Virus record (IMG/VR): IMGVR_UViG_3300044712_000991
Location: 1 to 64,000 of that record
DNA: 64,000 bases
Source of the DNA: a virus
Direction: 5' to 3' (one strand)
Below, piece after piece: positions 1-64,000 of the stretch (position 1 is the stretch's first letter; every line of letters starts with the position of its first letter). Below the pieces are notes generated by a model. The model searched no databases. It saw nothing but the letters and a program-made list of their open reading frames with translations, and was not told the origin of the DNA. The position numbers and the translations under genes are program-made.

Positions 1-632
1 GGTATGTTGTCCGCCAGTCCCCCGGGAAGGATATCCGCACCGAGCGTGCTGTCGGCAAGTACAGCCCTCCAACCCCCACCCTGCGCGGTATACTTCTCCG
101 TGCTGTGCGTGTTCGAAGGCGTGCCCCCCATGTCTTCCAAAGGGGTGCTCGCACCCGTATCTGGCGGTAAGTCGGTGCTCTGGTTGATGACCTTCTTCTT
201 CAGCACCTGATCACGAGGACCGACAATAACATCGGGCATCGAGGTATCGGGAAAGGTGTATCGGGTCACGAAGTCCTTCACGATGTCCAACTTCTTATCG
301 ATCTCCTGCGTACTCTCCCCGAGCGTACGTGGGGTGTAATCCACTTCGTACATGTCCACCACGACCGCCGTATTCGCAGTCTTCTGCATCGGGGGCAACA
401 TCCAGTGCGCTACGCTTTGCTCCAGTACACCCTGTTTGCGCAGAATGTTCACATCCGCTACAGCGGACTGCGCAGACCTTCCGAACCGCCGTTGGAACAT
501 CATTTCCACTTCTTCCGTGGTGAATGTCTCATTCATTCCTGCAAGAGCCACACGACCATCCTTGAGCATCGTGAACACGAGCTTGTCTGGTCGCTGTTCC
601 AACATCGTAGTAAGTGCTGCACATTTGTCCAT
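1..632 (-). CDS. Structural-region protein, C-terminus beyond window
   Basis: Open reading frame that starts at 632 (ATG, with a weak AACGAGG upstream) and runs off the left edge without a stop; about 210 residues are visible. The N-terminal 70 residues are helical and charged. The rest is Thr/Gly/Pro-rich with no motif I recognise. It lies directly downstream of the prohead protease, where tailed phages often place scaffold, core or capsid genes, so a head role is an inference from position only. The 76-base gap before it has a TATATT element that could be a promoter. Confidence 0.75.
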   Translation of the reverse strand, partial: MDKCAALTTMLEQRPDKLVFTMLKDGRVALAGMNETFTTEEVEMMFQRRFGRSAQSAVADVNILRKQGVLEQSVAHWMLPPMQKTANTAVVVDMYEVDYTPRTLGESTQEIDKKLDIVKDFVTRYTFPDTSMPDVIVGPRDQVLKKKVINQSTDLPPDTGASTPLEDMGGTPSNTHSTEKYTAQGGGWRAVLADSTLGADILPGGLADNI

Positions 633-660
633 TGAAAGCCTCGTTCTCTCTTTCACAAAA

Positions 661-669
661 TATAGGTAG
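661..669 (-). promoter_or_regulatory. Candidate late-promoter element CTACCTATA
   Basis: Minus-strand CTACCTATATTTTG in the gap 633-708, about 30 bases upstream of the start at 632. It shares CTACCTATA with the gap at 11837-11845. TATATT inside it could also act as an ordinary -10, but the bases 17 upstream (AGTAAA) are a poor -35. Confidence 0.25.
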
Positions 670-708
670 GATGCGCCTCTTTTTACTCCCACCCCCGCAA
701 AATAAGGG

Positions 709-1779
709 CTACCTCAACGCACACGCGGTAGAAATCAGCCCCCGCTCCTGTGCCTCGGCTGTAAAGCGCATAATCTCCTGGTCAGAGAGCTTGTCCCACT
801 CGATCTGCGCCACGGGCTTCCACGGAGACTGCTGAACGGGACTCCACACCCCTGCCCTCGCCGTTGCCTGTTGCCGAGCGAAGCGCTGGAGCTGGATGGC
901 CCGGGTGAACGCGGGATTCGCCACAACAGAGAGCTCGAAGAACGAAAGGACGTGGTTGATTTCGAAGTTCCTCACGGCGACCGCCCTGCGGGAGAAGCCC
1001 TTCAAGACCTCATCCTGCTCAGCCTTAGCCACAAGCACATGCTTCAGCCACTCCGGACGCAGGGTGCCCTTATCGAGCAGATCGCGCACATCGTTCGCGC
1101 TCACAACGGTGATGGAGCCCTTCCTGTCCTTCAAATGAGAGCAGTACTGGTGGGCAAAGTGCGCGGTGTTCCCACATGTGGAGCACACACTGTACTCGAT
1201 GTTCGTACCCATGGAGCACGCTAGGGGCTGCCCCGTGTCAATCATGCGCACGATACGCTCGGCGGTCTTCCTCGCCTTGGGATTCATGTGCGACCCATCG
1301 TTGGCCAGTTTGGCATCGATGCGCATCAAGACCTCAATGGCACCATCCTTCTGGTTGGGCATGGTGAGAATGCTCTGCCGCACCTTGTCATTCGACTGCC
1401 CTAGGAGGGAAGCCCACTTGGGGTTCTTCCCCATCTCTGCGGGGTAGTCGAAGCGGTTGAGGAACGCATCTGGCAGATCACCTATGGAGCCCGCGATGCC
1501 CTCGGCAGAGTTGTGCTCCGCGTGCGCACGCTTGCCGATGAACGACTTGTACCCGAAGTTCGGGCGTTCATCCTCAAAATGCTCGTAAGGGAACGCGTCC
1601 CAGTTCCCGTTCGGTCCGGCAGAGGGGTCTTCGAGGTTCCCAATTGCACGGAAACGCAGGTACCGAAAGTTGTTGTTGTCGAGTGGCACCACACGCCGAA
1701 CACCAGCAGTCGTGAACAGATTCTGCCGATGTCCGTACGGAATGGGCTTCAGAAGTTGGAATGCGAACTTTTGGATCAT
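709..1779 (-). CDS. Putative prohead (head maturation) protease
   Basis: 356 residues; start supported by GAGGT. The layout resembles phage prohead proteases: an FIGKRAHAEH segment (about residues 80-90) where the catalytic His is expected, a C-S-T-C-G / H-x-x-Y-C-S-H zinc-like cluster in the middle, an ACSMG segment with a candidate catalytic Ser, and FFELSVVANPAF near residue 290, matching the 'FFE(I/L)SLV..PA' strand typical of this family. Position supports the call: portal lies two genes upstream and structural genes lie downstream. Such proteases process scaffold and head proteins during capsid maturation. The exact protease clan is not certain from motifs alone. Confidence 0.6.
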   Translation of the reverse strand: MIQKFAFQLLKPIPYGHRQNLFTTAGVRRVVPLDNNNFRYLRFRAIGNLEDPSAGPNGNWDAFPYEHFEDERPNFGYKSFIGKRAHAEHNSAEGIAGSIGDLPDAFLNRFDYPAEMGKNPKWASLLGQSNDKVRQSILTMPNQKDGAIEVLMRIDAKLANDGSHMNPKARKTAERIVRMIDTGQPLACSMGTNIEYSVCSTCGNTAHFAHQYCSHLKDRKGSITVVSANDVRDLLDKGTLRPEWLKHVLVAKAEQDEVLKGFSRRAVAVRNFEINHVLSFFELSVVANPAFTRAIQLQRFARQQATARAGVWSPVQQSPWKPVAQIEWDKLSDQEIMRFTAEAQERGLISTACALR

Positions 1780-1795
1780 AGTAGTACCTCGCGTG

Positions 1796-3214
1796 TTAGG
1801 TGATTCCGAGATTGGCCGCGAACTGCGCTATCAGCCCATCTTCCTTGTCCCACAGGAATGCCTCGGCTGCCCGTACATTGTGTGCGTAGCCCTGCATGTC
1901 ATGCCACACATCAGTCGCACTCAGGGAACGCAAGTATCGCACGGTCATCCCCGCATGCTCCTCCGTGCCCACGAGCTCCACTTCCTTCTTGTGGTGAATG
2001 TCCCCCAAGTGCCACTCGCGGTAGACCGTGCGTGCCCACATCTGCGGTTCATCCGTGGCCATCATCTGCATCAACCTCGCTGGCTTGATACCCCGCCCAT
2101 GAGAGAACCCAATGAGACACTTCCCGTACTCGTAATACTTCCTGGACCGCGATGAGTTGTTGACCGTCACATCATCAAACGTCTGAAGTGCGAACTGAAG
2201 CGTTATCCCCAACTGCACCACCCGCTGCTCATCGTGATTCCCCGGCATGATGACGATGTCCACGGGTGCCACCTGCCGTAGGCGATTGATGGCCTTGAGG
2301 ATGAGTTCTGTACCCAACTGCAAGGTCTTCGTCCACCGTGTATCCTCCTGCTGAGGAGTACCCGAGGTGGTGGTACCGAACTTGTTGTCCGTGTTGAAAA
2401 AATCATTGCCCACGGGGAACACGATGCGATCGACCTGCCCATGCCACTTCGCGCTCTGCTGGATGATCTTCTCGATGGCGGACATGAACATCTCCTCCGC
2501 TATCTTGATGTCGAAGTTCGTCCCCGACTCTTCATCCCAAGTGAGCTTCCCGTAGTGCAGGTCGAACAGATCGACCTCCAACAGCAACGGTCGCTCGGTG
2601 AGCAGTTTGCGCTTGATGGGCGTATACTTCAGAGGGTTGTTCTTCAACATCTCCAACAACCCCTCCACGGCCGCTTTGGCTTCCAAATACGCCTTCCGGC
2701 GGACAAGTTTGGCCTTTATCTGCCAGAGCGGGACAGTCTTGTGTTGATCCTCTAGGCGAGCATACCCAGCCTTGGTCACGAACTTGGTGTCATACCGCCG
2801 GAGTTTGGTGTGCGACTCATAGTGGTTGACCTCAAAGCGCTCGACCTCCCACACCTCTGTATCGACCTTCCACTGCGCGAGGAACTCCTCCAACGATGGG
2901 GGTTCCCCCTCATACCCACGGATGACGAAATCCTGGGCATCCTTGGTCTGAGAAATCGTCTCCGCAGGTGCCCCTGGAGCAGGTGGTGCATCTGCGGTAT
3001 CTACCTCGGGCATCGCTCCGTTACGACCATGCTGCACGGAGGATGTCAAATTGTCTGCCTTGCGTATCTTGCTCACCCATCTACGAAGTGAATCGGGGTT
3101 GGTATCCGAGAACCTATCGGGATACAGTTTGAGTACACGACGGGCTATCGCCCCGTTACTCTCATCTTTGTATGACTGCAACACCTTTACCACGAGTTCG
3201 CGGTTGGTTGACAT
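1796..3214 (-). CDS. Calcineurin-like metallophosphoesterase with N-terminal helical domain
   Basis: 472 residues, RBS AGAGGAG. The metallophosphoesterase core is complete in order: DLHYGK (motif I), VGNDFF (motif II), MPGNHDEQ (motif III), FSHG and GDIHHK for the later His ligands. These bind two metal ions for hydrolysis of phosphodiesters or phosphomonoesters. The first 60 residues look like a small helix-turn-helix domain (AIARRVLKLYPDR... LRRWVSKIRK), followed by a Pro/Ala-rich linker. The gene sits between portal and prohead protease, an unusual place for an enzyme; it may be packaged or act on DNA during assembly, but this is inference. Substrate unknown. Confidence 0.8.
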   Translation of the reverse strand: MSTNRELVVKVLQSYKDESNGAIARRVLKLYPDRFSDTNPDSLRRWVSKIRKADNLTSSVQHGRNGAMPEVDTADAPPAPGAPAETISQTKDAQDFVIRGYEGEPPSLEEFLAQWKVDTEVWEVERFEVNHYESHTKLRRYDTKFVTKAGYARLEDQHKTVPLWQIKAKLVRRKAYLEAKAAVEGLLEMLKNNPLKYTPIKRKLLTERPLLLEVDLFDLHYGKLTWDEESGTNFDIKIAEEMFMSAIEKIIQQSAKWHGQVDRIVFPVGNDFFNTDNKFGTTTSGTPQQEDTRWTKTLQLGTELILKAINRLRQVAPVDIVIMPGNHDEQRVVQLGITLQFALQTFDDVTVNNSSRSRKYYEYGKCLIGFSHGRGIKPARLMQMMATDEPQMWARTVYREWHLGDIHHKKEVELVGTEEHAGMTVRYLRSLSATDVWHDMQGYAHNVRAAEAFLWDKEDGLIAQFAANLGIT

Positions 3215-3241
3215 ACACTCCTCTTGCCTGTGATGGATGAA

Positions 3242-5305
3242 CTAGATGCCCACTGCTTTGTCTATGGTTTGCTGTTCTACTGTCGGATGTTCTGTCATGA
3301 GAATTCTGTTCTGATCGAAGAGCCCTGTGTCCTCCACGCTCGCCGTGCTCAGCATCTCACTCGCGAGTGCCTCTAGGGATGGACTCTGCTTCGCGGAAAG
3401 CGTAGGGGGCGCTCCTGGGGGAGCCCCTGCCGCGGCACCACCCGCAGGTGGACCACCTGCCCCAATCGGAGCTCCTGGAGCCCCAAGACCCGCACCTGCG
3501 AGGTCTCCACCGCCACCACCCATATCACCCCCACCTGGCGGGAGAGCATCCATCGGACCGATGTCCATACCTGCCCCACCATCGAACTCACCCGTGGGAG
3601 ACCCACCTGGCTTCTTGGGCTCTGCCCATGGAGCGAGACCCTGCCTGATAATCTCGGACTCCCGCTCTTTCCGGCGCTCGATGTCCCTGAAGTACGCCTT
3701 CTCCTGTGCCGTGGGATCGAGGCGTGCGATACGGGCGAGTGTCGCCTCATCAATCAACCACGGTACTTCCTTCCTGAGCCACTTGATCCAGTTCTTGTAG
3801 TTCTCATCGTTCGTGGCACTCATGGCACCCCAGTCGAGTTTGGGGTAGATGTACTCCCTGCGCTGAGCGAGTTCGTTGTTCCGCAGTTCCTCTGACTTCT
3901 TGGTGAAGAACTCCCTGAACTCCTCGTTGTCCTTGTAGTCACGGATGCCCGCGTAGGCCTTCATAAGGTCGCGCCCAGCATCCTTCGCAGAGCCGTAAGC
4001 CTTGCCCCTGTAGTACGAACCAACCACCGGCCGTGCCACACGGTAGAACCCGCACATCTCCGCCACCGTCTTGAACCACCCCACATGCACCATCTGTTCG
4101 ACCTTGAGTTGGAGGTTCAGGTAGCGCTGACGTTGGATTTCGAGGTTCGCATACGCCTGGGCGTACGACCCACCACCGCCCGTCATGAGTTGCTCGTGGA
4201 TACCCATACCAATGAACTTCAGTTTGTACACCCGATCGAACTCGGGACCCACGGGCAGAATCTTGCCCGAAGAGCCGTAGAACTCGACATTGATGCCATA
4301 GTGATAGAAGATGCTGAAGTTCGGGTCCATCTCCCACGCAGCGAACATGTCGCGCAGGGAGTCCAACTCGGATGCCTCGGGAATCCACCCCGTGTTGGGG
4401 TCACCGACCTTCACGATGGTGAGAGGCACGATATGGCGGGTGGCGATAGCAAACTGCGCCTGTTGGAGGCGGTCCTCGTACATGAGAATCTTCAGCAAGC
4501 GCTTGATGAGCGACTTGCCCTTCACTTCGTACGGTGCCTTGTCGTGCGAGAGGATGAACACGTTGTTCGGATGCAACGGAATCTCGTTGTTGTACAGCAC
4601 GTACCGTATGATCTCGGGCGAGAGTTGCTTGTACAGATAGTCGGGGCTCCTCGTTTGCACGATCTTCTTCAGCCCCTCATCGGGGATGAGCTTGACCAAC
4701 GGCTTCTGGTTCAACCAAGTGCTCTCGACCTTCACATAGTCAGGATTGAGAAGCGTGAACTGGTCGAACATGTAGTCCTTCTCATTCCACGCACCGAAGA
4801 AGTAGTCGTTACCGATTGTCCAGTACTCCTTCACCCCATCGGTCAGCGTACGAATGAGGTTGATACGCTCAGCCATCTCCTCGAAATGCTGCTGTACTCC
4901 CGCATCCTCGCACTCACTGAGTTGGAGATTCGCCATCGGGAGTTCCGTATGGATACGCAAGGCCGCACCCACGATGGGGTCGGTGTCTGCGAAGAACCTG
5001 TAGAGACCATGGAGTGTGCGGTCATCCGTAGGGATAGCCAATGTGGAGGATGTGTAGCGGGGGTCGTTGAAAAGTGGTGCGTTCCTGGTCACGTCCAGTG
5101 CAGAATTACCGCGTTTGATAATCCTGTCCGCAACCTTCGTGAACGACACGCTCGATACGGGATGCACGGGATCGACATGCATCGGGGACTGCTGTCCCTG
5201 CATCACCCCCGTGAACTCCGACTCCAGGTTGCTCGTGATGAGCCCCTGTTGCGGGTGCCGACTCCCAACAACCGTGTTACCTACCGTCCGAAGCAGATGT
5301 CCCAT
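3242..5305 (-). CDS. Portal protein
   Basis: 687 residues, RBS AAGAGGAC. Forms the dodecameric ring at one capsid vertex through which DNA enters and leaves. Residues 70-560 have the typical myovirus-type portal pattern: 'DPIVGAALRIHTEL' early, 'EYWTIGNDYFFGAWN', then 'LLNPDYVKVE', 'EIPLHPNNVFILSHD' and a long helical region with many aromatic residues. The C-terminal 130 residues are extremely Gly/Pro/Ala-rich (about residues 575-640) before a short conserved-looking tail. Its place in a head gene block with terminase and protease fits. The low-complexity tail is longer than usual for a portal. Confidence 0.8.
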   Translation of the reverse strand: MGHLLRTVGNTVVGSRHPQQGLITSNLESEFTGVMQGQQSPMHVDPVHPVSSVSFTKVADRIIKRGNSALDVTRNAPLFNDPRYTSSTLAIPTDDRTLHGLYRFFADTDPIVGAALRIHTELPMANLQLSECEDAGVQQHFEEMAERINLIRTLTDGVKEYWTIGNDYFFGAWNEKDYMFDQFTLLNPDYVKVESTWLNQKPLVKLIPDEGLKKIVQTRSPDYLYKQLSPEIIRYVLYNNEIPLHPNNVFILSHDKAPYEVKGKSLIKRLLKILMYEDRLQQAQFAIATRHIVPLTIVKVGDPNTGWIPEASELDSLRDMFAAWEMDPNFSIFYHYGINVEFYGSSGKILPVGPEFDRVYKLKFIGMGIHEQLMTGGGGSYAQAYANLEIQRQRYLNLQLKVEQMVHVGWFKTVAEMCGFYRVARPVVGSYYRGKAYGSAKDAGRDLMKAYAGIRDYKDNEEFREFFTKKSEELRNNELAQRREYIYPKLDWGAMSATNDENYKNWIKWLRKEVPWLIDEATLARIARLDPTAQEKAYFRDIERRKERESEIIRQGLAPWAEPKKPGGSPTGEFDGGAGMDIGPMDALPPGGGDMGGGGGDLAGAGLGAPGAPIGAGGPPAGGAAAGAPPGAPPTLSAKQSPSLEALASEMLSTASVEDTGLFDQNRILMTEHPTVEQQTIDKAVGI

Positions 5306-5317
5306 AGTGTCCTCTTA

Positions 5318-6679
5318 CTAGTGTGATGGCGCACGATAACGATAATCCTCACGCGCCTCATGGTTGACGATGGCATCGGGCTTCGTACTCTCTGCGAACG
5401 TAAGTGCCTGGAGCACCCCTTGATGCACAAGAATCATGTTCGGTTTGTGTAGTTCGGGATTCACTGGCTCCTCGGCACCAACCAAGGATGCGAAGGGCGT
5501 GAGAGGCCGGTTGGTCTCAGGGCGATCGGGCGAACTATGCAGGTCTGTCTCAAAGTACTGTCTTTCCAAGTCCTTGCGTGTCGATGATGGTTCCTCAAGT
5601 TCATCCTGTCCCTTCGGGTCTTTCGGACTCACATCCATTGTGCCCATGTACCCCGGGTACTGCTCAGCGTGCGGGAGATCGGCAGCCTGTGCAATCAGTG
5701 GAAGCGCAGCAAGTATCCTGTCGGGTGCAACCTGATAATACACGGCGATCTCCTGTCCTACCTTCTGTACATCAGATGTCCCAAGCCTACTTGCAACCTC
5801 CTGGGCCATCGCGTACAACTGCTGGTCCTCAAACCCCATGGAGGACACTGCGAGCCCACCCTTGTTTGGGTTCTGCTCCCGCAGTTTGTCACTCACCCCT
5901 GGCGTGACCTTCGACTCATCGAGGAAGTTCTCCTTCTGCGGCTCGAAAGGCTCACCCCACAAATGATCCCGACCGTTCTCAATCTCGTGGTGGTCGTTGA
6001 TGTTCCACATATCCGCCAAGTTCTTCGAACTCCCACCAATACCCCCATCTATGTCCGACTTGTCCGTGTACGTCTCGGGGGTGGCAAACTTCAACGCGCT
6101 CGTCGTGGGTTGTGGTGCGTTTTTGAAGTACTGCACGGTCGATGGTAGTGGGTGCTCTTCCTTAGCGTTCTGAAACAGATTCTCCCACCCCACGAACTTC
6201 TTCCTCGACAGGACATCCACCAAGCCCCTGTCGTTCACGCTTTGTAGAATCTCCGCATCATCATCAATGAACAGCGTGTGTCCCTCTGGGCGGGCGTACT
6301 CTCCCTTGTCAATCCCAGGTTTGATGACTACAATGTACGTAAAAAATCTGAGAAGGTCAAATTTACCTAGGAGCATCTTCGCTGGTTGGGCCTCGTCCAC
6401 CACTCCAGGCTTCGCACTACGACTGACCACCCCGAGGTTCATCCCATACTCATCGAGGCAGTCGAGAACATCGCGCACATTCGGCTGAAGTTTGCAGACA
6501 TTCCCTCGTAGATCACTCACCACATTCTCGTCCACGAGTTCGAATGGGGGCACCATCTCCAACGCAGGGATGCCTGTCCCCCGTGCATCGAAACAATCCC
6601 ATATCGTCCTGTCGAGGTCGAAGAGAATGGTCTCGTACGCATCGAACAGAGAGTTCTTGATGTCATATCTTATCTTCAT
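5318..6679 (-). CDS. HAD-superfamily phosphatase-like protein with long C-terminal extension
   Basis: 453 residues. I chose the ATG at 6679, which overlaps the upstream stop as ATGA, over an in-frame start at 6709. Residues 18-150 form a HAD domain: FDLDRT (nucleophile and acid Asp), GVVSRS (motif II Ser), a Lys in IKPGIDKGE (motif III) and LFIDDDAE (motif IV). It resembles magnesium-dependent phosphatase-1 type HADs. The remaining 300 residues are polar, with no fold I recognise. It is translationally coupled to the giant protein upstream and lies 12 bases before the portal, so it may be a virion or assembly component. Substrate unknown. Confidence 0.7.
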   Translation of the reverse strand: MKIRYDIKNSLFDAYETILFDLDRTIWDCFDARGTGIPALEMVPPFELVDENVVSDLRGNVCKLQPNVRDVLDCLDEYGMNLGVVSRSAKPGVVDEAQPAKMLLGKFDLLRFFTYIVVIKPGIDKGEYARPEGHTLFIDDDAEILQSVNDRGLVDVLSRKKFVGWENLFQNAKEEHPLPSTVQYFKNAPQPTTSALKFATPETYTDKSDIDGGIGGSSKNLADMWNINDHHEIENGRDHLWGEPFEPQKENFLDESKVTPGVSDKLREQNPNKGGLAVSSMGFEDQQLYAMAQEVASRLGTSDVQKVGQEIAVYYQVAPDRILAALPLIAQAADLPHAEQYPGYMGTMDVSPKDPKGQDELEEPSSTRKDLERQYFETDLHSSPDRPETNRPLTPFASLVGAEEPVNPELHKPNMILVHQGVLQALTFAESTKPDAIVNHEAREDYRYRAPSH

Positions 6680-9600
6680 ACGATGCCCATACGTTGTGCC
6701 CACTCCCACTCGGCTTGAAGTTTGGCCGTTATCTCGCTGTCGGACATGTTCTTGAACTCAGAAGCACTCCGAATACCTTTAAGTGCCGAGGTCTTAAACC
6801 TTGTAAAATCAAAGGTTGCGATGCTTGTTTGAAGGTTGACATGATTCGATGGCTCGAAACTCACCATCTGCTTGTCCTTCTTGTGAGGGTCGGGGAGGTT
6901 CAGATCGGTGTAGAATCCGCCCTTCATGTCCGAGTTTGAGGTATCTGTCGGTGATCCCCCACCCCCTGGACCCCCTCCCACGGGGGCCGCTTCTCCATGT
7001 GCTGGCTCGTACTGAAACCAATCGTTACGCTGTCCTAGCCCAGGCGGGGTGCCCTGGGTGAACTCTTGGTCTACGGCCGCAAAACGGAGAGTCTTGGGGA
7101 GATCAACGACCGTCACATACATCTGGTCACTCTCCGCGATGACTCTCCTACGCTGCTTCCAGTTCTCGATATTCCCGAGGCGTTTGTGCGCGAGTCCCCA
7201 AATGTAATCCACATCGGGGATACCGTACGGTACATCGAGCAACCTCGATCCCACCCGACCACGGAAGGGCTTCTCGATGAACACACTCACGCCCTCCACC
7301 CCCTTCTTACCCGCGTACTTCGACAGGTCTTCAAAGACTTGCACGCCAGGAATGCTCGCGATGACCGAAGGCATGTCCCGCCGACCAAGCAGGTACGCCC
7401 CCACAGTCCTCCCATCCGCCGTGGTGACCTTCCGGCACAAATCCCAGTCCACTATGCGGTCGTAGTACTCCGCAGGGGGTGCTTGTGAGGATACGGCGGA
7501 GAACACATCCGCCCGCAAGGACAGCACATGCTGCCTGTCCTCCACCTGTACGGGCTCAATCAAAAGCGACCCGTTCGCGAGCGCCACAAGGGTCTCGAAG
7601 CGCAACGTAGCGAGCGTCGATATCTCGTGCAGTCTGCGACGAATACGCTCCTTCTCCTCGGGAGTCTGTGCGTTCTTCATCTTATCCAACAGGCGGTCTA
7701 TCTCCTCCTGTACGAGTCCCCGCTGCTCATGTTCGCCTGGTGGGGCAAACTGAATTGTGGGCTCCGCAGGTTTCTCGGTCTCCGCGAGGTCTCCCTGTGG
7801 GGGTTCCTCAGGAAGTTCTCCACCATCTGGGCCTATACCCATGCCTTCCCCTGTATCGGGAGGATTGACAATCTGCTGATACCTGTCCTCGTCCGCAGAG
7901 GGTGGTACGTACCCCGTGAGCGTAACATCACCGTACCCCCTATCGATGAGCATCCTACGGACAGAGGCAAGGAACTGGTCTTTCATCGGGGAGCCCTTGA
8001 TGGCTGGTGGCAGGGTGTTGATTACCCAATCTTGATACCAATCGCGCCCGAGTTCTTCCTTGCCCACCGATCCACCCTGAATCTGGGTGTTGCCGTGGAT
8101 GTAGTACTTGATGTCATCCTCAGCCTTCTTGATCCAATGGAGCCAGTCGAACTGCGGGGAGGCTATGGTGTACCCGTACTCCTCCCCGAGGAAGGTCTTG
8201 AGTTCCTGCTCATGCTCAGGCGTACGATCTACATGGTACTCCGCGAAGAATGAGTCGTACGCAAACTGCGCCAGTTGTTCATCCGTGACATACGCCTCGT
8301 AGGGCGCAAAGCGTTCATCCGCACGATTGTGCTCAATGACCCACTCCACATGATGCTTCATATTCTTGAACCCATCGGGGGTGATGGTCGCGAACTTCAG
8401 GAACGGCATGAGAGCCCCAAGCAACCCACCTGTCTTCCCTTCGTTACCTGCCTGCTTCTTCACAGGTATGACATAGAACTCCGAGGCCTTGCGGTCGTAG
8501 TTCGACTTCGGGTCGAGTGTGATGGACACCCCGACGTTCTTGCGCTGACCCCCGAAGACCTTCGCTGGACGGTCGTAGGCCATGCTCCAGTTCGCCTGCT
8601 TACCTGGTTGCTCAATAGAACTGAACCCCCTCGTCTTTATCTCCACCTCTTCATGTGGTGGCATCCACACCTCATCCACCCCTGCCCGCGCTGCCTGCTC
8701 AAGGATGGTGTTCAGCAGATTCTCCGGCCAATGACGATAATACTGCCGGAAGATTGCGGTCTGCTCCGCACTCAAGTGATCGTTACCCTTTTGGTACGCA
8801 TCACTCTGCATCTCACTGATGTACCACACATACTTCGAGACCACGGTACCTGTCGCGGGGTCGTTGGTCTCGTAAGACAGCGGGGTGATACGGGAGAATG
8901 CAATAGAGTCGGCCAAGTGGGTTCCCCCAGTGTCGATGGCTGTCTTCGTTGGTCCGACCACCTTTGCTGGCATCTTACCGTAATCAGGCGTAATAGCAAT
9001 ACCGAACTGCACGCCAGCACCCGCCACATGGTTCTTGGTGTTCACAAGATTACTCATATACGACGACACTGGCACGGAAGAATACGGCCGGATGGGTGCC
9101 ACGGCGGAATTCAGATGGAAGTTGTTCAATGCCCCAACCAACTGATGATACACATTGAATAACTCCTTATCCGACACCTGCTCTCCCAACAAACCCATGA
9201 GTTCCGCATACCCTCCCTCAGGATCAAGGCCGAGAGATTTCAGACTCTCTACTGTGGGGGGAGCATCCCCGTAGGTTGTCTGATACTTCGCCACCAACGA
9301 CTCCACAGTAGGCTTCGCAGGGGGAGGGGTCTTCTGCTGACGTGCATCCCCCTCTCCGTGCTGAACAGTCTTACCCGTCAGCCCCCGGAATCTTCCGAAC
9401 AACGTCTGGATATCAGCGGTACTCAGTTTGCCCGTGAACGCCTTCGCCTTGTTCATCTTGGCGAACCACTGCATAGGATCGGGAATGGCAGGACCCGCTG
9501 AAGCAAGAAACTGTGGCACCTCGGCTTCGTTGGCTACCCACGCTTGCAACTGCTGTACCTGCTCATCCGTGACACCCTGGGGCGTTTGGGATGGGGATGC

Positions 9601-11331
9601 TCCGAACTTCAGGCTCGCAAGAACATTCTTTCGCTGAAGATACTCTCGGATGATCCTCCCAGCCGCACGCGCACTCAGTTCATCCTCTGGGGAGCGCACA
9701 ACATTCGAGTGCCCAAACATCGCGGGCGTCATGGCCACGATGTCCTTGATGCGAGTAGGCTCCTGCCTGACTTTACGCATCACAAAGTTCTTGGGTATAC
9801 CAGAGTTCGACTTGAGAGAAAACTTCGACCCCTCGTCGGAGATACCCACAACATCCGTGAAGTCTGCGCCCGCGAGTACGTTCTTCTCAAATGTGGTGCC
9901 CACGAGACTCACGCCCGTCATATTCGCGTTCGCAAAGTTACAGTTCCTCACCGTCTGTCCAGTGAACTTTGCACCCGCAAGATTGGCTCCCGAGAAGTTG
10001 ACCCCCACAATGCTCACCCGAGCACTGAACCCGAGGTTCAACCCCTGAAGATTCTTGTTACTGTAGTCCGCCCCCTCCGCAAACAACATCTCCACCACCG
10101 CCTTCAGCAGATGATTGTCCTCAGTATTAACAAACGTGTTGAACGGTTCGACATTGCCGGCCTTCAGCGTACCATCCAAAGCGGGTGCGATGGTCTCCTT
10201 GGGCGTGTGGGGCAAAAACACGAGCGAACTTGGTGGTATGGCGCTCATCATCACCTGCTCAACGCCGAGTGCTATAGAGTCCGAGTCCCCCACCGTAGCG
10301 GGATACGCAGCACCCACGACATCCGCCACGATATCATCGATCTCACCCTTGGACAACACATGCCCTGGGCGAATGTTGAGCGCTGAGAACGCCCTCTGAA
10401 GTCTCTGTGGCGTGGCTTTACTCTGAAACGTTGTCAGGTATGTGCGCCCCGTGCGAATGTCCTTGATAGAAGGCAACTGTCGTGTGAGAGGTGCCGCGTG
10501 CATAACCATGAACCCAATCTCGTGAGCAAACGCTGCTTCGAGAGAGGTTTGGGGCGGGATGACATCCGATTTCCAGTACGCCTTCATCTTGTCAGGATTG
10601 AAGAACTGCGGGGATGTGATAGGTCCACCCTTGAAGTACTTCCGCGTGTCATTGAAGAACGACCGAAGTTTCGCTGGATCGCTCTCCATACGCTCGTAGA
10701 ACACCTTGTACTCTGGGTGCCGCTGTTTGAAGAACTGGTACATCTCGTTCAGATACTGAAACTGCTCCTCCGACATATCTTCTTTGGTCAGCACGCTCGT
10801 CCGTTCGTTCTTTGCGAACTCCGCCCGTTCTGCCATGTTCTGCGCCGCAGACTTTGCATATGTGGACAGCGCATACTTCTTCCCGTTGGCAGACTGCACA
10901 ATCGCTCCCTGCTCTACAAGTTTCGCAAAGGCCTGCTTGGCTGGTCCGGTGGTGAGCATCTTCTCCACATTCGTCGCCAACACCTGCCCACCCGCCTCCA
11001 CGAACGCCCCGAGAATCCTCTGGTATAGCGGTTGCGTGGGTAACGACAGGTTGTAGTCTGGTGCACCCGTTTGCTCCACATGTTGTGCAATACCAAGACC
11101 GTAGCGCGTCAGGTTGTAATGATCTGGCTGTTCCTGGTAAATCACACCCTCCTGGAACAACTGCACGAGCGCTGCCTTGACATCCCTGGGCGTGAGCCCC
11201 GTGCTCTCCACCAAGTCCTGCACATTCTGAGACATGGGAGCCGTATGAATGGTCATCAAGACCTTGTGTAGGGGATCAGAGGCATTGAATTGCAATGCAC
11301 TGGTCTTCACGGATGAAAATGATATGTTCAT
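6676..11331 (-). CDS. Giant multidomain polyvalent-type virion protein (wHTH, pentapeptide repeats, EIQSD-like domain, GNAT-like domain)
   Basis: 1551 residues, RBS AGGAG. Order of recognisable parts: two winged-helix-like segments (about 20-85 and 100-160); a run of pentapeptide repeats (about 418-492, A(N/D)(L/F)xx pattern); a segment at about 800-880 reading LADSIAFSRI ... YISEMQSDAYQKG ... AARAGVDEVWMPP, which follows the 'hIRf..R...(v/y)EiQSDwhq...r.Aae.GyD.I' pattern of large polyvalent-protein-associated domains; a Pro-rich acidic linker (1140-1190); and a GNAT-type acetyltransferase-like domain (about 1245-1400) with GVSVFIEKPFRGRVGSRL. A Gly-rich stretch and a helical tail finish it. 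Proteins of this class are often packaged and injected with phage DNA. No catalytic activity is proven by sequence. Confidence 0.65.
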   Translation of the reverse strand: MNISFSSVKTSALQFNASDPLHKVLMTIHTAPMSQNVQDLVESTGLTPRDVKAALVQLFQEGVIYQEQPDHYNLTRYGLGIAQHVEQTGAPDYNLSLPTQPLYQRILGAFVEAGGQVLATNVEKMLTTGPAKQAFAKLVEQGAIVQSANGKKYALSTYAKSAAQNMAERAEFAKNERTSVLTKEDMSEEQFQYLNEMYQFFKQRHPEYKVFYERMESDPAKLRSFFNDTRKYFKGGPITSPQFFNPDKMKAYWKSDVIPPQTSLEAAFAHEIGFMVMHAAPLTRQLPSIKDIRTGRTYLTTFQSKATPQRLQRAFSALNIRPGHVLSKGEIDDIVADVVGAAYPATVGDSDSIALGVEQVMMSAIPPSSLVFLPHTPKETIAPALDGTLKAGNVEPFNTFVNTEDNHLLKAVVEMLFAEGADYSNKNLQGLNLGFSARVSIVGVNFSGANLAGAKFTGQTVRNCNFANANMTGVSLVGTTFEKNVLAGADFTDVVGISDEGSKFSLKSNSGIPKNFVMRKVRQEPTRIKDIVAMTPAMFGHSNVVRSPEDELSARAAGRIIREYLQRKNVLASLKFGASPSQTPQGVTDEQVQQLQAWVANEAEVPQFLASAGPAIPDPMQWFAKMNKAKAFTGKLSTADIQTLFGRFRGLTGKTVQHGEGDARQQKTPPPAKPTVESLVAKYQTTYGDAPPTVESLKSLGLDPEGGYAELMGLLGEQVSDKELFNVYHQLVGALNNFHLNSAVAPIRPYSSVPVSSYMSNLVNTKNHVAGAGVQFGIAITPDYGKMPAKVVGPTKTAIDTGGTHLADSIAFSRITPLSYETNDPATGTVVSKYVWYISEMQSDAYQKGNDHLSAEQTAIFRQYYRHWPENLLNTILEQAARAGVDEVWMPPHEEVEIKTRGFSSIEQPGKQANWSMAYDRPAKVFGGQRKNVGVSITLDPKSNYDRKASEFYVIPVKKQAGNEGKTGGLLGALMPFLKFATITPDGFKNMKHHVEWVIEHNRADERFAPYEAYVTDEQLAQFAYDSFFAEYHVDRTPEHEQELKTFLGEEYGYTIASPQFDWLHWIKKAEDDIKYYIHGNTQIQGGSVGKEELGRDWYQDWVINTLPPAIKGSPMKDQFLASVRRMLIDRGYGDVTLTGYVPPSADEDRYQQIVNPPDTGEGMGIGPDGGELPEEPPQGDLAETEKPAEPTIQFAPPGEHEQRGLVQEEIDRLLDKMKNAQTPEEKERIRRRLHEISTLATLRFETLVALANGSLLIEPVQVEDRQHVLSLRADVFSAVSSQAPPAEYYDRIVDWDLCRKVTTADGRTVGAYLLGRRDMPSVIASIPGVQVFEDLSKYAGKKGVEGVSVFIEKPFRGRVGSRLLDVPYGIPDVDYIWGLAHKRLGNIENWKQRRRVIAESDQMYVTVVDLPKTLRFAAVDQEFTQGTPPGLGQRNDWFQYEPAHGEAAPVGGGPGGGGSPTDTSNSDMKGGFYTDLNLPDPHKKDKQMVSFEPSNHVNLQTSIATFDFTRFKTSALKGIRSASEFKNMSDSEITAKLQAEWEWAQRMGIV

Positions 11332-11338
11332 AGAGCTC

Positions 11339-11788
11339 CTACGTAAAGATTCGCTTGAGGATGAATACTTGCGAGGCTACCGCAGACAACGGCTGTCCAT
11401 GTGGTGCTCGCGCCGCGACCACAGAGTACTGCGAGGCGGTCAAGAGTTCTTGAACATACTCGTACACATCTCTCTTGACATTTGGGGAGGAAGCAGCTAT
11501 CATCTGGCGCACTTCTTGGAGACCGTGCGCCGTTGGTTGCTCACATAGTTGGGCAATCTTGTAGCAGAGTATACTAAGGGGAATGGACGAATAACGGTTG
11601 GACACATCCGAGTCATGACCCTTCTCATTGTTGACTTCCGTCCTATCCGTAAGCGGATCACCGCGTTTGGGATTCGTCCGGCGAACTTCCTTGTCCGTGA
11701 ACGGCTGTTGAAAGTTCATGTCCTCGGGAGCCCTCTCTTGGGGGAGAGGGTCGAAGTATGTGGTGTTTGCCTGTATTCGGATGCCCAT
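11339..11788 (-). CDS. Hypothetical protein
   Basis: 149 residues. The start at 11788 (M-G-I-R-I) has GAGGAAACT directly upstream; the longer in-frame start at 11896 would run back into the upstream gene and lacks a ribosome site. The first 70 residues are polar and probably disordered; the second half is helical (PLSILCYKIAQLCEQ, NVKRDVYEYVQELL). No motif recognised. It lies 7 bases upstream of the giant virion protein, so a structural or accessory role is likely from context only. Confidence 0.6.
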   Translation of the reverse strand: MGIRIQANTTYFDPLPQERAPEDMNFQQPFTDKEVRRTNPKRGDPLTDRTEVNNEKGHDSDVSNRYSSIPLSILCYKIAQLCEQPTAHGLQEVRQMIAASSPNVKRDVYEYVQELLTASQYSVVAARAPHGQPLSAVASQVFILKRIFT

Positions 11789-11836
11789 AGTTTCCTCGTG
11801 ACCTACACAAAAGATAGTGCAAATACTGCGGTTTTG

Positions 11837-11845
11837 TATAGGTAG
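11837..11845 (-). promoter_or_regulatory. Candidate late-promoter element CTACCTATA
   Basis: The intergenic gap 11789-11855 contains CTACCTATA on the minus strand. The identical nonamer is present in the gap before the leftmost gene (661-669), and CTATCTATT sits at 23621-23629 before the structural block. No good -35 for the host sigma70 type lies 17 bases upstream. It could be the -10 region read by the phage sigma factor encoded at 47.6-48.3 kb; this rests on two exact copies and one approximate copy. Confidence 0.25.
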
Positions 11846-11855
11846 AGGACAAAAA

Positions 11856-12155
11856 CTACGGTGCGATGGGCTCAGCAGGGGGATTTTCCCCCGCAATTAC
11901 ATCGGAAAGGCGTTCCGCAAAGGTGGTGAACGCCGAGCGTTTGATAAAAAATGTCTGTGTGATCTGTAGCCCCACCTTCGCATCCTTCTCCTCCAAATAA
12001 GGAGGTCTAACTTTCGCGGCCTGAATGACAAGGACTTCATCACCATCCGCGAAGGCCGACAAGGTCTCCACACAGCGAGCCTCCTGTTCGGTAAGTACAA
12101 TAAGTGGGGCATCAGAAGAAGAGGTCACAAGTTGCTGCGTCTGCTGAAATTGCAT
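11856..12155 (-). CDS. Hypothetical small protein
   Basis: 99 residues with a clear RBS (GAGGAT). Sequence alternates polar and hydrophobic residues (PLIVLTEQEARCVETL; EVLVIQAAKVRPP), suggesting a small alpha/beta fold. No recognised motif. It is the last gene before a 67-base gap carrying the CTACCTATA element. Confidence 0.55.
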   Translation of the reverse strand: MQFQQTQQLVTSSSDAPLIVLTEQEARCVETLSAFADGDEVLVIQAAKVRPPYLEEKDAKVGLQITQTFFIKRSAFTTFAERLSDVIAGENPPAEPIAP

Positions 12156-12162
12156 GCTATCC

Positions 12163-12960
12163 TCAAAAAAGTGAGTAGTACACCCCTACTTGAATTCGAT
12201 CATACCACGGTTGGGACTCGATGAGCATCCTGTTGAACATCTGGTAATTGAAAATCACGAGCCAGTCCTTGAAGCGCAACGCAATCCCAGGAGCCACATA
12301 GTTGCGACTCACATGTCCGCCCGCATAAAACCAACCCACCGGGGTCACCGTTGGGGCTTCCATACGATACAGCACGGGGTACGCGAGACTGTCCAAGGTG
12401 GTGTATCCGATGAGGGTCACCCCGGGTGTATGGGACTCTGTGCGAATCTGGAACAACTGTAGTTCCTTGTTGAACAACAGTTCGGATCGAATATCGAGGG
12501 TGTCCACTACAATCGTCAACCCCCATCTGGCGGTCGAGAGGGGCGTGATATACGCCCGAGTGAACCCCTTGTAGTGTACAGCATCCTGCTGTCCTTGGAA
12601 CTTGACCTCCCGATAAGTACCTATCGTGTCCTGTCCATCCACAAGTACTGTAGTCCCGCCCGTATCCACGGTCACAATCAACACCTCGTACTTGCTGAAG
12701 AGTACCCGATACTCCGATTTCAATTGCGTGAGCGATTGGTTGAGGTTCGCCACACGCAGGGCCATCACCTGTACGGAGTCCAAGGTCTTCGAAAGACTAT
12801 CGCGAAGCGCGGCTTCATTTTGCTGAGTCCGCGCAGAAGACAATTCCATCTCCTCGCGCAATCGCTGATTCGTTTGCCACTGGAAGTATCCCCACGCTCC
12901 CACGGCGATTACCGCGAGGATCAACCAGAAATACACGCTCTGAAGCAGTTTGCTGAACAT
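12163..12960 (-). CDS. Membrane-anchored coiled-coil protein, spanin-like
   Basis: 265 residues; I use the ATG at 12960 (RBS AAGAGGT) rather than the longer frame from 12990. Residues 8-26 are one transmembrane helix (WLILAVIAVGAWGYF), then a coiled coil over about 30-85, then a beta-rich region that ends in the strand-like QVGVYYSLF, with Phe as last residue as in many outer-membrane barrels. The first 146 bases lie inside the 3' end of the transglycosylase gene in another frame, the arrangement common for lysis genes. This suggests a spanin-like protein that links the inner and outer membranes; function inferred from topology and neighbours. Confidence 0.5.
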   Translation of the reverse strand: MFSKLLQSVYFWLILAVIAVGAWGYFQWQTNQRLREEMELSSARTQQNEAALRDSLSKTLDSVQVMALRVANLNQSLTQLKSEYRVLFSKYEVLIVTVDTGGTTVLVDGQDTIGTYREVKFQGQQDAVHYKGFTRAYITPLSTARWGLTIVVDTLDIRSELLFNKELQLFQIRTESHTPGVTLIGYTTLDSLAYPVLYRMEAPTVTPVGWFYAGGHVSRNYVAPGIALRFKDWLVIFNYQMFNRMLIESQPWYDRIQVGVYYSLF

Positions 12961-13717
12961 ATGGCACCTCTTGTGTTGTCGAACTGCCAATCACGGGGTT
13001 CGCCGTATGCGCAACAGCCACGAGCATCTCCTGCGCCACGCGCTTCATCCACTGATGTCCCGCCGTTTCCTTGATTTTTACGAGCATCCGCACCCTGTAC
13101 GCTTCATCGTATGCTCCGTAATACCTACGTACGAACTCGCGAAACACAGCCGTATCCGACAGAACCTTGTTCTTCACTGCGTACTCCCGAGCCACATCAC
13201 GCATCATCCCCTTGATGATGAATGCCGAGGCCATGATATTCACGGAAGGAATAGCGAGTTCCATCCTCGATGTTGCTATACCCTCAGCAATAAGGCGATC
13301 TCCATGATACTCCCAAACTATACCCGTGAGCCCGATAGCGCGTGTCGTACGTCCCTTGACAGTGATCTGAGGATGAACCGCCGTAGGATCATACGAGGAC
13401 TCGTTGGAGCACACTGCATGCAACAGCAGGTGGGGCACCCCATACCTAGCAGCCCCCGAATCGATGTCCTGGACATACTCTTCTTGTTGCCTCGCACTGA
13501 GTCCAATGCGTTCTCCAATAGCAACGATGTCCATGCGTATGATTTCACGGTCGAGCTCTCTGCGACGATTGGCGAGTTGCTGCGCGACTGTGATGGAATC
13601 AGCCTGGGTGCCCGTGCCATTTGTCTGTCGTTCCCAATACATTCCAATGGGAATACCCACCCAGAAGCACGTCACACACACCGCTATGAACGCAACCCAT
13701 TGTCTGCTGTTAACCAT
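12815..13717 (-). CDS. Signal-anchored lytic transglycosylase-like endolysin
   Basis: 300 residues, RBS AGGAGG. Residues 7-26 form an N-terminal membrane segment. A soluble-lytic-transglycosylase-type core follows: HAVCSNESSYDP with Glu106 in the E-S-S context of the catalytic acid, then AIGLTGI matching the 'AiGl.Qi' strand and a later Tyr-rich helix (FVRRYYGAYDEAYR). Such enzymes cleave the N-acetylmuramic acid to N-acetylglucosamine bond of peptidoglycan. The membrane segment suggests a signal-anchor (SAR-like) endolysin or an export anchor. The gene overlaps the spanin-like gene downstream. It could instead be a virion-borne muralytic enzyme. Confidence 0.6.
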   Translation of the reverse strand: MVNSRQWVAFIAVCVTCFWVGIPIGMYWERQTNGTGTQADSITVAQQLANRRRELDREIIRMDIVAIGERIGLSARQQEEYVQDIDSGAARYGVPHLLLHAVCSNESSYDPTAVHPQITVKGRTTRAIGLTGIVWEYHGDRLIAEGIATSRMELAIPSVNIMASAFIIKGMMRDVAREYAVKNKVLSDTAVFREFVRRYYGAYDEAYRVRMLVKIKETAGHQWMKRVAQEMLVAVAHTANPVIGSSTTQEVPYVQQTASERVFLVDPRGNRRGSVGILPVANESAIARGDGIVFCADSAK

Positions 13718-13732
13718 CCGTCCTCCTGATAA

Positions 13733-14182
13733 TTACTCGACGTACTGCGGTGGATTAGGTTGAGGCTGCGCCCACCCGACAGGTATGATGTCGATGGTAT
13801 ACACATCACCTGTCTCTTTGAACAAGCGATGTCCCAGTGCATCCCTTGGTACAAGAACGACAATCTTCTGCCACACACTCTCATCGAACTTGAACAACGA
13901 ATCGTAGTTGTCCCACAAAAGCACCTTGCGGGGATGAAAGTCCTGCACATCGGGCGTGATGTCCTGCTTCTGCACATCGAACTCTTTGGGGACCACCGAA
14001 AATAGTTTCCCGTGGTACAAATCCGCCTGTACCTGTCGCTTGGACATCACAAGGTCGCTCATGTCCATGGTCGTCGGCAGTTCTACAGGGCTCTCCACAT
14101 GCTCCACAGACTGAACTGGGACTTGTTTCTCCAGATCACTGTGGCCTTCGTGCGAGGCGAACGTCAGAGGTTGCTCACTCAT
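13733..14182 (-). CDS. Hypothetical protein
   Basis: 149 residues, RBS AAAGGAT, start overlapping the upstream stop as ATGA. The first 45 residues are acidic and probably disordered; the rest is a compact region rich in Asp, Phe and Val (KVLLWDNYDSLFKFDE, IVVLVPRDALGHRLF). No motif recognised. Gene order places it between head genes and lysis genes. Confidence 0.55.
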   Translation of the reverse strand: MSEQPLTFASHEGHSDLEKQVPVQSVEHVESPVELPTTMDMSDLVMSKRQVQADLYHGKLFSVVPKEFDVQKQDITPDVQDFHPRKVLLWDNYDSLFKFDESVWQKIVVLVPRDALGHRLFKETGDVYTIDIIPVGWAQPQPNPPQYVE

Positions 14183-14961
14183 GGTTGATCCTTTCCATTA
14201 TCGACTTTCGTACGATAAGTCTCAGGGTTTTCATACACCGAGACCACCTCTTCGAGATGGAATGTACCTGTACCCGGTTGTTCACCGAGAGCATCGATTA
14301 CCACCTCGGGTCCAGACTCAACGAGAAGTAGATTCTCCCTGTCGTGACCCCGCGTAATGCCCTGCTCCTCAATAACGAGAGTCATCGCGCCCACTTTGAA
14401 CACCTCACCAAACAACGCGGCGAATGCCGCAGACTTCACTTGAACAAGATACTTATCTTTGATGAGGGGATACTGCTCTTTCGCCACGTCCGGCTTATGC
14501 ACAACCTTGAGTTCCAACGCCCGCCGTACCTCGCTCAGTTCGTGGAGTTGTTCGGGGTTCAGAGAAAACCGTTGCCCCACCTTAACTGGTGCCGCATCTT
14601 CGGTGAGAATACCCTTCTGCGATGGAGAGTTCACGGTCTGCGGTTTCATCCCCATCACGGAAGAAGAGAACGTCGAGCGACCCTCCGCTTTCGTGGGGGG
14701 TTCCACGACCACTCGCGGAGCACTACCCACAACCGCAGGACCACGCGCTACTGATGCGGATTCGGTGGTAATGGGCGGCAAGTTCCCAGGAGCCTCGGTC
14801 AAGATGCTCTCCAAGAGTTGCTCCTCCGTCAGACCATCATGATACTCGTTGGTCGCCGTACTGATACGCACGGTGAACTTATCTGCACCCACCGAGGTGA
14901 TGATGTCAGTTGCATTCTCAATTACGAGTTGCTGTTCATCGATGATGATAACACCCTTCAT
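14179..14961 (-). CDS. Hypothetical structural-region protein
   Basis: 260 residues, RBS GAGGT. An N-terminal beta-rich segment (VIIIDEQQLVIENATDIITSVG) is followed by a Pro/Ser/Val-rich linker (about 65-125), a helical part, then a second beta-rich part (YLVQVKSAAFAALFGEVFKVGAMTLVIEE is interrupted by charged loops). No family recognised. Its end is coupled to the next gene through ATGA. Confidence 0.55.
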   Translation of the reverse strand: MKGVIIIDEQQLVIENATDIITSVGADKFTVRISTATNEYHDGLTEEQLLESILTEAPGNLPPITTESASVARGPAVVGSAPRVVVEPPTKAEGRSTFSSSVMGMKPQTVNSPSQKGILTEDAAPVKVGQRFSLNPEQLHELSEVRRALELKVVHKPDVAKEQYPLIKDKYLVQVKSAAFAALFGEVFKVGAMTLVIEEQGITRGHDRENLLLVESGPEVVIDALGEQPGTGTFHLEEVVSVYENPETYRTKVDNGKDQP

Positions 14962-14979
14962 AACGACCTCGGTATAGTG

Positions 14980-15336
14980 TTAGATAGTCTGTCCAGGATC
15001 GGCTTGCGCCTGCTGCATGCCTGCTGCGACGTTCATCATCGGTTCGGGCATGATCTCCCCGTTGATTTTCAACGGAAATCCCCCAGCCGACATGTAATCG
15101 AACGGCATTTGAAGCACTTGCAGGCTGAGCACCTGGTTCATGTAAAACCTACGAATGTGGTCGTTCAGGGAGGTATCCCACAACCACATAAACCCCGTAT
15201 CGGAGTTGATTTCGACCACCCCACCCGCATGGGTGACCATGGCCTTATCGCCCGAGACCTTCTGGTATGTAATGGACACCTGCAACCGCGCTGTCGCGGC
15301 TTCCATAAGCGCTTGAACATCGGTACTAGATAGCAT
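14980..15336 (-). CDS. Small WYL-like / SH3-barrel protein
   Basis: 118 residues. The pattern 'I(T)YxKxSGxKxxV..GGVVEI...GFMWLWD......RRFYMNQVLSLQVL' resembles the short beta-barrel of WYL domains, which bind nucleic acids or nucleotides in regulators; here the domain stands alone. SD is GGAGG 7 bases from the ATG. A good sigma70-type promoter sits at 15348-15376 with its -10 only 11 bases from the ATG. The C-terminus is Met/Pro/Gln-rich. A role in regulation or the virion is open. Confidence 0.45.
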   Translation of the reverse strand: MLSSTDVQALMEAATARLQVSITYQKVSGDKAMVTHAGGVVEINSDTGFMWLWDTSLNDHIRRFYMNQVLSLQVLQMPFDYMSAGGFPLKINGEIMPEPMMNVAAGMQQAQADPGQTI

Positions 15337-15347
15337 AGCGCACCTCC

Positions 15348-15376
15348 AATATACGTAATTGATTGTTCAAAGTCAA
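15348..15376 (-). promoter_or_regulatory. Sigma70-type promoter TTGACT-17-TATATT
   Basis: On the minus strand TTGACT (15376-15371), a 17-base spacer and TATATT (15353-15348). The -35 overlaps the terminase stop codon. The -10 ends 11 bases before the start codon at 15336, so the transcript would begin within a few bases of the ATG. The same layout is found at 36303-36331 and 47586-47614. Confidence 0.6.
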
Positions 15377-17304
15377 GTCCTATGCCCTCGAATCCTATCC
15401 ATGGGCACCCCCGACCGAGTACCTCCCGTACCACCAAATGTGGCCATCCTCGTGCCCCTGTACGCAATGTTACCCCCCTTTACGGGTGTCACCTGTTTGG
15501 GGCGGGTGGTCGGGGCAAGATTCTTCTTCACGCGATCCTCCAAACTCTTGCGAGTCGGAGACATCAAGAGAGACAGGCGGTACACGAGATTCGCCACCAC
15601 ATCCGCAAAGTCGTCATGCTGACACGGGCCACTCGTGGGGTGCGCATAGAAGGTCTTTCCCCCCGAGGTATACCGCTGAAGATACTTCAGTTCTGTGCGC
15701 CAGCGCTCGATGTACCCCGTGGTATCCTCACCGTACATGTGCACCCGCCCAGTCTGGGCGAGTTCGAGGAAGTTGCCGTACATCTCCCCCTTGTACTCAT
15801 TTGTGAAGAACGTCTCTAGCGCGGAGAACCCATGCTTCTGCAAGGTCGAAATGCTCTCAGCGGAGTTCCACTGATCATACACTATCTCAAGGACATAGTT
15901 GCGACCGAGATCGTTCACAAGACTCGTGATGAAATCGATGACCTTCGTAGAATCCACAGGCACCCGATTGTACTTGCCATTGCCTATGGGAACCACTTGG
16001 GCATCCCACCCGTGCATACCATCGACCCAGAAATCGTTCTTACCTATCTCGTAGTGTCCCCACGCTACGGCGTACGTATCGGCCACCTTCTTCTTGGCCT
16101 GTCCACCTGGATCGACCGAGATGACGTACCTAAAGTCCATCTTGTCCGAGTACCGAAGCATCTGTACGGCAGGTATCGGGATGGCGTTGATAACCGCCTC
16201 GGATATGAAGTTCCCCGCCACATTCGCAAAGTGAGCCCCGTACTCCATGTTACTTCCGTAGGGGTCTTTTCGGAACTCCGAATCCAAGTCCTCTCTAGTG
16301 ATAACAGGACTACACTGCCATGTAGACAACTGCATGACCACCAAGTGCGATGGTCGTGCGGCCTCCTCCGGCTTATCCTGCTCTATACCACCCCCCTCGG
16401 AATACAACTGATAGAACTGTCCGCCCTTCTCCCGTGGAGAAGATTCATACAGCACATGCCCATCCTGTTTGAAGTCCTTCACCGAGGGAGACAGCGCCTT
16501 CCACATGGCGTAGTCCGTCTGTTGTGTCTCCTCCCCCAAGAGATTATCCTTCAACGAACTATCAAACTTCGGACGATCGAAGTGCGCAAACTCCGAGAAG
16601 ATAAGAAGCTTGATGGCCTTCCCGCGTTTAGTACTCGCCTTGGTCGTTATGGACTGAATGATAATGGAGCCCTCTAAGGGGAGTTCATGCTCTACTCCCC
16701 GAGGCACCTTCTTGTTTCTCTCCGCAATAATAGCGTTCTGCTCGACATCGTACGGAGTGAAAATACGCATTTCACTCTCGTTGTACTTTGTCCAGTCGAA
16801 GTAGGGCTTGAAGAACTCACACTTCCTGAGTCTGTCCTTCGTAAACTGAAACATGTCTCCTGCCTGCTCACCGCTAACGGCGACGTGTAGAAGACTGATA
16901 GGATGGCGGTCGAGCATACCGTAGTACGCTTGGGGGTCGTACTTACAGATAAGCGAGTACGCCTCATACGCAGCCAGGAAGGACATCAGCGAAGACTTTC
17001 CCGACCGCCTACCATCCACAAGAACCATCTCCCGCACAACCTGCGGGGTGGTGTAGTTGATATCCAACTTCCACTCATCCCGTAGAGTTCTCAGGATATC
17101 CTCCTCCTCGGGAGTGGGAGGGTAATACTGCCAGAGATTGTAGAACGTCTTTATCTGAACACTCTGCCACGGACGAGGGTCAATGCTAAGAAACTGTGGG
17201 CTCGTGATGAACTCAAGAGCGTCCACTTCCGGCATCTGCTTGCTCGCGGGAGGAGCGTTCGGAAATGCTTCCTGCATGTACACATCATATGGGGTGAGGG
17301 ACAT
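15373..17304 (-). CDS. terL: Terminase large subunit (packaging ATPase-nuclease)
   Basis: 643 residues. The N-terminal ATPase has Walker A DGRRSGKSS (about 97-105) and a Walker B-like LLIFSEFAH near residue 235; the C-terminal RNase H-like nuclease is marked by YVISVDPGGQ (first catalytic Asp, about residue 395) and VLEIVYDQWNS. The motor pumps DNA into the prohead through the portal and cuts the concatemer. It lies 1 base downstream of the putative small terminase, with the start overlapping that gene's stop region. Length is typical. Packaging type cannot be judged without a close relative. Confidence 0.88.
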   Translation of the reverse strand: MSLTPYDVYMQEAFPNAPPASKQMPEVDALEFITSPQFLSIDPRPWQSVQIKTFYNLWQYYPPTPEEEDILRTLRDEWKLDINYTTPQVVREMVLVDGRRSGKSSLMSFLAAYEAYSLICKYDPQAYYGMLDRHPISLLHVAVSGEQAGDMFQFTKDRLRKCEFFKPYFDWTKYNESEMRIFTPYDVEQNAIIAERNKKVPRGVEHELPLEGSIIIQSITTKASTKRGKAIKLLIFSEFAHFDRPKFDSSLKDNLLGEETQQTDYAMWKALSPSVKDFKQDGHVLYESSPREKGGQFYQLYSEGGGIEQDKPEEAARPSHLVVMQLSTWQCSPVITREDLDSEFRKDPYGSNMEYGAHFANVAGNFISEAVINAIPIPAVQMLRYSDKMDFRYVISVDPGGQAKKKVADTYAVAWGHYEIGKNDFWVDGMHGWDAQVVPIGNGKYNRVPVDSTKVIDFITSLVNDLGRNYVLEIVYDQWNSAESISTLQKHGFSALETFFTNEYKGEMYGNFLELAQTGRVHMYGEDTTGYIERWRTELKYLQRYTSGGKTFYAHPTSGPCQHDDFADVVANLVYRLSLLMSPTRKSLEDRVKKNLAPTTRPKQVTPVKGGNIAYRGTRMATFGGTGGTRSGVPMDRIRGHRT

Positions 17305-17305
17305 G

Positions 17306-18154
17306 CTACTTCTCTAGTAAAAGGGTTTCCTTCGTACGGGCAATCACGGGATGTACGGTGCCCTTGATGGAGTCCACAATGGTCTGCATTATGACCTGCA
17401 CCAACTGTGGTTGGTCAGGGAGCCGTTCTTCAAGGGAGGTCTGTGTACGTCTAAGCATCTGCACCAGCTGTGCTTCCACATCCATCAGGGAGGTATTGGC
17501 TATCTGAATGATGGTCGTATTCGCCCCAGGCTTCGTAGCCTTGTTCGCGTTTGCTACTGTCTTCTGAATATCCGACTGTATGGCATCTATCTGATTGATA
17601 ATGCTCCGGATGTTCACACTCACATCCCTCGATAGCAGACCGAAGTCTACGGGAACTGATCCCGATACCGTGCTACCGTAGGTAGCAAGCATGCGTTTAG
17701 GAAGCCTCCCCTCATCGAGGTCAGTTCGTTCACTCATCGAGAGTTCCAACTGCTTCTGAAGTTCGAACAAGTTGTTCAACCGTTGCCGATACAGTTCCTC
17801 CGCCATCTCGGTCTTACTCATGCTCTTATCGAACCGCATGTTGTACGCCCTCTGAAGCATCGAAGTAAAATCCTCACGTATACCGAGCGTTCGGAGGTCT
17901 CCTTCGGACAGATTTACGGGGGTGCAATGCTTTCGGTGGAGGCGGATATTGTGATCGTAGATGGGCAACTGGTGCATCATCCGTGGGCGATAGTACTCGC
18001 CTATCTCCGCCTGTGTGCGGCGCTGATAGAGGTCATCGAGCGTGAACTCACACAAATCGCGCATCGAGAGTTCACGGCACATCTTGCACTCTCGGGGTTT
18101 ATGTGTGAACGCTTTCGATACGATAGCTATGAATGCTTCGTCAGAAAGTTCCAT
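17306..18154 (-). CDS. Putative terminase small subunit
   Basis: 282 residues, RBS AGGT. It is immediately upstream of the large terminase and probably co-translated with it. The N-terminal 80 residues carry a Cys/His set (CKMC, LC, H-x-x-x-L-H-x-x-H-C) that could bind zinc, within a helical segment containing 'AEIGEYYRPRM', reminiscent of a DNA-recognition helix-turn-helix. The central region is helical (AEELYRQRLNNLFELQKQLE) and the C-terminal part is probably an oligomerisation helix bundle. Small terminases recognise packaging sites as ring oligomers. The call rests on position and layout, not on a clear family signature. Confidence 0.45.
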   Translation of the reverse strand: MELSDEAFIAIVSKAFTHKPRECKMCRELSMRDLCEFTLDDLYQRRTQAEIGEYYRPRMMHQLPIYDHNIRLHRKHCTPVNLSEGDLRTLGIREDFTSMLQRAYNMRFDKSMSKTEMAEELYRQRLNNLFELQKQLELSMSERTDLDEGRLPKRMLATYGSTVSGSVPVDFGLLSRDVSVNIRSIINQIDAIQSDIQKTVANANKATKPGANTTIIQIANTSLMDVEAQLVQMLRRTQTSLEERLPDQPQLVQVIMQTIVDSIKGTVHPVIARTKETLLLEK

Positions 18155-18159
18155 ACGAC

Positions 18160-18582
18160 CTAGAAGTAGAGTTTGAAGTCGGGCTTGTTTACTATGGCAT
18201 CGATATCCATAGACCCATCATCGAACGACAGGGGGCCTATATCATCGAGACCATGCGCTAGTGCAGGAGAGATTAACTTGATGGATGCAAAGCGGGGTAT
18301 GGCGGTATTGATGCGCTTTACAACGACCGATGCAGGTACAGCGTCATCATCTGGCCATAGAAGCATAGAGTACTTATCGAAATCGAATCCGAACTCTGCG
18401 AAGTTGTCCTTGACCCACGCGGTGGTATTCATGCCGCGCAGTCGGATAGGATCGAGTACAATATACTCCCACGGGTGATGTATGTCCCCCATGGGAACAG
18501 CAAGTGCTGCGGCTATGCAGTTGTCATCCTGATGAAAGGCTAGCTTGCTGAAAAGAAGAGAACTACGCCAGTTGTTGAGCAT
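18160..18582 (-). CDS. Hypothetical protein with possible TOPRIM-like core
   Basis: 140 residues ending in TAG. A segment KYSMLLWPDDDAVPAS followed by IKLISPALAHGLDDIG resembles the 'hhhaxDxDxAG ... DxxD' strands of TOPRIM domains in primases and topoisomerases, but the upstream catalytic Glu strand is not obvious. Its start lies inside the 3' end of a zinc-ribbon gene, so a zinc-ribbon plus TOPRIM-like pair is encoded here, separate from the replicative primase genes. Could also be an unrelated alpha/beta protein. Confidence 0.4.
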   Translation of the reverse strand: MLNNWRSSLLFSKLAFHQDDNCIAAALAVPMGDIHHPWEYIVLDPIRLRGMNTTAWVKDNFAEFGFDFDKYSMLLWPDDDAVPASVVVKRINTAIPRFASIKLISPALAHGLDDIGPLSFDDGSMDIDAIVNKPDFKLYF

Positions 18583-18748
18583 GCATCTGCGCCTTTGATT
18601 TCTCCCGTCTAGAAACTAGGAGTTCTTTGTATGCATTAGACAATACCACCGTCTTTTTGCACTCGGGACACGGATGCATCTCTTCCGTATCCCGAAATTT
18701 TATTGTGTGTCCACAACTGCAATCGAAAAAGAAATTGTTCAGATGCAT
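18563..18748 (-). CDS. Small zinc-ribbon protein
   Basis: 61 residues, RBS GAGAGG. CSCGH near residue 10 and CPEC near residue 27 form a four-ligand zinc ribbon; the C-terminal half is a charged helix ending AQMHAQQLA. It overlaps the next gene by 20 bases. Such ribbons bind nucleic acid or protein partners; the partner here may be the coupled TOPRIM-like protein. Confidence 0.6.
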   Translation of the reverse strand: MHLNNFFFDCSCGHTIKFRDTEEMHPCPECKKTVVLSNAYKELLVSRREKSKAQMHAQQLA

Positions 18749-18760
18749 ACAGCCTCTCGC

Positions 18761-20614
18761 TTATTGTTGAAGTGCCTTACGTGCTTCAGATATCTCGGAA
18801 GCAACGAACAGGAAGTCCTTGAGGATATCACCGAGAACATCGAGATTGAGTTCCGCAACAGCCTTCATACTTGCCTCTGGCTGCATACGCTTCTCGTGCT
18901 CCTTAGACGGTGGGAACTCATACAGCGTGCGTTCCTCAATCCTCGATTTGCTCCGATCCTGCAAGACCTTGACCAACTTATCGATACGCTCTGCGAGATG
19001 CTGATCGATGAGTTTGGCTTCGGCTATGAGTTGCGATACCGTCACGGCGGGGATTACGTCCTTCGTACGCGACACCACCGCCCAGAGTTCCTCGTGATAG
19101 TGCACAAGACCATCCTCGGTCGCAGCGATAGCCTCGTAGACCATTTCAAGCACGGTCTTCAGAAGCTTGTCTTGCTCTTGGATACCTGGAAGAGCCTTGG
19201 CCTGCTCCTGCATCACCGCCTGCTGGTGAGGTTCGGTAGCCTTGGCAAGTTGATCCTTGAGTTCCTGCAACTTCTGGTAGTGCTGTTCAAACTGATCTAG
19301 GAGAACCTTGATGTTCTTCGCGGCTGGTTGGATAACCCCTGGCTCCTCATATCCCTCGACCCCAGGTGCCTTCTTCAAGGTTTTGTGTACCACGGGCGCG
19401 GGTTTGGGTGCTGGGGCGTTCACATCCTCTGGTGATGGGGGTGCAAGATCGATAGCCACCGCCTGTAGCCCTACAGCACGCGCAATAGCATCGGCCTCAA
19501 TACCCTCATACTGGTCGTTCTTCTCCACCTTCCCAGGTTCACGTTCTGGCTGTAGGCCTTTACCACTCTCGATGGCCTTAACCACTGGTCCACCACCACC
19601 AAGAAGTTCCCGAAGTTGCCTGATGGTCATCGACCGTATATACTGGCGATGTTCGTTGTCGAACTTCTCACGATTCGCCACCTGATTCTCATCCATGGTC
19701 TTCATCGGGACGTTGTAGCCCTTGCCCGTGTCAAGTCCTACCGAGTCATCCCGTTTTTCTCCCTTGGGAAACTCCGTAAGACCTATCTGCATGGATTTCT
19801 CCTTCGATGGACTGGCAATCGGTATGCCTTGCTCAGACCTCCCCGTAGCATCCGCATCCCGTTTGTCGGGAGAGAACCCAAGGCCAGCAGCGAGGTGCGC
19901 GAGCCCCGCGTTTCGCAGGTGCGTCAACTGTCTCTCTTTGAAATCCACATCCCCACGCGTCGTGATACCTGCCCGGATGTCCATCCACCGTTTTGGGGTC
20001 GATTGTACAGGAATGGGGGCGGAAGTACTCGCAAGAACATGGGGATTCTTGTGATCCTCATGTCCCTCCTCATCCGAGCCATCGAGGGGGACGTCCGTGG
20101 TATGCACATCTCCACCCGGAAGTTCCACGCCATCAATCACGGTCGCAGTGTCATCCCCCATGGCAGGAGCAACCTCGTTGAACATCTGCGCATCATCCAC
20201 AATCTCCTGGATATCCCCATCAATGCCCTGGGATTCTCGTTCGATGTCCCGGATAGCGTGGTCGATATCCGTGCGCAACATGTCCTGCACCTCGGGTAGA
20301 ACATCCTCAGGAGAAGTCTCGTGAACCCCCTCGTGTGTATCATCGAGGTCTTCACCATTCACAAGATGATCGATGTCTTTTTCCATGCTTGCTCCTAACG
20401 TCTGGGTCTTCATAATCGGTTTGAGCGACTGCACCCCGTTATTCATCTGCACTTCCTGCATAGATGGATTCGGAAGCAATTGCTCCTCCTGGGTCTGGGT
20501 ATTGACCATGACTGTACCCTTACCCGAAGGGTCTTGCTGCTTGGTCGTGTATGTATTACCATCAGCAGGATTGTAGTACTGCGTGTTCGGCTGGGGTGTC
20601 TGGACAGTATTCAT
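18761..20614 (-). CDS. Large head-region protein with coiled-coil C-terminus
   Basis: 617 residues, RBS AGGGAGA. The first 300 residues are very acidic and polar (Asp/Glu/Gly-rich) and probably disordered. From about 380 a Pro-rich linker leads to a long helical, coiled-coil-like region (LLDQFEQHYQKLQELKDQL; ERIDKLVKVLQDRS) up to the C-terminus. No enzyme motif. It is encoded between the structural pair upstream and the terminase block, consistent with a virion, scaffold or internal head protein. Confidence 0.6.
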   Translation of the reverse strand: MNTVQTPQPNTQYYNPADGNTYTTKQQDPSGKGTVMVNTQTQEEQLLPNPSMQEVQMNNGVQSLKPIMKTQTLGASMEKDIDHLVNGEDLDDTHEGVHETSPEDVLPEVQDMLRTDIDHAIRDIERESQGIDGDIQEIVDDAQMFNEVAPAMGDDTATVIDGVELPGGDVHTTDVPLDGSDEEGHEDHKNPHVLASTSAPIPVQSTPKRWMDIRAGITTRGDVDFKERQLTHLRNAGLAHLAAGLGFSPDKRDADATGRSEQGIPIASPSKEKSMQIGLTEFPKGEKRDDSVGLDTGKGYNVPMKTMDENQVANREKFDNEHRQYIRSMTIRQLRELLGGGGPVVKAIESGKGLQPEREPGKVEKNDQYEGIEADAIARAVGLQAVAIDLAPPSPEDVNAPAPKPAPVVHKTLKKAPGVEGYEEPGVIQPAAKNIKVLLDQFEQHYQKLQELKDQLAKATEPHQQAVMQEQAKALPGIQEQDKLLKTVLEMVYEAIAATEDGLVHYHEELWAVVSRTKDVIPAVTVSQLIAEAKLIDQHLAERIDKLVKVLQDRSKSRIEERTLYEFPPSKEHEKRMQPEASMKAVAELNLDVLGDILKDFLFVASEISEARKALQQ

Positions 20615-20625
20615 AGGTCTCCCTG

Positions 20626-21417
20626 TTACTTCGGCACCGCTTGGAACCTTGTCGGGTCTGGTTTGCGGAAGTTCGGAAGATCGCTACGGCGACGAACTTC
20701 CTTGGTGGGCTTCGTGAACTCTATACCACGCAGAAGTTCACCCACGGCCTCCCGTGTGAATGGATGTTCCGTACCATCGGCTGTCGAGAACACTTTGGGC
20801 ATGACCAACTTGTGCGCCGCATCCACCTTGACCGTCGCAGTGACAGTCTTGCGCATCCGTGGTCCGACAAGCCACGAAATATCCGCCGTGATCTCGGTGT
20901 ATCCCTGGAAATGCTTTCCGGCGGTCGCGGCGTTGCTTCCCTTGACGTACTTCGCTCGTGCACCGAACATGCCACAGGAATTGGCAAAGTCGGTCAGCGC
21001 TTGCAGCGCCTTGTACTGTACATGGCGATTCAGCGTGGAGTCCACCATATACGATGGATGCATCTGCCGTTCACTAGCTGCCACCTGGCGGACATCGGCC
21101 ACCGACTGCACATTGGCGTTCGCTGTCATCTGCTTGGCCTGAATGACCTTATGGGGTTGCAGTTCTTCTCCGAACTTGTCCTTCGGAGCAAGACCTTTCG
21201 CGGTCTGGGCACTGACGAACGGGTCTTCTGCGGAGATGACATGCCCCCGCGAATCACGATAACTTACAACCACGCGGTTCGCTGATGCAGTAGTCTTGAG
21301 ACCGACTGCGGATGAAATCTTTGCGCGGGTGTCCTTTGCGACATTGATAACCGCACCGAGATTGAGCCACGAGGGAATCCCGCGACCACTGTTGTTTTTC
21401 AGCAAAGATGTTGACAT
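20626..21417 (-). CDS. Hypothetical virion-region protein
   Basis: 263 residues from the ATG at 21417, which has a perfect AAGGAG; the longer frame from 21462 has no ribosome site. Rich in Ala, Thr and Val, with regular beta-like stretches (ANRVVVSYRDSRGHVIS; TVTATVKVDAAHKLVMPKVF) and a basic C-terminus (KEVRRRSDLPNFRKPDP). It resembles a small structural protein but I recognise no family. Confidence 0.55.
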   Translation of the reverse strand: MSTSLLKNNSGRGIPSWLNLGAVINVAKDTRAKISSAVGLKTTASANRVVVSYRDSRGHVISAEDPFVSAQTAKGLAPKDKFGEELQPHKVIQAKQMTANANVQSVADVRQVAASERQMHPSYMVDSTLNRHVQYKALQALTDFANSCGMFGARAKYVKGSNAATAGKHFQGYTEITADISWLVGPRMRKTVTATVKVDAAHKLVMPKVFSTADGTEHPFTREAVGELLRGIEFTKPTKEVRRRSDLPNFRKPDPTRFQAVPK

Positions 21418-21461
21418 GTGTGTCTCCTTAGAACGATGATGGTTGTAGACTCTCGAAGCCA

Positions 21462-23420
21462 TTAAAACTGCGTGGGATTCTCCGTCTGTGCGAAGTCTGC
21501 CTTTGGCTGCCCATTGACGGGCGGCGGTTGTGCGGGTGTAGGAGCCCCCGCCTCGGGTGGTGCACCCGCCCCACCAACAGGCGGCTGTGCGCCTTGAATA
21601 GCCTGATCGATGGCATCGAGTGCGGGTGGCTTGTCGAACTTCACCGTGACGCTATTGGTGTTCGGGTCCACGCTCATCTGAAACTTCTGCTTGTCCCCCG
21701 CTTCGGGTGCCGATTGACTGTCATATAGCGGTGCTGCATTGGTCGTATCCGCTGTCGGGGGAGCCCCCTGTTGAAGAGCTGGATTCGGAGGAAGTGGCTG
21801 TGCGCCACCCTCCCCCGCCTCATTCTGCGACTGCGAATTCGTCCAACCCATCGGAGGGACTTGATCGGAAACATCTACTGCGACCGCCATGAGGTTCGCG
21901 AGAATATCCTCATCATCGGCGTGTGCTTCAACAACATGCACCCCACCAACACGAATGAGTTCCCCAGTGTCAGGGCGACGAATGGTCATCCCTACCTTGG
22001 GCGCACTCTGCAACGGCACGGCGATCTTCTGCCCATCCTCGTTCACGTACGAATACACGGGCTCAAACCCCGCGTACTCCTCCGTCACAAGGTTCACAAT
22101 CTTCGAACCGAAGTGGGTGAGGTTGCGGATCGTGGATGCCATGGGGGTGTTCGCAGCACCATTGCTCACGAGCGCCACCTTGGAATTCCACATCACATGA
22201 GGCTGTACAGACCCACCCGAGGATGGTGGTTGCACGCCCAACGTGGTAGGCCACATCACAGCGTTCTTGAACTCAACGGCCTCCATGTTCTCCACCGCTT
22301 CATCCGAGAAGTCCTTGAGGTTCATCGTGGGCATCGCACGGAAGTAGTGAATTCGCCCCACCTCGGGACTCTTGATATACAGGTACATCGGTGGTTGCTG
22401 CGGTGTGGTCACCTGCCACAACTGACCAGGTTGAAGACCCCGAAGGAACTCACCCAGCGACTGAGGTGTCTGTGAAGCGGCACCCAGTCCTTCCGCCTGA
22501 ACACGCTTCGATGACATGGCCATCGGAGGGGCTTGCGGTGCTGGTGCCTGAGGTGCTGGGATGTTGCCACCCTGTCCAGCCGCAGGAGCTTCCGGCGGTG
22601 CTGCGCCTTCCTCTGGCGGTGCATCCTCACCTTCTTTGGCAGGAACTTCCGCAGGTTCCGACTCGGTACCTCCAACTCCACCTGCCATCTCCTCGACCTG
22701 CTTGAAGAACTCCTCGCCCTTCTGTGGGTCGTTGAACTCGACGGTAACCTTCGCAGTCCCGCCCTGTCCACCCTGATCGAGTGTGAGATTCTTGGTCACC
22801 ACCCCAGGAGCGATGGGCACATCCTTCTTTGGTCCCTCGGCCACCGAGCGGAGAACAGCACTGACACTCGCCTTCTTGGATGCCATGATTTCGATTTTGC
22901 TCGGGTCATCCACGAACGATGCTTGACCAGTCTCGTCGTACACCACAATCATCCGCTTATCGATACCCCTGCGATACTCCCTTTGTACAGTTCCGTGGCG
23001 ACCTGTCGCACGGTCAAACACGCGGGTTCCCTGTGGCACCAGATCGCCACCTTGGTCGGATGCGATAGATGCTACGGTATCCCTGATGATATCCTCATCG
23101 TCGGTCGTGTACACCACGAGCCACTCGACCTGCTTACCTGTCACAGGATCGGGGAGAACTTCCTTCTGCCACACCGTGGGTACCATCGGGTCTTCCGAGG
23201 CCACGGTGAACAACCCGAACCCGACATCCGAGAATCCGTACTGTTCGCGCTCTGCGAACGCCACCCGCCCTGTACTCAACGGGCTCTCCACGGAGGCTGT
23301 CGTACGCAGCGCATCCGCAGCAGTCTGATTAGCAGCGAGACTTTCCAACGCTTTGGTGGCAATTGCTTGAGCGGTGGGGGACATCACATGATGTCGGCGG
23401 TTCTGCGAAGCGAAGGACAT
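21462..23420 (-). CDS. Large virion-region protein with Pro/Ala-rich linkers
   Basis: 652 residues from the ATG at 23420 (AAGGAG upstream); the frame is open further up to 23540, but that part overlaps another gene. Two folded regions are visible: about 20-190 (DVGFGLFTVASEDPMVPTVW, VFDRATGRHGTVQ) and about 310-500 (GQLWQVTTPQQPPMYLYIKS; EYAGFEPVYSYVNEDG), joined by Pro/Ala/Glu-rich low-complexity linkers (about 220-300) and followed by another one near the end. No catalytic motif. Probably a structural or injected virion protein. Confidence 0.6.
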   Translation of the reverse strand: MSFASQNRRHHVMSPTAQAIATKALESLAANQTAADALRTTASVESPLSTGRVAFAEREQYGFSDVGFGLFTVASEDPMVPTVWQKEVLPDPVTGKQVEWLVVYTTDDEDIIRDTVASIASDQGGDLVPQGTRVFDRATGRHGTVQREYRRGIDKRMIVVYDETGQASFVDDPSKIEIMASKKASVSAVLRSVAEGPKKDVPIAPGVVTKNLTLDQGGQGGTAKVTVEFNDPQKGEEFFKQVEEMAGGVGGTESEPAEVPAKEGEDAPPEEGAAPPEAPAAGQGGNIPAPQAPAPQAPPMAMSSKRVQAEGLGAASQTPQSLGEFLRGLQPGQLWQVTTPQQPPMYLYIKSPEVGRIHYFRAMPTMNLKDFSDEAVENMEAVEFKNAVMWPTTLGVQPPSSGGSVQPHVMWNSKVALVSNGAANTPMASTIRNLTHFGSKIVNLVTEEYAGFEPVYSYVNEDGQKIAVPLQSAPKVGMTIRRPDTGELIRVGGVHVVEAHADDEDILANLMAVAVDVSDQVPPMGWTNSQSQNEAGEGGAQPLPPNPALQQGAPPTADTTNAAPLYDSQSAPEAGDKQKFQMSVDPNTNSVTVKFDKPPALDAIDQAIQGAQPPVGGAGAPPEAGAPTPAQPPPVNGQPKADFAQTENPTQF

Positions 23421-23431
23421 AGGGGTACTCC

Positions 23432-23596
23432 TTAATGTGTTTCTGTGGAACATGCGAGGCAGACCTCTACGGGTGCCTGCAATGAGGACATCTTGAGAAC
23501 AAGTTCGTGTTTGGGAACAAACCGATGACAACGCGGACACTTCACTTGTGTCTCCTTCGCTGGATCGATCATAGCGGTTACCTGCTTCGTCAGCAT
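23432..23596 (-). CDS. Very small zinc-ribbon protein
   Basis: 54 residues, ATG at 23596 with AGGAC 8 bases upstream and TAA at 23432-23434. CPRCH (residues 20-24) and CLAC near the C-terminus form a CxxC-x(n)-CxxC zinc ribbon. It ends 11 bases before the next start, with that gene's AAGGAG overlapping its stop, so it is the first gene of the structural transcription unit. Function unknown; a DNA- or protein-binding regulator is possible. Confidence 0.6.
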   Translation of the reverse strand: MLTKQVTAMIDPAKETQVKCPRCHRFVPKHELVLKMSSLQAPVEVCLACSTETH

Positions 23597-23620
23597 ACTG
23601 TTAGTCCTGTACTGTCATCC

Positions 23621-23629
23621 AATAGATAG
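23621..23629 (-). promoter_or_regulatory. Candidate promoter element before the structural block
   Basis: The gap 23597-23670 follows a terminator and precedes the first gene of the structural unit, so a promoter is expected here. The minus strand shows TCTATAAAAAG about 25 bases upstream of TTCTATCTATTGG. CTATCTATT is close to the CTACCTATA found at 661-669 and 11837-11845. Confidence 0.3.
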
Positions 23630-23670
23630 AAAATTAGTATGACTTTTTATAGACGTATACCCCCAAAAAA

Positions 23671-23699
23671 CAAAAAAGGGGTGCCCAATGGACACCCCT
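23671..23699 (-). terminator. Rho-independent terminator
   Basis: On the minus strand a GGGGTG(T)CC ... GG(G)CACCCC hairpin with a short loop (ATT) is followed directly by TTTTTTGTTTTTT. It lies 24 bases after the stop of the gene at 23723-24226 and closes the GroEL and repair transcription unit. The structural unit begins about 75 bases further on. Confidence 0.85.
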
Positions 23700-23722
23700 C
23701 AGAACCACCCTCATCCCCGCCC

Positions 23723-24226
23723 CTAGTACGTCCAGAGAACCTCTCCCACCACCTGGACAAGGGTTTTTGTCAATTTGTCGCTAAAATACAGAGGAACTCC
23801 CGAAACTACCCCGATGGAGGAACTCTGCGCCAACACCTTCTGCAACGCGAGCATTCCCACGGTCGGCTCGTACGCATCCACAGCCTGTTTCAAGGCCGCA
23901 AAACTGATAAGCACCGCGAGCGGGAATCTGTCCTTGGTCTGAAGATACCGTATTTGCTTCATGATCAGCGCTAGCAGTCCCCGGTCAGCCAAGATGGCCT
24001 GTCGCACCAGAGTCTGGGCATCCTCCAAAGAGGAGTCTTTGTACACCGCGGGCACACCATCCGTGTAGAATGTACACTTCTTACACAGTTGGCATACGGA
24101 AGCTTGAACTACCTGGACAGACCACCCCGCGTCCCCACCATCCTCCGTGGATGTGAAGGGACAAAAGTCGGGCGCGTAGATAGTGCCTCTCCGGGGATCA
24201 AAGACCTTCAGTTCCACATCGGGCAT
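23723..24226 (-). CDS. Hypothetical protein downstream of GroEL
   Basis: 167 residues, RBS GGGGGAGA, 1 base after the GroEL stop. A Cys set (FCPF, VCQLCKKC) in the first 52 residues suggests metal binding; the rest is helical and hydrophobic (LADRGLLALIMKQIRYL, FPLAVLISFAALKQAVDAY). It is not a GroES: the length and the beta-rich mobile-loop pattern do not fit. Last gene before the terminator. Confidence 0.6.
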   Translation of the reverse strand: MPDVELKVFDPRRGTIYAPDFCPFTSTEDGGDAGWSVQVVQASVCQLCKKCTFYTDGVPAVYKDSSLEDAQTLVRQAILADRGLLALIMKQIRYLQTKDRFPLAVLISFAALKQAVDAYEPTVGMLALQKVLAQSSSIGVVSGVPLYFSDKLTKTLVQVVGEVLWTY

Positions 24227-24227
24227 A

Positions 24228-25880
<1,653 letters not shown>

Positions 25881-25898
25881 CTAGTGATACGAGGTATA

Positions 25899-26540
25899 TT
25901 AGTTGCTATCTACACGGGACACATGACTCACACCCTGCTCGTCCTGCTCGACATGATAATGGAGAGCACCGATGGCGCAAATAGCCTCATCGTGGGTCAC
26001 TATGAGAATCTGCCGATTGAATCGCGTGGCGAACGAGAGTATGAGTTCGCCAAAGGCTGGTTGATGCTTCCTATCCACGAACCTCCCAGGTTCATCGAGT
26101 ACCACCGGCCCTTCGAGCCCGAAGAGTTCAAGCAGTACGAAGCGCAGAACGAGACTGATGACATCCAACACCCCACCACCCTTCATGTCCTCGATGTCCC
26201 CCTGTACGGTATTCCCGAGAGCATCGGTAATGCTGAAACTGACAACCACCTGGTTCCGTTCAAACCCAAACTCGATGCCGAACCGTAGGTCGTACCCGAA
26301 AACCGCTCGGAGCGCCTCGGTCACGAGGGGCTCGATGTAGTCCCGCACCTCCTGCTCGGACAACTTTGACAGGAGTTCGAGAACCGTGCGAGCCTTGGTG
26401 TTCAACGCAAGTTCGTGCTCCGCTATCCGTATCCCCGCTTCCACTTGGGTCAGTTCGCGGTCAAGAAGTTGCATCTGTCCGAGGCGTTGGTTGTACTCCG
26501 CACTCGCCTTGCTCAGGCGTGTCTCGATATCAGACCGCAT
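25899..26540 (-). CDS. sbcC: SbcC/Rad50 C-terminal ATPase half
   Basis: 213 residues. After about 60 residues of coiled coil comes the C-terminal lobe of an SMC/Rad50-type ATPase: an ABC-signature-like MKGGGVLDV, Walker B VVLDEPGRF with D-loop, and the H-loop ILIVTHDEA. The N-terminal lobe with Walker A is in a different gene (28318-29547). Together with SbcD they should form a nuclease complex that opens DNA ends and hairpins. RBS is GGAGG inside the preceding small coiled-coil gene, which it overlaps by 11 bases. Confidence 0.75.
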   Translation of the reverse strand: MRSDIETRLSKASAEYNQRLGQMQLLDRELTQVEAGIRIAEHELALNTKARTVLELLSKLSEQEVRDYIEPLVTEALRAVFGYDLRFGIEFGFERNQVVVSFSITDALGNTVQGDIEDMKGGGVLDVISLVLRFVLLELFGLEGPVVLDEPGRFVDRKHQPAFGELILSFATRFNRQILIVTHDEAICAIGALHYHVEQDEQGVSHVSRVDSN

Positions 26541-26790
26541 TCAGGATGGCCTCCGCCTGGGTAAGGAGCGCTTCGAGAGCCGTAAGATCGGTATCGACTT
26601 GAGCCTCCTGCTCCTGGATGTACTTCGGGAGCTCGTTGATGTCCTCAATACCAAGTTCCTTGATCTTCTGCACGGTCTGATTGTACTTGTCGGTCTGCAT
26701 CTGCAACAGCGCGAGTTTCTGTGAACGTAGTTGCTCGCACTTGGTGACCCTCTGCTTGGCGGCGTTCAGCCGTTCTGTGGCGGTGGCCAT
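26530..26790 (-). CDS. Small coiled-coil protein, probably part of the split SbcC arm
   Basis: 86 residues, RBS GAGGAC, almost entirely heptad-patterned helix (LNAAKQRVTKCEQLRSQKL; LTALEALLTQAEAIL). It lies between SbcD and the SbcC C-terminal half and overlaps the latter, so it probably provides or caps the returning coiled-coil arm. One Cys (residue 18) but no CxxC hook. Confidence 0.6.
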   Translation of the reverse strand: MATATERLNAAKQRVTKCEQLRSQKLALLQMQTDKYNQTVQKIKELGIEDINELPKYIQEQEAQVDTDLTALEALLTQAEAILNAV

Positions 26791-26811
26791 AGTGTCCTCA
26801 GTAATGGATAG

Positions 26812-27849
26812 TTATTCTTTTGAACCTTCGATACTCGCTACAACCCGCTCGGAAATCTCCTGCCGCTCCTCAGGGGTCTCACCCCCGAATGTCTTCGCGA
26901 CAATCTCCGGGATGTGTTGCCGGAAGTCCATCTTCTTCAACTGCATCCCTGATATCATCTTCATCAGACCCGAGAAGTCCGTCATGGGCGATCCTTCAAT
27001 CTTGTCCTTGTCCGCATCGCTCGCAAACGGATGTACCGCCGCATCCTCGAACTTGATGTACCGATACTCAAGTACCCCAAGGAAAGGGTCTACGGAGAAG
27101 AAGAATCCACGGATGTCCCGCACTGGACCATTTTCTGTCCTCGCGAGCGACCCAGGGTTGATGTACATTGTCCTGCCCGTGAACGACTTGTCATTCGCCA
27201 CCACAATCGGAGAAGGCCACCCACTGTGGATATGCCCCGAGAGCACCACATCCGCGCTGATATACGGATGGATGTCATCAATGGTCTGATGTGGCCACGG
27301 AACCTTCTTATTAAACAGGTCGCCATGGATCATCTGAATGACCACATTGTGCTTGTCGTGCTCTGCGGTGAAAAAGTTCGCTGGATCGTGTGCGAGGTTG
27401 GCGGAGTGGGAAGTGCCTGTGACCCGTACGGGGCAGTACACACCATCCCCGCGTGTGTATGGCACATCGATAAAGTCGGGAAAACCATCTGTACCGTTGC
27501 CCACGATGGACATCACATCGTTCACAACGAGATTGCCCAACCCCGTGCGCCGGAGAGTCTTCATCTGAAAACCATTGTAGTCGTGAGAGCCTACCACCCC
27601 GATCTTTCCGCAGGGGATGCGCCGCCACACAGCACTCACATCGTTGATGACTGCCGTAGGAACATCGAAACGGTCAAACAGATCGCCCCCCATGAGCACC
27701 GTGTGCACATTGTTCGCCTCGACTATCCTGATAATCTCATCTTGCTTGGCGAGCAGGGCGTGGGCGAAGTTATCCGTGCGCCCCTTGGGATTATCCCGTT
27801 CGGAGCGATTGTGCAGGTCGGTGACGAAGAAGAAGTTCAGAATGCTCAC
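26812..27849 (-). CDS. sbcD: SbcD/Mre11-like nuclease
   Basis: 345 residues; GTG start overlapping the upstream stop as GTGA with GGGGAA upstream. Metallophosphoesterase motifs in order: VTDLH (Asp11, His13), GGDLFD (54-59), GSHD (87-90), IHGDLF and SGHIHSG, then YINPGSL. It is the nuclease partner of SbcC in processing broken DNA ends. Motif III normally reads GNHD; here Asn is replaced by Ser, which may weaken metal binding. The C-terminal 120 residues probably contact the ATPase arms. It sits between the two halves of SbcC. Confidence 0.85.
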   Translation of the reverse strand: MSILNFFFVTDLHNRSERDNPKGRTDNFAHALLAKQDEIIRIVEANNVHTVLMGGDLFDRFDVPTAVINDVSAVWRRIPCGKIGVVGSHDYNGFQMKTLRRTGLGNLVVNDVMSIVGNGTDGFPDFIDVPYTRGDGVYCPVRVTGTSHSANLAHDPANFFTAEHDKHNVVIQMIHGDLFNKKVPWPHQTIDDIHPYISADVVLSGHIHSGWPSPIVVANDKSFTGRTMYINPGSLARTENGPVRDIRGFFFSVDPFLGVLEYRYIKFEDAAVHPFASDADKDKIEGSPMTDFSGLMKMISGMQLKKMDFRQHIPEIVAKTFGGETPEERQEISERVVASIEGSKE

Positions 27850-28325
27850 TTGTTCCCCGCAGTCAAGAGTTTCTGGAAGCCCGTGCGCTCTGCGACCTCG
27901 AACAGGGTCTCCTTACTCCGTGGGTCGTACAGGTAACCCATGAAAATCTTGAACGGGTGCACCTGGTGTACGCGGATCATCGTCAATTGAATCTCCATCC
28001 AGTCCTTGAGCACTCTCCAAGCTGTGCGATTGGCCTGTTCAACGATACGGGCACGGGTGCCCTTGTGTGCCCGTTTGATGTCCGCAAGCATGGCATCCGC
28101 GAACTTTGCGGTATCGGAGGGAAGTTTGAACATCATGGACACATCGTTGACCTTGATGGTGAACGTGAAGCCCACAACGATACGGTCACCTTCGGAGTTC
28201 TCCTCATACTCCTTGAGAATCATATCCGCACCTGCTAGCGCCAGCAGTTCTTCCATCTCGGATATGCTCTTGCTCACACTCACATTAGAAGTGTGATTCT
28301 TGATCCCGAAAGTTTTCTTACGCAT
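27846..28325 (-). CDS. Conserved-looking hypothetical protein in the SbcCD operon
   Basis: 159 residues. I use the ATG at 28325, which overlaps the SbcC-N stop by 8 bases; the longer frame from 28361 lies inside that gene. An alpha/beta segment (DRIVVGFTFTIKVNDVSMMFKLP) is followed by helices (TAWRVLKDWMEIQLTMIRV). The charged N-terminus (MRKKTFGIK) is followed by a Ser/Glu-rich stretch. No catalytic motif. Being placed between SbcC-N and SbcD and coupled to both suggests a DNA repair or recombination role. Confidence 0.6.
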   Translation of the reverse strand: MRKKTFGIKNHTSNVSVSKSISEMEELLALAGADMILKEYEENSEGDRIVVGFTFTIKVNDVSMMFKLPSDTAKFADAMLADIKRAHKGTRARIVEQANRTAWRVLKDWMEIQLTMIRVHQVHPFKIFMGYLYDPRSKETLFEVAERTGFQKLLTAGNK

Positions 28326-29547
28326 GCTCTTGCCCCGTGTAGTCATTGAAAGGACGTTCACAAATCGGGCACACCCCGAGTTCCACTTTGACGCCCTCTA
28401 GTTCGATCTGCGCCGCATCCAACTCTTGCCCCCCTGCTTCCACCTGTGCCGTGCTGTCCTCCATCTGCTTAGTGGTCGTAAGCAAATCCCGCTGTAGTGC
28501 GGTGAGCCTCGTGTGAGCCTCCACGGACACCGTTGCGGGGGAGACATCGAAGACCATCGTGTCCGACTTCAGTACTTTCAAGGGCTTGATAATCGCCCAC
28601 GCGGTCTTCAACTCCTGTAACAGACCCCGAAGACCACTCACTGTGCCCACCTGGGTCTCAATGCCCTCAACGGAGAGGGCAGGGAGTAGGGATACGGGCT
28701 TCAGCCGTTTGATCTGTGCATAAGTCGTTTGCAGTTCATTGTAAAGCACCCGTGCGGCGGTCACACTCGAAAGAGATGTTTCCGCCGCATGGGTCGCAAG
28801 TGGGGGCACCTGCTCTATGACCTTCGTCTGCCGTATGGCATCCGAGAGGGTCTGAAGTTCAGTGCCCAATACACGCAAGGTATCTATTTTCGAACTCAAA
28901 TGCAAAACGGTGCCGTATGTATCCTCGACCTCCACCAGCATCACCCCCGCATCTCTAGCGGGGAGGAGGACATCGAGTTTGGCTTGAAGTTCTTTTTGAC
29001 GCAAAACAAGGCGGTCAAGCTCTTGCTTGTTCGCCCGGATATCTGCATTCTTCTGCACGATGGCGCGATTCACCACATCGCTACCCGTTGCCCGAGCGAA
29101 GATTCGCCCTCGGAGAGCCTCCACACCAGACTTGCCAACGAGGAACTCTCCCTCGTGCTGAGTATGGATGTTGAAGTCGATCTTGTCCTTATCGAAGGTC
29201 TGTATGTCCGCTACTTGCAGGGCTACCCGTACATCCTCGGGCACCGTTGTACCGAAGTTGTTGTACGAATCCTCCCCCACGGTATATGTGTTAACCCCAC
29301 TCTTCTTCACCCCCACGGTCCGCTCTACCACAATGCCATCGACCGTGAGAGCCACCTTACAGACCTTCTGCCCCCACCGCACAAAGAAGTCTCCCGTGGG
29401 GGTGTTGCGCAAGACCTTCCGAACGGCTCGCAGAACGGCGGTCTTGCCCTGATCGGACTCCCCCGTGAAGACCGTGACAGTCGGAGAGATGTCAATCTCC
29501 GTGAGCGCGTGCGACTGATAGTTCTCTATGCGTAGATGGGTGATCAT
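28318..29547 (-). CDS. sbcC: SbcC/Rad50 N-terminal half ending at the zinc hook
   Basis: 409 residues, start overlapping the upstream stop as ATGA. Rad50-type N-lobe: IENYQSH at the start, Walker A GESDQGKT (29-36) and a Q-loop region (FNIHTQHEGEFL). A long coiled coil follows and the protein stops 13 residues after a zinc hook CPIC (Cys393, Cys396). In a normal SbcC the chain would turn at the hook and return to the C-lobe; here the C-lobe is a separate gene 1.8 kb downstream. The hook would let two arms dimerise through zinc. A true gene split rather than a frameshift: three other genes lie in between. Confidence 0.8.
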   Translation of the reverse strand: MITHLRIENYQSHALTEIDISPTVTVFTGESDQGKTAVLRAVRKVLRNTPTGDFFVRWGQKVCKVALTVDGIVVERTVGVKKSGVNTYTVGEDSYNNFGTTVPEDVRVALQVADIQTFDKDKIDFNIHTQHEGEFLVGKSGVEALRGRIFARATGSDVVNRAIVQKNADIRANKQELDRLVLRQKELQAKLDVLLPARDAGVMLVEVEDTYGTVLHLSSKIDTLRVLGTELQTLSDAIRQTKVIEQVPPLATHAAETSLSSVTAARVLYNELQTTYAQIKRLKPVSLLPALSVEGIETQVGTVSGLRGLLQELKTAWAIIKPLKVLKSDTMVFDVSPATVSVEAHTRLTALQRDLLTTTKQMEDSTAQVEAGGQELDAAQIELEGVKVELGVCPICERPFNDYTGQEHA

Positions 29548-29951
29548 TTTTTGATTCCTGGAAGACCCATGAGTATTTTGGATGCTCGTGCGGCACGTTG
29601 CTCCTCATCATACACCGTTAACGCTACATGGTTCTCAACGGATGCGAATGAGGTGAAAGTCAGTTTTCTGATAATGATGGGCATCCCCGCGAAAGTCAGT
29701 TCTACGAGGGAATCCCCCTCAATGACAGAAAAGAACACCGCCTCCGTCGCCGTATCAAGATTCGGCAGCGGTGAGATAGGCAGTGCGAACAATCTCCGAG
29801 GAGGCTTGTCCGTATCGATAATCAAATCGATCCCGAACAGCATTATGGGGTCCTGGGGGAAACTGTCGTTCTGCCATTGGGCAACCCTACGACGTTCATC
29901 CTCCTGTGCCCTCGCTATACTGTCAGAATCCGCCAATCTAGGAGACAACAT
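29544..29951 (-). CDS. Hypothetical protein
   Basis: 135 residues; RBS AAGGAGG inside the end of the upstream gene, 14-base overlap. After an acidic helical start it becomes beta-rich (AVFFSVIEGDSLVELTFAG, ITIRKL-type strands) and ends with a short basic helix. No recognised family. Coupled to SbcC-N by ATGA. Confidence 0.55.
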   Translation of the reverse strand: MLSPRLADSDSIARAQEDERRRVAQWQNDSFPQDPIMLFGIDLIIDTDKPPRRLFALPISPLPNLDTATEAVFFSVIEGDSLVELTFAGMPIIIRKLTFTSFASVENHVALTVYDEEQRAARASKILMGLPGIKK

Positions 29952-30456
29952 CGAGTACCTCCTTTTCTTCCTCTTCAGACAATGTGGTCGGCACGCGTTC
30001 GATATGCACCAGTCTGTAACTTGGAGTGCGAAATACCTCTAGGTATGCCACGACCTGCCCCTTACGGGCAATCACGGGGAACTTCGGATTCAGGTTCGTA
30101 AGAACGAGTTCGATGGTTTTATGGGGGACTTCGTTGTACACATAGGGTAGCACATCCACCCCCGCCATCTTGATCTCCTTCGTGGAGTACACTCTGCACC
30201 CGACTTGACCAAACAGCGATACGCGCCTACCACAACAGACGAACGTGCCGAACGGAGCAACCATGACACCCGTAGGCACCACCCTCCAGTTGTAAGATGG
30301 AACGGCCACCTTCTGTGAGGCACGCAGTTCGTACAACCCCACCTGCCCTTTCACGGGCTTCAGGGGGAAGCCCTCATCCACATAGACCACCACGGGGGCG
30401 TACTCCCGAAGGAGAATGTACAGCGCTAGGATCAATGCTGCGATTGAGAGAATCAT
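29938..30456 (-). CDS. Membrane-anchored protein with dUTPase-like fold
   Basis: 172 residues from the ATG at 30456 (ATGA overlap with the upstream stop); the longer frame begins inside the nuclease gene. One N-terminal membrane helix (ILSIAALILALYILL) is followed by a region that aligns with trimeric dUTPases: VGLYELRAS, VPTGVMVAPFG, then KTIELVLTNLN and VIARKGQVVAYLEV. The RSG and Y-x-G motifs needed for dUTP hydrolysis are not recognisable, so it may be an inactive or repurposed member. The acidic tail carries EEEEKE. A membrane-bound dUTPase-like protein is unusual; function unknown. Confidence 0.45.
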   Translation of the reverse strand: MILSIAALILALYILLREYAPVVVYVDEGFPLKPVKGQVGLYELRASQKVAVPSYNWRVVPTGVMVAPFGTFVCCGRRVSLFGQVGCRVYSTKEIKMAGVDVLPYVYNEVPHKTIELVLTNLNPKFPVIARKGQVVAYLEVFRTPSYRLVHIERVPTTLSEEEEKEVLDVVS

Positions 30457-30938
30457 TGTGGTTGTGCTTCCGTTTCGGTTCGCATCAGCGCCTCGATCTG
30501 CTCCCAACTGTCTCGCATTTCGAGCATCTTCGCACACACCTGTTCGATGTTCAGACACTTCGACACATCGAACTTCCCGTACTCATTCCGACCGTACACA
30601 AGCCGGAGGAAGTCCTCAAAGGTCACGGTCACCAAGATGCGGGAGCGATTCTTGGAGTGCACAAGTATGGGGAATGTCCTATCATCTGCGTACTTCTCAA
30701 AGTTCTTAAAGAACGCTTGGTAGACATTCAACTTCTCCACCTGCTTGCACTCCACAGCGAACGGAAAGAGGTCGAACGCCTTAGGAGAGAGCACCGTATC
30801 CACACCCGAACCACCCATCTGCCTCGGATACACATCTCCCACACGGAAATCGCTCCATCGCTTACCCATGTGGAGAAACACTCCCGCTACGAAATTCTGG
30901 AGTCTCCTTGCCTTCGCCTTTGCACTACTCGTTCGCAT
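30453..30938 (-). CDS. Putative PD-(D/E)XK nuclease (resolvase-like)
   Basis: 161 residues from the ATG at 30938 with AGGAGG. The N-terminal basic helix (KAKARRLQNFVAGVFL) is followed by SGVDTVLSP and FAVECKQ, which gives the D-x(n)-E-x-K core of PD-(D/E)XK nucleases, then a helix (NVYQAFFKNFEKYA) and an alpha/beta end. Similar small phage proteins act as endonucleases or Holliday junction resolvases. Its place in the SbcCD operon fits recombination. Exact substrate is not shown. Confidence 0.6.
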   Translation of the reverse strand: MRTSSAKAKARRLQNFVAGVFLHMGKRWSDFRVGDVYPRQMGGSGVDTVLSPKAFDLFPFAVECKQVEKLNVYQAFFKNFEKYADDRTFPILVHSKNRSRILVTVTFEDFLRLVYGRNEYGKFDVSKCLNIEQVCAKMLEMRDSWEQIEALMRTETEAQPQ

Positions 30939-30967
30939 CACTCCTCCTGTACCTAGAATGACAAGGA

Positions 30968-30993
30968 GGTGCCCTCTTCTACCTGAGGGCACC
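30968..30993 (-). terminator. Perfect 9-bp hairpin between SSB-like and nuclease genes
   Basis: GGTGCCCTC / GAGGGCACC inverted repeat with an 8-base loop, 14 bases after the stop of the SSB-like gene. There is no uridine run after it on the minus strand, so it may be a partial terminator, an RNase-processing or mRNA-stabilising element that lets the SSB-like protein be made in excess. Confidence 0.4.
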
Positions 30994-31006
30994 CCATGTC
31001 AGTGAA

Positions 31007-31720
31007 CTACGCCTGTGACGGGAATTCCGCAGTTCCATCACTCTGGAACAACGGATCACCATCCACCGGGTCTTGTGCTTCTTCCACCACTTCCTCGGCG
31101 GGGGATGCCTGGGGAGGCGGGGGCGGTGCTGCGGCCGGTCGCGGTGCCCTCGGTGCTACTGGGGCTGCGGCCGGTCGTGGAGCGGGTGCTGCGGCGGTTG
31201 CTGGGCGTGCCATGGGTGCCACCGCAGGGCGGGCTTGTGGAGCACGCGGGATGGTGGTCGGCTGCGCGGCGGCTTGCTGGGACACCATCGGTCGTGGTGC
31301 CTGTCGTGGCGCAAGCGTCTGCGGCTGTGCTGCCATGAACGCATCGTACTCCGGAAGAGTGATCTCCCCGAGTTCGTTGGCCTGATTCTGGTTCTTCAGC
31401 GTCTTGATCGCAACCTTCGCGACGAAACGATGTCCAACCAGATCATCCAGGTTGATGGCCTGTCCGACCTCAATGGCACCGAACCCGACCTTGGTGAAGA
31501 ACTTCCGCAGGGCGTTCTTCTCGGTCAGATGCGTGGGCGTGAGCACCGAGAACGTGTCCTTGGTGAACTCCTCCGGCAACGGATCGAGAATGCGCAGTGT
31601 CCAGATGTAGTACTTGTCACCATCCTTCTGCGTGGATTCCTTCTCCTCGTACTTCACGATCGAAAGGTTGTACACGCCCTCGGGGAATGGGATGTATCGG
31701 GTCATCGTTACTACTGCCAT
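31007..31720 (-). CDS. Single-stranded DNA-binding-like protein
   Basis: 237 residues, RBS GAGGT. Residues 10-120 have the beta-strand order of phage DUF669/SSB-like OB folds (GVYNLSIVKYEEKES, KYYIWTLRILDPLPE, LTEKNALRKFFTKVG, VGHRFVAKVAIK). Residues 140-210 are an Ala/Pro/Arg-rich flexible linker and the C-terminus is acidic (EEVVEEAQ ... DGDP), as in SSB proteins that recruit partners with a tail. Neighbours RecA, nuclease and SbcCD support a recombination and replication role. The terminal residues do not show the classical DDDIPF tip. Confidence 0.55.
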   Translation of the reverse strand: MAVVTMTRYIPFPEGVYNLSIVKYEEKESTQKDGDKYYIWTLRILDPLPEEFTKDTFSVLTPTHLTEKNALRKFFTKVGFGAIEVGQAINLDDLVGHRFVAKVAIKTLKNQNQANELGEITLPEYDAFMAAQPQTLAPRQAPRPMVSQQAAAQPTTIPRAPQARPAVAPMARPATAAAPAPRPAAAPVAPRAPRPAAAPPPPPQASPAEEVVEEAQDPVDGDPLFQSDGTAEFPSQA

Positions 31721-31792
31721 GTGGTACCTCGCTAGATATGAGAATGAGAGTAAGTTATGAGTATGATGATGATGTTACTTGTACAACTACCT

Positions 31793-32344
31793 CTACAGCA
31801 ACCCCTTATACGACAGGAGTTCCGCGACCGTTATCTGTCGATTGATGTTCAGGTTCGCGGAGTCCAGAAGTTCCAACTTCTTGTCGAACGCCTGGATTAT
31901 CGTTTTGAGTACCGCAAGCATCTGCGTGCAGTACTCATGCATATCATAGATGTCGGGACGGAGGTCGTGCATGCGAGCCTCCTGCATGTCCTTGTTCTTC
32001 ATCGCCTTCACCGTGGGATCGGACACGAGTTTGGCGCGTGCGTGCCTCAGATGCGTGCTAGCGGTACCCAACAAGGACTCCCACTTGGACTTCTCGAACA
32101 ACGCGCCCATGATGATGGTCACCACCTCGTTCTTCCTACGCTGTACCTCCTCCAACTGCGCCCAGAAGACTGGGAGGTTCGTACTCGGGTCGGCCATGAG
32201 ATTCATCTGATCCATACCCGATATCTGATCCTCCCAAACATTCCAGACAATCTGTGCATTCTCACCCGCCTCGGACACCTTGTCGCAGAACGACTCGAAT
32301 GCCACCTCATCGAAGTCAGCAATAGCGAATGGGGCTCTGTCCAT
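31793..32344 (-). CDS. Hypothetical helical protein coupled to RecA
   Basis: 183 residues; the ATG at 32344 overlaps the recA stop as TGATG. Mostly helical with many charged residues (WAQLEEVQRRKNEVVTIIMG; MHEYCTQMLAVLKTIIQAFDKKLE). No motif. The 72-base gap after it contains no gene. Coupled translation with RecA suggests an accessory recombination or replication function. Confidence 0.6.
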   Translation of the reverse strand: MDRAPFAIADFDEVAFESFCDKVSEAGENAQIVWNVWEDQISGMDQMNLMADPSTNLPVFWAQLEEVQRRKNEVVTIIMGALFEKSKWESLLGTASTHLRHARAKLVSDPTVKAMKNKDMQEARMHDLRPDIYDMHEYCTQMLAVLKTIIQAFDKKLELLDSANLNINRQITVAELLSYKGLL

Positions 32345-33432
32345 CACGCGGTCTCCCGTGATTTGGCGAGGATGCCATCCCGCAGAACGCCGATGAGCTC
32401 GGGTTTGGTCGCGAAATACACCTTGACAGCATCCATACCCTGACCGATTCGCTCCTCTTTGTAGGAGTACCAGGACCCCGACTTGTCAATCAGACCGAAC
32501 TGTACGGCGGTGTTCACGATGTCCCCCACAGCATCGATGCCCTTGCCGTACATGATGTCCACGATGCACTCTTTGAAGGGCGGGGCGACCTTGTTCTTCA
32601 CGACCTTAATGCGTGAACGGTTGCCGATCATGTCCGAGCCGTTCTTGAGGGTCTCGATGCGCCGGATGTCCAACCTCACCGAGGCGTAGAACTTGAGGGC
32701 GTTCCCGCCCGTGGTGGTCTCGGGATTCCCGAACATCACCCCGATCTTCTGCCGTAGTTGATTGGTGAACATCAGCGTGGTACCCGTGCTTGCCACGGGA
32801 GCCGTGAGTTTGCGCAAGGCCTGGGACATCAGCCGTGCCTGGAGACCCATCTGAGGATCACCCATTTCCCCCTCGATCTCTGCACGGGGTGTCAAGGCCG
32901 CCACGGAGTCCACGAGCACGAGATCGATGGCCGCCGAACGAACCCACGCCTCCGCGATTTCAAGCGCCTGTTCTCCGCACTCGGGCTGTGAGAGGTAGAG
33001 TTCATCGGGGCGCACACCCAACGCCTGAGCGTACTTCATGTCCAACGCATGCTCGGCATCGATGAACGCCACGGTACCGCCCGCGGCTTGCACCTGTGCC
33101 GCAAGGTGCAGACAGATGGTGGTCTTGCCCGATGCCTCGGGTCCGAAGATTTCAACGACACGCCCACGAGGAACACCCCCGACACCGAGCGCAAGGTCGA
33201 GAGAGATGCTCGTCGTGGGGATGACCGCGATGTCCACCAACGGCTTGTCACTCATGCGCATCACCGACCCCTTACCGTGCGCCTTTTCAATCTGCTCGAA
33301 GGCGGTCTTGATCGCCGCCCTGCGTGCTTCCCTGTCATTCGCTGTCTTGGGGGGAGGGAGCGCCACGGATGGCGTAGATTTGGGTACGAGCGGTTGTTTG
33401 GGTGGTTCTGCTTCCATGACGAGTTTGGCCAT
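32344..33432 (-). CDS. recA: RecA recombinase (bacterial type)
   Basis: 362 residues, RBS GAAGGT; ATG overlaps the primase stop as TAATG. Forms ATP-dependent filaments on single-stranded DNA for strand exchange. Walker [10 protein letters not shown], Walker B-like [10 protein letters not shown], loop 1 EGEMGD, and [23 protein letters not shown] with the L2 region are all bacterial RecA, not T4 UvsX type. A Pro-rich N-terminal extension of about 30 residues precedes the normal start region and the acidic C-terminal tail of host RecA is missing. A promoter-like sequence lies inside the preceding primase gene at 33517-33545. Confidence 0.95.
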
Positions 33433-34229
33433 TAGGATACCTTCATGTTCAATGCTTGATAGATTAGGTCGGGTCGCCCCAGGCGCACAGCCTCATCGGG
33501 GTCTTTCACTTCCTTCAATATACTTATTTGAAAATTGAGATGCAAATCACGCAGCATCTGGAGCACCTTGGTCGTCGCATTCCTGCCAGCAATGTCATTA
33601 TCAAGCATCAGCACGAAGTTCGGTGAGTACCGCGCTAGCCGTAGCAGGTGTGCTTCCGTAATGGCCGTACCAGCAACCGCAACAGCACTCCCCACCCCCA
33701 CCTGAAACATTGAGAGCACATCAGCATTGCCCTCAACCAACACCCAGTTCTCAATCTTCTCGTTACACATGAGAGCCTCCCTCAGTCCGTAGATCATGAG
33801 GCTCTTGTTGAACACCGCACAGTTGGCGGTATTGACGTACTTATGTGCATCGGTATCTTTGGTGAGAATCCTACCACTGTAGCCATACACGGTATCATCG
33901 ATATCCGAGAATGGAAACATCAGCCTGTGTTCGAACTTCAAGATTAGGCACCGACCATCCTCGGATATCCTCCAGAACCCCGTGGCCTCCACCTGCTCCT
34001 CTGTCCACCCCTGGGCAACAGCGAACTCGTATGGAAGCGCTCCCTCAGGACAGTACCCGATACGGAACAACTCCAACATCTCGGGTGAAAATCCTCTGTC
34101 CGCGATGTACCTGTGGACATCCCCCGCAGGATCACCGACCATCAATTGCTCTTGGAAGTACGCCGTGAACTGCTGGTTGATGTCATACAGCGGTGCCACG
34201 GTCGCCAATATTTGAGCGACATCATACAC
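33432..34229 (-). CDS. dnaG: DnaG-type primase, RNA polymerase (TOPRIM) core without zinc domain
   Basis: 265 residues with GTG at 34229 (GGGAG 8 bases upstream, 8-base overlap with the previous stop); an in-frame ATG at 34277 has no SD. It begins where the DnaG catalytic core begins: [36 protein letters not shown], then TOPRIM motifs VLVEGNADV and MLDNDIAG. Makes RNA primers for lagging-strand synthesis. The N-terminal CHC2 zinc domain of normal DnaG is absent and is encoded alone at 39977-40522. The C-terminal helicase-binding domain is also missing. Confidence 0.85.
33517..33545 (-). promoter_or_regulatory. Promoter-like sequence for recA, TTGCAT-17-TATATT
   Basis: Minus-strand TTGCAT (33545-33540), 17 bases, TATATT (33522-33517), 85 bases upstream of the recA start and inside the primase 3' end. 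Same -10 and spacing as the promoters at 15.35, 36.3, 44.36 and 47.6 kb. Confidence 0.45.
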
Positions 34230-34902
34230 CGCATGGTCTCCCGTGCATAAACGCATGCAAAGCGAGTAATATCGCATCGTACTGCTGTTTCAAGCGCTCT
34301 GCCTCATCCTCCACGGAGTACTTGCCTGTGCCTTGGAAGGACACCCACGTCTTGCTCGGGTTGTGGTGAGAGTTGTACAGGTGCCCGAAACAGAAGGCCG
34401 TTCCACCGTGCTTCACTTGGTTGTCGAGATTGTGTGGGGCATCATCGATGAGGATAGTCTCCTCAAACTGGTACTTCCCGACCAATCCCTTCTCCTTTGA
34501 GAACACGAGGGGGACATCCGCCGCTGGCAAAAATGCCTCCACCCACTCCATCGTAGGGAACATCGTACGCTCGTACTGTGTGGTGACCAACCAGACGTTC
34601 GGATACTCCTGAATGACACGCCTCAAGAAATCCACCGCGCCCACGTAGGGCTCTGCGTAGCGATAGACCATGTACGGCTGCTCTTCGAGATAGAACTTCC
34701 GATTGTCTGCCCCCGGGGGGAAAGAGGCGGCGATATTGAAGTCCGCGAACGGGTAGACCACCTTCTCTCCTGGATGCGCGGCTTCCCAATGTCGAATAAG
34801 TGAGGCGTTCCAGTTCCGCAGAACACCATCAATATCGACCTTGATGAGCGTAGTCGCCATCTTCCCCGAACAACTACAACTTGTAAAATGCTTGTTCCTC
34901 AT
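34222..34902 (-). CDS. HAD-like 5'(3')-deoxyribonucleotidase-type protein
   Basis: 226 residues from the ATG at 34902, which overlaps the ligase stop as ATGA; an ATG at 34860 would start right at the domain. HAD motifs: KVDIDGVLRNWN (catalytic Asp pair), WLVTTQYE (motif II Thr), a Lys before and ILIDDAPHN (motif IV). The family removes phosphate from deoxynucleotides or from other small phosphates. The neighbours are nucleic acid enzymes. It may recycle host nucleotides, but HAD substrates cannot be read from sequence. Confidence 0.7.
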   Translation of the reverse strand: MRNKHFTSCSCSGKMATTLIKVDIDGVLRNWNASLIRHWEAAHPGEKVVYPFADFNIAASFPPGADNRKFYLEEQPYMVYRYAEPYVGAVDFLRRVIQEYPNVWLVTTQYERTMFPTMEWVEAFLPAADVPLVFSKEKGLVGKYQFEETILIDDAPHNLDNQVKHGGTAFCFGHLYNSHHNPSKTWVSFQGTGKYSVEDEAERLKQQYDAILLALHAFMHGRPCGV

Positions 34903-36065
34903 GCGTCTCGATCTTTCTTCTTGAGCAGAAACAGTGGATTGATGTACTTGAACTTCAACCGGCCGAACCGACCGAGAGGCTTGTCTGACAGCCCCACGAA
35001 GACCGCGCCCTCCGCAGGTGAGTGGTTCGGATACTCCAAGTGGTTCACCGAATCCATGTCGAACAGCCGTAAGGTCATCTTCCGCTGGATCACGGGCACC
35101 GTTGGCACCTCGTGACGCTCCATGAGCGACAAGAACTGATCGTACGGGAGATACCGACCGACCGCGCCCGTCATGACGTACACATCAAAGGCGAAAAATT
35201 GACGCCCCCGCATACCCATCGGGTTGGACTGGATGCCCTCCCCCGCAATCTCACCCTGTATGGCAACCCTCTCCACGCCCAACTCTTCACTCAATTTGTA
35301 CGCAAGCCATATGAGCCCATTTTCCTTGGCCGTACGCCAGTAGATGTTGGTCGCAAAACCGAACTGCTTCTCTTCTTCCCGCGAGTTACCGTTCACCACC
35401 GTATCCGGTGGCTTCAGTTCCTGATTGCGAGAGCACACTCCGACCTCATCACCCTTCCGAGTGGAATCGTAGAAGACCGTCAGGGATGTCCCATCGATCT
35501 TCATGCTCATCACGAACTCCTCATCAAGAAGAGGTTCGAGCAAGGTCTTCACGTTCTGATAGCGCTCGGCATCCGTTTTGGGACACCAATCGGGGTACAG
35601 CCCCTTGGCATCCGCCGAGAACACGGCCTCCTGCGGGGGTTCGTACTTCGTGACCCCGAGGTACTCCGCAAAATCGAGCCCAGGGACGAACAACTTCGAG
35701 GGCGGGTCGATGACCAACCCCTGTGAGATGACCCCGCGCAGACGAATCGTCCGAATACGGGCGATGGGGCGCTGCGCGAGGACAGTAAACTCACCCTTGG
35801 CTTCATCCTCGGGAGTGGCAAAGAACGGGGGCACACGGACTGTCCGCATCTTCGCCTGTTTGGTCAGGAACTCGAACTCCTTGCGGGAACAGTCCACCAT
35901 GGCATCCACTGGGATGTACACCACATGCTGCCCCACCATGCGCTTTCCCCGCACATCCTGGCAAACCCACCCGACCTCCTCGAAGGTGAGAATGTCGAGA
36001 TTATCGGAATTGGGGTTCGGTTCAACAGTCTTGATGGTGACTACAGGGCACTCGAACAGACTCAT
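34899..36065 (-). CDS. RNA ligase, Rnl5/DRB0094-like
   Basis: 388 residues from the ATG at 36065 (AAAGGAT upstream). Nucleotidyltransferase motifs: KIDG (Lys189, adenylated), AIQGEIAGEG (motif IIIa region), EGAVFVG (motif IV) and LKFKYIN (motif V). The N-terminal 60 residues look like the OB-type domain found in the Deinococcus DRB0094 ligase group (PNSDNLDI ... GQHVVYIPVDA). Seals nicked RNA, often to repair host-cleaved tRNAs. No tRNA gene is present in the window. Confidence 0.8.
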   Translation of the reverse strand: MSLFECPVVTIKTVEPNPNSDNLDILTFEEVGWVCQDVRGKRMVGQHVVYIPVDAMVDCSRKEFEFLTKQAKMRTVRVPPFFATPEDEAKGEFTVLAQRPIARIRTIRLRGVISQGLVIDPPSKLFVPGLDFAEYLGVTKYEPPQEAVFSADAKGLYPDWCPKTDAERYQNVKTLLEPLLDEEFVMSMKIDGTSLTVFYDSTRKGDEVGVCSRNQELKPPDTVVNGNSREEEKQFGFATNIYWRTAKENGLIWLAYKLSEELGVERVAIQGEIAGEGIQSNPMGMRGRQFFAFDVYVMTGAVGRYLPYDQFLSLMERHEVPTVPVIQRKMTLRLFDMDSVNHLEYPNHSPAEGAVFVGLSDKPLGRFGRLKFKYINPLFLLKKKDRDA

Positions 36066-36069
36066 GGTG

Positions 36070-36294
36070 TTATCCTTTCTTTGGGGTATGTTTGGAACAC
36101 AGCCCGAATTTTGTAACACTTGCGTAGATGGCGACTGAATCACCCTGTTGATAGGTGGTCAAGCAGAAAAGACCTTCCATGTCCTGACCTAGATCGGCAC
36201 ATGTGCCACAGCACGGTGCCCCATCGTGATACCCACGCTCATCCCGCTTCTTATCCGCGAGGTCTTGCAAGTGTTGTAATCGAGCCTTGTCCAT
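36070..36294 (-). CDS. Small Cys-rich, probably zinc-binding protein
   Basis: 74 residues. CCGTC, FCLTT and LCSKH supply Cys/His ligands for a small zinc fold. No SD upstream; the -10 of a strong promoter ends 8 bases before the ATG, so the mRNA would be leaderless or nearly so. It ends 4 bases before the RNA ligase start and is the first gene of that unit. Confidence 0.6.
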   Translation of the reverse strand: MDKARLQHLQDLADKKRDERGYHDGAPCCGTCADLGQDMEGLFCLTTYQQGDSVAIYASVTKFGLCSKHTPKKG

Positions 36295-36302
36295 ACTGCC
36301 CC

Positions 36303-36331
36303 AATATACAAACTCTTTCGGGAAAAGTCAA
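36303..36331 (-). promoter_or_regulatory. Sigma70-type promoter TTGACT-17-TATATT
   Basis: Minus-strand TTGACT (36331-36326), 17-base spacer, TATATT (36308-36303), just after the DNA polymerase stop. The -10 sits 8 bases from the start at 36294. It would start the RNA ligase, primase and RecA unit. Confidence 0.65.
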
Positions 36332-36332
36332 A

Positions 36333-38594
36333 TCAGTTCATGCTCATGTTCAAAATAGCCACATCCGCTACAAGAGGATGGTGATCCTCGGTAAAATGCA
36401 CCTCTTCGAGCTTACCCCACACCCGACCGACCTTGACCTCACAGTCCAGACGAACATTGATCCACTCGGTCTTACGGAGCATCTCCGTGTGTATGAGTTC
36501 TAGCATCTCCTCCAACTCATTGGGCTTCACAGAGTAAATGAGGGAGTCATACACGGTGAGGACCATGCGCGACTTCAACCTCCTCCTCACAATCTCCTTG
36601 TCAATCCGTACGGCGGCCAAGAAATTCGTGTCGGATGCCCCTCCCTGGATAGGGGAGTTCACAGCCTGTCGTTCAGCCTTGGCCTTGATGCCCCGGATGA
36701 CCCGCACCGCCTCCTCGTGGTTCTCCTTCATCTGCGTAAGGTCTACCACCTCTACATCTTCAGCATCATCATCCTCCCACTGGCTGTCGTTGTACTCTCC
36801 CAACTCCCTGTCGAGCGTGGCTTTCATCCGCAGGATGTCCTTATCCGCCGAGACCAAGATGGGCAGGCGGCGCTTACGCCCGTAGAGGTTCGTGACCACT
36901 CCTGTCTGTTTGGCGAGATTGGTAGTCTTCGCCAACCACTTCTGTGCGGTCGGGTACCTCCCGAAGAAGAGGTTCACAATCTGACGCGCCTCGTTCAGAG
37001 TGATACCCAGGCTGTCCGCAATGGACTTCGCGCCACGACCGTACATCATACCGAACACCACGGTCTTCGCGATATTGCGCTCTTCCTTCGTTACATCCTT
37101 CGTCCACTCCTTGAACTGCTCGTACGTGATCTCCCCCATGGGGATGATGAGCCCCTTACCCATCGCGGCAGTGATTTTGTGGATATCCAACCCCGCGTTG
37201 ATGTCCTTCACCATCTGCTCATCGTTGGAATACGAGGCCCAGATACGGAACTCAATCTGCGACAAATCAGCCTCCACCAACCAGTCGCCTTGGTCGGCAA
37301 TGAACTGATACTTGATCTCAGCCTTCCGGCGGGGGATGTTGTTCAAGTTCGGTTGGAACGAAGAGGGTCTCCCCGTGACAGTCCTGAACAACGGGTAGTT
37401 CGACCGAATCTTACCATCCTCGTGGATGAAGTACGACAGACCATCCACAAATGTACCGTTGAGATACACGAGATTGCGGTAGTCCATAATCTGCTGCGCC
37501 ACTGGCAGGGTCTTCGCGTACTCCGCAAGGACAGTCTTGTCCATCGAGGCCGCTGCAACCTTGGTCTTCTTATTGGGCTTCCCCCACTTGAGTTCGGGCA
37601 TATGAAACTGCCCGAGCATGAGTTCCGAGAGATACTGCGCACTCAGACGAAACTCCCACTTATCTCGATGCTTGGTCACGAAGTCCTCTTGGGTCAAGGA
37701 CTTCCTGTTCTTCTTCTTCCCCGCCCACTCCGCCCTCAGGAGGTTCTTCCGAGCCTCCTCCACAGCCTGAATCTCGGGTACCGCGTGCAAGGCGTTCCAC
37801 GCTTCTGCGATCTTCTGCTTGTACTCCTCCCGCAGTTGAGCGTTGTACGCGATGTCCACCATGACCCCGCTGTACTCGACCTTCGCGAGCACCTTCTGCG
37901 TGGGCATTTGAATGTTATGCAAGACCCACAGCAGATGCTCCTTCTCCAGGAGGGGGTACATCACCTTGTGCGCCCTTAGAGTGGCATCCGCATCCATACA
38001 GGCATACTCGTAGAGCATCTGGCGAGGTATCTTCGCGTACGACCCAACTTCGATAATGATGAGTTCTTTCCGCTCAGCATCCCGTACCTTCATCCACCCC
38101 TCTTTGCCCTGTACCCGGCACATCCTCGGGTTCGCCTCCGGATTGCCCTCCACATACGCATCCAGTTCGTCGTGGTATCCACCCATATCCGTGTAGCGCT
38201 TGGCGATGAACTCCAAACCGTGTCGCTGGTTCTCATCCAACAGATGGTCTTCGAGAATGGTATCCGAGTACCAGTTGGCGAGTCGTACCTTGTTCGCCCA
38301 CAAGAACTTGATATCGAACACACCGTTCTGCGTGATCTTCCTCGATCCATTCAAAAAGACCGGCCGCAACGCATTCCACGCCTCCCGCCGCTCCTCGGGA
38401 GAAAGTTCATCGAACACAAGGCACGCACCCATCCCGTGAGCCCACGAGAAACTCGCGCAAATGATCTGGTCCTTGAGGAACCTCGTACCCGTGGTCTCCA
38501 AGTCATACGACCATTCGGGAAAGTGGTTCAACTGCTTGACCAGCCACTGAATCTGCTGCGGTGTACGGCAAATGAAGAACCGTGTGTGTGCCAT
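36333..38594 (-). CDS. Family A DNA polymerase with 3'-5' exonuclease
   Basis: 753 residues. Exonuclease motifs YDLETTG (Asp31, Glu33), NGVFDIKFL and YACMDADAT come first; then the polymerase motifs A (EADLSQIEFRIW), B (RNIAKTVVFGMMYGRG) and C (LTVYDSLIYSV). Motif C usually reads VHDE; here His and Glu are Tyr and Ser but the metal-binding Asp is kept. The 5'-3' exonuclease domain of cellular Pol I is absent, as in phage replicative enzymes. It copies the phage genome with the DnaB-like helicase and split primase. Confidence 0.93.
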   Translation of the reverse strand: MAHTRFFICRTPQQIQWLVKQLNHFPEWSYDLETTGTRFLKDQIICASFSWAHGMGACLVFDELSPEERREAWNALRPVFLNGSRKITQNGVFDIKFLWANKVRLANWYSDTILEDHLLDENQRHGLEFIAKRYTDMGGYHDELDAYVEGNPEANPRMCRVQGKEGWMKVRDAERKELIIIEVGSYAKIPRQMLYEYACMDADATLRAHKVMYPLLEKEHLLWVLHNIQMPTQKVLAKVEYSGVMVDIAYNAQLREEYKQKIAEAWNALHAVPEIQAVEEARKNLLRAEWAGKKKNRKSLTQEDFVTKHRDKWEFRLSAQYLSELMLGQFHMPELKWGKPNKKTKVAAASMDKTVLAEYAKTLPVAQQIMDYRNLVYLNGTFVDGLSYFIHEDGKIRSNYPLFRTVTGRPSSFQPNLNNIPRRKAEIKYQFIADQGDWLVEADLSQIEFRIWASYSNDEQMVKDINAGLDIHKITAAMGKGLIIPMGEITYEQFKEWTKDVTKEERNIAKTVVFGMMYGRGAKSIADSLGITLNEARQIVNLFFGRYPTAQKWLAKTTNLAKQTGVVTNLYGRKRRLPILVSADKDILRMKATLDRELGEYNDSQWEDDDAEDVEVVDLTQMKENHEEAVRVIRGIKAKAERQAVNSPIQGGASDTNFLAAVRIDKEIVRRRLKSRMVLTVYDSLIYSVKPNELEEMLELIHTEMLRKTEWINVRLDCEVKVGRVWGKLEEVHFTEDHHPLVADVAILNMSMN

Positions 38595-38602
38595 GGTTGT
38601 GC

Positions 38603-39451
38603 TTACTTCCCTTCGATAACGGTGGAGGGCACGCTGACAATAAGAGCGAACGCCCGAGGATCACCAACCCCCAGAGTGCTCGACCCGTTTTCATGCACGG
38701 TGCCAATGGGGATGGGAGTAAATGCGTGACGTTCACACAACGCGTTCACCCAGAACACCCCATCCGTGAGTTTGTTGCACCGCGAAGTCTCGGGCGTGTA
38801 ATGACGATGCCCGTAGATGACCATTCTGACAGACTTCGCTGCCAGAATCTTCTCCGTGAGTTCGTTGGGGCTCCCATCGTGGTTGAACGGAGGAATGTGC
38901 GACACGAGCACATCGGGAGACAGCGCGAGCGCCGTGTCCAGCCTCCGCGAGTACTTCTCCCACGACCGTGGGGTGACCTCGCCCTCCTTGTGACCTGGTG
39001 GAAGCAGATTAGCGGGGAACTCCCCCTCCATCGTCTGCGGAATGAACCTCTCCGTTCCCCGCGTGGCCGCCACGGTCAACCCCCGGTATCCGATAGTGAA
39101 GAGTTCCTGGTGGTCGGCAAAGTAAGTATTGTCCAACCCATTATCAAGCGCCCAGTTGGACATGAATGCCGCGCCCTTCTTACCCCAGTAATAGTCGTGA
39201 TTGCCGATGGTGTGCACAATCTTCACCCCGAGCGAATCCAACCACTTGAAGTCCGCAAGCGCCTCATCCCGACCAATCGCCCACGACGTGTCTCCCGCGT
39301 TGATGACCACCGAGTTGGGAGGTAGACTCCGAAAACCCTGCTCAATACGCTCCATCCACTGAGCGTACTGCTCCCCGAAGACCACCATGTCCTTAAACGG
39401 TGGCCGACCAGAGAGATGCAGATCGGAGATAGCAAACACGTTGGTTGTCAT
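38603..39451 (-). CDS. Calcineurin-like metallophosphoesterase
   Basis: 282 residues; ATG overlaps the upstream stop as ATGA. Motifs: ISDLHLSG, NAGDTSW, IGNHDYYWG, VSHIPPF and YGHRHY, a complete dimetal site. It resembles small cytosolic phosphohydrolases of the 3',5'-cyclic nucleotide / YkuE-like group. The DNA polymerase lies 8 bases downstream. The substrate (cyclic nucleotide, phosphoprotein or nucleic acid) is not clear. Confidence 0.82.
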   Translation of the reverse strand: MTTNVFAISDLHLSGRPPFKDMVVFGEQYAQWMERIEQGFRSLPPNSVVINAGDTSWAIGRDEALADFKWLDSLGVKIVHTIGNHDYYWGKKGAAFMSNWALDNGLDNTYFADHQELFTIGYRGLTVAATRGTERFIPQTMEGEFPANLLPPGHKEGEVTPRSWEKYSRRLDTALALSPDVLVSHIPPFNHDGSPNELTEKILAAKSVRMVIYGHRHYTPETSRCNKLTDGVFWVNALCERHAFTPIPIGTVHENGSSTLGVGDPRAFALIVSVPSTVIEGK

Positions 39452-39990
39452 TTACGCGCCCTTTCGATTTTCGTTTTGATCTTCTTCAATTTGTTCATGT
39501 ACAGGCTTATGGTGGGGTTGGTGTACCCCGTTACCACGAGGTACCACGGAGAACTGTTGTCGTTCGCCTCTTCCTTCCACACCCCAAGGAAGAACACTAG
39601 ACCGTACGTGATCGTGGTACCCGTACGGGGGTCTGCGAGTTCGACATTCTGCTCATCCATGCCCGTGACGACCATATAGTGCCCACCACCATCTTCGAGC
39701 ACCACATGCACCATGGGGATGAGCCCCTTGCGAAGGAAGTCCTTCAGTTTCTGCTTCGTGCCCTTGGAACTCTCCTCATACTTGAACCCCAGGAGTTTCA
39801 GAGCGCGTATCAGATGATGCTCGTTCGTCCCATCCTGGGTCACACCCGTGAGCAGATTCAGTTCCCGCTGTGTCAGTTCCAGCCCATACTGATACAACAA
39901 GATAGTCCCCAACGCAGTGGGACCACAGTTGTACGAGAACTGTTGTTCGATAGCATGGACTTTGTAGCCCACGTATTCATCCGATGACAT
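39448..39990 (-). CDS. Stand-alone C39-like cysteine peptidase
   Basis: 180 residues from the ATG at 39990 (AAGGAG); the longer frame lies inside the primase zinc-protein gene. The triad of the C39 papain-like family is visible: Gln16 and Cys22 in QQFSYNCGPTALG, His in GHYMVVTG and Asp in LADPRTG. In bacteria C39 domains cleave double-glycine leaders and are fused to transporters; here the domain is alone with a short basic tail (KLKKIKTKIERARK). It may process a phage or host protein, or a toxin-like peptide. It is encoded in the replication block, which is odd. Confidence 0.7.
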   Translation of the reverse strand: MSSDEYVGYKVHAIEQQFSYNCGPTALGTILLYQYGLELTQRELNLLTGVTQDGTNEHHLIRALKLLGFKYEESSKGTKQKLKDFLRKGLIPMVHVVLEDGGGHYMVVTGMDEQNVELADPRTGTTITYGLVFFLGVWKEEANDNSSPWYLVVTGYTNPTISLYMNKLKKIKTKIERARK

Positions 39991-40522
39991 TGTGCTCTCC
40001 TTCCTCGATAATAGAGGCGGTAAACTGCTTGTACAGATTTTCATACACGTTCGTCGGGTGTGTCTCCTTGTCCCCGAGGACAAATATCAGCACCCGAATC
40101 CAACGGTTCACAAACTCCTGCGATAAGTTAACGTACGTCTTCAGGTCTCGCAAGATAAGACCTATGATGACATTCTTGGCCTTCTCATCCCCCACTATCG
40201 GGGCATCCTCATCCCGCCCCTTCGTAACCTCAGCGTACACCCGGAGAAACTCATGTTCCCGCGAACCCTCAAACAGCACGAAGTCGTTTGCAAGTAGTGC
40301 CTTGGCGATAGCGTAGGGCACCTTGTCCATACGCATCACGAACTGCTCTAGACCCCCACCTCCACAACCAGCGCGACAAACCCACACGCCTCGGTCGAGG
40401 TTCATGTCGAAGGATGGGTTGTGATCCTCATGGAAGGGACATAGACACCGCGCTTCCGACCCCATCTCCTCGGCTATCTTGAGCCCGTAGTGCTGCAAGA
40501 CACCCCTCGGTGATACTGGCAT
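39977..40522 (-). CDS. Primase zinc-binding (CHC2) protein, split from DnaG core
   Basis: 181 residues, RBS GGAGGAGG. CPFH (Cys28, His31), then Cys49 and Cys53 in VWVCRAGC with NPSF between them form the CHC2 zinc finger that reads the priming template in DnaG. The rest is helical and not DnaG-like. The TOPRIM core is a separate gene 6 kb downstream (33432-34229). It follows the helicase stop directly, so helicase and zinc protein are co-translated. Confidence 0.8.
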   Translation of the reverse strand: MPVSPRGVLQHYGLKIAEEMGSEARCLCPFHEDHNPSFDMNLDRGVWVCRAGCGGGGLEQFVMRMDKVPYAIAKALLANDFVLFEGSREHEFLRVYAEVTKGRDEDAPIVGDEKAKNVIIGLILRDLKTYVNLSQEFVNRWIRVLIFVLGDKETHPTNVYENLYKQFTASIIEEGEHNVIG

Positions 40523-42055
40523 CTAGTCCTCCTCCACAGGCTGACCATACACGCTATCATCGAACGGCTCGCCTATCTGCGCGTCCGCCACCGGATCGGC
40601 TGCATCGCTCTCCGCCGCATTCACGGGGTGTGTATCCGTCACCGAAATTGTGCCCTGGGGCAGTGGTGCGCTCTGTACAACCATAGGCATGGGTGCCGTT
40701 GGCGGAGCATCCTTCGCGAGCATCCCCGTGACATGCTTGTGGGACACGAGCCTCGCCATGTCCCCGATGTACCCCACCTGCCAGGAGGCGTACAACGATA
40801 TCTTCCTGTTCCTCGCCCCGTACCTGTTCTTCTGCACAAAAATATCGAATCCTGAGTCGCTATCCTCAGGGCGATGGATGTAGCAGATCACATGGCAATG
40901 GGGTGCCACATAATGTGACTGCCCAATGCTGTCGAGACCGAAATCCGACTCCTTCTTCTTCAACTTGCCCGACCGACTCTCCTGAAGAGATGTGATGAAA
41001 CTGCACCGATACTGCGCAAAAATCTGACGATACTCGGAGAACAGGTAGTTGTACCTCTCGGAGGTCGTTGTATACGGACGCACGGGGTACGCTTCATTTG
41101 AGTAGTCAAAGAACACCACATCCGGTACATGCCCGAACTTCGCGGCGTACATGTCGATCTCCCTGCGTAAGTCCGCAGATGTCGCTAGACCTGTCCAGTA
41201 CACGATGTACGGTAGCTTGTTCTCCGTGTGTATCTGCGTGCATACATCACGCAGTTTCGACTCCTCCATGGATGTCAGCGTGGAGCGCTGCAACTGTCCG
41301 AAGTCCACCATAGCCGCACGGCTCAAAAACAAGCTCACAATGGTGCGCAGAGAGTCCTCAATCGAGATGTAGAGCACTCGCTTGCCCATCATGGCCATGT
41401 TGTACGCGAGATTCACCTTCAACCGCGTTTTGCCCGAGCTCGTATCCCCGTAGATGAGGGTGATGTGTCCTGGGCGTGTACCACCGCCTGTCAACTGATC
41501 GAGTTCGTAGATACCGTACCGCACCCCCTCTTGGTACTTCTCTGGGTGGTCACGCCTATCCTGGTAGACCTCCCATACCTTGGTCGCCTCATCCCCTGCG
41601 AACGCTCGCTCAATCTCACTGTTCATCAGAGGGTGCTTCAGAGCGGAGAGTTTGTCCTGCATCTCCCGCACGATATCCATCTCACCCTTCTGCGCACCCA
41701 CACTCTCCACCATCTCCTTCGCGTGGTCCACAATCCGCCTACGGGCGTACAACGCCCACAGTTTGTCCACCGCAGGGCGATATCCACTTGCAGAGAGCTC
41801 GATGGTCGAGAGCCCCGAGAGGAACATGCGTACCTCTAGGTCGGCCTCAGGGAAATCCTCCAGATCGGCCAACCGTGGTGCCTGCCCCCACTGCTTGTAG
41901 AAGTTGTTCAGTACCTGCTGGGCCTTGCTGTGCAGGGCGTACTCAAAAATGTCGGGGCTCAGCGGATGGAAGTACTCGCCCCCATCCGTGATGTGGTACG
42001 CAAGAACCTTACGCTCTACTCCCTCATCATCGTAGATAATCGGGTCGGCGCTCAT
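40523..42055 (-). CDS. DnaB-like replicative helicase
   Basis: 510 residues; ATG overlaps the upstream stop as ATGA, RBS GAGGAT. RecA-fold ATPase: Walker A GDTSSGKT (203-210), ISIED acidic strand, Walker B DVVFFDYSNE and an arginine-rich QKNRYGARNRK loop typical of DnaB (normally 'KNRNGPTG'). The N-terminal 180 residues are helical as in the DnaB dimerisation domain. The C-terminal 90 residues are a Pro/acidic tail. Unwinds DNA ahead of the polymerase. Confidence 0.82.
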   Translation of the reverse strand: MSADPIIYDDEGVERKVLAYHITDGGEYFHPLSPDIFEYALHSKAQQVLNNFYKQWGQAPRLADLEDFPEADLEVRMFLSGLSTIELSASGYRPAVDKLWALYARRRIVDHAKEMVESVGAQKGEMDIVREMQDKLSALKHPLMNSEIERAFAGDEATKVWEVYQDRRDHPEKYQEGVRYGIYELDQLTGGGTRPGHITLIYGDTSSGKTRLKVNLAYNMAMMGKRVLYISIEDSLRTIVSLFLSRAAMVDFGQLQRSTLTSMEESKLRDVCTQIHTENKLPYIVYWTGLATSADLRREIDMYAAKFGHVPDVVFFDYSNEAYPVRPYTTTSERYNYLFSEYRQIFAQYRCSFITSLQESRSGKLKKKESDFGLDSIGQSHYVAPHCHVICYIHRPEDSDSGFDIFVQKNRYGARNRKISLYASWQVGYIGDMARLVSHKHVTGMLAKDAPPTAPMPMVVQSAPLPQGTISVTDTHPVNAAESDAADPVADAQIGEPFDDSVYGQPVEED

Positions 42056-42456
42056 GCATCCTCAGAAAATAGGGTTGCGGAGGAACTGATGCGACCCCGA
42101 AGGGCCTGTTCCTCGCTGTCTGTCATTGGAGTAACCACATGTGGGCTGTTCTTCTTCAACAGCCTCATGTAGAGTTGATGCACATCAGGATTAACAACAC
42201 ACAGAAAATTCACATGGGTCTTGCCACACAGAAAATCGGGTGAAAACACCCAGTCAACGAAGTCCTTGTACTCCGCGTTGCTCAGATGGAGCTTGTTCAT
42301 AAACCGCTTGATGTGGGTACTATAGATGGCCCAGTCACGCGATACGTACACCATATGTACACCCGATATCTCCTCCAATTTCCGCATATAGTGCGCTGCG
42401 AAGTCCTTGGAGTTCCACTTTTCAACTGGTTCGCGGGTCATGATTACGACCGCCAT
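42052..42456 (-). CDS. Hypothetical protein next to the helicase
   Basis: 134 residues from ATG 42456 (GAGGAT upstream); coupled to the helicase by ATGA. Helical with many aromatic residues (FAAHYMRKLEEISG, YKDFVDWVFSPDFL). Its place directly before a DnaB-like helicase and its size would suit a helicase loader, but there is no sequence signature to prove it. Confidence 0.6.
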   Translation of the reverse strand: MAVVIMTREPVEKWNSKDFAAHYMRKLEEISGVHMVYVSRDWAIYSTHIKRFMNKLHLSNAEYKDFVDWVFSPDFLCGKTHVNFLCVVNPDVHQLYMRLLKKNSPHVVTPMTDSEEQALRGRISSSATLFSEDA

Positions 42457-42463
42457 ACAATCC

Positions 42464-43972
42464 TCACTTGAATGATTTCCGCACATCCTCCAACGTCCAC
42501 TTACCCACGTTTATTTCATGAATATCAAATCGAGGCTCACTCCGGTACTGCTTCTCCCGGAACTTGCTGTGAGACATAAGATACATCTCTTTGTGACCAA
42601 AGTCAATTAGCCCCCCGTAGGTCTTCTTCGGATCATCGGGGTTGGGCGTGATAGACCGAAGCCTCTGGAAGGTGTCCACGGGGCTCATGCCACCCGCCGC
42701 GTTGATAACAAAGTGAAGCCCCGCGATATCCACCCCCTCGTCCCACAGGGTAGAAATAACACACTTCACCCTCCCGGCATTCAGCGCGGCCTTCACCTGA
42801 TTTCTTTCCTCCAGAGAGGCCTCACCGTACAGCCGTATAGCGTGTGTGCGCTTGATGTACTTCGCAATCTCATTCCCGTGGGTCTTCTTATCGACCACGA
42901 TGAGCACGGTCATCCCCTGGAGATTCAGTTTCTCCGCGATACGGGCTATCAGGGTGTTCCTGAACTCGTTCTGGGATATAGCCTCCCGATAGATGGTCTG
43001 ATAGGAGGCCGCTGAGTACTTCACACGGGGGAGTTTGTAGATGTAAATCTTGGGAGGCAGAAGCCATCCCTGCTCAATCAGAAAACTGTAGGACACCCCG
43101 TAGATGATCTCCCCGAGTTCGGCCTCAATCTGCATATCCTCAGGACGACCATAGTTGGGGGTCGCGCTCAGACCGAACATGACCTGGGCGTGTCTGAATT
43201 TTCGAAAAACCGTGGATGCTATGGACGACTGTGCGTGGTGACACTCATCGTAGATGACTGTCTGCACAGTATCGACATACCTCTGAAGTTCCGCACGTTG
43301 GGCGTTCGTGACCTCATTGTCGCTACCGATCTTCTTGTACGCGTTGCCCTGCGACTCCCGCTTGGCCTTCCGGCGGTTCTTGTACTCAATCTCGTACGCA
43401 GAGACCGCAGACTGCACGGTCATGATGGTCACATCCCCGAGATCGAACTCTCCATCACCCACGAGCCCAATGTGCGCCCCTGGGATGAACTTCTCGAAGA
43501 CCTTGCGTGTCTGACTCGCGATGTCGATACTGTTGCACATGAACACCGCAGGAAACAAACGCGACTGATCGAGGAAAGCACACGCAATCATCGTCTTGCC
43601 ACTTCGCGGAGGAGACTGCACAATACCCCGTAGACGTTGGAACATCGTGCTCACACCTTCTTCTTGGTGTGGGCGAAGTTCGTACGCACCACGCTGCTCC
43701 CTGCGCTCAATCTCGGGAAACCCCAGAAACCGCAGTTCCTGTCCGTGACTCTCAAGAAATCGGATGACCTTTGAGGTCAGTCCCGACTTGAAACTGCGGG
43801 TCTTCATGGAATAGAAGTGCTGTTTACCATCCCATTCATTGGAGGCCACCCTAGGACTAAAAAACGCACCCGATGCCTCGTACGAAAGGTGTTCTTCAAG
43901 TGCGATTTCCAGCTCGCTAGGTATGTCACCCAACAAGTGTGTCCGGAGAGGGGAATATCGGATAGTGATCAT
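42464..43972 (-). CDS. SF2 helicase, UvsW-like
   Basis: 502 residues from the ATG at 43972 (ATGA overlap). Motif I SPPRSGKT (120-127), motif II YDECHH, motif III GLSATP, and motif VI-like QRLRSI with an upstream ISTLWDEGVDI. An N-terminal extension of about 95 residues with EWDGK/HFYS resembles the double-stranded-DNA-reading domain of T4 UvsW. UvsW-type enzymes unwind branched DNA and R-loops and switch replication mode. The neighbours fit. Confidence 0.82.
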   Translation of the reverse strand: MITIRYSPLRTHLLGDIPSELEIALEEHLSYEASGAFFSPRVASNEWDGKQHFYSMKTRSFKSGLTSKVIRFLESHGQELRFLGFPEIERREQRGAYELRPHQEEGVSTMFQRLRGIVQSPPRSGKTMIACAFLDQSRLFPAVFMCNSIDIASQTRKVFEKFIPGAHIGLVGDGEFDLGDVTIMTVQSAVSAYEIEYKNRRKAKRESQGNAYKKIGSDNEVTNAQRAELQRYVDTVQTVIYDECHHAQSSIASTVFRKFRHAQVMFGLSATPNYGRPEDMQIEAELGEIIYGVSYSFLIEQGWLLPPKIYIYKLPRVKYSAASYQTIYREAISQNEFRNTLIARIAEKLNLQGMTVLIVVDKKTHGNEIAKYIKRTHAIRLYGEASLEERNQVKAALNAGRVKCVISTLWDEGVDIAGLHFVINAAGGMSPVDTFQRLRSITPNPDDPKKTYGGLIDFGHKEMYLMSHSKFREKQYRSEPRFDIHEINVGKWTLEDVRKSFK

Positions 43973-44274
43973 GGGGGAGGAAGTATGAACCACCCTTTCG
44001 ACCGCAGCGCCTGGATGATGGCATCCGCGTGAAAATCTTGTGTGTCAAGGTCCTGCACCAAGGTCGTGTCCAACGAGGGGGTCATCAACCCGAGGATAGT
44101 CTGCGAAAACACCTCGTAGTCCGTGGCAGTCAAAGGACTCACAGGTACGACGACCATCCCTGCGGTCTCTATGTGCTGTAGAACAACCTCGATGGATGCA
44201 CGAAGAGAGGCATCAACCGTCGCCTCTCCCGTAGTCCCGAAGGTGCTCAGTATGGCTGTCGCCACATCGCTCAT
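43969..44274 (-). CDS. Hypothetical small protein
   Basis: 101 residues from the ATG at 44274 (ATGA overlap with the upstream stop). Low-charge N-terminal half rich in Thr/Ala/Val, acidic Asp-rich C-terminal half, ending GWFILPPP. A promoter-like TTGATT-17-TATATT lies 80 bases upstream inside the previous gene. No recognised motif. Confidence 0.55.
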   Translation of the reverse strand: MSDVATAILSTFGTTGEATVDASLRASIEVVLQHIETAGMVVVPVSPLTATDYEVFSQTILGLMTPSLDTTLVQDLDTQDFHADAIIQALRSKGWFILPPP

Positions 44275-44960
44275 CGCCGTTTCCACCCTATAGTGTGTCG
44301 CATGTCGGTTTTCAACACGACCCCCGTGTATTTGAGTTCCAAATCAACGGATGTAATATAGGCATCTCCCGTGAAAAAATCAAGTAGGGTCGAGAGGATA
44401 GTGTACGCGCTCTTCGCCCCCTCAAAGTGCTTCAGCAGTTCCATGCGTTCTTCATCGGTAAACGCAGGTTTCACAGGCTGAACGACTTTCTCGATATTGA
44501 ACAGAATGTCCTCAAAATACAGTTTTTCTTCCGTACCGAGCACGACCGTGAGATTCCCCAACACAAGAAGAACCTCCTGGACTACCACAGGCATGGACAG
44601 CCACATCATGCTCTTGACCCGCTTGCGACTGTATGTGCTCTGGAGCCCCGCCGTGAAGGTCGTAACAGCGTCCGTGAAGTCCACGATGGACAACCTCTCC
44701 TGCGGAAGATCAAACTCACACCCAACCTCTACCACGCCCACCTTGAACTCCTGCGCTATCTGCTGTGCAACCGATGCAAGCACGGAGGAAGATATGGTGG
44801 TGTTCGCTAACGTAAGAATAGGTCGCATGAGCATCTCGGGAGCAATATATCCCGAAGTACCTACGGAGAACTTGCCTGTGACCGCCCGATGACCCTTGCC
44901 CTTCCGTGCGAGAAGCACGGGAACGAGCAGGTTATCGAACCGTGATGCGTAATTTGCCAT
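44271..44960 (-). CDS. Hypothetical protein
   Basis: 229 residues, RBS AAAGAG. Mixed alpha/beta with a hydrophobic centre (SMPVVVQEVLLVLGNLTVVLG) that is probably buried rather than membrane-spanning. Contains ECxFDLPQERLSIVDF-like strands and a basic end (WKRR). No family recognised. It lies between ribonucleotide reductase and the UvsW-like helicase. Confidence 0.6.
   Translation of the reverse strand: MANYASRFDNLLVPVLLARKGKGHRAVTGKFSVGTSGYIAPEMLMRPILTLANTTISSSVLASVAQQIAQEFKVGVVEVGCEFDLPQERLSIVDFTDAVTTFTAGLQSTYSRKRVKSMMWLSMPVVVQEVLLVLGNLTVVLGTEEKLYFEDILFNIEKVVQPVKPAFTDEERMELLKHFEGAKSAYTILSTLLDFFTGDAYITSVDLELKYTGVVLKTDMRHTIGWKRR
44355..44383 (-). promoter_or_regulatory. Promoter-like sequence TTGATT-17-TATATT
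   Basis: Minus-strand TTGATT (44383-44378), 17 bases, TATATT (44360-44355), within the 3' end of the gene at 44271-44960, 80 bases before the next start. It may give separate expression of the helicase block. Confidence 0.45.
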
Positions 44961-45001
44961 ACAGCGCTCTTTGGGTTACTCCACGAGGAAACGAAAGACC
45001 A

Positions 45002-47548
45002 TCAATCACACTTGGTATTCTCCTGCCCACAGGTTTCACACAGGTAGACCTCACACCCCGCACGGGTGATAACATCCACCTTGGGGCTCCCGCAGTTTGG
45101 GCACTTCCTGCTGATCCTGCTCTTGGTCTGCGCCTTGACGTACTTCTTGAGCACCCGCGCAATGGCCTTGCTGAAGTCCACGATGCTGTCGCCCGACTTC
45201 TGAAGTTGATCCACGATGAACGCGATGTCCGCGCCATGCCGGAGATTGGTGGATATCATACGGGTCATCGCCGCCTGCTCATCGTTCTCAAACACCTCTT
45301 GGATGTTCATGCGGGTACCGTTGGTCTCAAGCATGTACTTGTTGCTCGCGACCTTCACGATGCTCCCACTCGTGTACGAGTCGTCCAGTTCCACCTTGGT
45401 CTGCTTCCCGGCGAACACCTCGTACGGCTGATCGTGAAGCATCCCCACCATGACCACCCACACCTTGCCCTTGACCGTCGTGTGGTGGATGTCGCACCGG
45501 AGGACATCGGGTCGTTTCGGGGCATCGTGACGAACAATCTTCTGTGGCCGGATAGATGAGGCGGGGTTGGAGGTGCCATCGAGGGTCTCCAGAATCTGCT
45601 GTTTCGATCCATCGACGTAGACCGTAGTGCTCTTGATGTGCCCGAGTTCGTACGCATATTCGTACGCCCTCTTGACATCCGCCACCGTGGCCGAGCGGGG
45701 GAGATTGATGGTCTTGCTCACGCTACTATCGATGTACTCTGCGAACACATCCTGCATCAGGAGGTGATCCTTCCAAGAGATGTCGTGCGACCACTCGAAG
45801 TAGTCGGGGGTGTTCTTCTCCCCATGCTTCTCCACATACTCGATATAGTCAAAACAACCGTCTCGGTACGATCCAACACGGGAGTTGCGGGTGAACATAC
45901 CCGCGAAATGTGGCTCACAACTCGCGGATGTGCCCCAAATGGTGCCCGTGGTGCCGAAGGGCGGGATGGTGTTGACCGTCACATTGCGAACGCCGTAGAC
46001 CTTGATGTCCTGCTGAATATCCTCCGGCAACGACTTGAAGAACTCGCTCTTGGAGTACCCCTCAAAGTCAAACGCCGGAAACGCCCCATCGGTCTTAGCG
46101 AGTTCGATGGATGCCCTATAGGACTCGTCCCGCAGAAACTTCACCCACTGCCTCACCCACGCCCTGCCCTCAGGACTTGAGTACTTGAGTTTGTTGCGGA
46201 TGAGCGCATCGTGCCACCCCGTGACACCCAACCCGATACGGCGCTCGTTCAACACGCTCGCATCGATCTCGGGGATGCCCGTGCGGGTCACATCCGTTAC
46301 GAGGTTCAGCATGTACACCCCGTACTGTATGGCCTCCCTGAACAGGTCTTCGTTGACCGTACCATCTTCGTTCAAGCAGTAGTAGATGTTCACACCCCCC
46401 AGACAGCACACTCCGTTCTTCGGTAGAGGTTGCTCCCCACAGGGGTTGGTGCTCACAATGGGATTGAAGTACTCCCCATTGTGGTACTTCCGGATACGAT
46501 CGATGAAGATGATACCTGGGCACCCATCATCGTGCGCATTCTTGGCAATACGGTGCCACAACTGCGCGACCGTGAGATTGTAGTTAGCCTTCACGAGTTT
46601 GAAATCGGGGGGCTTGTTGTTGAACGGGAGTTGCGACAGGACTTTACCCTCGGCCATCGCCTCATCCACAGCAGTGACCTCCCAGTCCCTACCGTACGCC
46701 TTGTACTTCCAGACCTTCCAGGGGGTGCCCTGCCAGTTGAACTCCCACTCCGTGTCCGGAGCATCCTTGAGAAGCCCCATGAACTTATCGGAGAGCCCTA
46801 CGGAGACGTTGAAGTACTGCCACTCATAGGCGTTACCCCACTCAAACAGCTTGTACCCCTCCTGGTCGTAGATATTCGCGAACTGCTTGAACTGTTGAAT
46901 CCAGTTGTGATCTGTTTTCCAGTTGATGAAGTCGAGGAGATCGGGATGCCAGTCATCGAGTTTGCCCATGTTGGCTCCCGACCGATTGCCCCCCTGCTGT
47001 ACGAGGGATGCTTGCTGGGATATGAGACTGATCCACCCGATGGCACCACACGAACGGCTCTGATTACCGGCCACCCATGACCACCGTGGTCTCCACACCG
47101 AGGCATCAATGCCCGTGCCTCCTCCACCACTCTGGATAAGGAGGTGTTGATGCATGAGAGCCGAAATCTCCTCCCGGGTGTCACCACTACCGAGAACAAA
47201 GCAGTTGTTGAGATTCTGTACCCGTGTACCTGCCTGTGCGAGAATTCGCCCCCCACCCATCAACCGCCTGTCAAGCATGTTGCGTAACAAATCCATTGCC
47301 CTACGCATGGGTGCAGTAACCCCATTCGGCGTAGCTATCGGATGCGCAATGACCCATCCAATCTCCTCGGAGCGCTCTATCGTAAACCGATATCCCGTCA
47401 GGTATGCCACAACCCGCACGAATACTTCGGAAATGTCGGTCTCCACGGGTTCTCCCGTGGGACCTTTGAGATAGTAGCGATCTTGTGCGATTTCCGCATG
47501 AACTGGGTGGCGGAAAAACCAATGCTTATACGGGGTGACCTCGGACAT
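45002..47548 (-). CDS. nrdJ: Adenosylcobalamin-dependent (class II) ribonucleotide reductase
   Basis: 848 residues, RBS AAGGAAT. Converts ribonucleotides to deoxyribonucleotides using a B12-derived radical. Key motifs: NNCFVLGS with the first active-site Cys, SGGGGTGI (loop), STNPCGEQPL with the radical-bearing Cys and Glu, PPFGTTGTIWGTS and INLPRSATV. The C-terminal part carries a zinc ribbon CPNCG ... CETCG, typical of class II enzymes, and no small subunit gene is nearby, which excludes class I. It has its own promoter at 47586-47614. It gives the phage dNTPs independent of oxygen but dependent on host B12. Confidence 0.92.
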   Translation of the reverse strand: MSEVTPYKHWFFRHPVHAEIAQDRYYLKGPTGEPVETDISEVFVRVVAYLTGYRFTIERSEEIGWVIAHPIATPNGVTAPMRRAMDLLRNMLDRRLMGGGRILAQAGTRVQNLNNCFVLGSGDTREEISALMHQHLLIQSGGGGTGIDASVWRPRWSWVAGNQSRSCGAIGWISLISQQASLVQQGGNRSGANMGKLDDWHPDLLDFINWKTDHNWIQQFKQFANIYDQEGYKLFEWGNAYEWQYFNVSVGLSDKFMGLLKDAPDTEWEFNWQGTPWKVWKYKAYGRDWEVTAVDEAMAEGKVLSQLPFNNKPPDFKLVKANYNLTVAQLWHRIAKNAHDDGCPGIIFIDRIRKYHNGEYFNPIVSTNPCGEQPLPKNGVCCLGGVNIYYCLNEDGTVNEDLFREAIQYGVYMLNLVTDVTRTGIPEIDASVLNERRIGLGVTGWHDALIRNKLKYSSPEGRAWVRQWVKFLRDESYRASIELAKTDGAFPAFDFEGYSKSEFFKSLPEDIQQDIKVYGVRNVTVNTIPPFGTTGTIWGTSASCEPHFAGMFTRNSRVGSYRDGCFDYIEYVEKHGEKNTPDYFEWSHDISWKDHLLMQDVFAEYIDSSVSKTINLPRSATVADVKRAYEYAYELGHIKSTTVYVDGSKQQILETLDGTSNPASSIRPQKIVRHDAPKRPDVLRCDIHHTTVKGKVWVVMVGMLHDQPYEVFAGKQTKVELDDSYTSGSIVKVASNKYMLETNGTRMNIQEVFENDEQAAMTRMISTNLRHGADIAFIVDQLQKSGDSIVDFSKAIARVLKKYVKAQTKSRISRKCPNCGSPKVDVITRAGCEVYLCETCGQENTKCD

Positions 47549-47585
47549 ACGTAGAATTCCTTAGGAATGGACGCTGAATAGGACT

Positions 47586-47614
47586 AATATACACATATCG
47601 CAGGATAAAAGCAA
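47586..47614 (-). promoter_or_regulatory. Sigma70-type promoter TTGCTT-17-TATATT
   Basis: Minus-strand TTGCTT (47614-47609), 17 bases, TATATT (47591-47586) in the 73-base gap between the sigma factor and ribonucleotide reductase. Here the leader is normal length (about 30 bases) and keeps the SD. Confidence 0.6.
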
Positions 47615-47621
47615 CTCACCA

Positions 47622-48323
47622 TCAGAAGTATCTACCGAGTTTCCCTTCCTTAGCGAGTTCCCGAAGATGTAGGAGAGCCTTGTCACGAATCTGCCGCACA
47701 CGCACGAACTTGATGTGTAGTTGCTGCCCTATGGACTCCAGAGTCTGGTTCTCTGAGTTGTTTTCACTGAGAGTGTAGTACAGGCGTAGGATGGCCGCCT
47801 CACGAGGTTCGAGATGGGACAGCAAAAACTCCTGGATATCGGCTGCCGCCACAGTATCTACCTCATGCGTGTCAGTACACATGTACGCCTTCGCATCCTC
47901 AACATCGATCTTTCGCCTACTGGAGGTGTCCACAGTCTCATCCGTGGACAACGCGGCCATCTTCTTGTCGTACAGGTTATTGACCGCCAATGAGTGCCTG
48001 ATGTAGAACCGTATCCAATGAACGACGTAGGAAAACAACTTTATCTCGGGGAATCGTACGGTGTCAAACTTCTGTACGCCCACCATGAGCCCCGTGTTGC
48101 CCTCCTGAATGATGTCCATGATGTCCATTGTCGGGGGGATGCTGTACTCCTTGAGGATGAACACCACGAAGCGCATGTTAGACATCACTAGCCTATCTAA
48201 CGCTCGTAGATCGCGAGTTTCCCTGTAGCGCATAAGTAGCGCTTTCTCTTCTTCGCGATTGGTGATGGGATTGTACTGCGGTTTGCCTAGTTCTTGCTTG
48301 TACGTCTCAAATTGCGAGAGCAT
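47622..48323 (-). CDS. Phage-encoded sigma70-family RNA polymerase sigma factor
   Basis: 233 residues, RBS GGAGGT. Region 2: VMSNMRFVVFILKEYS, then MDIIQEGNTGLMVGVQKFD (core binding) and FSYVVHWIRFYIRH (-10 reading). Region 4: LEPREAAILRLYY and ESIGQQLHIKFVRVRQIRDKALLHLR (helix-turn-helix for -35). Regions 1.1 and most of 3 are absent, as in group 3 or phage sigma factors. It probably redirects host RNA polymerase to phage middle or late promoters, including those of the structural block. Confidence 0.9.
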   Translation of the reverse strand: MLSQFETYKQELGKPQYNPITNREEEKALLMRYRETRDLRALDRLVMSNMRFVVFILKEYSIPPTMDIMDIIQEGNTGLMVGVQKFDTVRFPEIKLFSYVVHWIRFYIRHSLAVNNLYDKKMAALSTDETVDTSSRRKIDVEDAKAYMCTDTHEVDTVAAADIQEFLLSHLEPREAAILRLYYTLSENNSENQTLESIGQQLHIKFVRVRQIRDKALLHLRELAKEGKLGRYF

Positions 48324-48328
48324 AAGTG

Positions 48329-49177
48329 CTACCTCCGAATGTCAACGCTACAGCGCCCCATAGAGAGGAACCTGTTGACTTTCCACTTCACATCGCACGC
48401 ATTGCACTCCCCGAACACAGCGCATGGGCGATACTCACTCGTGAGTTGAAGGTCGGGGTCTACAATGGATGCCACGGGGTTCTCCGCACAGTACAGATCG
48501 CGGTGACAACGGTAGATGAGCCCCTCGGGTCCTATGAGAAGTTCGGTGGTCTTGCATGTTACAGACTCCAGTTTCCCACTCAGAGCCTCGGGATACTTGT
48601 AGAACCCAAACAACTGACCCTCATGGGTGCCCAAGAAGTCCTTAATGAAGAAGTACACCTGGGCTTTGCGTGCGAGTTCACTCATCTCGATATTGGCGGA
48701 CATGTTCAGCGGGTGACTGATACCGAAGACACCGATGCTGAACCCCGCATCCTGCAAAATCTGGACTTTCCTGATGGTCGCCTGTGCATCCATCTCCGTA
48801 GGATGATAACTCACACGAATGGCCTTGTATGCTGGGTGCACCATCGAACTGAACCTCGCGGGGGACACCCTGCGAATGAAGGTCTCCGTATCGAACTGGC
48901 AGTTGGTCAGCAAATCGACTCCTATCGAGGGATCAAGGAGATCGAGGAGGTCGTAGAAGTCCTTGCGTACTGTGGGCTCACCCCCACCGATGGTCAACGG
49001 GACGGTACCGAAATCTATACGGTTCAGTCCCTCCGCCAAACGTGCTGCGGGCATCTCCCGCCTCCCCCTGCGGAGAGCCCCGAAGTCATTCATGCAGTAC
49101 TCACATGTGAGATTGCACCGGAGCGATGCGTAGAGCTCCGCGTAGTTAACATCGGGTGGTAGGGTTAGTTTACCCAT
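48329..49177 (-). CDS. Radical SAM enzyme with C-terminal Cys cluster
   Basis: 282 residues from the ATG at 49177 (GGGAG upstream), overlapping the TPP enzyme stop by 8 bases. CNLTCEYC (Cys21, 25, 28) binds the 4Fe-4S cluster; TIGGGEPTVR is the GGE motif for SAM. A later Cys set (C-K-T-T-E-L, YRCHRDLYC, PCAVFGECNACD) suggests a SPASM/twitch-type second cluster site. Last of the coupled PanB cassette; probably modifies a sugar, peptide or small molecule by radical chemistry. Substrate not known. Confidence 0.85.
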   Translation of the reverse strand: MGKLTLPPDVNYAELYASLRCNLTCEYCMNDFGALRRGRREMPAARLAEGLNRIDFGTVPLTIGGGEPTVRKDFYDLLDLLDPSIGVDLLTNCQFDTETFIRRVSPARFSSMVHPAYKAIRVSYHPTEMDAQATIRKVQILQDAGFSIGVFGISHPLNMSANIEMSELARKAQVYFFIKDFLGTHEGQLFGFYKYPEALSGKLESVTCKTTELLIGPEGLIYRCHRDLYCAENPVASIVDPDLQLTSEYRPCAVFGECNACDVKWKVNRFLSMGRCSVDIRR

Positions 49178-50909
49178 GAAGGTACTCCCGTATTTCTTGA
49201 ATCTGCTGTTCGGAGAACTCGGGAGATGCGTACTCCAAGGACTTGCCGAACACGAGTTTGGGGACAATCTTTTGCCCCTTGCCTATACCCACGGAGGTCA
49301 CGCACGCCCCCGACTCTCCAAGTGCACGGTCCACACCACCACGGATATCCGACCGCGACACAATACAATGTACGGCGATGCCGTACGCCTTAGCGACTAG
49401 CAGTTCGTCTCCGAACGGACCATCCACCGCCACGTGATGCCCCGCAAGCCACGTATCCTGTGTTTGCCGAATCATCCCGTAGCCAGCATTGTTCAGAACG
49501 AAGACCTTGATGTTGGTCTTCGCTAGAAGTGCTAGTTCTTGAATATTCATCTGAAAACTACCATCCCCGATAATGCAGATTACCTGCTTATCGGGATTGG
49601 CGTAGTAGGCACCGATGCTCGCCGGAAGAGCGTACCCCATGGGGCTGTTATTGAACGCGGTGAACAACCGCTGTCCCACTGTGACTCGCCAGCCCTGCAT
49701 CGTCCACACGACTGTACACCCCGCATCCGTCACTATCACCGCATCTCTCTTAGCAGCATCCGAAAGGAACTGCATGAACACATACGGATTGACATCCGTC
49801 TCGTGATGATAGTCCTTTGGGCAAATGGGAAGAAGGGAACGCAGTTGTCTCGCCTTGGTTGCCCACGCCGAGAAGTCGCAAACGGTGTCCTTCATGTACA
49901 CCACAAACATGTGGATGGGCGCACGAACAGTGATATCCACATGGTCGGCAATACGCTCCAACTCCGCTTCATCGATATCCACAACGACCTTCTTGGCCTT
50001 CGTAGCAAACGTCGAGAGTTTTGCCCCCACCTCGTGTGTATCTAGGCGTGTGCCAAGACAGATAAGGAGGTCTGCCTCTTGGATAACAAAGTTGGTGGCT
50101 CTCTGTGCGGTGACTCCGAAGTCTCGGAGGTTCAACGGATCAGCATCATCCATGATGTCCAGGGCACCCCATGTGAGTGCCACGGGCATATTCCACTTGC
50201 GTGCAAGCTCGATTACCTCCTGCTCACTGTTGGACAACCTTGCCCCCGCACCCACCACGAGCACCGGCCGCTTCGCCTCACTCAATAGTTCCTGGACTTT
50301 GGCGATTTTTTCGCCCACCGCATCCTCCGACAACTCGGACATCAAGATGCTCATATGATCTGGCTGGAATATTACATCCTCCATCTCCTGCCTCTGAACA
50401 TCATCACAGATGTCGATAAGGACTGGACCTCTGCGACCACTCCAAAGTTCCGTAAGAGCCGCTTCGAACGTTGGTACAACCTCCTCCACTCGCGATATAC
50501 GCCACGCACGCTTCACAACGGGTGTGAAGATACTCACCACATCCGTCTCCTGGAACCCAACCTGCCGCACGCTGTTGTATCGCAGTTGCTCCGCAGGCAC
50601 CTGCCCGGAGATGATGAGTACTGGAATGGAATCAAACCACGAACAGGCAGTACCCGTAAGGAGATTGGTCGCCCCAGGACCCGAGGTCACTACGACCACC
50701 CCGCACTTGTGCTCCGCTATGTTCAACCGAGCATACGCATCGGCCATCATGGCCGCGCCCTGCTCATGATTGGGTGTTACGAGAGCAAGCCCCTCGGTCT
50801 TAGCGATAGAGTCGAAGATGTTCGTGATGGCACCCCCGGTGATACCAAACACGGTGTCCGTCCATTTCTGGAGGTTACGGGCAATACAGTCGCTGACCTT
50901 TACTTTCAT
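49170..50909 (-). CDS. Thiamine-diphosphate-dependent enzyme, acetolactate synthase family
   Basis: 579 residues from the ATG at 50909 (GGGGAAG). Pyr domain with catalytic Glu49 in NHEQGAAMMADAYA, a central FAD/nucleotide-fold domain (GFQETDVV, GPVLIDI), and the PP domain with GDGSFQMNIQEL ... LNN binding Mg and ThDP; SPMGYALPASIGA is typical. It looks active. True acetolactate synthases make acetolactate from pyruvate in branched-chain amino acid and pantothenate synthesis; relatives in sugar clusters transfer two-carbon units to make branched sugars. Gene order with PanB allows either reading. Confidence 0.85.
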   Translation of the reverse strand: MKVKVSDCIARNLQKWTDTVFGITGGAITNIFDSIAKTEGLALVTPNHEQGAAMMADAYARLNIAEHKCGVVVVTSGPGATNLLTGTACSWFDSIPVLIISGQVPAEQLRYNSVRQVGFQETDVVSIFTPVVKRAWRISRVEEVVPTFEAALTELWSGRRGPVLIDICDDVQRQEMEDVIFQPDHMSILMSELSEDAVGEKIAKVQELLSEAKRPVLVVGAGARLSNSEQEVIELARKWNMPVALTWGALDIMDDADPLNLRDFGVTAQRATNFVIQEADLLICLGTRLDTHEVGAKLSTFATKAKKVVVDIDEAELERIADHVDITVRAPIHMFVVYMKDTVCDFSAWATKARQLRSLLPICPKDYHHETDVNPYVFMQFLSDAAKRDAVIVTDAGCTVVWTMQGWRVTVGQRLFTAFNNSPMGYALPASIGAYYANPDKQVICIIGDGSFQMNIQELALLAKTNIKVFVLNNAGYGMIRQTQDTWLAGHHVAVDGPFGDELLVAKAYGIAVHCIVSRSDIRGGVDRALGESGACVTSVGIGKGQKIVPKLVFGKSLEYASPEFSEQQIQEIREYLHG

Positions 50910-50919
50910 ACTTCCCCTG

Positions 50920-51537
50920 TCAAAGTGCGTTGATGATAGCCACTGTAGCCGGAGTGACCTCAAAGAACACTACCGCCGATCCACCGACATGCAGGATGTC
51001 CATTTGCTTACTCAGCCCGTCGATAAATACATCCACTCCTGGATTGGAGTTAAGGTAGTCATGGTAGGCTATGATCTTCGCACCCAACTTCACCGCGAGT
51101 TTTGTGTCGATCTTGACGTTCTCAGCGTCATGATTACCATCAATGAACACCATGTCGTACACCTCGTTACCGCGAGGCACATACTCAGAGGTATCTGCCT
51201 TCTCTAGCACGATGGGCGTGATGCCCACAAAGTACTTCCCATACCTATCGAGATTGGAATGATATCCGGCCCCTCCACCAACAAAGTCCTGGCAGATGTC
51301 TATGGACTTCTGTCTGTGCAGGTCGGAGTTCAACCAGAAACACAGTGATCCGTAACCCTCCCACGTACCTATCTCACACAGGGAGTGCACATTGTGGTTG
51401 TGGATAATCCACAGGATGGCCGCATAGTCGTTCACGATGTTCGGAAAATGCGGACCGTAGGTGTTCACAAAGCGGGTCAAAAAGTGCACGACCTGCATGC
51501 GTTCAGATTCATAACAGGGAGCTACTGGGCGTATCAT
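50920..51537 (-). CDS. Class I SAM-dependent methyltransferase-like protein
   Basis: 205 residues, ATGA overlap with the radical SAM gene. SLCEIGTWEGYGSLCFW fits the SAM-binding motif I loop and YDMVFIDGNHDAENVKID fits the 'DxxFIDgdH' motif of the methyltransferase-24 / cephalosporin hydroxylase-like group, where His and Asp can bind a metal. Likely O-methylates a sugar or hydroxylated small molecule. Part of the coupled cassette. Confidence 0.75.
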   Translation of the reverse strand: MIRPVAPCYESERMQVVHFLTRFVNTYGPHFPNIVNDYAAILWIIHNHNVHSLCEIGTWEGYGSLCFWLNSDLHRQKSIDICQDFVGGGAGYHSNLDRYGKYFVGITPIVLEKADTSEYVPRGNEVYDMVFIDGNHDAENVKIDTKLAVKLGAKIIAYHDYLNSNPGVDVFIDGLSKQMDILHVGGSAVVFFEVTPATVAIINAL

Positions 51538-52640
51538 ATGAAGTTCACTCCCTTCGGCTTGTTCTTGTATGTGTAGGCGAACTCGTTACATTTGTCCTGC
51601 CGACAACAGCCGTGACACATGGTGTGCACATCGAACTCCTTGTCCATGAAGCGCACGATGTCCCAGTAGCGGTCGCTCGACCACATCTCTTCCAGGCTCT
51701 GCTCGTGGAGGTTACCAAAACGGAAGTCCTTCCACTGGGGCTTGCCGCCGAACATGTACCCACAAGGGTACCAGTCACCATTGCCACTCACTTCGGAGAT
51801 GAACGGTATGGAGGAGCAGTTCTCGTACGGCTTCTCCCCCTTCTGCTGAATAAGCGTCCACTTGGGGATGATCTGTGTCTGCTTGGTGCTCAGCGCCTCC
51901 ACCCGTTTGAGCAAATCCACTATCTCCGGCCGGTCGTAGTCGCTCATCTCGAAGTGCACCATCCCACTCTCCCCACCATCGGGCAGAGAACACTGTTTGA
52001 TGACATGGTAGTCCACTCCGACCTCGACCGCGAACTTCGCGAGCGCTTCCAGCTCGTTCGGCATGTCACCCGATGGTACGAACACCGTCTGCAACCCGAT
52101 GTCACAGGTCAGACCGTGCTTGTGCTTGTACTCGACCATCCTACGGATGTTGTCCAAGACCATATTCCGCGCCTTCTCGGACACCCGATGAATGGAGGCG
52201 TATCCCTCGACCGTGAAGGCCGAGATGTTGAAGCGCATCCACTCACAGCTCTCTAGCACGGTCGCAATCCGCTCGTCGGTGTTCAGCAGAATGCCCGAGG
52301 TGGAGATGCTCAGACTCAGCCCTTCCTTCTTACCCACTTGAAGAGCCTCATACAACGCAGGGTTCAGCGTGGGGTCGCCATCTCCGATGAACGCAAGACT
52401 CCTAAGACCTATCCGAGCGCCGGAGCGTACGAGATTCTCCACGAGCGCATCGCGGGACATCACCTCGCCCGTCATGTTCTGGAAAAATCCGTAGCAATAA
52501 ATACAACGCTCGTTGCACTTCTTGGTCAGCCCCGCATCGATATGCACGGGCGGCACGCGTTCCCCCCTGTCCAACCATGCCATGACCCTATCCATGTGCC
52601 ACAGCATCTTGGTATCATCCATCCGCCGTTCTTTATCCAT
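51534..52640 (-). CDS. Radical SAM / SPASM enzyme
   Basis: 368 residues from the ATG at 52640 (GGAGG 8 bases upstream; TGATG overlap with panB). CNERCIYCYG (Cys42, 46, 49) is the 4Fe-4S site, FIGDGDPTLNP replaces the usual GGEP, and the C-terminal region has CSS, WYPCGYMFGG and CHGCCRQDKCNEF, typical of a SPASM domain with auxiliary iron-sulfur clusters. The family modifies peptides, sugars or tRNA-like substrates. The GDGDP variant is found in several oligosaccharide-cluster enzymes. Substrate unknown. Confidence 0.88.
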   Translation of the reverse strand: MDKERRMDDTKMLWHMDRVMAWLDRGERVPPVHIDAGLTKKCNERCIYCYGFFQNMTGEVMSRDALVENLVRSGARIGLRSLAFIGDGDPTLNPALYEALQVGKKEGLSLSISTSGILLNTDERIATVLESCEWMRFNISAFTVEGYASIHRVSEKARNMVLDNIRRMVEYKHKHGLTCDIGLQTVFVPSGDMPNELEALAKFAVEVGVDYHVIKQCSLPDGGESGMVHFEMSDYDRPEIVDLLKRVEALSTKQTQIIPKWTLIQQKGEKPYENCSSIPFISEVSGNGDWYPCGYMFGGKPQWKDFRFGNLHEQSLEEMWSSDRYWDIVRFMDKEFDVHTMCHGCCRQDKCNEFAYTYKNKPKGVNFI

Positions 52641-53596
52641 CAAAGAGGCCTCCATATTGGGCTTGTTTTAAGTTCTTCTAGTTCCTGAAGCGTAAGAGGA
52701 TAACTGTACTCCTCGCCAGGGAACACATTAGACTTCACATCGCGTACATAGGCCTCGATGGCCAGTCGAGCGAGTGTCAACAGACCATCCTGCCGGGTAT
52801 CCCGACCAAACGCCCTCACATCCCCCACTTTGGTGACCACCGTGCGGTAGGCATCGATCACTTGCGGAACATAGCACTTGGCAAACCACGGGCGAAACGA
52901 CTGGTAGAAGCCCATCAGATCATGCATGATGACCAACTGCCCATCCACACCCGCTCCCGCCCCGATACCGTAGATGGGAATCCGCAACTGCTTGGCGATG
53001 TTCTCGGCGGGAAGTGTCGGCATAGCCTCTAGAAGGATAGAGAACGCCCCTGCTCGTTCAAGAGCAACGGCATCGGTGAGCGTGTGCTCGAAGGATGCGG
53101 CGGTCTTACCCTGAATCCTATACCCTCCGAAGGAGGCGGCACTCTGCGGGGTGAGACCGAGGTGCCCCATCACGAGAATACCCGCATCCGCAATGGCCTT
53201 CACTCGGGGGCACATCCGTACCCCACCCTCAAGTTTCACAGCATCACATCCCGCTTCCTTCACGAACCTCAGAGCGTTTCGCACAGCATCCTCATCGCTT
53301 ACCTCGTACGCCCCCTGGGGCATATCCCCGATGATGAACGTGTTGGGCGCACCCTTACGCACGGCCTTGGCGAACTGAATCATCTCATCCATCGTCACGG
53401 GATTCGTAGTCTGGTACCCCAACTGCACCATACCGCCCGAGTCCCCCACCAGGATCATATCCACACCCGCTTGCTCAGCGGTGTACGCGAACGGATAGTC
53501 GTAGGCGGTTATCCACGCCACACGCTGCCCCTTCGCCTTCATCGCCTGTAGACCCAAAAGGGTCACCTTCTTCTTCGCGCTACCATCTTCAGCCAT
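52640..53596 (-). CDS. panB: 3-methyl-2-oxobutanoate (ketopantoate) hydroxymethyltransferase PanB
   Basis: 318 residues from ATG 53596 (CAGGAG; TAATG overlap with the glycosyltransferase stop). Transfers a hydroxymethyl group from methylene-tetrahydrofolate to 2-oxoisovalerate, giving ketopantoate for pantothenate and CoA. Conserved PanB landmarks: TAYDYP, VGDSGGM (metal Asp), IGDMPQG (second metal Asp), VKLEGG (Glu), MGHLGLTPQS, ILLEAMP (catalytic Glu) and GIGAGAGVDGQ. All expected active-site residues are present, so it is probably functional. The usual HSF near the C-terminus is YSY. The phage context is very unusual and no other pantothenate gene is in the window. Confidence 0.93.
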   Translation of the reverse strand: MAEDGSAKKKVTLLGLQAMKAKGQRVAWITAYDYPFAYTAEQAGVDMILVGDSGGMVQLGYQTTNPVTMDEMIQFAKAVRKGAPNTFIIGDMPQGAYEVSDEDAVRNALRFVKEAGCDAVKLEGGVRMCPRVKAIADAGILVMGHLGLTPQSAASFGGYRIQGKTAASFEHTLTDAVALERAGAFSILLEAMPTLPAENIAKQLRIPIYGIGAGAGVDGQLVIMHDLMGFYQSFRPWFAKCYVPQVIDAYRTVVTKVGDVRAFGRDTRQDGLLTLARLAIEAYVRDVKSNVFPGEEYSYPLTLQELEELKTSPIWRPL

Positions 53597-54303
53597 TATG
53601 CACGCTCCTGTTGTTTTGCTGCCTCGATCTTGTCCCACTCGGCGTGCTTGCAGGTGCTCGCCCAGTTCTCAAACGCTGCCTGACCCACGGTGAACTGCTG
53701 CTGAGTAGCCGACCACGAGCTAAACGTCTCATCGGGAGGTGTACCGAAACACGGGTGCCTATGCTCAACCACCACATCAGGTACGTACACAAGGAGTCCC
53801 GCGTGCTCATACTCCCGGAGAACATTATCCACCCAAGTATGAACAAACATTCGGGGGAAATAGTGCCCCACTGTGCGCACGAGTTTGCCCGGGATGACAC
53901 CCGCGTACGGAAGTCCCATGGGGGACAAGATGGCACTCATGCACCACCCGTTATTGCGCGAATTGCATGCCTCGATCATCTTCGCATCCCACTCGGGGGT
54001 CATCACATACTGATCGTCGTTCAAATCGGTGTAGTACGGGACATCGGGGTACGCTTCGCACGCCAAGTAGTTCAAGACTTCCACCATGTTCAGCCGTGGC
54101 CCCACAATGTGCTTCACGCGTGCAAGGACAGGCGCATAGTCCGCTATTCGGGGGTCATCCTCCGCGACGTACACTACTAGTTCGGTGCCCTCACTCTTGT
54201 TGGCCTCCACACTGTCAATCATGTCGTTGAGTTTCTCGGGGCGACCTCTAGAGGAACACATGACAAGTAGGCGAGTGCTATCAGAAAGTACGGGGATACT
54301 CAT
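53596..54303 (-). CDS. Glycosyltransferase-like protein (GT-A fold)
   Basis: 235 residues, RBS CAGGAG. N-terminal VMCSSRGRPEKLNDMIDS, then YVAEDDPRIADY and DLNDDQYVMTPEW follow the pattern of family 2-like GT-A transferases, with DDQ in place of DxD. The C-terminal part (EYEHAGLLVYVPDVVVEHRHP) ends as in rhamnosyltransferase-type enzymes. It probably adds a sugar in the glycan encoded by this island. Coupled to panB by TAATG. Confidence 0.7.
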   Translation of the reverse strand: MSIPVLSDSTRLLVMCSSRGRPEKLNDMIDSVEANKSEGTELVVYVAEDDPRIADYAPVLARVKHIVGPRLNMVEVLNYLACEAYPDVPYYTDLNDDQYVMTPEWDAKMIEACNSRNNGWCMSAILSPMGLPYAGVIPGKLVRTVGHYFPRMFVHTWVDNVLREYEHAGLLVYVPDVVVEHRHPCFGTPPDETFSSWSATQQQFTVGQAAFENWASTCKHAEWDKIEAAKQQERA

Positions 54304-54353
54304 TGTAGGTGCTCCTGTGGTATAGCCATGTACAAGCAGTTGGTATGAAAGGG

Positions 54354-55094
54354 CTACCGTGTGACAACCGCAGTGTTGGTAGAAGGAAGAACAAGCCTCT
54401 CTAGGTCGGGGTCTACCCTAGCAATCGCGGCCTCAGGTGATCTCGTGGCTTGCACAAACCTGTCCACGGGTCCTGGACCTCCCCCCTCGCTCTCCATATC
54501 CGCCACACAGTACTGTCGGCGTGCACCGCGCTCCAACAACGCTGCATCCGAACTGATACGGCAAGAGTTCTCGAACAGTACGACCTCCGAAACCACAGGA
54601 ATACCCGAATGCTGTCCTTGCAGATGCACATGGTACTTCCGAGTCTCATCATACCGCAGACCACCCTTGAACAGCCGCATACTCGGACCAATCGGCCACT
54701 TGAAGAAGTGGTACGCATCCTTCACGGTGAACAGGAGCATCATGTCCCAGTAGTTGCTGATAACGAACACCCCGGTCTTCAGCCAGTCCGCGAAGTTGGT
54801 AGTCCACGTCATGTCCGCATCGGGTACAAAGATGTAGTCCCCCGTACACTGGTCGAGACCGTAGTTCATCTGCGCTCTCGTGAAGTCCCATGGGCGTTCG
54901 AACACACGCAACGGCACACGATCCTTATACTCCTCGACCACAGCCAACGTGTTATCCTTGCTCCCACCATCAACCAGCACGACCTCTTTCAAATCGGGGA
55001 AGTTCTGTGCCAGGTGAGCGCAGGATTCAAGATACCACCGGATGGGCTCTTCCTCATCCTGCATGATGGTCATGATGGACACTGATTGTCCCAT
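54354..55094 (-). CDS. Family 2 glycosyltransferase
   Basis: 246 residues. IMTIMQDEEEPIRWYLES, VLVDGGSKDNT and YIFVPDADMTWT (DxD-type metal site) are classic GT2 signatures. The acceptor half has FKWPIGPSMRLFKGG. The Pro/Gly-rich C-terminus (DMESEGGGPGP) is not conserved-looking. 50-base gap to the next gene, no promoter seen. Confidence 0.85.
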   Translation of the reverse strand: MGQSVSIMTIMQDEEEPIRWYLESCAHLAQNFPDLKEVVLVDGGSKDNTLAVVEEYKDRVPLRVFERPWDFTRAQMNYGLDQCTGDYIFVPDADMTWTTNFADWLKTGVFVISNYWDMMLLFTVKDAYHFFKWPIGPSMRLFKGGLRYDETRKYHVHLQGQHSGIPVVSEVVLFENSCRISSDAALLERGARRQYCVADMESEGGGPGPVDRFVQATRSPEAAIARVDPDLERLVLPSTNTAVVTR

Positions 55095-55097
55095 TGG

Positions 55098-55379
55098 TCA
55101 CCCCGCCTGAGGTATGCTACGCGGAGGTGCGCCGTTCTGCTCCATGGCAGCGACAGCCATACCACCTATCTTGCGCATGATGTCCATGACACGCACAGAT
55201 GCCTGGGGCTCGGACTCCCGAGTCGCGATATGCCTCGCCTGTAGCAGATAGTCCTCGATGAACACCAACCACTCGGTCGGAGAGTGCTTCCCTCCGCTCG
55301 TTGTGGTGGTCTCGTTCCAACGAGCATCCTGATACGCTCGTTCACCATCGATGAGTGCGTAAACTTCCTGACGTTCCAT
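55098..55379 (-). CDS. Small phage protein of the 'E-R-x-Y-Q-D-x-x-W' type
   Basis: 93 residues, RBS AGGAGG. IDGERAYQDARWN ... HSPTEWLVFIEDYLLQARH ... MDIMRKIGGMAVAAMEQNGAPPR follows a pattern seen in many phage proteins of unknown function, whose acidic helices recall MazG-like nucleotide pyrophosphohydrolases. Whether it is catalytic is not clear. Confidence 0.6.
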   Translation of the reverse strand: MERQEVYALIDGERAYQDARWNETTTTSGGKHSPTEWLVFIEDYLLQARHIATRESEPQASVRVMDIMRKIGGMAVAAMEQNGAPPRSIPQAG

Positions 55380-55403
55380 GCAGACCTCCTGGATATGATA
55401 AAT

Positions 55404-55478
55404 TCAACCCCGAAGCGGCGGGTTCACGAGCTTAGGGTCTCGCTCCCCCACCGCTTGAGGTCGAAGTTCGATAGACTA
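55404..55478 (-). other. In-frame 23-codon extension after an amber stop, with imperfect hairpin
   Basis: The methyltransferase stops with TAG at 55476-55478, but the same frame continues for 23 sense codons with protein-like composition (ends NPPLRG) to TGA at 55404-55406. An inverted repeat AAGCGGTGGG / CCCGCCGCTT lies in the same stretch. This could be a nonsense-shortened C-terminus, occasional read-through or a structured RNA. TAG is used as a normal stop elsewhere in the window. Confidence 0.3.
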
Positions 55479-56252
55479 GACTTTCTGAAGCGTGGCCCAA
55501 TATCGCTCAGTGCCCACTCCTTCTTCCTCAACCACTACGAATGGTGTGCCTTTGATGGCCTCTCGAATCAGTTCGGGACCCAAACGGCACCCATGCCAAG
55601 TGTTACCCTCTGACGCGCCCCCAATGCCCGTGTAGATATCACGCCCCTGAAGAACGAACACGCCACCAAGTTTCAACACCCGGCAGACATCCCGTACATA
55701 GGACTTGATGACCTCTTCGGAGGATATGTGTTGGAATACGATGTACTCGAAGGCGAAATCCACAGAATCCACAGGGATTGCATCACCCAAGGACATGCCA
55801 TCAATCTCCAAGAACGACCCATACCTGACCTTCCCATCCGTACCGTGCTCCACACGATAGTCAGTCAAGCGTTTCATCGCGATATCGATGAGTTTGCCCG
55901 AAATATCCACACCGTAGTAGCGAACGGCATAGTCTGCGATAAACAGGGACATCCTACCCATACCACAACCGATCTCAAGGATGGTGTCGTGGGGGTAGTC
56001 TTTCAGTCGGGGAACGAACTCGCGCAGCGTATCTCCCAACCCTGAGTCCCGAAGACTTTTCTCGGATGCGTTGTGTTCTGCGCACACGAATAGGCTTGGG
56101 TCTTTGGTCGCACGCAAATCCCAGTCGGACTTGGCGGTCTTCACGAACGTCGTGGGGTCTACCTGGGGCATGTACTCGAAGTTGTTGCAGTGGATAGCCC
56201 GAGCATACTGCACGGGGGACACGGCGCTGCGTTGTTCTTCTGACAGACTCAT
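55476..56252 (-). CDS. Class I SAM-dependent methyltransferase
   Basis: 258 residues, RBS GGAGAG; ATGA overlap. ILEIGCGMGRMS is the SAM-binding motif I, YYGVDISGKLI motif II (acidic ribose-binding Asp) and VDFAFEYIVFQHI motif IV. The N-terminal 60 residues are an extra helical part. It ends at an amber codon after LQKV. Likely modifies a sugar; sits between a GT2 gene and the glycan genes downstream. Confidence 0.85.
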   Translation of the reverse strand: MSLSEEQRSAVSPVQYARAIHCNNFEYMPQVDPTTFVKTAKSDWDLRATKDPSLFVCAEHNASEKSLRDSGLGDTLREFVPRLKDYPHDTILEIGCGMGRMSLFIADYAVRYYGVDISGKLIDIAMKRLTDYRVEHGTDGKVRYGSFLEIDGMSLGDAIPVDSVDFAFEYIVFQHISSEEVIKSYVRDVCRVLKLGGVFVLQGRDIYTGIGGASEGNTWHGCRLGPELIREAIKGTPFVVVEEEGVGTERYWATLQKV

Positions 56253-57115
56253 AGAGGCTCTCCATGTCGAATAGCGAGGTCGGCCTTCACGCGGGACACA
56301 AACTGCTCGAACCCACCATCTTTGAACGCCGTTATGCGTGCGTGCATCACCGCAGGATGGGTGCCCTCAAACTTCTTGATCGTACCGTTCTTCACATGGT
56401 CTGCAAAGAGATACACATAGTCCACCTCGGGATGACCAAGAACCTGTAGCATCTCCTGCATCTTCGGATCGGGGAAGCCGATATCCACATACAACTGCTG
56501 GAAATCCCACTCCTTCTGCCAACCCTTCACGGGGTCTTTGACCTTCCCGTAGTGAAACACCTCAATCGGCGGTCCATCGAGCACATACACATTGGGCACA
56601 TACTGATCGTTGAATGCGAACTGCACCCCATCCCCGATGATCTTCCAGGGTGACCCCCTGCGTACAATACGCACGAGCGTCTCGTAACAGAAGGGAAACG
56701 TCGTCTCGTAGTTGGCCATGAAGTGCGTGTAGTGCACGCGTGCGGCAGACTTCCGAGCACCGATCGCATGCAGTTCCGCGACCGTAGCAAGAAGTGCAGG
56801 CAGACTATCTTCGTGCACCACCTCATCCGCCTGAAGTTGGAACATGTAGTCGGTCGTGAGATGACTTGACGCAAAATTCGCGACATTCTGGATGTCCGTG
56901 AAGTGCTGAACCCAGTTGCGGTGAACGACCTTGATCTTCTCGGGATACAGCGACCTCAACACCTCCACGATCTTCATGGTCTCATCCGTGGAATTGCATT
57001 CGCATATCACAAACTCGTCCACCACATCGATCACGGACTGCACGGACTCCACGAACGGGTAGTCGTAGGCGACCATGTTGTACACATATGTGAATGCTCC
57101 GAGCGTGGGCTTCAT
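56249..57115 (-). CDS. Glycosyltransferase, GT2-like
   Basis: 288 residues, GGAAG upstream, ATGA overlap. FTYVYNMVAYDYPFVES, FVICECNSTDETMKIV and YMFQLQADEVVHED follow GT2 order, with the metal motif as QADEV. Later parts (WKIIGDGVQFAF, IEVFHYGKVKDP) resemble phage and cyanobacterial glycosyltransferases that act on virion or O-glycans. Confidence 0.8.
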   Translation of the reverse strand: MKPTLGAFTYVYNMVAYDYPFVESVQSVIDVVDEFVICECNSTDETMKIVEVLRSLYPEKIKVVHRNWVQHFTDIQNVANFASSHLTTDYMFQLQADEVVHEDSLPALLATVAELHAIGARKSAARVHYTHFMANYETTFPFCYETLVRIVRRGSPWKIIGDGVQFAFNDQYVPNVYVLDGPPIEVFHYGKVKDPVKGWQKEWDFQQLYVDIGFPDPKMQEMLQVLGHPEVDYVYLFADHVKNGTIKKFEGTHPAVMHARITAFKDGGFEQFVSRVKADLAIRHGEPL

Positions 57116-57597
57116 ACTGGTACTTCCTTGGGCGTGGTTTCAAGGTTGGTCATCGCAGCATTCACGAACATCTGGACATCTCTGCGCCACAGACCATACC
57201 GGGACACCACGCGACCGAACTCTTCCAGATCGTGGTCAACGCAGGAGTACTTGTCCTTCTCCGCATCGTAGAAGATGTGGCAAAGTTCGTGGAACACAAG
57301 CGCCTCGCGTTCCCGCTCAGTCATCCTGGACCACACCTCGTAGTTGATGGTCATGATGAACTTGTAGGCGGAGGCGAACTCCACCTTCTCGGAACAGTGG
57401 GCAATGTTGCCCAGGTCTTTCATCTTGTCCACGAACAGATAAAGAATCGGAGTGTTCTTCGGAAACGTGAACGTGCCATCCTCACCGATGAGTTTCGTGG
57501 CGATCTCACGAACCTCTACGGCATCCCAGAATTTGTCCTTCTTGGTTTCCTTGGCTGTCTGCTCCGACTTCTGACCCTTCTTCGACGCGGTGTTCAT
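57112..57597 (-). CDS. Putative phage metallopeptidase
   Basis: 161 residues from the ATG at 57597. VFHELCHI (His103, Glu104, His107) is a zincin HExxH site and VDHDLEEFG gives a third ligand, the layout of the phage metallopeptidase (PhageMetallopep) group. A Lys-rich N-terminus precedes it. The role of this family is unknown; it might process a virion or host protein. Coupled to the GT upstream of it in map order through ATGA. Confidence 0.75.
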   Translation of the reverse strand: MNTASKKGQKSEQTAKETKKDKFWDAVEVREIATKLIGEDGTFTFPKNTPILYLFVDKMKDLGNIAHCSEKVEFASAYKFIMTINYEVWSRMTEREREALVFHELCHIFYDAEKDKYSCVDHDLEEFGRVVSRYGLWRRDVQMFVNAAMTNLETTPKEVPV

Positions 57598-57601
57598 CAC
57601 T

Positions 57602-57997
57602 TCATCCTTTCAGTGCTTGACCTGCTTCTTGTTTTTTCTGTATGGCGCGTTCAACATCGGCACGCACATTACGCTCCTCGTGCGAGTATCCAGCGACCTT
57701 TTTCTTGAGTTGCTCATTCTTCTCACGAATCTTCTTCCCCGTGGGGACTCCATTGAGTTCCCCATCAATCTTCACATTGTATGTATCATCCTTTTGAGGC
57801 ACCGGGATGAACTTCCGTGGATCATCGAGAAGTTTCCACGCCACATCCTGGGGATGCCTCTCGATCTGGGAGGTCTCGACGTTCACTATGGGGATAAGAT
57901 ACACATTATTCTGCACTAATGCAAAACCACATCCGGGGCAGAGTTGGAGATGGTCTTCCTCAGTGGAAGTACCACATTTTTTGCAAAATCTGTTCAT
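57602..57997 (-). CDS. Zinc-ribbon protein with helical tail
   Basis: 131 residues, RBS CAGGAGG. CKKCG (residues 5-9) and CPGCG (20-24) form an N-terminal zinc ribbon; the middle is a Pro/Asp-rich strand region and the C-terminus is a Lys/Glu-rich helix. Between the metallopeptidase and a glycosyltransferase. Function unknown. Confidence 0.6.
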   Translation of the reverse strand: MNRFCKKCGTSTEEDHLQLCPGCGFALVQNNVYLIPIVNVETSQIERHPQDVAWKLLDDPRKFIPVPQKDDTYNVKIDGELNGVPTGKKIREKNEQLKKKVAGYSHEERNVRADVERAIQKKQEAGQALKG

Positions 57998-58950
57998 TCT
58001 GCCTCCTGATACTTCTCCAACGCAAGTCGCAGTTGCTCCATCGTACGCGACTTTGAGTAGAACTTGGCTGTCCTGAGAGCGCTCTGCCGCATCCGGCGCA
58101 CATCATCCGCATGCATGTCGTTCACAAAGCCCAACATGACCGCCAAGGTCGTATAGTCGCCATCTGTGGGGGCAACCATGCAGTTGTCGCCATGGAACAT
58201 GAAATCCGAACCCCCGCCACCCGTGAAACCCACCACGATACACCCGCATGCCATGGCCTCCAACGGCGGTAGCCCGAAACCCTCAGGGTACGAATGCGCC
58301 ACGAACACCCTAGAGGCTCGCAGATTGTCCGCGAACTCCTGCTCAGGGCAGTCACGGAAGACTTCTATCTCTGTTCTACCATTGGAGTCTATCCATCGGG
58401 GCGCTTCATCTGCACGCATAATCTTCGCACGCGCTCCCTGACCATCCTTACGCTCTTGGAGCATGATAGCCGTACGTCGAGCCTCCCATGGATCGAGCGC
58501 GTCATATGTGGCTCCCTCGGGCAGATGAAACACCCGAGAATCGATGAAAGGGCTGACCATGAACAGCGTGTGCTCCCGAAACTGCGGGAGAGCGTTACGA
58601 TTGAACTCACTGCTCATCCACACATCCAACCCCCTGTAGGGATTGCTCCGGTTGATGAACACCTCACCCTGGACGTACATCACTTTGTTGAAGAACGCAG
58701 ACCGGAAGAGGGGCTCAGGGTCTTCCCAACCGACAATGAGGTCTCTCTTCTTGTCCGCGATGTTCAACATGTGCTGCCATGTAATCTCGGGCGCAGCGTG
58801 CGCAAACCACGAGATGTGGTGCTCCTGCCCATCGGCGTACACGATGTACGCCTCGTGCCCCAACTCGCGTTCAAGCTCTACGAGTTGATACACGACTTTT
58901 ATGCCACCAGAAGGAATAGGGTTGAATGGTAGACAATGAAAGATTTTCAT
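57994..58950 (-). CDS. Glycosyltransferase, GT4-like (GT-B fold)
   Basis: 318 residues, ATGA overlap with the next gene. N-terminal NPIPSGGIKVVYQL is the sugar-acceptor side loop and SYPEGFGLPPLEAMACGCIVVG is the GT4 'E-G-F-G-xx-xxE' donor-binding motif. Length is short for GT4. It should extend a glycan chain using a nucleotide sugar. Confidence 0.88.
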   Translation of the reverse strand: MKIFHCLPFNPIPSGGIKVVYQLVELERELGHEAYIVYADGQEHHISWFAHAAPEITWQHMLNIADKKRDLIVGWEDPEPLFRSAFFNKVMYVQGEVFINRSNPYRGLDVWMSSEFNRNALPQFREHTLFMVSPFIDSRVFHLPEGATYDALDPWEARRTAIMLQERKDGQGARAKIMRADEAPRWIDSNGRTEIEVFRDCPEQEFADNLRASRVFVAHSYPEGFGLPPLEAMACGCIVVGFTGGGGSDFMFHGDNCMVAPTDGDYTTLAVMLGFVNDMHADDVRRMRQSALRTAKFYSKSRTMEQLRLALEKYQEAE

Positions 58951-58973
58951 ACTGCGCCTGTGTCGTTGAATTG

Positions 58974-60926
58974 TTAGTCGAACATCACATCCGCTAGAAT
59001 TTTGCCCACGGGGACGATATCCGCTCTACGGGCTCGCTGTAGAGCAATCTGTCCCTTCTGCTTGACAACCTCGGGGTGCTCAAACGCGTAGCGCATGAGG
59101 CTCCGCAGGTGATCGAGTCTCGGCGTGGCCCACACAGACCCGATGTAGTTCCTGAAATACGGAAGCACTTGCAACGGCATCGGTTCAAGATCGAACTCTA
59201 TCGGGAAACCCGAACTTTCGTGAAGAAAGTCCGTCATACCGCTGTAGTTGGTCGCTATCGACGGTATCCCGCACGCACCGGCCTCCACGATGCCGTTCCC
59301 GAAGCCCTCACACCGCGAGGGCATCACAAAACAGTCGTGTGCCGTGTACATCGAGGGCACCACAGTCGGATGGAAGGAGTTGGATGTCACATAGATGGGC
59401 GCATGGGGAAGTTCCTGCCCGCCGAGGATGTTCGTTATCCATGTCTTGAGGTCCATCTGGGCCTGCTGAAGGATGTAGAACAGACTCAACGAGTGCAAGG
59501 AGAGGAACACATCCTCGGAAGGCTTGAATTCGAGGATGAACGCCTTGATAACGGCCTCCAGGTTCTTCCGCTCTCCGTACGCGCTCATCGCGAGGAATCC
59601 GAACTTCCTGCGGTTCTCGATTTCTAGTGGTTTTGCCTGGGGATTGAACAGCGTGGTATCCACGGGATTCGGAACAACCGTGATGTCCGTGCGAACACCA
59701 CGCTCTAGCAAGATGTTCTTGCAGAACGTACTGTTGACGACCACCCTGTCCACATGGTTCAACTGCTCGATCCACCGTTGAGGAGGATTGGTGCCCTCGA
59801 ATGTGGTGTGCGCCACCCGGCGCTTTCCTGGGGGCATCAAGTACTGATGGTCACCCTCCGCAGAACGAAGAATCGCCCTGTTCCAGTAGTCGTGGGGCTT
59901 CAGGATCATCTCCTTGATTTCCCAGTCATCCACGGGCATCGGTTGGTGATACTCCTCGGGAGCAATGGCAACATCCACCCCATTGCGCTTGAGACCCTTG
60001 GCGAGGTTCCTCAGTACGATGGAGAACGACCAGTCCCCGTAGATTTTACCACTGATGAGCGCCTGTCGGTCACTCGTCGGCTTGTATGTGAGAATGTCCG
60101 CATCGTGCTTGGTGTAGAACTTAATCTGATTGAACCTCGACAGACCACTCACCGCCTCGGGGCTCCCGAATGTGGCGTTCGCGGTCTTGTTCTCGTAGTG
60201 CACGGCTCGCGCTGAAGGCTGATAGTACGTCTTGAACCCCCATGTACGCGCCATCGTGCAGTAATCAACCTCCTCGAAGTACGCGGGGTTGAACCGCTCA
60301 TCCATACAAGGCACGACCTTCAAGCACCTGTTCGTGATGTAGAACAGAGCGCCCGTAACATACTCCTGTTCGGTGATTGCGGTCTCGATGCACTCCGTGT
60401 TCGGCACTCCGGCCATCTTGTGCTGCCCCCACCCGAAGACCCCGATGAACGCCCCCGCGTGCTGAATGCGACCATCAGGAAACATCAACCGACCGCCAAT
60501 GACGCCCGCATCGGGTGTCGTCTCGGAAGCCTTAACAAGTTCCTCAATACACTCCGGGAAGAGTTCCATGTCGTTGTTGGTGATGAGAATGTCGGCCTCA
60601 GGGAAGAGGGTTTTCGCAACCGAGATGCCATCGTTGCATCCACCCGCATACCCACGATTGGTTGGGTTCTGCACGACAAACCGAAATTTGATGGCATCGT
60701 ACGCCACATTCAACTTCTTGCCCCCGCAGTCCATATCCTCTTGGTACACCACACCCTTCTTATCAAGCCAAGATGTCTCCAACCACGCGGCTGTATCGTC
60801 CGTGGAGGCATTGTTGACCACCACGACCGCAAAGTCCTTCAAGGACTGCCCTTCCAGGCTCCGGAGGAACATCTTGGTGTAGAAAAGTTGATTCAAAACA
60901 GGTGTGACAACGACGACCTTGACCAT
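58974..60926 (-). CDS. Bifunctional glycosyltransferase (GT2 + GT4)
   Basis: 650 residues, GAAGG upstream. Residues 1-290 are a rhamnosyltransferase-type GT2 (VVTPVLNQ, VVVNNASTDDT, NPTNRGYAGGCNDG, ILITNNDME, EEVDYC). Residues 300-650 are a GT-B, GT4-type domain (VPNPVDTTLFNP, FGFLAMSAYGERKN, PSRCEGFGNGIVEAGACG). The fusion can add two successive sugars. It is the largest enzyme of the island. Confidence 0.9.
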   Translation of the reverse strand: MVKVVVVTPVLNQLFYTKMFLRSLEGQSLKDFAVVVVNNASTDDTAAWLETSWLDKKGVVYQEDMDCGGKKLNVAYDAIKFRFVVQNPTNRGYAGGCNDGISVAKTLFPEADILITNNDMELFPECIEELVKASETTPDAGVIGGRLMFPDGRIQHAGAFIGVFGWGQHKMAGVPNTECIETAITEQEYVTGALFYITNRCLKVVPCMDERFNPAYFEEVDYCTMARTWGFKTYYQPSARAVHYENKTANATFGSPEAVSGLSRFNQIKFYTKHDADILTYKPTSDRQALISGKIYGDWSFSIVLRNLAKGLKRNGVDVAIAPEEYHQPMPVDDWEIKEMILKPHDYWNRAILRSAEGDHQYLMPPGKRRVAHTTFEGTNPPQRWIEQLNHVDRVVVNSTFCKNILLERGVRTDITVVPNPVDTTLFNPQAKPLEIENRRKFGFLAMSAYGERKNLEAVIKAFILEFKPSEDVFLSLHSLSLFYILQQAQMDLKTWITNILGGQELPHAPIYVTSNSFHPTVVPSMYTAHDCFVMPSRCEGFGNGIVEAGACGIPSIATNYSGMTDFLHESSGFPIEFDLEPMPLQVLPYFRNYIGSVWATPRLDHLRSLMRYAFEHPEVVKQKGQIALQRARRADIVPVGKILADVMFD

Positions 60927-60929
60927 CGA

Positions 60930-61403
60930 TCAGCCTTCAGGGGTTGTTTCTGGGGGAAACCATGAGTTGGGGATGATACCGTGCGTGGAATCCAAATCAT
61001 ACATAGGGCGCTCTGCTCCCGAGACCTCCCTCTTCCACTGGAACATGGCGTTATCGAGTTTCACGGGTTTCGCGAGTTTGTACGATCGAAGCGTGTTGTC
61101 CCATACCGTGTCAACATCCGTACCTGCAAACGGCAGCCCAGGTAAAAAATTCGGCGCTGAGTAGTACCATCCGTTAGCAAGCACGAGGCAGGTAAATATA
61201 CGACCACCCACGCACTCCTGCACGACCTCCATGATGTGTGGAGCAACACTACATGTAACGGGTATTCTCTGCGTATGGTGCCGGAAACTGCGAAGATGCG
61301 CCACGTACCCATTGGGGAACTCCACGGCGTACGTGTAGGACATCACCTCCCCCGCTCCGTGCAGATAATCCTCGGCTTCCTTTGTTAGCCCAATGAAGTC
61401 CAT
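60930..61403 (-). CDS. Hypothetical protein of the glycan island
   Basis: 157 residues; ATG at 61403 overlaps the GT stop as TAATG. The frame is open further upstream but that part is Arg-rich shadow of the GT gene. Beta-rich with aromatic residues (TYAVEFPNGYVAHLRSF; FTCLVLANGWYYSAPNF). No motif recognised. Confidence 0.6.
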   Translation of the reverse strand: MDFIGLTKEAEDYLHGAGEVMSYTYAVEFPNGYVAHLRSFRHHTQRIPVTCSVAPHIMEVVQECVGGRIFTCLVLANGWYYSAPNFLPGLPFAGTDVDTVWDNTLRSYKLAKPVKLDNAMFQWKREVSGAERPMYDLDSTHGIIPNSWFPPETTPEG

Positions 61404-62620
61404 TAGACCATCACCCGACCGAGGGTCGCGATGTTCGTCCCTGTGGGTCGTAGCGCGGTCTCCACGGTCTCCACGAGCATCTTGTCCGCCCGCTCCAGCG
61501 ACCATTCGGCGCGGATGACCTCTCCGAACTTCAGCGCCCTCTCGGTCGCCACGGGATACCGCTCGTAGCACCGCTTGAGCCTACTCTTCGCGTGCTCGTA
61601 GTTCGGATTCGCCCACGACTGCCCAGGACCGAGGAGTTCGGGAGCCCACATCGACTGCGGTACGGGTCCCATGTCGTAGTCCACGACCGCCGTGAGATGG
61701 GGGTTCACGTAGTCCATGTGCCCCGAGTAGCCCGTGACGATGATGGGGAGATTGCACGCAGCAGCCTCCGCTAGTGGGCGGAAATACCCCTCACCATGCG
61801 TGAGACTCACGAAGGCCTTGATCTGCGGGTGATGGTACAACCCCGAGAGCTCCTCGTTGGACATCGCGCCGTGTACGAAGTGCACTCTGCCCTTGGCGGC
61901 CGGTCCTAGAAGCTCGGACATGCGCTCCAGGAGAGCATAGCGGTCGGGAGAGGACTGGTTGTGCATGTACGTCTTGACCACGATGCCCACCTCGGGGTTG
62001 TCAATGAACGCATCGAGGACGGTCATGATGGTCGCAGGGATGTTCTTCCTGTCCATGCTGACCTCACCCTGCAACCACTGCCCCACGGTCAAAAAGTTGA
62101 ACTTCGTGGGGAACTCCAACTGCGAGATGGATGGTATTGCAGACACGGGGTCCACATCGTTGAAGACCTTGGTGTCCACCCCCTCGGGCACGACATACAC
62201 GGGGACTTTCACCCCGCAAGTAATGAGGCGATCCCGCACGAACTTCGAGGGCACGATGATGGCGGTCATCTGGTTGCAGTACTCAGCCCACTTCTGTGGA
62301 TACTGCTCCACCTCCAGACCGGCCGTGATCCCGATATTCGCCACAGCGGACACCCTGCGAAACTCGTGGGGGACGCCCACCTGTATCCAGGCGAACTCCA
62401 CGCCCTCTGCGATACGGTTGTTGCACATGAACACCAGTGCATCCGCCACATCCTTCTCGGGCGTACAGGTCGAACTGCCTCCCCACCCCACGGGTACCAC
62501 GGAGATGTTGAAGTTTCCGGAGTTGAACAGGGCCATGACGATGTCCCTGGCATGCGCTCCGTATCCGCTCAGGCTGAACACGGGGGCTTGGATGATGAGA
62601 TTCTTCCGATCGGTCATCAT
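61403..62620 (-). CDS. Glycosyltransferase, GT4-like
   Basis: 405 residues. IQAPVFSLSGYGAHARDI start, ITAGLEVEQYPQKWAEYCNQ, VPEGVDTKVFN, FVSLTHGEGYFRPLAEAAACN as donor-binding motif and GYSGHMDYV. This is a GT-B family 4 type enzyme. The SD is weak and distant. Coupled to the next gene by TAATG. Confidence 0.88.
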   Translation of the reverse strand: MMTDRKNLIIQAPVFSLSGYGAHARDIVMALFNSGNFNISVVPVGWGGSSTCTPEKDVADALVFMCNNRIAEGVEFAWIQVGVPHEFRRVSAVANIGITAGLEVEQYPQKWAEYCNQMTAIIVPSKFVRDRLITCGVKVPVYVVPEGVDTKVFNDVDPVSAIPSISQLEFPTKFNFLTVGQWLQGEVSMDRKNIPATIMTVLDAFIDNPEVGIVVKTYMHNQSSPDRYALLERMSELLGPAAKGRVHFVHGAMSNEELSGLYHHPQIKAFVSLTHGEGYFRPLAEAAACNLPIIVTGYSGHMDYVNPHLTAVVDYDMGPVPQSMWAPELLGPGQSWANPNYEHAKSRLKRCYERYPVATERALKFGEVIRAEWSLERADKMLVETVETALRPTGTNIATLGRVMV

Positions 62621-62940
62621 AACGGGGATACTCCTATAGCTTGGTATGGTTGAATAGAAATGTCACACTCTTCGATGTAATTCAGTACGAGGGGAGTCCG
62701 CGATGACCACGGGTCTCCCGGGCGCACGGTTTTTTCATGCTCGGTGCCACCAAAACGCACCTTGCGGGTGGCGTGGGTCAGATGGATACCAGTCCACGCC
62801 ATACCCTGGTTGCCATCCTCATAGAGGATAGGCTCGACCCCATCCGACAAAATCAGACCGATGAACCCCGATGAACAAGCAGCAATGGCATACTTGCGTG
62901 GTGGTCTCACCACGGTCTCCACATCCTTCTGGATGCTCAT
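62617..62940 (-). CDS. Hypothetical small protein
   Basis: 107 residues; ATG overlaps the previous stop as TGATG. A central CSSGFIGLILSDG segment and the ends GMAWTGIHLTH, CDISIQPYQAIGV. Beta-rich by pattern; no family recognised. Confidence 0.55.
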   Translation of the reverse strand: MSIQKDVETVVRPPRKYAIAACSSGFIGLILSDGVEPILYEDGNQGMAWTGIHLTHATRKVRFGGTEHEKTVRPGDPWSSRTPLVLNYIEECDISIQPYQAIGVSPL

Positions 62941-63290
62941 CAGTTTCGTCCCTTCATACGCTGTGCGACCTTCGCGTAACTCTTTCCTTCCCCATCGGGA
63001 TGCACGAGCGTCACGACGTTCGTGGGCTTACCGAGAGCGAAGGCCATGCCGAGATCGAAATGGCTTCCCTTGCTCTCCACATCCCATATGACATGTACCT
63101 CATCCGCCGCCCTCATGGAATCCAAGTGCTCCACGCAGATGTTGTACCCCGTTGGATCGCCCTGATAGACATCGCGTACCGGGTTGTGCACCGAGTGCCC
63201 CTCGGCCTCTAGAGAGGCGACATAGAGGTCAATCATGCGCTGTACATCGGGCGCAACCCCCCGTACTGGACATATCAGATGAATACGCAT
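62940..63290 (-). CDS. Nucleoside 2-deoxyribosyltransferase-like protein
   Basis: 116 residues, RBS GAGGCA. HLICPVRGV at the start and VHVIWDVESKGSHFDLGMAFALGKP match the Rossmann-like fold of the nucleoside 2-deoxyribosyltransferase family common in phages. The catalytic Glu of true enzymes lies in 'E-x-G-x-A'; here the position is Asp (FDLGMAFA), so activity is doubtful or different. It may cleave nucleotides or sense NAD-like ligands. Confidence 0.6.
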   Translation of the reverse strand: MRIHLICPVRGVAPDVQRMIDLYVASLEAEGHSVHNPVRDVYQGDPTGYNICVEHLDSMRAADEVHVIWDVESKGSHFDLGMAFALGKPTNVVTLVHPDGEGKSYAKVAQRMKGRN

Positions 63291-63297
63291 TCGTGCC

Positions 63298-63468
63298 TCA
63301 TGTAGTTTGTTTTGCGAACATCGAGCGCCACAGCCGTTTTACCGCCCGCGCAACACCCCAACCTTCTAAGCACAGCAAGAGCATGAGGACTCCCCCAAAT
63401 ACTAACGCTATCCAGAAGAGAAACCTCCATTCATCTCCCGCCTTGGTGTTGCCCAGGTCTTCCATCAT
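63298..63468 (-). CDS. Small single-pass membrane protein
   Basis: 56 residues from ATG 63468 (AGGAG directly before, inside the upstream stop). One hydrophobic helix (FLFWIALVFGGVLMLLLCL) followed by a basic tail (RAVKRLWRSMF). Could be a holin-like or other membrane effector, but no lysis gene is near. Function unknown. Confidence 0.55.
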   Translation of the reverse strand: MMEDLGNTKAGDEWRFLFWIALVFGGVLMLLLCLEGWGVARAVKRLWRSMFAKQTT

Positions 63469-63470
63469 AC

Positions 63471-64000
63471 TCACTCCTGTGTGTGAACAACCCACGACTT
63501 GAACGTAGAGGGCTTGGCGAGCACGGAGGTCAGCACCTGCTTCCACGCGGCAATCGTGTTGTCCGTGTGGTAGTTCTTGATGATGTGCTCCCGCCCCTGG
63601 AGACCCAGTCCACGCAGTTTGCCCGCCGCCTTCAGCGTGTACGCCTCCTCCATCGCCGCCTGGATGTCCTCTACGGATGTCCAGTCCTGGTTGATGTACG
63701 GATTGCCCACAACACCGAACAGCGTACGCACGGTGGGCTGAAGAAGAATGCCATTCACCGCACCATCATCGCACACCATCTGCTCCGTCAGACCTCCCGT
63801 GGAGACCGCGATGTTCGGTGTACCGGCCAGTAGGCTTTCCATACACGAGAGACCAAAGCCCTCGTTGTATGCCACGTTCAGCGTCACATCCGCAAGGTTG
63901 TAGAACCTATTCAGATCGCTCACGGAGACCTTGCTGCTGTTGATGATAACGGGGGCCGCGTTGCGCTCCACCTGCTTCATGATCATCCCGAGGTCGAACC
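63471..64000 (-). CDS. Glycosyltransferase, GT4-like, N-terminus beyond window
   Basis: Reading frame is open to the right edge; 176 C-terminal residues are visible. FYNLADVTLNVAYNEGFGLSCMESLLAGTPNIAVSTGG is the GT4 donor-binding region (E-G-F-G-x-x-C-x-E), here given as part of a longer strand-helix run. It ends at 63471, and the membrane protein gene starts within its stop region. Confidence 0.8.
   Translation of the reverse strand, partial: FDLGMIMKQVERNAAPVIINSSKVSVSDLNRFYNLADVTLNVAYNEGFGLSCMESLLAGTPNIAVSTGGLTEQMVCDDGAVNGILLQPTVRTLFGVVGNPYINQDWTSVEDIQAAMEEAYTLKAAGKLRGLGLQGREHIIKNYHTDNTIAAWKQVLTSVLAKPSTFKSWVVHTQE

Follow-up and report, generated by a model that had tools for sequence, protein, structure and literature searches.

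We analysed a window of 64 kb, positions 1 to 64,000 of the IMG/VR record IMGVR_UViG_3300044712_000991, which spans 194,278 bp in full and comes from a large uncultured phage. The minus strand of this window carries a gene cassette that runs, in 5'->3' order, from a glycosyltransferase-like gene (GTx) through PanB, a radical SAM/SPASM enzyme (rSAM1), a methyltransferase, a ThDP enzyme and a second radical SAM enzyme (rSAM2) to a sigma-70-like gene:

54354..55094, minus strand: GT2-family glycosyltransferase of the surrounding island, context (PF00535, 5e-16)
53596..54303, minus strand: GTx, phage glycosyltransferase-like protein, 235 aa (PHROG 14945 glycosyltransferase, 1e-19)
52640..53596, minus strand: PanB-like ketopantoate hydroxymethyltransferase of a sugar-island clade, 318 aa from ATG (Pfam PF02548, 3e-94)
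51534..52640, minus strand: rSAM1, radical SAM/SPASM enzyme, 368 aa from ATG (PF04055, 9e-15; PF13186, 3e-10)
50920..51537, minus strand: class I SAM methyltransferase of the Methyltransf_24 type (PF13578, 1e-7)
49170..50909, minus strand: YerE-like ThDP-dependent carboligase, 579 aa from ATG (TPP_enzyme N/M/C, 1e-28 to 1e-34)
48329..49177, minus strand: rSAM2, second radical SAM enzyme, 282 aa (PF04055, 1e-9)
47622..48323, minus strand: sigma-70-like factor, context, at the 3' boundary of the slot (Sigma70_r4, 3e-11)

The initial annotation had described five enzymes chained behind a glycosyltransferase, and reading the junctions directly in the sequence confirmed every one of them from GTx to rSAM2: TAATG, TGATG, ATGA, a 10-base gap and an 8-base overlap. 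The longest-ORF starts lie upstream of these coupled starts and are probably not used. The GC content of the cassette (0.551) equals that of the whole record (0.552) and thus gives no sign of a very recent pick-up. No RNA families or tRNAs were found in the 64-kb window.

The PanB-like protein belongs to its family by PF02548 and TIGR00222, both above cut-off; since its NCBIfam score of 276 bits passes the ordinary panB equivalog cut-off of 208, classical PanB activity is possible. Alignment to E. coli PanB upheld the earlier observation of an intact active site: D66, S67, D105, K135, E137 and E204 align with E. coli D45, S46, D84, K112, E114 and E181, which we take to be catalytic, and every residue that binds the 2-oxo acid or Mg is kept. 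In a phylogenetic tree the protein falls into a clade made up of the phage PanB proteins together with eight from bacteria at 58–66% identity (PanB-S), which is separate from canonical PanB with UFBoot support of 94 with the sequence from L102 and 99 with that from L101, a Prochlorococcus-associated phage. Three residues are fixed in this clade, namely G68 and Q108, always Gly and Gln where E. coli has L47 and F87, and R249. The E. coli residues L47 and F87 adjoin the substrate and Mg ligands, and their replacement may alter the substrate. Canonical PanB is also encoded in five of the eight bacterial genomes that carry PanB-S, and PanC and IlvD were found in 0 of the 15 viral records searched, an absence that is weak for any one record, which may be a fragment, and consistent across all 15. 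The window protein lies outside the housekeeping PanB enzymes. With the window PanB as query, a scan of viral contigs gave six relatives at 60–68% identity, and an alignment-based scan gave more. In the isolate phage collection no PanB match reached 60% identity (best 46%), and most of the PanB and ThDP matches came from short records without annotation or from bacterial contigs carrying housekeeping genes.

The ThDP enzyme likewise retains its active site, as the initial annotation had stated, with the catalytic Glu (E67) and the GDG...N motif (G466-D467-G468 and N491, in long-ORF numbering), and it has Thr where enterobacterial and staphylococcal AHAS references have Trp. A single-sequence search with the window protein does not separate AHAS (256 bits) from JanthE (240 bits), so that its affinity is judged mainly from the tree. 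A three-sequence profile places 5ahk, which we take to be a Pseudomonas YerE homologue (408 bits), and JanthE (393 bits) ahead of IlvB (368 bits), and the PanB-linked ThDP enzyme of another viral locus (L003) matches JanthE (8rph) with 437 bits, the next chain scoring no more than 270. By NCBIfam the window protein is far under the acetolactate synthase cut-offs, its best match scoring 361 against 738 bits. In the maximum-likelihood tree all cassette ThDP enzymes group with JanthE, a YerE-like ketone-coupling enzyme (PMC12188165), at UFBoot 100 and then with 5ahk at 96, and IlvB, IlvG, IlvI and plant AHAS fall outside this group. Within it, the window enzyme sits in a clade of radical SAM-associated ThDP enzymes (UFBoot 100). 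The protein thus neither groups with AHAS nor reaches the curated ALS cut-off, and an ordinary host ilvB picked up as a single gene, which had been named as the outcome that would sink the cassette idea, is ruled out by the tree, the GC content being also that of the record. These results support a YerE-like carboligase by clade, predicted to couple 2-oxo acids to ketones. Scans of viral contigs with the single ThDP and rSAM2 sequences gave no matches, so that alignments were needed.

A survey of panB neighbourhoods revealed a tight linkage of panB and ThDP genes in viruses. An ALS-like ThDP gene lies <=5 kb from panB in all 15 non-redundant viral loci, the window included, versus none of 71 other PanB loci, all bacterial (p 5e-17, with kinship ignored), and sugar-type enzymes lie <=10 kb from panB in 14/15 viral loci versus 0/71 of those bacterial loci; among bacterial PanB-S genes, two of seven have a ThDP gene <=5 kb away. 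Two genes, for rSAM1 and the methyltransferase, lie between PanB and ThDP in the window. In one phage (L098) synteny with the window extends to either side of the cassette, with glycosyltransferases at 53–66% identity (66% for the orthologue of the GT2 gene at 54354..55094) and, beyond the PanB-ThDP block, a sigma-70-like orthologue at 50%; there PanB-ThDP occupies the same slot and the other partners differ. In another (L022), genes for a glucose-1-phosphate cytidylyltransferase, a CDP-glucose 4,6-dehydratase and an RfbH-like protein directly precede ThDP-PanB and constitute a yersiniose-type route, and the RfbH of L003 scores above its equivalog cut-off.

Scanning with the PanB-linked ThDP alignment yielded 70 non-redundant viral YerE-like loci, 54 of which have RfbH <=5 kb away. 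PanB, the HpcH/HpaI aldolases, the NeuB synthases and the Ldh_2 dehydrogenases all produce or handle 2-oxo acids, and in 66 of the 70 loci exactly one of these enzymes is found nearby (PanB 43, NeuB 16, HpcH/HpaI 5, Ldh_2 2) and never two; of the remaining four loci, two run off the end of their contig and the other two lack all four types. Given their common relation to 2-oxo acids, we read these mutually exclusive enzymes as alternative donor suppliers. The NeuB-linked loci form one block of the scan with more distant ThDP enzymes (35–42% identity), so the swaps of donor enzyme may reflect few independent events. RfbH, the 4,6-dehydratase and SDR genes are thus conserved associates of the relatives, but this deoxyketosugar cluster context is missing in the window record, which gave no match to PF01370 (SDR epimerase/dehydratase) or PF00483 (NTP_transferase); the clade placement of the ThDP enzyme stands regardless. 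It follows that the sugar substrate would come from the host or from an unrecognised route.

Both radical SAM enzymes possess the Radical_SAM domain and the CX3CX2C motif (C47-C51-C54 in rSAM1 and C51-C55-C58 in rSAM2, long-ORF numbering). Searching the AlphaFold model of rSAM1 (pLDDT 93.6) with Foldseek gave DesII, a radical SAM enzyme acting on a TDP-amino sugar, as all six best matches (E 7e-17, TM 0.64), and DesII also appears among its sequence-profile matches. The identity is nevertheless 15–17% at a TM of about 0.6, many SPASM enzymes, including peptide maturases, score nearly as well, and the window lacks aminosugar pathway genes. For rSAM2 (pLDDT 90) the nearest folds are SPASM peptide maturases such as SuiB and, in part, the dehydrogenase SpeY. 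Relatives of rSAM1 at 55–57% identity occur in phages, and a wider scan gave 33 loci. Across the 31 viral rSAM1 loci examined, rSAM2 is found in 21, a ThDP enzyme in 22, GTx in 13 and the methyltransferase in five; rSAM2 relatives (49–53%) adjoin rSAM1 in L106-L108, and a methyltransferase relative (35%) adjoins the pair in L106. In other phages, too, the rSAM1/rSAM2 pair is found next to ThDP enzymes, which are YerE-like in ten loci, of the two-gene E1 type in about eleven and a split transketolase in L117. The three types resemble the three sugar-branching ThDP families, YerE-like, alphaKADH2 and split transketolase (PMC12247030), the phage E1-type pairs being assigned to alphaKADH2 by domains only. 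The isolate phage collection has only 22–23% relatives of rSAM1 and none of rSAM2.

Members of both modules also meet in a bacterial locus. A 196-kb Bacteriovoracales contig (L020) encodes, in the order rSAM1-GNAT-PanB-ThDP, a relative of rSAM1 (30%), a GNAT protein, PanB (58%) and the best bacterial match to the window ThDP enzyme (41%), all within a glycan locus that also contains NeuB-like and PseF-like genes; rSAM1 relatives are present in 16 of 291 genomes of this phylum. In our scans the exact five-gene set was not found outside the window. The expectation that the five genes would recur together thus fails for the full set and holds for its parts, of which dozens of phages carry overlapping combinations. 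The cassette is best read as two recurrent phage modules combined into one branched-sugar module.

Two functions had been proposed for the cassette, a pantothenate/CoA booster and the synthesis of a branched sugar. The phylogeny, the association of the relatives with RfbH, 4,6-dehydratase and SDR genes and the chemistry known for YerE-like enzymes (PMC12247030) favour the second. The most likely product is an unusual branched sugar, and we think it probable that the cassette makes a carbon-branched and probably methylated sugar for the glycosyltransferase island of the phage, with PanB supplying the donor and the ThDP enzyme joining it to the acceptor. With methylene-tetrahydrofolate, PanB would hydroxymethylate a small 2-oxo acid, producing a 4-hydroxy-2-oxo acid, for which 4-hydroxy-2-oxobutanoate and ketopantoate are candidates. 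The YerE-like enzyme would then decarboxylate this hydroxy acid and attach the resulting hydroxyacyl fragment to an activated sugar at its keto group, leaving a tertiary alcohol branch. According to a review (PMC12247030), the YerE-like ErwE favours 4-hydroxy-2-oxo acids and does not accept pyruvate, and PanB chemistry yields exactly this type of acid, which supports PanB as the donor maker. In most related phages the ketosugar would be furnished by the 4,6-dehydratase and RfbH, and the ketone of the branch is probably reduced by the neighbouring SDR. As the window record has neither SDR nor nucleotidyltransferase matches, we propose that here the formation or remodelling of the ketosugar acceptor probably falls to the DesII-like radical SAM pair, the weakest step of the scheme; methylation and transfer by the glycosyltransferases would follow. 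Of the earlier suggestion that a two-carbon transfer and a C1 addition build the sugar, the branching is retained, and PanB acting on the sugar itself gives way to PanB more likely making the 2-oxo-acid donor.

The opposite order of reactions, in which the ThDP enzyme first transfers an acetyl group from pyruvate to the ketosugar, after which PanB hydroxymethylates either the methyl ketone so formed or a different carbon of the ketosugar, fits the same gene associations; YerE itself takes pyruvate (PMC12247030), and the residues peculiar to PanB-S, adjoining the metal and substrate ligands, might admit a larger substrate. We regard this order as unlikely: the enzymes that replace PanB, that is NeuB, HpcH/HpaI and Ldh_2, share a theme of 2-oxo acids rather than sugar modification, and the window PanB has its full set of 2-oxo-acid and Mg ligands. 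Similarly improbable is that the genes are unlinked cargo of a sugar island, PanB and ThDP serving one branched-sugar path and rSAM1, rSAM2 and the methyltransferase acting on another sugar or on peptides. The two modules are indeed apart in most phages, with radical SAM genes lacking PanB in L105-L135 and PanB-ThDP lacking rSAM1 in 13/15 loci, and the folds nearest to rSAM2 are peptide maturases. Against this, 22 of the 31 rSAM1 loci carry a ThDP enzyme of a sugar-branching type, the window ThDP enzyme itself falls within the radical SAM-linked clade, L020 brings rSAM1, PanB and ThDP together, and the window genes are tightly overlapped.

The booster, by which the phage would raise host ketopantoate with the ThDP enzyme working as acetolactate synthase, is largely refuted and in our estimate very improbable, even though the window PanB exceeds the equivalog cut-off and an earlier viral pantoate transferase was interpreted in this way (PMC8940887). 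It is contradicted by the lack of PanC and IlvD in the 15 viral records, by a PanB clade with a canonical paralogue alongside in most of its bacterial genomes, by a ThDP enzyme outside AHAS with Thr at the Trp position of the AHAS references, and by the RfbH, SDR and glycosyltransferase genes next to the relatives. DNA hypermodification through a dCMP hydroxymethylase-like enzyme was also considered and set aside, PF00303 being absent from the record, which is perhaps incomplete, and from four relatives.

Among known systems, the branched-sugar pathway is closest to YerE, ErwE and JanthE, which act in the formation of C-4 branched deoxysugars (yersiniose, erwiniose); the window ThDP enzyme shares a clade with JanthE, and its relatives sit with RfbF/RfbG/RfbH and SDR genes. 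The window differs in being phage-borne, in having PanB as the apparent donor maker, in lacking the RfbH/dehydratase part and in possessing the radical SAM pair. With the PanB of pantothenate synthesis it shares the fold family, the catalytic and Mg ligands and the panB equivalog score, but its clade is distinguished by the fixed G68/Q108/R249, the absence of PanC, the sugar-island context and its occurrence as a second copy in bacteria. The two-gene alphaKADH2 (E1-type) and split transketolase enzymes found near rSAM1/rSAM2 in other phages are absent from the window, whose ThDP enzyme is of the single-chain YerE-like type. The claim that such a cassette is new for a phage needs to be narrowed: a viral pantoate transferase from an oxygen-minimum zone has already been described as a vitamin AMG and assigned to CoA supply (PMC8940887), whereas our searches of the open-access literature found no description of a phage PanB with ThDP or sugar genes. 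That gene, reported from marine viruses, and ours share the panB family, with CoA supply proposed there and sugar synthesis indicated by the loci here. Tentatively, the window could represent a phage pathway to an as yet undescribed C-branched sugar, in which PanB, recruited from vitamin synthesis, supplies the YerE-like enzyme with a hydroxylated 2-oxo-acid donor and the radical SAM pair replaces the dehydratase and RfbH.

Thus, phage panB probably makes a building block for a sugar rather than for vitamin B5, and PanB likely has a second role as donor maker for branched sugars. Moreover, the panB-type genes that viral surveys have tallied as vitamin/CoA auxiliary genes may instead serve glycan synthesis. 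The swappable donor position beside the phage YerE-like enzymes, occupied by PanB, NeuB, HpcH/HpaI or Ldh_2, predicts a range of unseen branched sugars, with which phages might change the host surface or glycosylate their virions or DNA.

In the phage contig L117, split transketolase genes (L117:11085-12320) lie immediately 3' of rSAM1, the radical SAM/SPASM enzyme, and carry Transketolase_N (2e-14) and Transket_pyr (4e-19) domains; this is a third type of ThDP enzyme in the rSAM1 setting. A ThDP enzyme encoded by two genes (~335 and ~250 aa) is found near positions 8200-10000 of L007, L096, L097, L099, L103 and L104, and the recurrence of the same split in these six contigs rules out an assembly error and indicates that it is natural. 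In phage loci L218 and L220-L234, a NeuB-family synthase takes the place of PanB near the YerE-like ThDP gene, and some of these NeuB-type loci additionally encode an AroB-related cyclising protein.

At L021:7489-10966, a gene of PanB-S, the sugar-island clade of PanB, is immediately 3' of genes identified by eye as O-acetylhomoserine sulfhydrylase-like and homoserine O-acetyltransferase-like, neighbours that would fit 4-hydroxy-2-oxobutanoate, the keto form of homoserine, as the PanB-S product. A Bacteroidetes MAG has a polysaccharide-like locus (L015:7799-11643) where PanB-S is adjoined by HpcH/HpaI and MaoC-type proteins, followed by a BKACE-like gene (also identified by eye). Two spirochaete MAGs encode look-alike proteins of 362-420 aa 3' of PanB-S (L017:11129-12217 and L018:2767-4029), the L017 copy having no match in a Pfam search.

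Canonical panB occurs together with panC and suf genes in the deposited record of Microcystis phage MaAM05 (MW495066.1; L154); this combination seems closer to host DNA than to a module of the phage.

The glycosyltransferase island around the window cassette also includes:

57112-57600, putative phage metallopeptidase (PF18894)
58974-60926, 650-aa protein combining GT2 and group 1/GT4 domains

Two further phage contigs have, 5' of their rSAM cassette, genes identified by eye as thermosome-like chaperonins (L107:6073-7497 and L108:2919-4337), which hint at archaeal hosts for these phages.
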